Of a stretch of DNA of 21,044 nt, positions 1 to 21,044 are shown piece by piece. The position numbers and the translations under genes are program-made. The stretch spans positions 1 through 21,044 of the IMG/VR virus record IMGVR_UViG_3300032116_001539. The stretch is one strand, 5' to 3'. The DNA comes from a virus. Numbering within the stretch: the first letter of the stretch is position 1; each line of letters opens with the position of its first letter. The notes beneath the pieces are model-generated. The model had not been told where the DNA came from. It searched no databases and saw nothing but the letters and a program-made list of their open reading frames with translations.

Positions 1-37
1 ATTCCATCCGTTTAAATAATTTTAATTCATCAACCAT
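1..37 (-). CDS. 5' end of an unidentified gene running off the left edge
   Basis: An ATG at 37 opens a minus-strand frame that reads MVDELKLFKRME before the window ends. Only 12 codons are visible, so no function can be given. Support comes from context: it follows the portal-gene terminator and has a host-like TATATTTG element 15 bases upstream of the start. In T4 the genes after the portal are small prohead core proteins and the prohead protease, but this fragment cannot be matched to any of them. It could also be a spurious start. Confidence 0.45.
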   Translation of the reverse strand, partial: MVDELKLFKRME

Positions 38-51
38 AATTTTATTTTTTG

Positions 52-59
52 CAAATATA
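52..59 (-). promoter_or_regulatory. Candidate host-type -7 promoter element (TATATTTG)
   Basis: The minus strand reads TATATTTG, which fits the Bacteroidetes primary-sigma -7 consensus TAnnTTTG. It lies between the portal terminator and the ATG at 37. I see no convincing -33 TTTG element at the usual distance, and the surroundings are so T-rich that a chance match is possible. Confidence 0.3.
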
Positions 60-91
60 AAAAAAAATATCGAAGGTAAAAAAAATTATAA

Positions 92-120
92 AAAAAATGC
101 ACCCAAATGGTGCATTTTTT
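92..120 (-). terminator. Rho-independent terminator after the second portal gene
   Basis: Perfect hairpin with arms ATGCACC (97-103) and GGTGCAT (109-115) around a five-base loop. It is flanked by an A run on one side and a T run on the other, so it can work in both directions. The stop codon of the portal gene overlaps its edge. Confidence 0.88.
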
Positions 121-1732
121 AAAGAGTTAACTGAGGTGTTTCTTCCCCTTCACCTTCTGGTGGGGTTTCTCCTCCTTCAGGTTTTGATTTTTTTGCCTCC
201 TTTTCCTCATCTTCCTTGTATTGTTTATTCATTTTGATTTGTTCGGGAGACATACCAAGATATCTCTGAATGAGAAAATCGTTATCGAAATATGAAACTT
301 CCTCCTCCCCTATTTTTACTTTTAATTCGCTAAGTCCCTGTATAAATTCACTTTTTTTCTTAAGGTTGGTCATTTCAACCTGATCTTGAAATTCAAGATC
401 CCTATTATAAACTAATCCAACATTAGCCTTAAAGTTTCTATCCCTAGAGAGTTCTGGAAAATCTAAGCACATTTGTATATAAAGCGGTTTTACTAATATT
501 TCTTGAAATATTGATCTTATTCTAGTAAGGAATTTTTCAAATCTAATTTCATCTCTAGCTAATTGATCTATCGAAATCTGATAATTCCCAGGAGTTGAAT
601 TTCTTGATGAAAATCTTGCGTATGGTATTTTGGAATCCATTTTAAGTTTAGCAAAGAAATAAACAACATTCTCCATAACATTGAAATCCGGACCACTTGG
701 ATTAAGGGAAGATATATCGGGAGACGAACCGTTAGCTTCAGGAAAAAGATAATTTTTATAAAATTGTACTTTTGGTCTTCCGTTAATTGTTAATTCACCG
801 GATGCATCGTTAATGTTAATCTCCTCCTTGTAATTTGACATCAGTTGACCTAGAGTTTGCATAGCTTTTTGTGGAGACTGACTCCCAATCGGTATAATAA
901 ATTTCATCCTGTAGCTGGCATTCATAACATTCCATATAACTCTAGAATTTTCCATAATTCTTAAAATGTTATAGGATCTTACCAATCTTTCTATGTAACT
1001 TGTTCTACTTACAGAATTTCCTTTTGCATACGAAATATAAATAACCTGCTCATTTGTTAATTTTCTGAACATCTGTGGATTATTTGGATACTGTATCCAA
1101 AATTGTTTAAATTCATTTTCACCAACCTTTTCAACCACTGGTTGTAGCGATGTTGCATCTATTTCCTTAAATCCAATAATCTCTTTTCCCTTATTATCAT
1201 ATATTATCTCAAATGCTAAAAATCCATCGATAAGGAATTGTTTGAAATATTGCCAAGCTAATATACTGTTTTGAAACTGAAAAACGTTATATAACCTTGT
1301 GTAGTTTTCAGTAATTTTATTCTTCACTTTTTCTTTCAGATCAAGATTTGCAAAAGATGGATAAGCAAAGAAATTACGATCATCATAGGAAACGGCTTCA
1401 TCCGAAATAATATCCAAAATAAATTCTATTTCACCATTAAGTGAAAATTTTCTTAGATAGTTTCTTTTTTCAATGTAATCTTTGTCAAAATAGGCAATAT
1501 ATTTTCTTACCTTCGTATCTTGATATGATGTTGTCCAATGGAAAGCATCATTTTTAGTAAATCCTGTTCCCTCCTGATTGAAAAAAGCACCCTCGGTTTT
1601 ACCGATTGCTTGTGAGTTTCTAACAACCATATCGTCATATTGCATTCCGAATTTTGATATGTTGTTTAAGTTTTTAAGTATGTTACCTAATGCAGATTGA
1701 TTAGGGTTAAAAAAATCTAAAAATCCTGCCAT
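119..1732 (-). CDS. Portal protein, T4 gp20-like (second tandem copy)
   Basis: A 537-residue portal protein. Portal proteins form the dodecameric ring at the head vertex through which DNA is packaged and to which the neck and tail attach. Family signs are the central block with VRSYNILRIMENSRVIW and MNASYRMKF, the segment around GELTINGRPKVQFYKNY, and the C-terminal block with RDEIRFEKFLTRIRS followed by the FQEILVKPLYIQM helix, all in T4 gp20 order. The C-terminus is a charged, proline- and glycine-rich tail. It starts three bases after the stop of the upstream portal gene, so the two are co-transcribed. It is clearly paralogous to that gene along its whole length, and both end in a similar V/L-T-L tripeptide. 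Whether both copies enter one ring is unknown. Confidence 0.9.
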   Translation of the reverse strand: MAGFLDFFNPNQSALGNILKNLNNISKFGMQYDDMVVRNSQAIGKTEGAFFNQEGTGFTKNDAFHWTTSYQDTKVRKYIAYFDKDYIEKRNYLRKFSLNGEIEFILDIISDEAVSYDDRNFFAYPSFANLDLKEKVKNKITENYTRLYNVFQFQNSILAWQYFKQFLIDGFLAFEIIYDNKGKEIIGFKEIDATSLQPVVEKVGENEFKQFWIQYPNNPQMFRKLTNEQVIYISYAKGNSVSRTSYIERLVRSYNILRIMENSRVIWNVMNASYRMKFIIPIGSQSPQKAMQTLGQLMSNYKEEININDASGELTINGRPKVQFYKNYLFPEANGSSPDISSLNPSGPDFNVMENVVYFFAKLKMDSKIPYARFSSRNSTPGNYQISIDQLARDEIRFEKFLTRIRSIFQEILVKPLYIQMCLDFPELSRDRNFKANVGLVYNRDLEFQDQVEMTNLKKKSEFIQGLSELKVKIGEEEVSYFDNDFLIQRYLGMSPEQIKMNKQYKEDEEKEAKKSKPEGGETPPEGEGEETPQLTL

Positions 1733-1735
1733 CTT

Positions 1736-3343
1736 TTACAAAGTTACTTTAGGTTCTTCTTTCTCTTCCTCAGGGGAACCTCCCTTTTCTTCTTTTTTCT
1801 TTTTTGATTCCTCTTTTTTCTTTCTTTCTTTAGCTTCCTTATTAGCTATTATATCTTGTTGGGATAAACCTAAGAATTGCTCAATTAGAAATGCATTAGA
1901 AAAGAAAGGCTTTTCACCATCACCCATTAATGCTCCCATACCAGCTATTGCCTCTTTTCTTTTTCCTATCTTATCTATTTCTTGGTTAGCCTTAAATGGA
2001 TTGTCAGAAAAATAACTTAACCCTAACTGACTTCTGAAAAGGAAATCTTTTTCTAATGCTGGATATTTCTTGATCATCTGTATCCATAGCGGTTTTATAA
2101 GAATTTCTTGAAAAACAGATCTTAGTCTTTCTATGAATTTTGAGAATCTGATTTCCTCTTTGTCCAAACCTTCAGCACCGTTTGAATAAGTTGATGCACT
2201 CCCACCGTCAGGAGTGCTAAATCTTGATGCAGGAACCTTGGATTCCAATATGAATTTGTCAAAAAAGTAATTTAATGGGCCAGCATCATTAAGATTAGGA
2301 CCCTCAGTATTTATAGGCTCTATAGTTGGAGTTCCGTTAACTCCTGATGGCATTAAATAGTTTTTATAGAATTGAATTTTAGGTCTTCCGTCTATTGTTA
2401 ATTCCCCACTCTCGTCATTCAATTGAATATCTTCCTTATAAATACTCATTAATTCACCAAGAGTTTGCATTCCTTTTTGTTGTGATTTAGTTCCAATTGG
2501 AACAGTCATTTTCAATTTAAAGGAAGCGTTCATAACAGACCAGATAACACGGGTATATTCTATAATTCTAAGAATATTAAAAGGTCTTATAAGTCTCTCC
2601 ACATAGCTAATTCTAGAAACTGAGTTTCCTTTAGCATAAGAAATGTAAATTATTTGGGGATCATAGAGTACCCTTTTTTTCTTTGGGTCCTGCGGATATT
2701 GGTTCCATGTACTTACAAATGTTCCATCAATTTGTTTTTCAACACTCGGTACTAAAGTTATCGGGTCTAATTCTTTAAATCCAACTATTTCCTTTCCAGT
2801 ATTATCATAAACAATTTCAAAGGCTAAAAATCCATCAACTATGAATTGTCTGAAATATTGCCAAGCGGTAAGATCATCGGAGAATCCCCATATTTCATAT
2901 ATTTTTTTAAATACTTCGTATAAATCATCTTTTATCTTATCATTAACATCAGTTAAATCTATAAAATCAGGATAAGCAAAATAATTTGCGGGATCATAAG
3001 TAACTGATTCATCACATATAGTGTCAAGGATCCATTCTATCTCAGGATTTAAAGAAAACTTTCTCAAAAATTCCCTTTTTCCCTTATAATCTTTATCAAA
3101 ATAACCTATAAATTGTCTTTGAGATATGTCCTGTTTTGCCAGACTCCATATCATACTTTCGTCCTCTACATTTCCCTTGTTTTTGTTTAAGAAAGCAGCT
3201 TCAGTTACACCTATAGCTTGGGAATTCCTTATGACCATATCATCATATTTCATCCCGAATGTACTTAACTTTCTTACAGACTCCCTTATCCTTTGGATAA
3301 TAGGATTTTCGTTAGGGTTATTATTATCAGTAAATCCTGCCAT
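1736..3343 (-). CDS. Portal protein, T4 gp20-like (first tandem copy)
   Basis: A 535-residue portal protein, head-vertex ring component for DNA packaging and neck attachment. Conserved stretches shared with the next gene and with T4 gp20 include KYDDMVIRNSQAIG near residue 30, YISYAKGNSVSRISYVERL, RPFNILRIIEYTRVIW, GELTIDGRPKIQFYKNY and KEEIRFSKFIERLRSVFQEIL. The last 35 residues are a lysine/glutamate-rich tail. The ATG at 3343 lies 20 bases downstream of a GATATATA element, so this is the first gene of a late unit holding both portal genes and ending at the 92-120 hairpin. Nothing in the reading frame suggests decay: it is full length and keeps the same blocks as its twin. Confidence 0.9.
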   Translation of the reverse strand: MAGFTDNNNPNENPIIQRIRESVRKLSTFGMKYDDMVIRNSQAIGVTEAAFLNKNKGNVEDESMIWSLAKQDISQRQFIGYFDKDYKGKREFLRKFSLNPEIEWILDTICDESVTYDPANYFAYPDFIDLTDVNDKIKDDLYEVFKKIYEIWGFSDDLTAWQYFRQFIVDGFLAFEIVYDNTGKEIVGFKELDPITLVPSVEKQIDGTFVSTWNQYPQDPKKKRVLYDPQIIYISYAKGNSVSRISYVERLIRPFNILRIIEYTRVIWSVMNASFKLKMTVPIGTKSQQKGMQTLGELMSIYKEDIQLNDESGELTIDGRPKIQFYKNYLMPSGVNGTPTIEPINTEGPNLNDAGPLNYFFDKFILESKVPASRFSTPDGGSASTYSNGAEGLDKEEIRFSKFIERLRSVFQEILIKPLWIQMIKKYPALEKDFLFRSQLGLSYFSDNPFKANQEIDKIGKRKEAIAGMGALMGDGEKPFFSNAFLIEQFLGLSQQDIIANKEAKERKKKEESKKKKEEKGGSPEEEKEEPKVTL

Positions 3344-3362
3344 TGTCTAAATTATTATTGAT

Positions 3363-3370
3363 TATATATC
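3363..3370 (-). promoter_or_regulatory. Candidate phage late promoter (GATATATA) for the portal genes
   Basis: The minus strand reads TGATATATAATCAATAA between the stop of the gp4-like gene and the portal ATG, 20 bases from the motif's 3' end to the start. The flank ATCAATAA is shared with the element upstream of the 4482-6929 gene. One of five identical octamers in the window, all in gaps and all on the minus strand. Confidence 0.65.
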
Positions 3371-3373
3371 AGG

Positions 3374-3859
3374 CTATTTACTTTTAAAAAGAAAGTTCTC
3401 ATCTATAACACCAAATTTAAATCCCCTTTTCTCCGCCCAATCCTTTGCAGCTTTAAACTTTGCCTGGTTTGTAATCCAGATTTGCATATTTCTATTATAT
3501 GACTTTAATTTATTTAATGTCATAACACCCTCCATAACTGGCTTAATTTTCTGCTTTTCTGGTTTAATTTCTATTATCCATTCCTCTTCAGAGTTATCCT
3601 CCTTAAGAACTTTTATATAAAAATCAACATTATATTTATGATCTTTCTTATCTAATGGATTATAGTAATCAATTGCGACCGGTTCTGAACTCCATTTCAG
3701 AATTTTATCATTCGTGTCACAATATGTACAAAAACGATATTCCCATGAGGATCTGAATATTATATTATGTATATCCCCAATATACTTATCCGGATTTCTA
3801 GGTTCATATTTTCCAGATTTATACTCCCCGTTTGGTTTAATCTTTTTTATATCTGGCAT
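3374..3859 (-). CDS. Head completion protein/nuclease, T4 gp4-like
   Basis: A 161-residue protein that resembles T4 gp4 (about 150 residues), needed to finish the DNA-filled head before tail joining. The N-terminal half carries the family pattern: NPDKYIGDIHNIIFRSSWE (22-40), YCDTNDKILKWSSEP, then YYNPLDKKDHKYNVDFYIKV. It has a PD-(D/E)XK nuclease layout as in TnsA-type endonucleases, with candidate residues E40, D79 and E97-x-K99 (IEIKPE). It follows the gp55-like gene with a two-base gap and precedes the portal genes, so it sits in a head-assembly neighbourhood. Nuclease activity is inferred from these residues only. Confidence 0.82.
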   Translation of the reverse strand: MPDIKKIKPNGEYKSGKYEPRNPDKYIGDIHNIIFRSSWEYRFCTYCDTNDKILKWSSEPVAIDYYNPLDKKDHKYNVDFYIKVLKEDNSEEEWIIEIKPEKQKIKPVMEGVMTLNKLKSYNRNMQIWITNQAKFKAAKDWAEKRGFKFGVIDENFLFKSK

Positions 3860-3861
3860 TA

Positions 3862-4221
3862 CTAAGCGTTATATGTGTTATCATCACCTGTTATATAACT
3901 GAAAGGAATTGTTTCTGGATTTTTTGGAGGATGAAGTTTTTTCCATCCTTTAGCAAATCCATGTTTCGCTATTTGAGTGAAATAAGCAAATGGATTATTA
4001 GATTTCTCAGGATCAAACCTGTTCCAGTATTTACAAAGATCCTCCATAGCAAAAGACATACAATCATCTCTATCATCCGGATTCTTATAGGACATTTTTT
4101 TCGAAATTCCCTCTATCATCAATTTGAACATATCTATTGTTCTTGGGGTAAGTTTTCCCAATTTTTTTGATTCTACTACAGCTTCAAGGAGATCACTGTT
4201 TTTAACATAGTCTTTGGCCAT
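3862..4221 (-). CDS. Late-transcription sigma factor, T4 gp55-like (short form)
   Basis: A 119-residue protein that resembles T4 gp55, the minimal sigma factor that directs host RNA polymerase to late promoters. Matches to T4 gp55, recalled from memory: NSDLLEAVVE near residue 8, LMIEGISKKMSY (34-45), and the block NPFAYFTQIAKHGFAKGWKK (76-95), which corresponds to NPHAYITQACFNAF in gp55. The protein ends soon after FSYITGDDN, whereas T4 gp55 (185 residues) continues to a sliding-clamp-binding tail; that tail is absent here. The leader holds no GATATATA element, which would make sense if this factor must be made before late promoters fire. The hairpin at 4276-4316 separates it from the upstream gene. 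Confidence 0.8.
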   Translation of the reverse strand: MAKDYVKNSDLLEAVVESKKLGKLTPRTIDMFKLMIEGISKKMSYKNPDDRDDCMSFAMEDLCKYWNRFDPEKSNNPFAYFTQIAKHGFAKGWKKLHPPKNPETIPFSYITGDDNTYNA

Positions 4222-4275
4222 TTAAAAAAATTATATTTACTATTTTACTGTTTTTTTATAAAATATTTCATTCAT

Positions 4276-4316
4276 AAAAAAAGAATGTAGCTTTTTGTGC
4301 TACATTCTTTTTTTTT
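4276..4316 (-). terminator. Strong bidirectional terminator after the frameshift-extended gene
   Basis: Perfect arms GAATGTAGC (4283-4291) and GCTACATTC (4299-4307) around a seven-base loop, extended by seven A on one side and nine T on the other. The TAA that closes the -1-frame extension (4315-4317) abuts it, which argues that the extension, not the earlier TAG, is the natural 3' end of the gene. Confidence 0.92.
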
Positions 4317-4485
4317 ATTCTTTATTTTCGGATTCACCTTCAGTTTCTTCATCAAAACTAGGAAGTTTATTTAAAGCCTTACCGTCGGGAGCTTTAGCTA
4401 ACTTCCCTTTCGAAGATTGGTAAAATTTATCACCCGGTTTGTTCTGATTTTCACCCTTAGGAGCGAAATAGAAATTCCTACCTAG
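4315..4485 (-). CDS. -1-frame C-terminal extension (56 codons) of the 815-residue protein
   Basis: Immediately after the zero-frame TAG at 4484-4482, the -1 frame is open for 56 codons from CTA at 4485 to a TAA at 4315-4317. It reads LGRNFYFAPKGENQNK at the start and ENKE at the end, with no ATG of its own near the beginning. It contains LAKAPDGK, a further copy of the AP(G)DSK-type repeat that recurs in the zero-frame C-terminus, so it looks like a continuation of the same protein. Either a programmed -1 frameshift at the A-run, transcriptional slippage, or a homopolymer error in the assembly (one missing A) would join the two frames into about 871 residues. Confidence 0.72.
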   Translation of the reverse strand, partial: LGRNFYFAPKGENQNKPGDKFYQSSKGKLAKAPDGKALNKLPSFDEETEGESENKE

Positions 4486-6929
4486 TTTTTTTTTACTTCT
4501 TCAGATTCTCTAAGATTTATTCCAATTTCATAATTTTTATCAGATTCGTCTTTGCCTTTGAATCTCGTTTTTGTATTTTTTGAATCCGGAGCTTCTGCTA
4601 AATCATCTTCTCCCTCAACTTTGCTTTTTTCTTTTTTACTATCGCCTGGAGCTATTTGTAGGTTCTTTTTATTTTTTTCAGTTCCTTTTTCCAACTTACT
4701 GTCTCCTGGAGCTTTCGAAAGCGGGGTGTTTGATGTTTTATTACCAGTTTCTGTTTGGGCTAAATTTTTTTTTCCTTCATTCATTGTTCTATTATAACCA
4801 TGTAATGAATCCCCTCCCATTTCTATCTTTTCATTATCAGAACCTGGTGCTTTTGAAAATCCATGCATATTTGCAAGATTTTTCAGAATCTTTTTTTGCT
4901 CATCCTCAGATAAATCTGATTTATTTAAATTATTAGATTCCTTTACCTCCGTATCTGATTCATCATCGGAATATTTAGACTTCTCGTTATCGTTAGCTGC
5001 TTTATCAAGTGCTTCCTCAAGATCCGACATTTCATTTACAAAATAATTCTCAGTTTTTCCACTATCCAAAAGAACAGTATATCTTCCAGAATTTCCATCT
5101 ATTGATATTATCTTTCCGGTATCACCTGATTCTTTTATTTTAACAAATTTACCAATTCCAAATTTTTCATCCTCAAAAACTACAGTATTATCAATGGAAT
5201 TAATATCGGAGTCTATATTATTTAATTCTATGTTGATTTGGTTCCATTTTTCCCTAAGAACTTCCAATTCTCTTTCCATCATTTTGTGAGCTATTTGAAT
5301 TTCCTTAGAGTTTTTATACAATGGATTCGATTCCATTAAATTTTCCAATTTATTAATTTCGCCGTCAACTTTACTAATATTTTCTAGAATCTTATTTCTG
5401 TCATTAACCATTATAGACTTAACTCTAAATTCTCCTTCCAAGAATTCAGTTAATCCCTCTGAGATATCATACCTCATAAAGTTTTTCACCATGGATACCG
5501 CTTGAGATCCATTTACTTTATAAAGAGAATTTTCTCTCATTCCTTCGTTAATTTTTTGTAGGAATATTTGGTTTTTCCATTTAAGTAGATTTATTTGTAG
5601 TCCTTCGTAAATTTTGGATGTTATACTCTTAGCAAAATCAAGTTCTACTACATTGTGATAGTTTGAATATAATGTCATAACATCACTAACAACCTCCGAT
5701 TCATTGATACCGAAATAAGTTGCAGATTCCATTCCAAGAAGTTTAGCTAAACCTACAGTATCACCAAATCTAAGTTTGTCTTTTCCTAAGTAAACAGAGA
5801 TATTTTCAATTTCTTCAACTATTCTAACTACTTTTTTTCCAAAAGTGATAAATAAACCTTCCTCGTTGATTTTTATTCCACCTTTGTTAATTGTATTCAC
5901 TAATCTTAAATATCCCTCAGGTAAATGTGAAGCTTCCTTATCAGTTAATTTTTTTAAAGAAGTTTCACTAGCCTCAAAAATTGATTTACCGATATAGAAG
6001 AACGTTCTTCCATTCTCAAAAAGAACAGGAGAAAACACCTTCCCAACAAAAGATTCTTCCTGATTGGAAATCGGTAATGCCAATTTGCTAGAATTTTGTC
6101 CTTCATTTACATTTAAGAAATTAATTAAATTTCTAACAACCGGATTGAAATTGTATTTTTCAATATTTCTAACCAATAATCCATTTGATTTACCTTCTGA
6201 AACGAGCCATTCATTGAGGGTCTCTGTTAATTCAGAATAAAAGGAAGAGCTTCCACTATTTTTTATAGATTCAAGAACCTTAGAAACCTCTATCTCTCTT
6301 GAATATTCATTAAATTTTTTCTTAAGTTCTTTTGATATTTCAGCAACTGAAGAATCCCAAGAAAATGACTCCATTTCCGAAATAAAATTATGGATTAATG
6401 AAAATTCTGGAATTCCCTTATTTTCAATAAGGAATAAATATTGACTACAGAAATTCTTAACTTTTGGGTACGAATAGATTGAAGACTCAGATATTTTAGA
6501 TAAAGCAGATTTTATTCCAAGATCTCTTACTCCCTGAGATTTTACAAAAGATTTTGCTGAAGCATCGCCATGAGAAAGGGTATCTATTTTATTTACAAAA
6601 TCTAAAGAATCATCCAGACTCTCATTTATTGATTCATAAGATCCAGAATTACTAGCTCCTTCATTTTTAAGTCCTCCCCAAGATTCCATTAATGCTTGAG
6701 CAGCTTTTTTAGAAATTTCAGATTCCTCTCTTTTAATAGAATCTGCATGACTTCTAATCGAATTTTCCGGTGAATTTTGGTTCATTTCTATCTTATTATG
6801 TTCATTTATTTTTTCAATAAGCAAATTTTCAGAAACATCCTGACCTTTAAGGAAGCTTTCACATAAGGATCTTACCTCTTGGGATTTTGTTGTTTCCTTT
6901 AATTTTTTAACTTGATTTATAAATTCCAT
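4482..6929 (-). CDS. Large repeat-bearing protein of unknown function, probable virion or head-assembly component
   Basis: An 815-residue protein that I do not recognise. Residues 1-500 look mostly helical and serine/glutamate-rich; 505-580 look coiled-coil. Residues about 590-632 resemble a small KOW/SH3-like barrel (GKFVKIKESGDTGKIISIDG, then YTVLLDSGKTENYFV). From about 640 the chain is acidic, low in complexity and probably disordered, with repeats around Ala-Pro: SKAPGS (694), SKAPGDSK (740), QIAPGDSK (760) and AEAPDSK (780), the last three exactly 20 residues apart. The zero frame ends at TAG directly after a run of nine A and probably continues in the -1 frame to 4315. It has its own GATATATA element 23 bases before the ATG, so it is likely a late product. 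An internal head or scaffold-related role is only a guess from its place near the portal genes. Confidence 0.85.
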   Translation of the reverse strand: MEFINQVKKLKETTKSQEVRSLCESFLKGQDVSENLLIEKINEHNKIEMNQNSPENSIRSHADSIKREESEISKKAAQALMESWGGLKNEGASNSGSYESINESLDDSLDFVNKIDTLSHGDASAKSFVKSQGVRDLGIKSALSKISESSIYSYPKVKNFCSQYLFLIENKGIPEFSLIHNFISEMESFSWDSSVAEISKELKKKFNEYSREIEVSKVLESIKNSGSSSFYSELTETLNEWLVSEGKSNGLLVRNIEKYNFNPVVRNLINFLNVNEGQNSSKLALPISNQEESFVGKVFSPVLFENGRTFFYIGKSIFEASETSLKKLTDKEASHLPEGYLRLVNTINKGGIKINEEGLFITFGKKVVRIVEEIENISVYLGKDKLRFGDTVGLAKLLGMESATYFGINESEVVSDVMTLYSNYHNVVELDFAKSITSKIYEGLQINLLKWKNQIFLQKINEGMRENSLYKVNGSQAVSMVKNFMRYDISEGLTEFLEGEFRVKSIMVNDRNKILENISKVDGEINKLENLMESNPLYKNSKEIQIAHKMMERELEVLREKWNQINIELNNIDSDINSIDNTVVFEDEKFGIGKFVKIKESGDTGKIISIDGNSGRYTVLLDSGKTENYFVNEMSDLEEALDKAANDNEKSKYSDDESDTEVKESNNLNKSDLSEDEQKKILKNLANMHGFSKAPGSDNEKIEMGGDSLHGYNRTMNEGKKNLAQTETGNKTSNTPLSKAPGDSKLEKGTEKNKKNLQIAPGDSKKEKSKVEGEDDLAEAPDSKNTKTRFKGKDESDKNYEIGINLRESEEVKKN
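4485..4491 (-). other. Candidate programmed -1 frameshift heptamer A AAA AAC
   Basis: On the minus strand the zero-frame codons are GTA AAA AAA AAC TAG, so the classic heptamer A AAA AAC is in the correct phase and the next codon is a stop. A short stem, TAGGA with TCCTA around a 13-base loop, can form four to five bases downstream, though it is weak. The nine-A run could also cause polymerase slippage or a sequencing indel. Confidence 0.6.
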
Positions 6930-6951
6930 GTTTAATCTTTATTTTATTGAT

Positions 6952-6959
6952 TATATATC
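6952..6959 (-). promoter_or_regulatory. Candidate phage late promoter (GATATATA) for the 815-residue protein gene
   Basis: The minus strand reads GGATATATAATCAATAA, with the motif's 3' end 23 bases before the ATG at 6929. The 15-base stretch GATATATAATCAATAA is identical to the element in front of the first portal gene apart from the base preceding it, more similarity than an AT-rich background would predict. Confidence 0.65.
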
Positions 6960-7012
6960 CAACGAATGAATAAAAACTTTTTACTATATATTCAAAACGT
7001 ATAGCCTTTTTT

Positions 7013-7498
7013 TTATCTAGCTATAAGTATTTCAATTTTAATATCGATATCATCATGAGGATTGCAAAATACTATTCCCCCATCGGTATAAACCTCACTT
7101 GGTTTTGCTAAATTCCATCCCTCGAATGTTGAATCTGTTGTGTATTTTCTGGCTCCAGATAAAACCATCAATTCTCCCATATAATATGTTTCATCCTTGT
7201 ATGTCCACTCTAGATATTTTTTTGATTGAACGGTTTTCTCTGGAAAAATTGCTTTAACCGCTATAAATGAAACATATCCAAAATAATCGCCTATGTCATT
7301 TTGACTTAACAGAAAACACTGATCAGCTGGCAAAATAACTCTATTTTTTGAATATGATTCAACATCAATTCCAATATCATTTAAGAACATGTAAATTGGT
7401 GGGAAAGAATTATTTCCGCTATCTAAAACTAGATTATCGTGAAAAAAAAGAAATCCTTCTAAGCCCTCTCCCGGACAAGTTATAGGTTTGGTTGCCAT
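7013..7498 (-). CDS. Probable structural protein of unknown function (paralogue of the preceding gene)
   Basis: A 161-residue protein that I cannot name. Its C-terminal half pairs with the C-terminal half of the gene transcribed just before it: VSFIAVKAIFPE with ISFLIAKAEYLPE, LEWTYKDETYYMGELMVLSGARK with LFWDYK...MGKILILTGAIKK, FEGWNL with WKGWDI, and GGIVFCNP with GGFIFTNP, both ending in short beta-strand-like runs. The alternating hydrophobic pattern suggests a beta-sandwich. There are no membrane segments or signal peptide. It starts one base after the upstream stop, so the two are one unit. The location among late genes suggests a capsid decoration, fibre or neck-associated protein; this is inference. 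Confidence 0.8.
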   Translation of the reverse strand: MATKPITCPGEGLEGFLFFHDNLVLDSGNNSFPPIYMFLNDIGIDVESYSKNRVILPADQCFLLSQNDIGDYFGYVSFIAVKAIFPEKTVQSKKYLEWTYKDETYYMGELMVLSGARKYTTDSTFEGWNLAKPSEVYTDGGIVFCNPHDDIDIKIEILIAR

Positions 7499-7499
7499 A

Positions 7500-8183
7500 T
7501 TAGTTTGCTGTTATTATAGTTAATTTTACTGCTTTAGTGGTTGGATTTGTAAATATAAATCCACCGTTTGCACTATTCGGATTATTATTGTGTTCAAAAT
7601 CAGAATATGGATCAATATCCCATCCCTTCCAAGATGCAGATTTCTTTATTGCTCCTGTTAAAATTAGTATTTTTCCCATTATATTTCTATTATTAGCCTT
7701 ATAGTCCCAAAATAATACATGTTCATTTTCTTCGGATTCTGGTAGATATTCAGCTTTAGCAATTAAGAATGAGATTTCCCCATTCGTTGAGGTGAATGAT
7801 CCTGGATCCAGACTGAATGAAGTTTCCGGGTATATTACAATAGTTTGCTTCTGATAATTAGAAAAAGCTTGGAGAGGATGAAAAAAATATTTCAAATCCA
7901 GGGAGTCATAGGTTTCTGCACCCTGCGTTACTCTTAAAGATTCCCTTATGAATTTTAATTGAGTCGGATTATTAAATCTTTGGAAAGTAGCCTCAATTGA
8001 CCTAAATTGGGGTTTTGTTAAAGCTATATTCATATAAGTCGTTACAAAACCACCGGTTGGACCAGACACACCTAAGGGACTAAGAACAAACTCAGAATCT
8101 CCCCCAAATATTTCAGATCCCTGAGATTGTGTTGAATCTCCTCCTACGTAATTATTAATACTAGGTTCTTCAAAATTACTCAC
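7500..8183 (-). CDS. Probable structural protein of unknown function (longer paralogue)
   Basis: A 227-residue protein, not recognised. The first 50 residues are Ser/Gly/Thr-rich (QSQGSEIFGGDSEF, GVSGPTGG) and look flexible. The remainder looks beta-rich, and its last 95 residues or so align by eye with the gene at 7013-7498, sharing the order SF-x-x-AKA, W-x-YK, MGK-x-L-x-L-x-GA, GW and GG-x-x-F-x-NP. Tandem arrangement, near-zero spacing and shared fold pattern indicate a local gene duplication followed by divergence of the N-terminal region. No enzymatic motif is seen. Probably a virion surface or tail-associated component, by context only. Confidence 0.8.
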   Translation of the reverse strand: MSNFEEPSINNYVGGDSTQSQGSEIFGGDSEFVLSPLGVSGPTGGFVTTYMNIALTKPQFRSIEATFQRFNNPTQLKFIRESLRVTQGAETYDSLDLKYFFHPLQAFSNYQKQTIVIYPETSFSLDPGSFTSTNGEISFLIAKAEYLPESEENEHVLFWDYKANNRNIMGKILILTGAIKKSASWKGWDIDPYSDFEHNNNPNSANGGFIFTNPTTKAVKLTIITAN

Positions 8184-8192
8184 ATTAAAAAG

Positions 8193-8774
8193 TTATTTTA
8201 TTTTGGTAGGATCTATAAACTTATCCTCCTTTTTTCCATAGAAATTATCATCACCTGAAATTTCATTATTTTCAGAAACTTCCTCCCTATCTTCAGAATG
8301 GTTTTCGTCATTTACTGTTATACCATCTTCTGGTTTTAAATAATCAACCAATGATTTTATGAATCCGAGGGAAATTAACGGTAATATTGCACCACTTATA
8401 AATGATAAAACCCTCTTCTGGTAAATCTGTTCTTCCTCAATAAGACCAAATAGCTCCATCCATTGTTCATAGTTATGAGCATGGTTGTATGAATAATACA
8501 TATTACCCATAGCTTGCATAAGTGTTAGTACTATGAAAAGAATCCATACCACAGACTTATTCATTTTTTCCAATACAATTAGGGAAGCTAATGATGCAGC
8601 TGCTCCAATTTCAAAGGATATTGCTAAAGATATAGCAAGCCACTCGGGATTACTTAATCTAAAAAAATCTACTACGTGTATTGTTGATATCAAACTAGTA
8701 ACAAGATATAAAGAAACAAAAGTTCCTATTATAAATCTTGATATTAGTTTATCTTTATTTCCTACCATTTTCAT
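8193..8774 (-). CDS. Four-helix integral membrane protein of unknown function
   Basis: A 193-residue protein with four hydrophobic segments at about residues 12-32, 44-66, 69-90 and 120-141, followed by an acidic hydrophilic tail (DRE, DD, KKEDKF). The loop between the third and fourth segments is rich in Tyr, His and Glu (YYSYNHAHNYEQW). It sits between a small coiled-coil membrane protein and two probable virion proteins, with a nine-base gap to the latter. A holin is possible, but four segments and a long acidic tail are not diagnostic and no endolysin is seen nearby. The start could be the ATG at 8774 or the one two codons on (8768); neither has a Shine-Dalgarno sequence. Confidence 0.75.
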   Translation of the reverse strand: MKMVGNKDKLISRFIIGTFVSLYLVTSLISTIHVVDFFRLSNPEWLAISLAISFEIGAAASLASLIVLEKMNKSVVWILFIVLTLMQAMGNMYYSYNHAHNYEQWMELFGLIEEEQIYQKRVLSFISGAILPLISLGFIKSLVDYLKPEDGITVNDENHSEDREEVSENNEISGDDNFYGKKEDKFIDPTKIK

Positions 8775-8841
8775 TCAATATTTAATGCATATACTTTGTA
8801 AAAGATGAAACATTTATTTTTATTACATGGATTAAATATAC

Positions 8842-8883
8842 TTTCCAATACAAATCATTCAAGAATCATATTGGAAATTCCAA
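8842..8883 (-). other. Competing inverted repeats in the gap before the membrane protein gene
   Basis: Arms TTTCCAATA (8842-8850) and TATTGGAAA (8869-8877) form a perfect nine-base stem around an 18-base loop. The second arm also pairs with the adjacent TTCCAA (8878-8883). In the minus-strand RNA the two pairings exclude each other. Neither is followed by a U tract on that strand, so it is not an ordinary terminator there. Confidence 0.4.
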
Positions 8884-8911
8884 TTTTTTAATCCCTTTAC
8901 CTTTTGAAATC

Positions 8912-9223
8912 TTAATTCTTTTGGATTTTAATTTTTTTCTTACCCTCCAGTTCAGAAATTTCTTCCTCGATCTGATTCTCCCTATTAACATCAAGAATTT
9001 TCCTATCCGTTGATTGTATCATCCTTTTTTCGTTTCTTAGACCCTCTATTTTGAGTTCATTTCTATTTGGGATTGAATCTATCCTTGAATTAGTTTTTTT
9101 TATTTCTTTTCTGAGCATTGTAATGTTAGATGAAATAGAACATGATTTAAAAAAAATTAATAGCAAAATGATTATTACCAAATAATTAAATTTATCATCG
9201 ATGAAAGATTTAATTTTTTTCAT
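8912..9223 (-). CDS. Small single-pass membrane protein with coiled coil
   Basis: A 103-residue protein with a short basic N-terminus, one hydrophobic segment (residues about 13-27, YLVIIILLLIFF), a cysteine pair in KSCSISS, then a charged, helix-forming stretch to the end (MLRKEIKKTNSRIDS, EEEISELEGKKK). The topology is like that of inner-membrane spanins, but no outer-membrane partner gene overlaps or follows it and the cysteine context is a poor lipobox. A membrane-anchored tail or lysis accessory is equally possible. The ATG at 9223 lies 20 bases after a GATATATA element, so it leads a late unit that probably includes the following membrane protein and two paralogues. Confidence 0.72.
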   Translation of the reverse strand: MKKIKSFIDDKFNYLVIIILLLIFFKSCSISSNITMLRKEIKKTNSRIDSIPNRNELKIEGLRNEKRMIQSTDRKILDVNRENQIEEEISELEGKKKIKIQKN

Positions 9224-9242
9224 ATTTTGAATTTATTTACCA

Positions 9243-9250
9243 TATATATC
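9243..9250 (-). promoter_or_regulatory. Candidate phage late promoter (GATATATA)
   Basis: The minus strand reads TTTGATATATATGG, 20 bases before the ATG at 9223. It lies just downstream, in transcription sense, of the 9267-9300 terminator, giving a clean terminator-promoter junction between the non-structural island and the next late unit. Confidence 0.63.
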
Positions 9251-9266
9251 AAAAATTTAAGAGCAT

Positions 9267-9300
9267 AAAAAAAGCTGCCAATAAATTAGCAGCTTTTTTT
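9267..9300 (-). terminator. Rho-independent terminator after the 168-residue protein gene
   Basis: Arms AGCTGC (9273-9278) and GCAGCT (9289-9294) around a ten-base loop, extended by A and T runs on the two sides. It follows the stop at 9315 and precedes the GATATATA element. Confidence 0.88.
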
Positions 9301-9314
9301 TAATATTTTTTAAA

Positions 9315-9821
9315 TTAGCTTACAGAAATACCCTGCATTGCTGCTGCTAAGTCTTTCTCCATATCTTTTACCACCATAGCATCCTTTTTAGCATCATTCA
9401 ATGCCTGATCAAAAGGTTTATAAATGGAAATGAATTTTTTTGCATCCTGTATTCCCTTTCCTCTAGATTTAGAAATAAAATAATGACTTGCCTCCAAGTG
9501 TAATGCACTTAAATAAATAGTATTATCCTTGATTCCCTCTTTTTCGATCTTTGTAATTTGTTTGTCTAGCTCAATAATTCCCAAAGATTCAGTCGAGTTC
9601 CATTCTGCGTCATTAAGAATGTACTCCTTCCATGAAGTAAAAACTGGGGCATCACAAGAAATTGCATAAACTTTGCTTCTAATCTCATTCTTTTTATCAT
9701 CCAGCTTTTTCTGTAATTTTTCTACCAGTTCATTATCAACATTTCCTAATAGAGTTTCAGAAAAATCAATGGTGTCAGAAGCACCTGGTCCCTCAATTTG
9801 ATTTTTTTCTTTTTTTGACAT
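9315..9821 (-). CDS. Conserved-looking helical protein of unknown function
   Basis: A 168-residue protein that I do not recognise. It is predicted mostly helical, with a Lys/Glu-rich segment at about 30-50 (VEKLQKKLDDKKNEIRSK) and a central part with Cys, Trp and His residues (YAISCDAPVFTSWKEYIL; LSALHLEASHYFISKSRGKG). There is no signal peptide or membrane segment. It is the last gene before the 9267-9300 terminator and follows the nuclease gene by 47 bases of A/T-rich sequence in which I see no clear promoter. Because it closes the island that begins with the dCMP deaminase, it is more likely a non-structural or assembly-helper protein, but this is only positional. Confidence 0.75.
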   Translation of the reverse strand: MSKKEKNQIEGPGASDTIDFSETLLGNVDNELVEKLQKKLDDKKNEIRSKVYAISCDAPVFTSWKEYILNDAEWNSTESLGIIELDKQITKIEKEGIKDNTIYLSALHLEASHYFISKSRGKGIQDAKKFISIYKPFDQALNDAKKDAMVVKDMEKDLAAAMQGISVS

Positions 9822-9868
9822 TTTCTTAATTTTTTATTATTTTAGTTAAATTATTTTTTTTGTTCCTT

Positions 9869-10675
9869 CTAAATGTTAAAAATATCCAATTCATCATATC
9901 CTCTGTTATTATCTAGATATGCTCTTAGAGGTTCCCTTAAATCCTTCGCAGGATAGATTTTTGCTTCGTCATCAGGGCCAATGTGACATAAAAACCCACT
10001 TTCAGTTTCTATTCCCATCTCATCCTCCAGTATTAATCTATATAATGATATTTGGATTGAGTATTCGTTATGATGATTCTCATATAATCCAGAAAAAGGT
10101 CTTAATAGTTTTTTATATCTACCTTTTGGATGGTCGTCAGATTTAAAATCACCATTTGTTTTCCAATCACCAATAACTAGTATTGCTTTTTCTTTCTCCT
10201 TGTCCCAAAAAAGAAATAATTGATCTATTGTTCCGGCCAGTTTCCATTTTTTAGAAAAAACCCTTAATTCAGATCTAATTGGAACTAAAAATTTAAGCTT
10301 TCTTTCGTGAATTCTTAAAAATTTATTTACCCTGTCGAGACAATCATCATCGGGAAGAACAGGGGATAATCCACACCAAAAATCCTCTATCCATTTATGA
10401 ACTCTAGTCCCAAGATTATTTGCTGTTTGGCCCTTGCCATCCCATTCAGAATAAATTTCATCAACTGAAATGCCTCTTTCCCTAGCCTTTTTCTCCGCCC
10501 AATATTTCTTATCGAATGGAGTTTTAAATTTTTTTAAAAAAGTTGTAACAGAATCAAATTTTTGACCTTTGAATTTATATACATGGAGTCCTTCGTCAAA
10601 TGAGAAATCTGGATCTTCGAAAAATTTCAATTTATTTTCAATATCCAACTTTATTTTTTCTATAAAATCAGTCAT
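9869..10675 (-). CDS. PD-(D/E)XK nuclease, RecB/Cas4-like exonuclease family
   Basis: A 268-residue nuclease, probably acting on DNA in replication, recombination or host DNA breakdown. Motifs in order: YKFKGQKFDSVTTFLKKF near residue 33, a substrate-side element; GTRVHKWIE (89-97) with His93, typical of the RecB-type nuclease subfamily; E136 in SELRVF; GTID with D151; the core IGDWKT with D170 and K172; and SIQISLYRLILE with Gln208 and Tyr212, the usual QxxxY motif. There is no iron-sulfur cysteine cluster, which separates it from true Cas4/AddB types. Its start shares one base with the stop of the 144-residue protein gene, so translation is probably coupled. Confidence 0.85.
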   Translation of the reverse strand: MTDFIEKIKLDIENKLKFFEDPDFSFDEGLHVYKFKGQKFDSVTTFLKKFKTPFDKKYWAEKKARERGISVDEIYSEWDGKGQTANNLGTRVHKWIEDFWCGLSPVLPDDDCLDRVNKFLRIHERKLKFLVPIRSELRVFSKKWKLAGTIDQLFLFWDKEKEKAILVIGDWKTNGDFKSDDHPKGRYKKLLRPFSGLYENHHNEYSIQISLYRLILEDEMGIETESGFLCHIGPDDEAKIYPAKDLREPLRAYLDNNRGYDELDIFNI

Positions 10676-11109
10676 TAAAAAATATTAATTATCTTGTGCC
10701 AATATGTAACTAAAAGAACGATCGATGTTATTTCGATTAAAAATCTTACTACCCAGAGCCAACTAATATCTCTAAATATAAATTGATAAACCACCAAATA
10801 TGCCTCGTTATTAGTTCCCTTAACTGGTTCCAACCAGAGCGTCATTAGCTCCTCCAGCTCAAGAGATCTGAAGTGGTCATTAATTGGTTTTATCTCACTT
10901 AATACAAAAGAGGGACGAGATTCCACTGGTAAATCATTAGAGAAAATAACCTCAGGAGGAAGATTAACTACAGTATAGATCCTATTTATTTTATCAACCC
11001 TAAGATTTTTTCTAGTCCATATAGGAGATATTTTCATATCGTTCTTTATTGATCTTATAAAATCCCTATAAATCAATAATTCTTTTATAACTTTTATGAT
11101 CCTAAACAT
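10675..11109 (-). CDS. Tail-anchored membrane protein of unknown function
   Basis: A 144-residue protein not matched to a family. The N-terminal 30 residues are basic and amphipathic (FRIIKVIKELLIYRDFIRS). The middle has a proline-rich, probably folded section (VNLPPEVIFSNDLP, SRPSFVLSEIKP), then LELEELMTLWLEPVKGTNNEAYLVVYQF. A single hydrophobic helix near the C-terminus (about 117-138, LWVVRFLIEITSIVLLVTYW) would anchor it in the membrane. It is one base downstream of the sigma-factor gene and overlaps the nuclease gene by one base, so the three belong to one transcript. A membrane-linked regulator of its neighbours, such as an anti-sigma factor, is conceivable but not supported by any motif I can see. 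Confidence 0.75.
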   Translation of the reverse strand: MFRIIKVIKELLIYRDFIRSIKNDMKISPIWTRKNLRVDKINRIYTVVNLPPEVIFSNDLPVESRPSFVLSEIKPINDHFRSLELEELMTLWLEPVKGTNNEAYLVVYQFIFRDISWLWVVRFLIEITSIVLLVTYWHKIINIF

Positions 11110-11110
11110 T

Positions 11111-11749
11111 TTATAGTTTATTTTTTATATAGGGAAAAAGATTAATGTTTCTCCCCAAATTTTTTGTTATCTTATTCCTAGCCCTTCTTATTCTTGTTGC
11201 TACAGATCTTTTTTTCAGTCCATATTTCTCTGCTATATCCTTATATTTCATTTTATTTATTTCCCTATCAACCATTATATCCTTATAAATTTCAGGAAGA
11301 TCTGTTATTTCATTTATTACTGATTCATAAATTAAATCGAATGAGTTTTCTTCTAAAAATAATGAATTTGTCTGATCCTCGTCCATCAGATATACGCCAC
11401 CAAAATCTCCAATTTCATTATTGGATGAGAAAAACTCCATCTCGGAGGATGTTCTTGAATTATATTTGTTTTCCTCCTTGAGAAGCAAAAGTGTTTCGTT
11501 TCTTGCAATATTATAACACCAAGTTGAAAAATTTCCCCTTTCTTCATCGTACTGCTCTATTTTTTCCCAAATTTTTGACATTGTATTAAGGAAGGCATCC
11601 TCCGCTAAATCCCTATTTTTTGTTATTTTGAAACAGTGATTAAATATCCCGGGTTTTAATCTATCAAAAAGATTTTTGAAAGATTTATCATTTCTTGTTA
11701 CTATAAAGCAATTTGCTAAAATTTGTATATTTTTCTCCTTATTTTGCAT
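11111..11749 (-). CDS. RNA polymerase sigma factor, ECF/sigma-70 family
   Basis: A 212-residue sigma factor that would redirect host RNA polymerase to a subset of phage or host promoters. Region 2 covers about 25-95: LFDRLKPGIFNHCFKIT, DLAEDAFLNTMSKIWEKI (48-64) and GNFSTWCYNIARNE (72-85), matching the core-binding and -10-recognition helices of ECF factors. Region 4 covers about 148-200: LPEIYKDIMVDREI, then the helix-turn-helix YKDIAEKYGLKKRSVATRIRRAR, which reads the -35 region. A linker of about 50 residues joins them and there is no region 3, as usual for this class. Its gene overlaps the dCMP deaminase gene by 11 bases. It is distinct in sequence from the gp55-like factor also encoded here. 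Confidence 0.9.
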   Translation of the reverse strand: MQNKEKNIQILANCFIVTRNDKSFKNLFDRLKPGIFNHCFKITKNRDLAEDAFLNTMSKIWEKIEQYDEERGNFSTWCYNIARNETLLLLKEENKYNSRTSSEMEFFSSNNEIGDFGGVYLMDEDQTNSLFLEENSFDLIYESVINEITDLPEIYKDIMVDREINKMKYKDIAEKYGLKKRSVATRIRRARNKITKNLGRNINLFPYIKNKL

Positions 11750-12305
11750 ATTTTTCTAAATTAATTTTTAGTATTTCGATTCCGGCTTGAGCTAAAAAAG
11801 ATAGGGGTTCCGGATTTCTATAAGTTTCGGAGAAAACTACTCTTTTAATTCCTGATTGTATTATTAGCTTAGAACACTCCAAACATGGTGATAGTGTTAC
11901 ATAAATTGTTGATCCATCAGAACTTTGTGTACTTCTTGCGAGTTTGGTTATTGCGTTTGCTTCGGCATGTAAAACGTGTGCAATTGTTACATTATCCGGG
12001 GTTTCACATTTGTCTGGGAATCCTGAGGGTGTTCCGTTATATCCATCGGATATTATTGATTTTTCTTTAACAATGATAGAGCCAACCTTCATTCTATCAC
12101 ATTTTGAATTTTCCGACCATAGATTTGCTATCTTCATGTAAATAATATCCTTACTGTTTATTTCAGGATTTTCCTCAAAATTGAAAATGTCAAATTTCTT
12201 TTTAATAGACCATGAATCAATTGACGAAATTCTTTCATTAAATGATAAGAGATCATCAAAATAAAACTTGGTATAATTTTTTTGTGGGTGTGATGTGTGG
12301 GACAT
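11739..12305 (-). CDS. Deoxycytidylate (dCMP) deaminase
   Basis: A 188-residue zinc enzyme that converts dCMP to dUMP, feeding thymidylate synthesis for phage DNA replication. Zinc and catalytic residues are visible: His113-Ala-Glu115 (HAEANAI) and Pro140-Cys141-x-x-Cys144 (PCLECSKLI). RMKVGSIIVK (71-80) and DGYNGTPSGFPDKC (87-100) are typical of the dCMP deaminase branch of the CDA fold. The first 50 residues form an extension not needed for the core. It leads the non-structural island, with a TATATTTG element in its leader, and overlaps the sigma-factor gene downstream. T4-like phages often carry this enzyme (T4 cd), though not usually inside the tail block. Confidence 0.94.
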   Translation of the reverse strand: MSHTSHPQKNYTKFYFDDLLSFNERISSIDSWSIKKKFDIFNFEENPEINSKDIIYMKIANLWSENSKCDRMKVGSIIVKEKSIISDGYNGTPSGFPDKCETPDNVTIAHVLHAEANAITKLARSTQSSDGSTIYVTLSPCLECSKLIIQSGIKRVVFSETYRNPEPLSFLAQAGIEILKINLEKYAK

Positions 12306-12321
12306 AATTAAAAATATACCA

Positions 12322-12352
12322 CAAATATATAAAAAAATTCGATAACAAAAAA
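12322..12352 (-). promoter_or_regulatory. Candidate host-type promoter for the deaminase-sigma-nuclease island
   Basis: The minus strand carries TTTTTTG (12346-12352), then 16 bases, then TATATTTG (12322-12329), resembling the Bacteroidetes -33 TTG and -7 TAnnTTTG elements with a slightly short spacer. The -7 element is 17 bases before the ATG at 12305. No GATATATA element is present, which suggests expression by host sigma before the late genes. Confidence 0.42.
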
Positions 12353-12369
12353 TAATTTTAAAAATTTAA

Positions 12370-13920
12370 TTAAACTCTTCTGGAATCGGGTCTATATGGA
12401 GCTTCCATAGGGGACACAATTAAAGTGCCACTAAGAGCTTGTGCTATCCTAGATAACAATGCTTTTATTTCTTGAATATCTTCACCGTTTAATGAAGTTT
12501 GAGATCCCTCCGTTTTTGCATTTGTTGTATTTTGTGAGGACGATGGTTGTTCGGTTGATGATAAACCTGTTGGTGAAGGAGCAGGTGCTGAAAGGGATTG
12601 TACATTAGAAATATCAGATAAACTTTGGGAAGATGGCGTACTTAATGGCTGTTCAACATTACTCTTTTGTGCAGGTTGATCCTTTAGTAACGGTATATTT
12701 TTTTTAATTTCATTTGTAGGAGATTTTAAAATTTCCTCCTTCTTTTCAGCTATACCTGTAGTTTTGTTTCCAAATAGACCCTTAAATGAATCTTGGATTT
12801 TACCAGAGTCAAATTTTTTAAGAAGATCTGTTGGTTTATTTAAAAGACCACCAATTTCAGAAACTGATATATTTTTATCAATTGGTAGTTTTTTTAATAT
12901 ATCGGATCCCTTTGAAAGCATATCACTACTAAATAAATCCTTAAATGCTGATTTTTTAGGTGATTCCTGCTCTTTTAATTTTTCCTCGTTTACTTTTTTT
13001 AAGGATTCCGTGGCTTGGTTTTTTAATATCTCCTTTGTTTTTTCGTCTTTTAAAGGTATCTCTAGAGGAGATTGCTCTTTTTTTGTTGGAGTTCCCAATT
13101 TTTTTATGTCCTCAAGAGTGAATGTATCATTTTCAGCTTTCATTCTCTGATCATAAGTATCAATGAAATGCTGAATTTCATCAGCAAGCTCTGCAGGATC
13201 GCTATAAAATGCAGGATCTTCTGAAAGTAATGATTGTTTCTTTTGTTCTATTTCCTCCTTGGTTGGGGTCTTTCTTTTTTGAAGATCTGGCATTCTTCCC
13301 TCAATGAATGATTGTATATCCTTATTAGGTATAACCTTGTCTCCCTTATCCAATTCCAATATTTCTGGACCAGCCTCACCAACAACATATTTTCCTGGAA
13401 AATTTACATCACCTCCATCTTTAAATCCACCAAGAATTCCCCCAAGTCCTCCTTTTTTTCCAATTTTTCCAAATAAGTCACCTCCAATTTTTGGTAAAGC
13501 CCCACCGATTGAATCTTTCAACGAACCGATATCTAATTTTCCAATATCCCCGGAAATAAGATTTTTTCCAATATCCTTCAGACTCCCCAGTTGTTTAAAA
13601 GATTCCTCGAATTTTTTTGGATCCAAAGATTTAACAGCATCACCAAGATTTTTAAAATCTATTTTATCTATTTTCTTAATTGAATCATTAAGATTTCCAA
13701 GAGTGTCCTTAATAATATTAAAATCTAATCCCTTTAAAGATTCCAATAATTTTTTATCACCAGCTTGAGATTTATCCCCGGATTTATTTTCCTCTATATT
13801 TTCTTGGGTTTTAACAAGGTCCCCAGTTACTGAAGTATTTTTCTTAAGTTCACCAGTAAGTTTCTCAACATTTCTGCTGAGATCTAACATCTGTGCTACC
13901 ATTTTGGGATCCATTGACAT
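12370..13920 (-). CDS. Tape-measure-like tail protein
   Basis: A 516-residue protein. Residues 1-130 are helical and Lys/Leu/Asp-rich with irregular heptads (LGDAVKSLDPKKFEESFKQL). Residues 135-170 are glycine-rich and apolar (GGALPKIGGDLFGKIG, GGLGGILGGF). Then comes FKDGGDV...YVVGEAGPEILELDKGDKVIPN (166-199), a motif common in phage tail tape measure proteins. The C-terminal 300 residues are charged then Ser/Pro/Gln-rich and look disordered. The position just after the gp26-like gene and the small overlapping ORF, where tail assembly chaperones normally precede the tape measure, supports the call. T4 gp29 is 590 residues, so the length is plausible, but the motif sits unusually near the middle. 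Another tail or baseplate-hub role is possible. Confidence 0.58.
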   Translation of the reverse strand: MSMDPKMVAQMLDLSRNVEKLTGELKKNTSVTGDLVKTQENIEENKSGDKSQAGDKKLLESLKGLDFNIIKDTLGNLNDSIKKIDKIDFKNLGDAVKSLDPKKFEESFKQLGSLKDIGKNLISGDIGKLDIGSLKDSIGGALPKIGGDLFGKIGKKGGLGGILGGFKDGGDVNFPGKYVVGEAGPEILELDKGDKVIPNKDIQSFIEGRMPDLQKRKTPTKEEIEQKKQSLLSEDPAFYSDPAELADEIQHFIDTYDQRMKAENDTFTLEDIKKLGTPTKKEQSPLEIPLKDEKTKEILKNQATESLKKVNEEKLKEQESPKKSAFKDLFSSDMLSKGSDILKKLPIDKNISVSEIGGLLNKPTDLLKKFDSGKIQDSFKGLFGNKTTGIAEKKEEILKSPTNEIKKNIPLLKDQPAQKSNVEQPLSTPSSQSLSDISNVQSLSAPAPSPTGLSSTEQPSSSQNTTNAKTEGSQTSLNGEDIQEIKALLSRIAQALSGTLIVSPMEAPYRPDSRRV

Positions 13921-13941
13921 ATAATTGTATATATTTAAATA

Positions 13942-14130
13942 TTACTTACTAAATGAGAATACTTGTTTCAAACCATCGGCAGATTGTGATTCCATATTTT
14001 CAACTTCTATTTTTTTATTGAGATTATCTAAGAAAATTTGGTATTCATAATATGGTATATTTTCTATCCAATTCATATCAACACCATGTTCATAAAAAAG
14101 TCTGAATTTAATTGCCAAGTAATTCTCCAA
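13942..14130 (-). CDS. Small ORF overlapping the gp26-like gene; possible frameshift partner (tail assembly chaperone)
   Basis: A 62-codon frame that overlaps the end of the preceding gene by 23 bases, in the +1 phase relative to it. The only start near its beginning is TTG at 14130; the first ATG comes 18 codons later (MNWIENIPYYEY). The sequence before that ATG (LAIKFRLFYEHGVD) looks like real protein, and the frame is open upstream as far as 14175. The order of tube gene, overlapping pair, tape-measure-like gene is that of tail assembly chaperone pairs, where the second frame is reached by ribosomal frameshifting. Here that would need a +1 or -2 shift. Independent initiation at TTG or the internal ATG cannot be ruled out. 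Function is inferred from position. Confidence 0.6.
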   Translation of the reverse strand: MENYLAIKFRLFYEHGVDMNWIENIPYYEYQIFLDNLNKKIEVENMESQSADGLKQVFSFSK

Positions 14131-15211
14131 AGATATCTGAAATAACGAAAAGAGATCTGATTCCGGAGGGAAAACTTATGTCCGCTGTGACCTCCTCACC
14201 ACACCGCGGACAAACTTGGCTAACTTCTAATATTGTTCCTATTCTTATTAAATTCGAAAGCTCAAAATATAAACTAAACTCCTCTTTAGTCCAATAATCA
14301 GATTCTCTCATTTTATTCAATATATTGTCATCAGTTAATCCTCTCCATTCTTTTATAATAAATGGAGCAATTTTTATAAATCCTTCATCAACCTCAATTG
14401 ACCTGCTCTTACAATAAAGTATAAATTTAGTTAGAATCTCATTAATCCCTATACTCGGTACACTCATTTCAATTTTCCTTCCAATTTTCGGAACATCAAA
14501 TATGAATGACCTCGTTGATTGGTTATAATATTTTAATATTTTATCCTCAATAGAATAAGAGTTTAAAACCCCGGTTCTAAGTTCAATACCATTTCCAAAA
14601 GGACAATCATCAAGGGATTTACATTTTTTATTAGGTATTAATATTATTGAATTCTCCCCACTAACAAAAGTTAAATCCCTTATAGCCATAATAACAAAAA
14701 ATCTATCCTCCTGCTTTAGATCCTTGTAAGAAACCACACCCTCATTTGGATATTCCATTCTCATGCACCTATCTAAAACATACGAAAGCTTTTCCTCAAG
14801 ATCTAATCTATCCGCATCATCTATAGTTGAGAAATATCTAATTTCCTTTACTTCAGCTGGTCTTATAGCTATTTTTGTTCCTACTGGATAAAACATTCCT
14901 TTAGATGGCATGATTGAAACCGGAAGATTTTTCCAACCTATATCAGAAGTTTTATTTTCGTTTAATGTCGATGCTTTTCCGAGAGAATTTGTTTTTATAT
15001 CCTCCTTTGATTCTATCTCCGCCTCAATTTTATTTATAATGGGATCTTCCTTTAATTTTTTATTCTCGGTTTCATCCAAGTTTAATTGATTATTTTGAGG
15101 TGTATTTTCATTCTCAATTTTATCCTCAGAATTCACAAGATCCGGATTATCATATTCAAATCCGCTTTCGATTTCTTTTCTTCTTAATATTTCCTCTGGT
15201 GAAATGTCCAT
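14108..15211 (-). CDS. T4 gp26-like baseplate hub/tail assembly protein
   Basis: A 367-residue protein resembling the T4 baseplate protein family (gp26), involved in building the baseplate hub or chaperoning the tail. Residues 1-95 are charged, Asn/Glu-rich and probably disordered. The domain starts near LPVSIMPSKGMFYPVGTKI and continues with the helical, Tyr/Arg-rich section EEKLSYVLDRCMRM...DLKQEDRFFVIMAIRDLTF typical of this family. Four cysteines could bind zinc: C197 and C203 (CKSLDDC) and C334 and C337 (CPRCGEE). It is preceded by an imperfect GATATATA element 19 bases from the ATG and by the terminator of the tube genes, so it heads its own unit. A small ORF overlaps its end. The family call rests on remembered patterns, not a search. 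Confidence 0.7.
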   Translation of the reverse strand: MDISPEEILRRKEIESGFEYDNPDLVNSEDKIENENTPQNNQLNLDETENKKLKEDPIINKIEAEIESKEDIKTNSLGKASTLNENKTSDIGWKNLPVSIMPSKGMFYPVGTKIAIRPAEVKEIRYFSTIDDADRLDLEEKLSYVLDRCMRMEYPNEGVVSYKDLKQEDRFFVIMAIRDLTFVSGENSIILIPNKKCKSLDDCPFGNGIELRTGVLNSYSIEDKILKYYNQSTRSFIFDVPKIGRKIEMSVPSIGINEILTKFILYCKSRSIEVDEGFIKIAPFIIKEWRGLTDDNILNKMRESDYWTKEEFSLYFELSNLIRIGTILEVSQVCPRCGEEVTADISFPSGIRSLFVISDIFGELLGN

Positions 15212-15229
15212 AATAGATATTTTTTATAG

Positions 15230-15237
15230 TATATAAC
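15230..15237 (-). promoter_or_regulatory. Imperfect late promoter element (GTTATATA) for the gp26-like gene
   Basis: The minus strand reads GAGTTATATACTATAAA, one mismatch from GATATATA, and the 3' end of the octamer is 19 bases before the ATG at 15211. The spacing and the terminator just upstream match the perfect copies. Confidence 0.45.
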
Positions 15238-15244
15238 TCAAAAC

Positions 15245-15268
15245 AAAAAAAGAGGCCAAAATGGCCTC
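15245..15268 (-). terminator. Rho-independent terminator after the tube genes
   Basis: Perfect GC-rich arms GAGGCCA (15252-15258) and TGGCCTC (15262-15268) with a three-base loop, followed on the minus strand by a run of seven T. It lies 27 bases beyond the stop of the second tube gene. Confidence 0.92.
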
Positions 15269-15294
15269 AAAAATATAATTTATAATTGAAATTA

Positions 15295-15870
15295 TTAAAT
15301 AAATAAATCTTCCCAGTAATCGCATACCCATGATGTGGATATTGTGTAGATAGCAGGAGTTTCATAATCAAGATCCATTGCATTAATAGGTTCACTTATG
15401 AAACATGATGGGATTCTTATTCTTCTAAATACATCACCTCTTTTGTTGAATACTGAAATAAGCATTGAACCAACATAATCAACCTTTAATCCCATTGCTC
15501 CTGTTAGAGGGTTATAAATAAGGTCGGACCATTGTCTTAATATTTTATAAACAGTCATTGAATTTGTATCACTAAGGTTTACTTCAAATTCCATGGATAA
15601 GTTCATGTCACTTGTTGAAGGTTCTCCACCAGCATATCTCCTTGTTGCAAATTTATAGTTTTGTTCAACCGCCTGTGCTGGTGCAATATCTACAGCCATA
15701 CCAGTTATTGATTTGACCTGCTGTGACAATACACTTTCCCCGTTGAATGTGATATTAGCATCAACTATCCCCGGAGGAGGAGTAATCAAAACCTGAAATT
15801 GATTTAAGAAAACCGGCTCATAATTATTTATACCGGCTAATGAATTAGTAAAATGAGGTAAACCTGCCAT
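15295..15870 (-). CDS. Tail tube protein, T4 gp19-like (second tandem copy)
   Basis: A 191-residue protein of the contractile-tail tube family, which stacks as hexameric rings to form the inner tube inside the sheath. It shares long stretches with the preceding gene: MAGL-x-H-x-x-NSL at the N-terminus, NYEPVFLNQFQV, YKFATRRYAGGEPS, and the hallmark LRQWSDLIYNPLTGAMGLK near residue 115, followed by DYVG and a C-terminal DYWEDLFI. It carries an insertion of several residues around 33-60 relative to its twin. The 17-base gap from the previous stop has no promoter, so the two are co-transcribed. One copy may be the main tube protein and the other a tube variant or terminator-type protein; sequence alone does not say which. 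Confidence 0.88.
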   Translation of the reverse strand: MAGLPHFTNSLAGINNYEPVFLNQFQVLITPPPGIVDANITFNGESVLSQQVKSITGMAVDIAPAQAVEQNYKFATRRYAGGEPSTSDMNLSMEFEVNLSDTNSMTVYKILRQWSDLIYNPLTGAMGLKVDYVGSMLISVFNKRGDVFRRIRIPSCFISEPINAMDLDYETPAIYTISTSWVCDYWEDLFI

Positions 15871-15887
15871 TTTTAATAAAAATTATT

Positions 15888-16442
15888 TTATAGGAATAAA
15901 TCTTCCCAGTAATCTACCGCCCAAACTAGGTCATCTATTTTGTATATGTCGGTTGATGTGTAATTGAGATTCATTGGAGATATTGGTTTTGTAAGGAAAG
16001 TATCTCTACATGTTATCCTTCTATAAACATCCCCCGCTTTATTGAATATGTTAATTACAATAGTTCCAACATAATCGTTCTTTAGTCCCATTGCTCCAGT
16101 TAATGGATTATAAATAAGATCCGACCACTGTCTTAATGTTTTAAAAACGTACATTGAATTATCGTCATTTAAGTTGACATTAAAACTTATACTTACATCC
16201 ATGTATGTATTTTCAGGTTTTGCCCCAGCATAATTTCTTTTAGCAAATTTATACTTCTGCGTAACTGGTCCTGCAACCTTGTCTAATGCTAAACCTGATA
16301 ATTTAGTTACATGCTGTAACAATATAGGTCCACCTGCTACAGCTGCCGGTGGTATGATTGTAACCTCGAATTGATTCAAATAAACAGGTTCAAATCTGTT
16401 TATCGACGAGAGTGAATTTTGATAGTGTGATAATCCTGCCAT
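15888..16442 (-). CDS. Tail tube protein, T4 gp19-like (first tandem copy)
   Basis: A 184-residue tube protein (T4 gp19 is of similar size, about 163 residues). Recognisable blocks are FEPVYLNQFEVTIIPP near residue 18, QKYKFAKRNYAG, MDVSISFNVNLNDDNSM, the strongly conserved LRQWSDLIYNPLTGAMGLK, and the ending AVDYWEDLFL. It stands directly after the sheath gene, as gp19 follows gp18 in T4. It has its own terminator-promoter junction upstream: the hairpin at 16502-16538 and then a GATATATA element 32 bases before the ATG. It should be produced at high level, together with its paralogue. Confidence 0.9.
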   Translation of the reverse strand: MAGLSHYQNSLSSINRFEPVYLNQFEVTIIPPAAVAGGPILLQHVTKLSGLALDKVAGPVTQKYKFAKRNYAGAKPENTYMDVSISFNVNLNDDNSMYVFKTLRQWSDLIYNPLTGAMGLKNDYVGTIVINIFNKAGDVYRRITCRDTFLTKPISPMNLNYTSTDIYKIDDLVWAVDYWEDLFL

Positions 16443-16473
16443 GATTTATAATCCTATTGAATCTATTTTTCTA

Positions 16474-16481
16474 TATATATC
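16474..16481 (-). promoter_or_regulatory. Candidate phage late promoter (GATATATA) for the tube genes
   Basis: The minus strand reads TTTGATATATATAG, with the motif's 3' end 32 bases before the ATG at 16442. It lies between the sheath terminator and the first tube gene. Confidence 0.63.
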
Positions 16482-16501
16482 AAAAAATATTATAAAAAGA
16501 A

Positions 16502-16538
16502 AATGAAAAAAGCCTAGATCTACTAGGCTTTTTTCATT
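16502..16538 (-). terminator. Long bidirectional terminator after the sheath gene
   Basis: Near-perfect inverted repeat: AATGAAAAAAGCCTAG (16502-16517) pairs with CTAGGCTTTTTTCATT (16523-16538) around a five-base loop. The GC-rich top and A/T base give a classical terminator in either direction. It starts 14 bases after the sheath stop on the transcribed strand. Confidence 0.93.
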
Positions 16539-16551
16539 TAAAGTACAAGGA

Positions 16552-19500
16552 TTATACAAACTGTATAAATCCTCCAGCAGCTATTCCTCCTGTTCTAGTT
16601 ACTGTTATTCTATTTATGAACTTCTGGATACCACGTGCAGGTTCAATGATAATATCTATGATTCCCATATTCATATCTATAATGGCTGGGGTATTATTAG
16701 AAGAATCCATAATTGTTTGATAAGCATAAATACCACCACCGGCTCTAACACCATCTAGATAATTATCAACTAGAGTTTTTATTTCAAGTCTTATACTATC
16801 CTCGTTGAAATCAAATAGATAGTTTGAAAGAATCTCCTGGACATCACCTTCTATAGAAATCAATAAATCTCTAACGTGAACAAGGTTAAATGCAGAATTA
16901 ACTTGCTGATAAGCAGTTTGATTACCGAATATTACCACTCCAATTCCTTTTTTTCTGATAATTGGATTTATTCCAAATGGCTCAAGATTTCCTCTATCCT
17001 CATCGGTATAGTTGTATTCAACACCAACTATATTTCCTCCCGAAATTATTCCTCTCTTGGTACCAGCTACTATTGCATATGGTTGTCCAGCTGCGAATTT
17101 TCTAATGAAATTATTAGAAACAAATGAGGCAGGAGGAACATTAACGTTTCTATTTCCATCCCTTACTATGATGTATGGTGAATAGAATGCACAGAACTTA
17201 GATCCGTCTTCCTCATTAGGTAAACTGAAGGTATAGGTTGGATTAAGAGATAGGTTACCCCCATCAACAATATATCTAGTTTGTAAAAGAGGGAACGGGT
17301 TAACAGCTGTAGGTTCATCAGTAAATCTTGGATCCGTACTCGCTCTGAATTGAGCAATAGATGGAGCATTTATAATAGCAAGAGCTTGTTGTCTTAATTT
17401 TGCTAATCTACTGTATTGATTCTTACTATTAGGAAGAATTTGACCATTAAACGTATCAACAATATATCTAAATGAAATAACATCCTTCGAAGCAAGGGTT
17501 TTAGCTATATTTGTTTCAAACATAACATCCAGAATATCACCAACTCTAGCATCAGATCCATTAGGCCTGTGTGATTCCCTCATTATAAATCCTTGGAAAT
17601 ATGTAAAATCAAAGGAGTTTGTAAATTGAGGAATAGATTTAAATTTCTGTACTCTCTCCGTATTATTCTCACCAGAATAATATAAAACCGGTCTGGCTGT
17701 TGTTACTCTATAAATGCCAAATGTTGAAGTTGACGAAACTGCAGTAATTTTAGCAAGTCTATTTTGTCTATTTCCAACTAGTGGTTCACAAATATCAAGA
17801 TCAGTAGAAACAACATAATCACCAACAGCAAGTGGAGATGTTCCAGCTGATGTTATATTGACTAAAAATGTTGTAACATCAATTCTAGTTGCATCAATAT
17901 ATTCATTGATTGAACCTATCTCTGAGATTATATTTATTTTCTGAGCAGATACAGGAAGACCTATATTATTAGAAGCATATGAGGTTCCAAAATTAGCAAT
18001 ATCCAAAAGAGTTTGGCTGTCATCAGCTGCCGGATCCGAATATGCACGTCCATAAGAAAGATTGAATCCATCTCTATCAACTAGATTTTGGAAACCAACA
18101 TATTGTTGACCAGGAGTTCCTGTTGGGGTTATCCAAATCTGATCACCAATAGCTAATTCGTTGAATTTTATATCCTGATAAAAATCTGATGAATTGTATC
18201 CTATTAATGAGAGTGTATATCCTGTTGGAGCATTAGGTCCAGTTCCACCATCAGGTGATTGAACGGAGACCCTATCGAAATAATCGGACTCACCAAATTG
18301 ATATGCATCATTCCAATATGCCTGATTACTACCAGATGCTCCCGTATTATATGTTGAGAGATTATATGTTGGGGCAACAGTTACACCCTGACTTCTATAC
18401 AAATTAATATCAAGAGGGTGTGACCAATAGATTCTCAATTCTCCACTAACTTCCTTAGTTCCAACAATTTTAAGTTTGACAAGATCTGTTTCATTAAATT
18501 GGGAGATAGTACCTCCAGAAAGACCCGCAACACCTTGTACAACACCAAGTAAAAACTTCTGATCATCAGAAGAATTAACTTCCAGGAATGATTTCAATTC
18601 GGCTTTTTGAATAGCATTACTAAAATCACCCTGAGAACCACCGGTTAATCCGCTGGTTTGCAAATAGTGATATCCATTATCAAATAATTGAGAATTATAA
18701 GTTTCAAATGACGTGTAATGAACACCTGCTGTTGTTCCGGTTATAGTGTAGAGTGTTCCAACTGATATTCCAGTAGCATAAACAGTTGCTCCAGTTGGAC
18801 TGACAAATCCACTTGCTCCTGTTATACCAACAACTTTTTGGGTGTAGAGATAATCTGCTGATAGTGCCTGATCATAACTAAGGAAATTAATTCTTGGACT
18901 AGCGAGGTCTTTATCCCCGGTTAATTCATCAATAAGGTGATTTCCAACTAAATCAATCTTAGAAGGATTGTTACAGATATCATCGAATGCCTGTTCGTCT
19001 ATAGCACAGAATAATCCAGTAGAAGCAGTTTGATTATTTATAAGAGTTTGTATATATTGATTTACCCCATTTAGATCTACAAAATTTGGAATTATAGATC
19101 CAGTTTCCGACGTAACTATCGATACATTGGCATTAGCAAGGAAGTCATCTATTCTACTTTTAATAAATCCATTATTAGTGAAATATGTGTTCCATAATGG
19201 ATCTAGAGACAAGGCCTGATAATTAGTCCAATCACCATATACTGCAATAACATCCACGAAGTAATCGGAAATATAATCATAAGGATGCATAAATGAGGGA
19301 ACATTATTTGCTCCGTACCAATCAATTGCGAAAATATCAAATCCGGTTAAAGGAGTCGATGAATCGGTGGACTTTCTTATAATAACACTCATTGGGGATT
19401 TTCCAAGATTTGTCAAATTAAAAAGCTTTCCTTGATCAGCAACACTCAAAGTTGCTAGGAAATAATCAGGGTCTGCAAACCAAAATCTCTCCTTGTTATA

Positions 19501-19902
19501 AAAAGAAGAATAAAGTTTACTTGTTAGTACCCCATTTAATTCCTCGGTGTCTACAGAATAAGATCTATAATTTACCACATCAGGAGTTGCAGAATCCAGA
19601 TCATCATTAAGCTTCAAAAGGTTTAATGCAAATACAGGACCAGCATTCAAGCAAGTGAGTATAGATCTGTGGAAAAAAGAACCCTTATTTTCTAAAGACG
19701 TGTCTATATCACCAAATATAGATAACATTGTGGTAATATCTGGTATATAAACCGGAGTATTAAAAGGACCCTTATTAGAGAAACCAACCACCAATCTTAA
19801 TGTTTGTGATGTTAGGATGACGTTTTGGGAAGCGTCAAATTCAAGTGTATAGACACCGGAAGCTCTAAATTGGGAATAGTCTATTTTTACCTTGTTTGCC
19901 AT
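16552..19902 (-). CDS. Contractile tail sheath protein, T4 gp18-like, enlarged
   Basis: An 1116-residue sheath protein that forms the contractile outer tube driving DNA injection. The N-terminus (residues about 4-60, ending TLRLVVGFSNKGPFNTPVYI) is the usual handshake-arm and first-strand region. The C-terminal third has the family's diagnostic core: IGVVIFGNQTAYQQ, VRDLLISIEGDVQEIL, then LVDNYLDGVRAGGGIYAYQTIMD and GIIDIIIEPARGIQKFINRI. T4 gp18 has 659 residues; most of the excess is in a central Thr/Ser/Gly-rich region (about 330-760), probably protruding surface domains. It follows the terminase gene with a 74-base gap holding a GATATATA element, and ends in a strong terminator. Confidence 0.94.
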   Translation of the reverse strand: MANKVKIDYSQFRASGVYTLEFDASQNVILTSQTLRLVVGFSNKGPFNTPVYIPDITTMLSIFGDIDTSLENKGSFFHRSILTCLNAGPVFALNLLKLNDDLDSATPDVVNYRSYSVDTEELNGVLTSKLYSSFYNKERFWFADPDYFLATLSVADQGKLFNLTNLGKSPMSVIIRKSTDSSTPLTGFDIFAIDWYGANNVPSFMHPYDYISDYFVDVIAVYGDWTNYQALSLDPLWNTYFTNNGFIKSRIDDFLANANVSIVTSETGSIIPNFVDLNGVNQYIQTLINNQTASTGLFCAIDEQAFDDICNNPSKIDLVGNHLIDELTGDKDLASPRINFLSYDQALSADYLYTQKVVGITGASGFVSPTGATVYATGISVGTLYTITGTTAGVHYTSFETYNSQLFDNGYHYLQTSGLTGGSQGDFSNAIQKAELKSFLEVNSSDDQKFLLGVVQGVAGLSGGTISQFNETDLVKLKIVGTKEVSGELRIYWSHPLDINLYRSQGVTVAPTYNLSTYNTGASGSNQAYWNDAYQFGESDYFDRVSVQSPDGGTGPNAPTGYTLSLIGYNSSDFYQDIKFNELAIGDQIWITPTGTPGQQYVGFQNLVDRDGFNLSYGRAYSDPAADDSQTLLDIANFGTSYASNNIGLPVSAQKINIISEIGSINEYIDATRIDVTTFLVNITSAGTSPLAVGDYVVSTDLDICEPLVGNRQNRLAKITAVSSTSTFGIYRVTTARPVLYYSGENNTERVQKFKSIPQFTNSFDFTYFQGFIMRESHRPNGSDARVGDILDVMFETNIAKTLASKDVISFRYIVDTFNGQILPNSKNQYSRLAKLRQQALAIINAPSIAQFRASTDPRFTDEPTAVNPFPLLQTRYIVDGGNLSLNPTYTFSLPNEEDGSKFCAFYSPYIIVRDGNRNVNVPPASFVSNNFIRKFAAGQPYAIVAGTKRGIISGGNIVGVEYNYTDEDRGNLEPFGINPIIRKKGIGVVIFGNQTAYQQVNSAFNLVHVRDLLISIEGDVQEILSNYLFDFNEDSIRLEIKTLVDNYLDGVRAGGGIYAYQTIMDSSNNTPAIIDMNMGIIDIIIEPARGIQKFINRITVTRTGGIAAGGFIQFV

Positions 19903-19930
19903 TATTTTTAAAATATTTTTACTTCAAGTC

Positions 19931-19938
19931 TATATATC
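19931..19938 (-). promoter_or_regulatory. Candidate phage late promoter (GATATATA) for the sheath gene
   Basis: The minus strand reads TGTGATATATAGACTTG, with the motif's 3' end 29 bases before the ATG at 19902. No terminator hairpin is visible between it and the terminase stop at 19977, so the sheath may also receive read-through from the terminase unit. Confidence 0.63.
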
Positions 19939-19976
19939 ACAAAATTAGATTGATTTATTGGAGATTATTTTCTTTA

Positions 19977-21044
19977 CTACATCAAGGAATTAAAACTCCC
20001 GTAAGATTTACCATCTTTGGTTGTTGGACCCTTCCTTGATTCATCTTCAAAAACATTATTGCCCTCTATTTTTCTGATAATGATCGATTTATAGTCATTT
20101 TCATCCATCTCATCAAAAAGATCACCGACGATCTGGCCAAAGTCATATCCATCCATCAATCCAGAAAGATTCACCAGGGTCATTGCAACATCATCGTGTC
20201 CAGTTTGACTTGAATAAGTTCCTCTTGAATTAAGACCAAATGTGAAAAGTTCTGGGATGGTCCATTTTTTTTCATTTACAATAACCTTATATTCCCTAAC
20301 AAGACTTCTAAGCATTTCACAATATTTCATCTTGTTTTTTTCATTATATTTGATTCCAGGATTTAGGTTTCTTGCAGCTTCCGTGTGCTTTGTAAAAAGA
20401 AACATCTCATCAAAGAATTCATCCCTCGAAGATAATTTATCGTAAAGAAGCTCTCCCTTATAGTTCATCTCAAGCGCTATTTTAACCCTATCGACTCCAA
20501 ATACATTCTCACAAAGAATCGTTATAAATTTTATAACGTCCTCTAATTTCATCTCGTTATCTCTTAATATCCCCACTTGGATGAGACCGAAAAAATCAGA
20601 TTCATCCTCAAATTCATCAATCCTTTCTATAATTTGTTTTGGTAATGGTGAAACCTTGAATATATTAATTACTGTGAAATCACCTTTATTTCCACCACTA
20701 AGATCTATCGAAATAACAAACTTCTTTCCGATTTCATTAGATGAATCAAGATCAAATTTAGGATGCCAAATAAGATTTTCATAATTGACATTTCCGTAAT
20801 GAAGCTCACTTATTTCTCTCCAAACATATTCCACCTCATTTGCTCTTATTCTTCTTAACTCTTCGGATCCTAAAAGCAAACTCGAGGAACTTAAAAATTG
20901 ATTTCCATACTCCTGATTAAATAGTTCCTCACTTCCTAAGTTTCCTATCTCTCTCTGCTTCCACTCTTCATCCCTTCCCGGAACCTGCCACCAATCAACT
21001 CTTATTGGATTAAAACTATTTTCACCCTTTAGTGCACCTTGGTA
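19977..21044 (-). CDS. Terminase large subunit, T4 gp17-like, C-terminal part (5' end outside the window)
   Basis: The open frame runs to the right edge, giving 355 visible residues; the apparent start at 20879 is only an internal TTG codon. It begins YQGALKGENSFNPIRV, passing through WWQVPGRDEEW and LFNQEYGNQFL, which is the linker after the ATPase domain in gp17-type terminases. The RNase H/RuvC-like nuclease follows: ISIDLSGGNKGDFTVI (first Asp, visible residue about 114), ALEMNYKGELLYDKL (acidic plus Asn), and GHDDVAMTLVNL (last catalytic Asp). This domain cuts concatemeric DNA into headfuls. The ATPase with Walker motifs must lie to the right. The C-terminal tail after the nuclease is charged. 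The gene order to sheath and tube matches T4 17-18-19. Confidence 0.93.
   Translation of the reverse strand, partial: YQGALKGENSFNPIRVDWWQVPGRDEEWKQREIGNLGSEELFNQEYGNQFLSSSSLLLGSEELRRIRANEVEYVWREISELHYGNVNYENLIWHPKFDLDSSNEIGKKFVISIDLSGGNKGDFTVINIFKVSPLPKQIIERIDEFEDESDFFGLIQVGILRDNEMKLEDVIKFITILCENVFGVDRVKIALEMNYKGELLYDKLSSRDEFFDEMFLFTKHTEAARNLNPGIKYNEKNKMKYCEMLRSLVREYKVIVNEKKWTIPELFTFGLNSRGTYSSQTGHDDVAMTLVNLSGLMDGYDFGQIVGDLFDEMDENDYKSIIIRKIEGNNVFEDESRKGPTTKDGKSYGSFNSLM

Follow-up and report, generated by a model that had tools for sequence, protein, structure and literature searches.

The dnaX gene of Thermus thermophilus is subject to transcriptional slippage on a run of nine A residues (A9) (PMC1088944; PMC3711429). 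Nine A is a usual threshold in bacteria for slippage of RNA polymerase, and in a large share of bacterial genomes A/T runs are visibly selected against once they reach nine nucleotides (PMC1088944). In phages, frameshifted C-terminal extensions are known for coat and tail proteins, namely those of the T3/T7 capsid and of phages A2, A118 and PSA (reviewed in PMC5009743). Outside transposons, dnaX, prfB and the tail chaperones, conserved recoding has rarely been described in DNA phages, and in the literature on jumbo and huge phages, of which the coverage was incomplete, no frameshift of the A9/stop kind was found, and none for huge T4-like phages.

The stretch of DNA analysed here, hereafter the window, is an IMG/VR fragment of 21,044 bases, which carries on its minus strand a zero-frame ORF of 815 amino acids (4482–6929). 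From the ORF, its predicted structure and its relatives, the encoded protein consists of an ordered core (approximately residues 1–650) and a disordered Ala-Pro-repeat tail ending in ESEEVKKN. The 3′ end of the ORF reads GAA GAA GTA AAA AAA AAC TAG; the run comprises exactly nine A (4486–4494, a T run on the plus strand) and, together with the C at 4485, contains the in-phase heptamer A AAA AAC, with the zero-frame stop TAG (4482–4484) directly 3′ of it. The –1 frame is open from only a few codons ahead of the run, lacks ATG, GTG and TTG, and extends from CTA (4483–4485) for 56 residues, LGRNFYFAPKGENQNKPGDKFYQSSKGKLAKAPDGKALNKLPSFDEETEGESENKE (4318–4485), up to a TAA stop (4315–4317). Directly after this stop, an inverted self-match (4276–4314) forms a terminator-like hairpin with T runs on both sides, a feature also found in the relatives. 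An Ala-Pro motif is present both in the zero-frame tail and in the –1 extension. The preliminary description of this DNA had pointed to the heptamer with its neighbouring stop, to a 56-codon frame lacking a start codon and ending at a terminator, and to a further Ala-Pro copy within it, and all of these are borne out. A second A9 run lies in the same gene at about 4768 (minus strand), within GGA AAA AAA AAT TTA and 283 nt before the zero-frame stop, where a –1 slip would truncate the 815-aa protein.

A protein scan of viral contigs yielded two close relatives and an alignment-based scan yielded 44 loci, while a scan of genome contigs for relatives and a search for DNA similarity to named phages found none. 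In all the IMG/VR relatives that reach the C-terminus (37/37; about 54–66% identical, on contigs of up to 434 kb), the A9 run (A10 in L013) is accompanied by the extension in the –1 frame. The run, the frame relation, the extension, its end point and the missing start codon are all recurrent, and the recurrence of this arrangement in 37 relatives is far beyond chance. The extension has the conserved form [LV]SRNFYFAPK..NQN.PG..F....G.LSKAP.GK followed by an acidic tail, and is under purifying selection, with a mean pS of 0.68, a mean pN of 0.21 and a pN/pS of about 0.3 over the first 40 columns of 29 unique extensions. Both the site and its product are conserved in homologues under purifying selection, as would be expected of a programmed ribosomal –1 frameshift of the type of dnaX and insertion sequences (IS). 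In the relatives the long form ends just upstream of the terminator-like hairpin, with the exception of L007, which runs on, and the zero-frame stop adjoins the A run everywhere except in L029, whose zero-frame stop comes 12 codons further on. Two loci are interrupted within the gene core, L031 by an isolated in-frame TAG at codon 255 and L038 by an internal frame break at codon 463, possibly reflecting assembly error or decay; L038 was excluded from the core analysis and L031 was included only with the stop masked.

These data bear on several explanations other than recoding. Homopolymers are error-prone, and an indel here would imply a gene with a single frame; the preliminary description had kept as its main alternative a homopolymer indel in the assembly or a recent mutation. 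The same run length and frame relation are, however, found in 37 relatives from many metagenomes at high synonymous divergence, the stop codon itself is conserved, the extension is under purifying selection and the –1 state is ancestral (see below), so that this alternative is excluded, a sequencing or assembly indel retaining a negligible probability. Stop-codon readthrough was also rejected, as the zero frame past the stop is of variable length and it is not the frame that is conserved. The extension might instead be an independent small gene, with translation through re-initiation or from a start codon of its own; in L069, L091 and L102 it does form a separate ATG-started ORF. Against this, the –1 ORF of the window and of most –1 loci has no ATG, GTG or TTG, the few ATGs present elsewhere sit well past the conserved NFYFAPK, and the ORF usually opens just a few codons before the run; for the –1 loci an independent gene is very improbable. 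The proposal of a single gene encoding a short form and a long form extended in the –1 frame is instead supported, the A9 run, the stop and the extension all being conserved throughout a deep family.

Codon usage around the site provides evidence on what is being maintained. Among the 28 unique standard loci, 14 have GTA and 14 have TTA as codon 0, which is followed by AAA AAA, then by AAC (23 loci) or AAG (5 loci), and finally by a stop that is TAA in 27/28 and TAG in one, the window. In the standard loci the base 3′ of the run is always C or G, T being absent, yet AAT represents 66% of the Asn codons. In the –1 frame the zero-frame stop occupies the wobble base of a Leu or Val codon, and CTA, although it accounts for only 13% of the Leu codons in these genes, is the sole Leu codon at the stop position; moreover, the stop is retained where the following residue differs (G for S in the window, through TAG, and T for S in L031). 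Because TAA or TAG is kept although CTA is so infrequent, the adjacent zero-frame stop is, on this codon-usage evidence, under selection. A similar argument holds for the run itself. A tree of the core proteins shows at least five changes (Val/Leu) in the first base of codon 0 and none in its wobble A, while GTA is 29% of the Val codons and TTA 43% of the Leu codons in these genes, and just 1 of 80 fully conserved V/L/T/P/A/G/S columns shows no wobble change. By this comparison the nine-A run is selected beyond the heptamer, since a ribosomal heptamer would not need the wobble A of codon 0.

Further arrangements of the locus, searched for with a DNA pattern for the extension, allow its history to be traced. 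L048 and L074 have A10 and still require a –1 shift; in L067, L068, L073 and L106, as well as in L098, the extension is in frame and the A9 is retained; in L069, L091 and L102 the main gene ends earlier and the extension is a separate ORF beginning MSSNKILDFFSYINEENADVKKNLSRNFYF..., again with A9. The –1 state occurs on both sides of the midpoint root of the tree, whereas the in-frame and split states are nested together, with L029 and L048, in one well-supported subclade; because of this nesting, the –1 arrangement is, on the tree, ancestral and the in-frame fusion and the split gene are derived within that subclade. Homologues having a single uninterrupted frame, which the preliminary description had listed as evidence against frameshifting, thus exist in small number, but they are derived and keep the A9 run. 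Were the in-frame form to slip by –1, decoding would reach a stop after a few codons and a short form would result, as in Thermus dnaX (PMC1088944). The coexistence of A9 and A10 in the family (L013, L048) and of in-frame relatives could also suggest phase variation at the DNA level, by which replication slippage would alter the length of the run and toggle the extension between phage generations. This is hardly to be expected, considering that none of the standard-register loci is in the A10 “on” state, that the A10 loci need a shift too, and that the in-frame loci differ in the bases 3′ of the run and not in its length.

Taken together, these observations make it very probable that a conserved functional recoding takes place at the A9 run and stop of this huge-phage gene. 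Unslipped decoding would give a short form ending in ...VKKN, and a net –1 shift on the A9 the long form, which would gain about 56 residues (NFYFAPK...LSKAPxGK and the acidic tail) and end before the terminator. We infer that the two isoforms are both produced and jointly required, the long one making up a subfraction.

As for the mechanism, slippage can be attributed either to RNA polymerase or to the ribosome, with the same two isoforms either way. If these phages use the host RNA polymerase, as is apparently the case, its stuttering on the A9 would yield A10 transcripts. No phage RNA polymerase β′ gene was found in seven of these genomes or records, and therefore the host enzyme probably transcribes the gene. 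Transcriptional slippage is associated with A or T runs of at least eight to nine nucleotides, and nine or ten A are present in every locus, the length of the run being conserved beyond the need of the heptamer. Alternatively, the Lys and Asn (or Lys-Lys) tRNAs would slip on the ribosome from AAA AAC to AAA AAA, perhaps aided by the slow stop codon that follows. In favour of this, an in-phase A AAA AA[C/G/A] heptamer with an open –1 frame is found at every shifted locus, the adjacent stop is conserved, and A_AAA_AAC has been proven to work in one IS cluster for which no stimulator is established (PMC4066793). The direction of the shift has the same bearing: among the orthologues only –1, in-frame or split arrangements are seen, and a direction that is always –1 is the rule for calling ribosomal shifting (PMC3711429). 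The constant direction favours the ribosome because families with confirmed polymerase slippage commonly show both directions (PMC3711429). The restriction of the base 3′ of the run to C or G in the standard loci likewise hints at a codon-anticodon constraint, which counts against the polymerase, as does the occurrence of further A9 runs inside the same gene (in the window and in L004), showing that A9 alone is tolerated elsewhere.

On the other side, the elements usually accompanying ribosomal frameshifting are not conserved. For a 3′ stem-loop stimulator, mean z-scores were –0.39 to 0.05 versus –0.75 to 0.09 in control windows (pseudoknots being outside the model), upstream RNA structure above the control was not found, and a search of Rfam gave no match. 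Upstream Shine-Dalgarno-like sequences (GAGG/AGGA) occur in a minority of loci only and their position is not conserved. Furthermore, A_AAA_AAC is far less shift-prone than A_AAA_AAG in E. coli (PMC5009743). The textbook ribosomal –1 heptamer of the preliminary description therefore holds in part: it is in phase and the direction is constant, but a conserved structure and Shine-Dalgarno are lacking and the run is held at nine A. Because of these missing stimulators, the nine-A constraint and the weakness of A_AAA_AAC in E. coli, slippage of RNA polymerase is at least as likely as a ribosomal slip. We lean slightly towards the polymerase, to which we give about an even chance, the ribosomal mechanism being a serious but somewhat less probable alternative; both may contribute.

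The identity of the 815-aa protein can be approached through its structure and neighbourhood. For the window protein, PHROG and Pfam gave no family above cut-off. AlphaFold predicts an ordered core that ends near residue 650 and combines helical, beta and coiled-coil regions with an SH3-like module, followed by a disordered tail; no secondary structure is predicted for the extension, in which no Ig-like domain and no PDB match were found, the only Pfam match being weak and unrelated. The Foldseek matches of the AlphaFold model are uncharacterised proteins of Tenacibaculum phages and other myoviruses, and a profile search of Tenacibaculum phage PTm1 and Flavobacterium phage MaF61 gave no sequence match. 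The best PDB match (E 9.5e-4, TM 0.09–0.12) is not usable as an identity, the others being small SH3/Tudor-like matches only. A remote homologue is present in the 462-kb phage LR756500, without the Ala-Pro tail and without the extension; at that locus (L047, LR756500.1 229861–238886) as read from the translation, the sigma gene has a TnpB-like ORF upstream of it and an HNH-type one downstream. In members of the subclade, one or two PG_binding_1 (peptidoglycan-binding) domains are inserted after about residue 120 (L102:5097–7892 and L068:2564–5194; E 2e-26 and 4e-13), which suggests a contact of these proteins with the cell wall. The neighbours of the 815-aa gene are a late-sigma-like gene, a head-closure gene and portal genes. 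Two similar portal-like genes lie in tandem in the window (119–1732 and 1736–3343, minus strand; 537 and 535 aa), the first corresponding to PHROG 213 (portal). Since the portal and the sheath indicate an affinity with Lak-type, Tenacibaculum and Flavobacterium phages, the hosts of these T4-like huge phages are probably Bacteroidota.

In the proposed scheme, the long form would extend a disordered, multivalent tail by two further Ala-Pro motifs and an acidic end, and the protein bearing this tail might be associated with the envelope or the virion. More tentatively, a huge T4-like phage lineage may set the C-terminal isoform ratio of an assembly or virion protein by stuttering of the host polymerase on an invariant A9, and evolution may have re-engineered the arrangement as a shifted gene, as an in-frame fusion with the run kept (where slippage would now truncate) and as two split genes. 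The natural series of shifted, in-frame and split genes makes the role and the ratio of the long form directly testable, and the site offers a clean test of polymerase versus ribosome slippage, as the two can be told apart by the junction residue (K or N) and by transcript length. Standard gene finders would give only the short form in such genomes.

A second conserved frame-shift site was observed in the same window. A 367-aa gene (14108–15211, minus strand), located between the tail tube genes and a tape-measure-like gene, that is, in the position of a tail assembly chaperone, overlaps a conserved +1 frame (13942–14130), ENFFDIKFRLWKEH...ESIPFYEYQIWIDKLN...FSFGK. The zero frame ends in CTT TGA, a prfB-type +1 site (CUU_UGA), in 22/24 unique contexts (L123–L162), and the +1 frame near this stop is mostly without a start codon. 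The window itself reads CTT GGC AAT TAA, and L162 is also without the TGA. T4-like chaperones have been argued to use a mechanism other than frameshifting (Vladimirov, 2022, as cited in PMC10885494).

When compared with the known systems, the A9 locus shares features with several of them. With the E. coli dnaX and IS sites (A AAA AAG, A AAA AAC) it has in common the in-phase A AAA AAC heptamer and the exclusive –1 direction, but it differs from them in having no Shine-Dalgarno and no conserved hairpin, in a run held at nine A and in the directly adjacent stop. As in the T3/T7 capsid, A2, A118 and PSA, a fraction of a phage protein is extended C-terminally from another frame (here by prediction) and in-frame relatives exist; unlike in those cases, the extension is not recognisably Ig-like and has no predicted fold, the site is A9, and the role in the virion is putative. 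The production of a long form by a phage –1 frameshift recalls, by analogy, the gpG/gpGT tail assembly chaperone of lambda, but its counterpart here is not the 815-aa gene, as the chaperone position is taken by the 367-aa gene at 14108–15211 with its own frame overlap. In the case of Thermus dnaX, the unslipped product is short in the window and most relatives, unlike that of dnaX, the protein is unrelated, and slippage is here a prediction from sequence. The likeness to dnaX lies in the nine A in the coding strand, in the two isoforms with different C-termini and in the stop near the run, and the in-frame relatives L067 and L098 also share its polarity, with the unslipped product as the long form.
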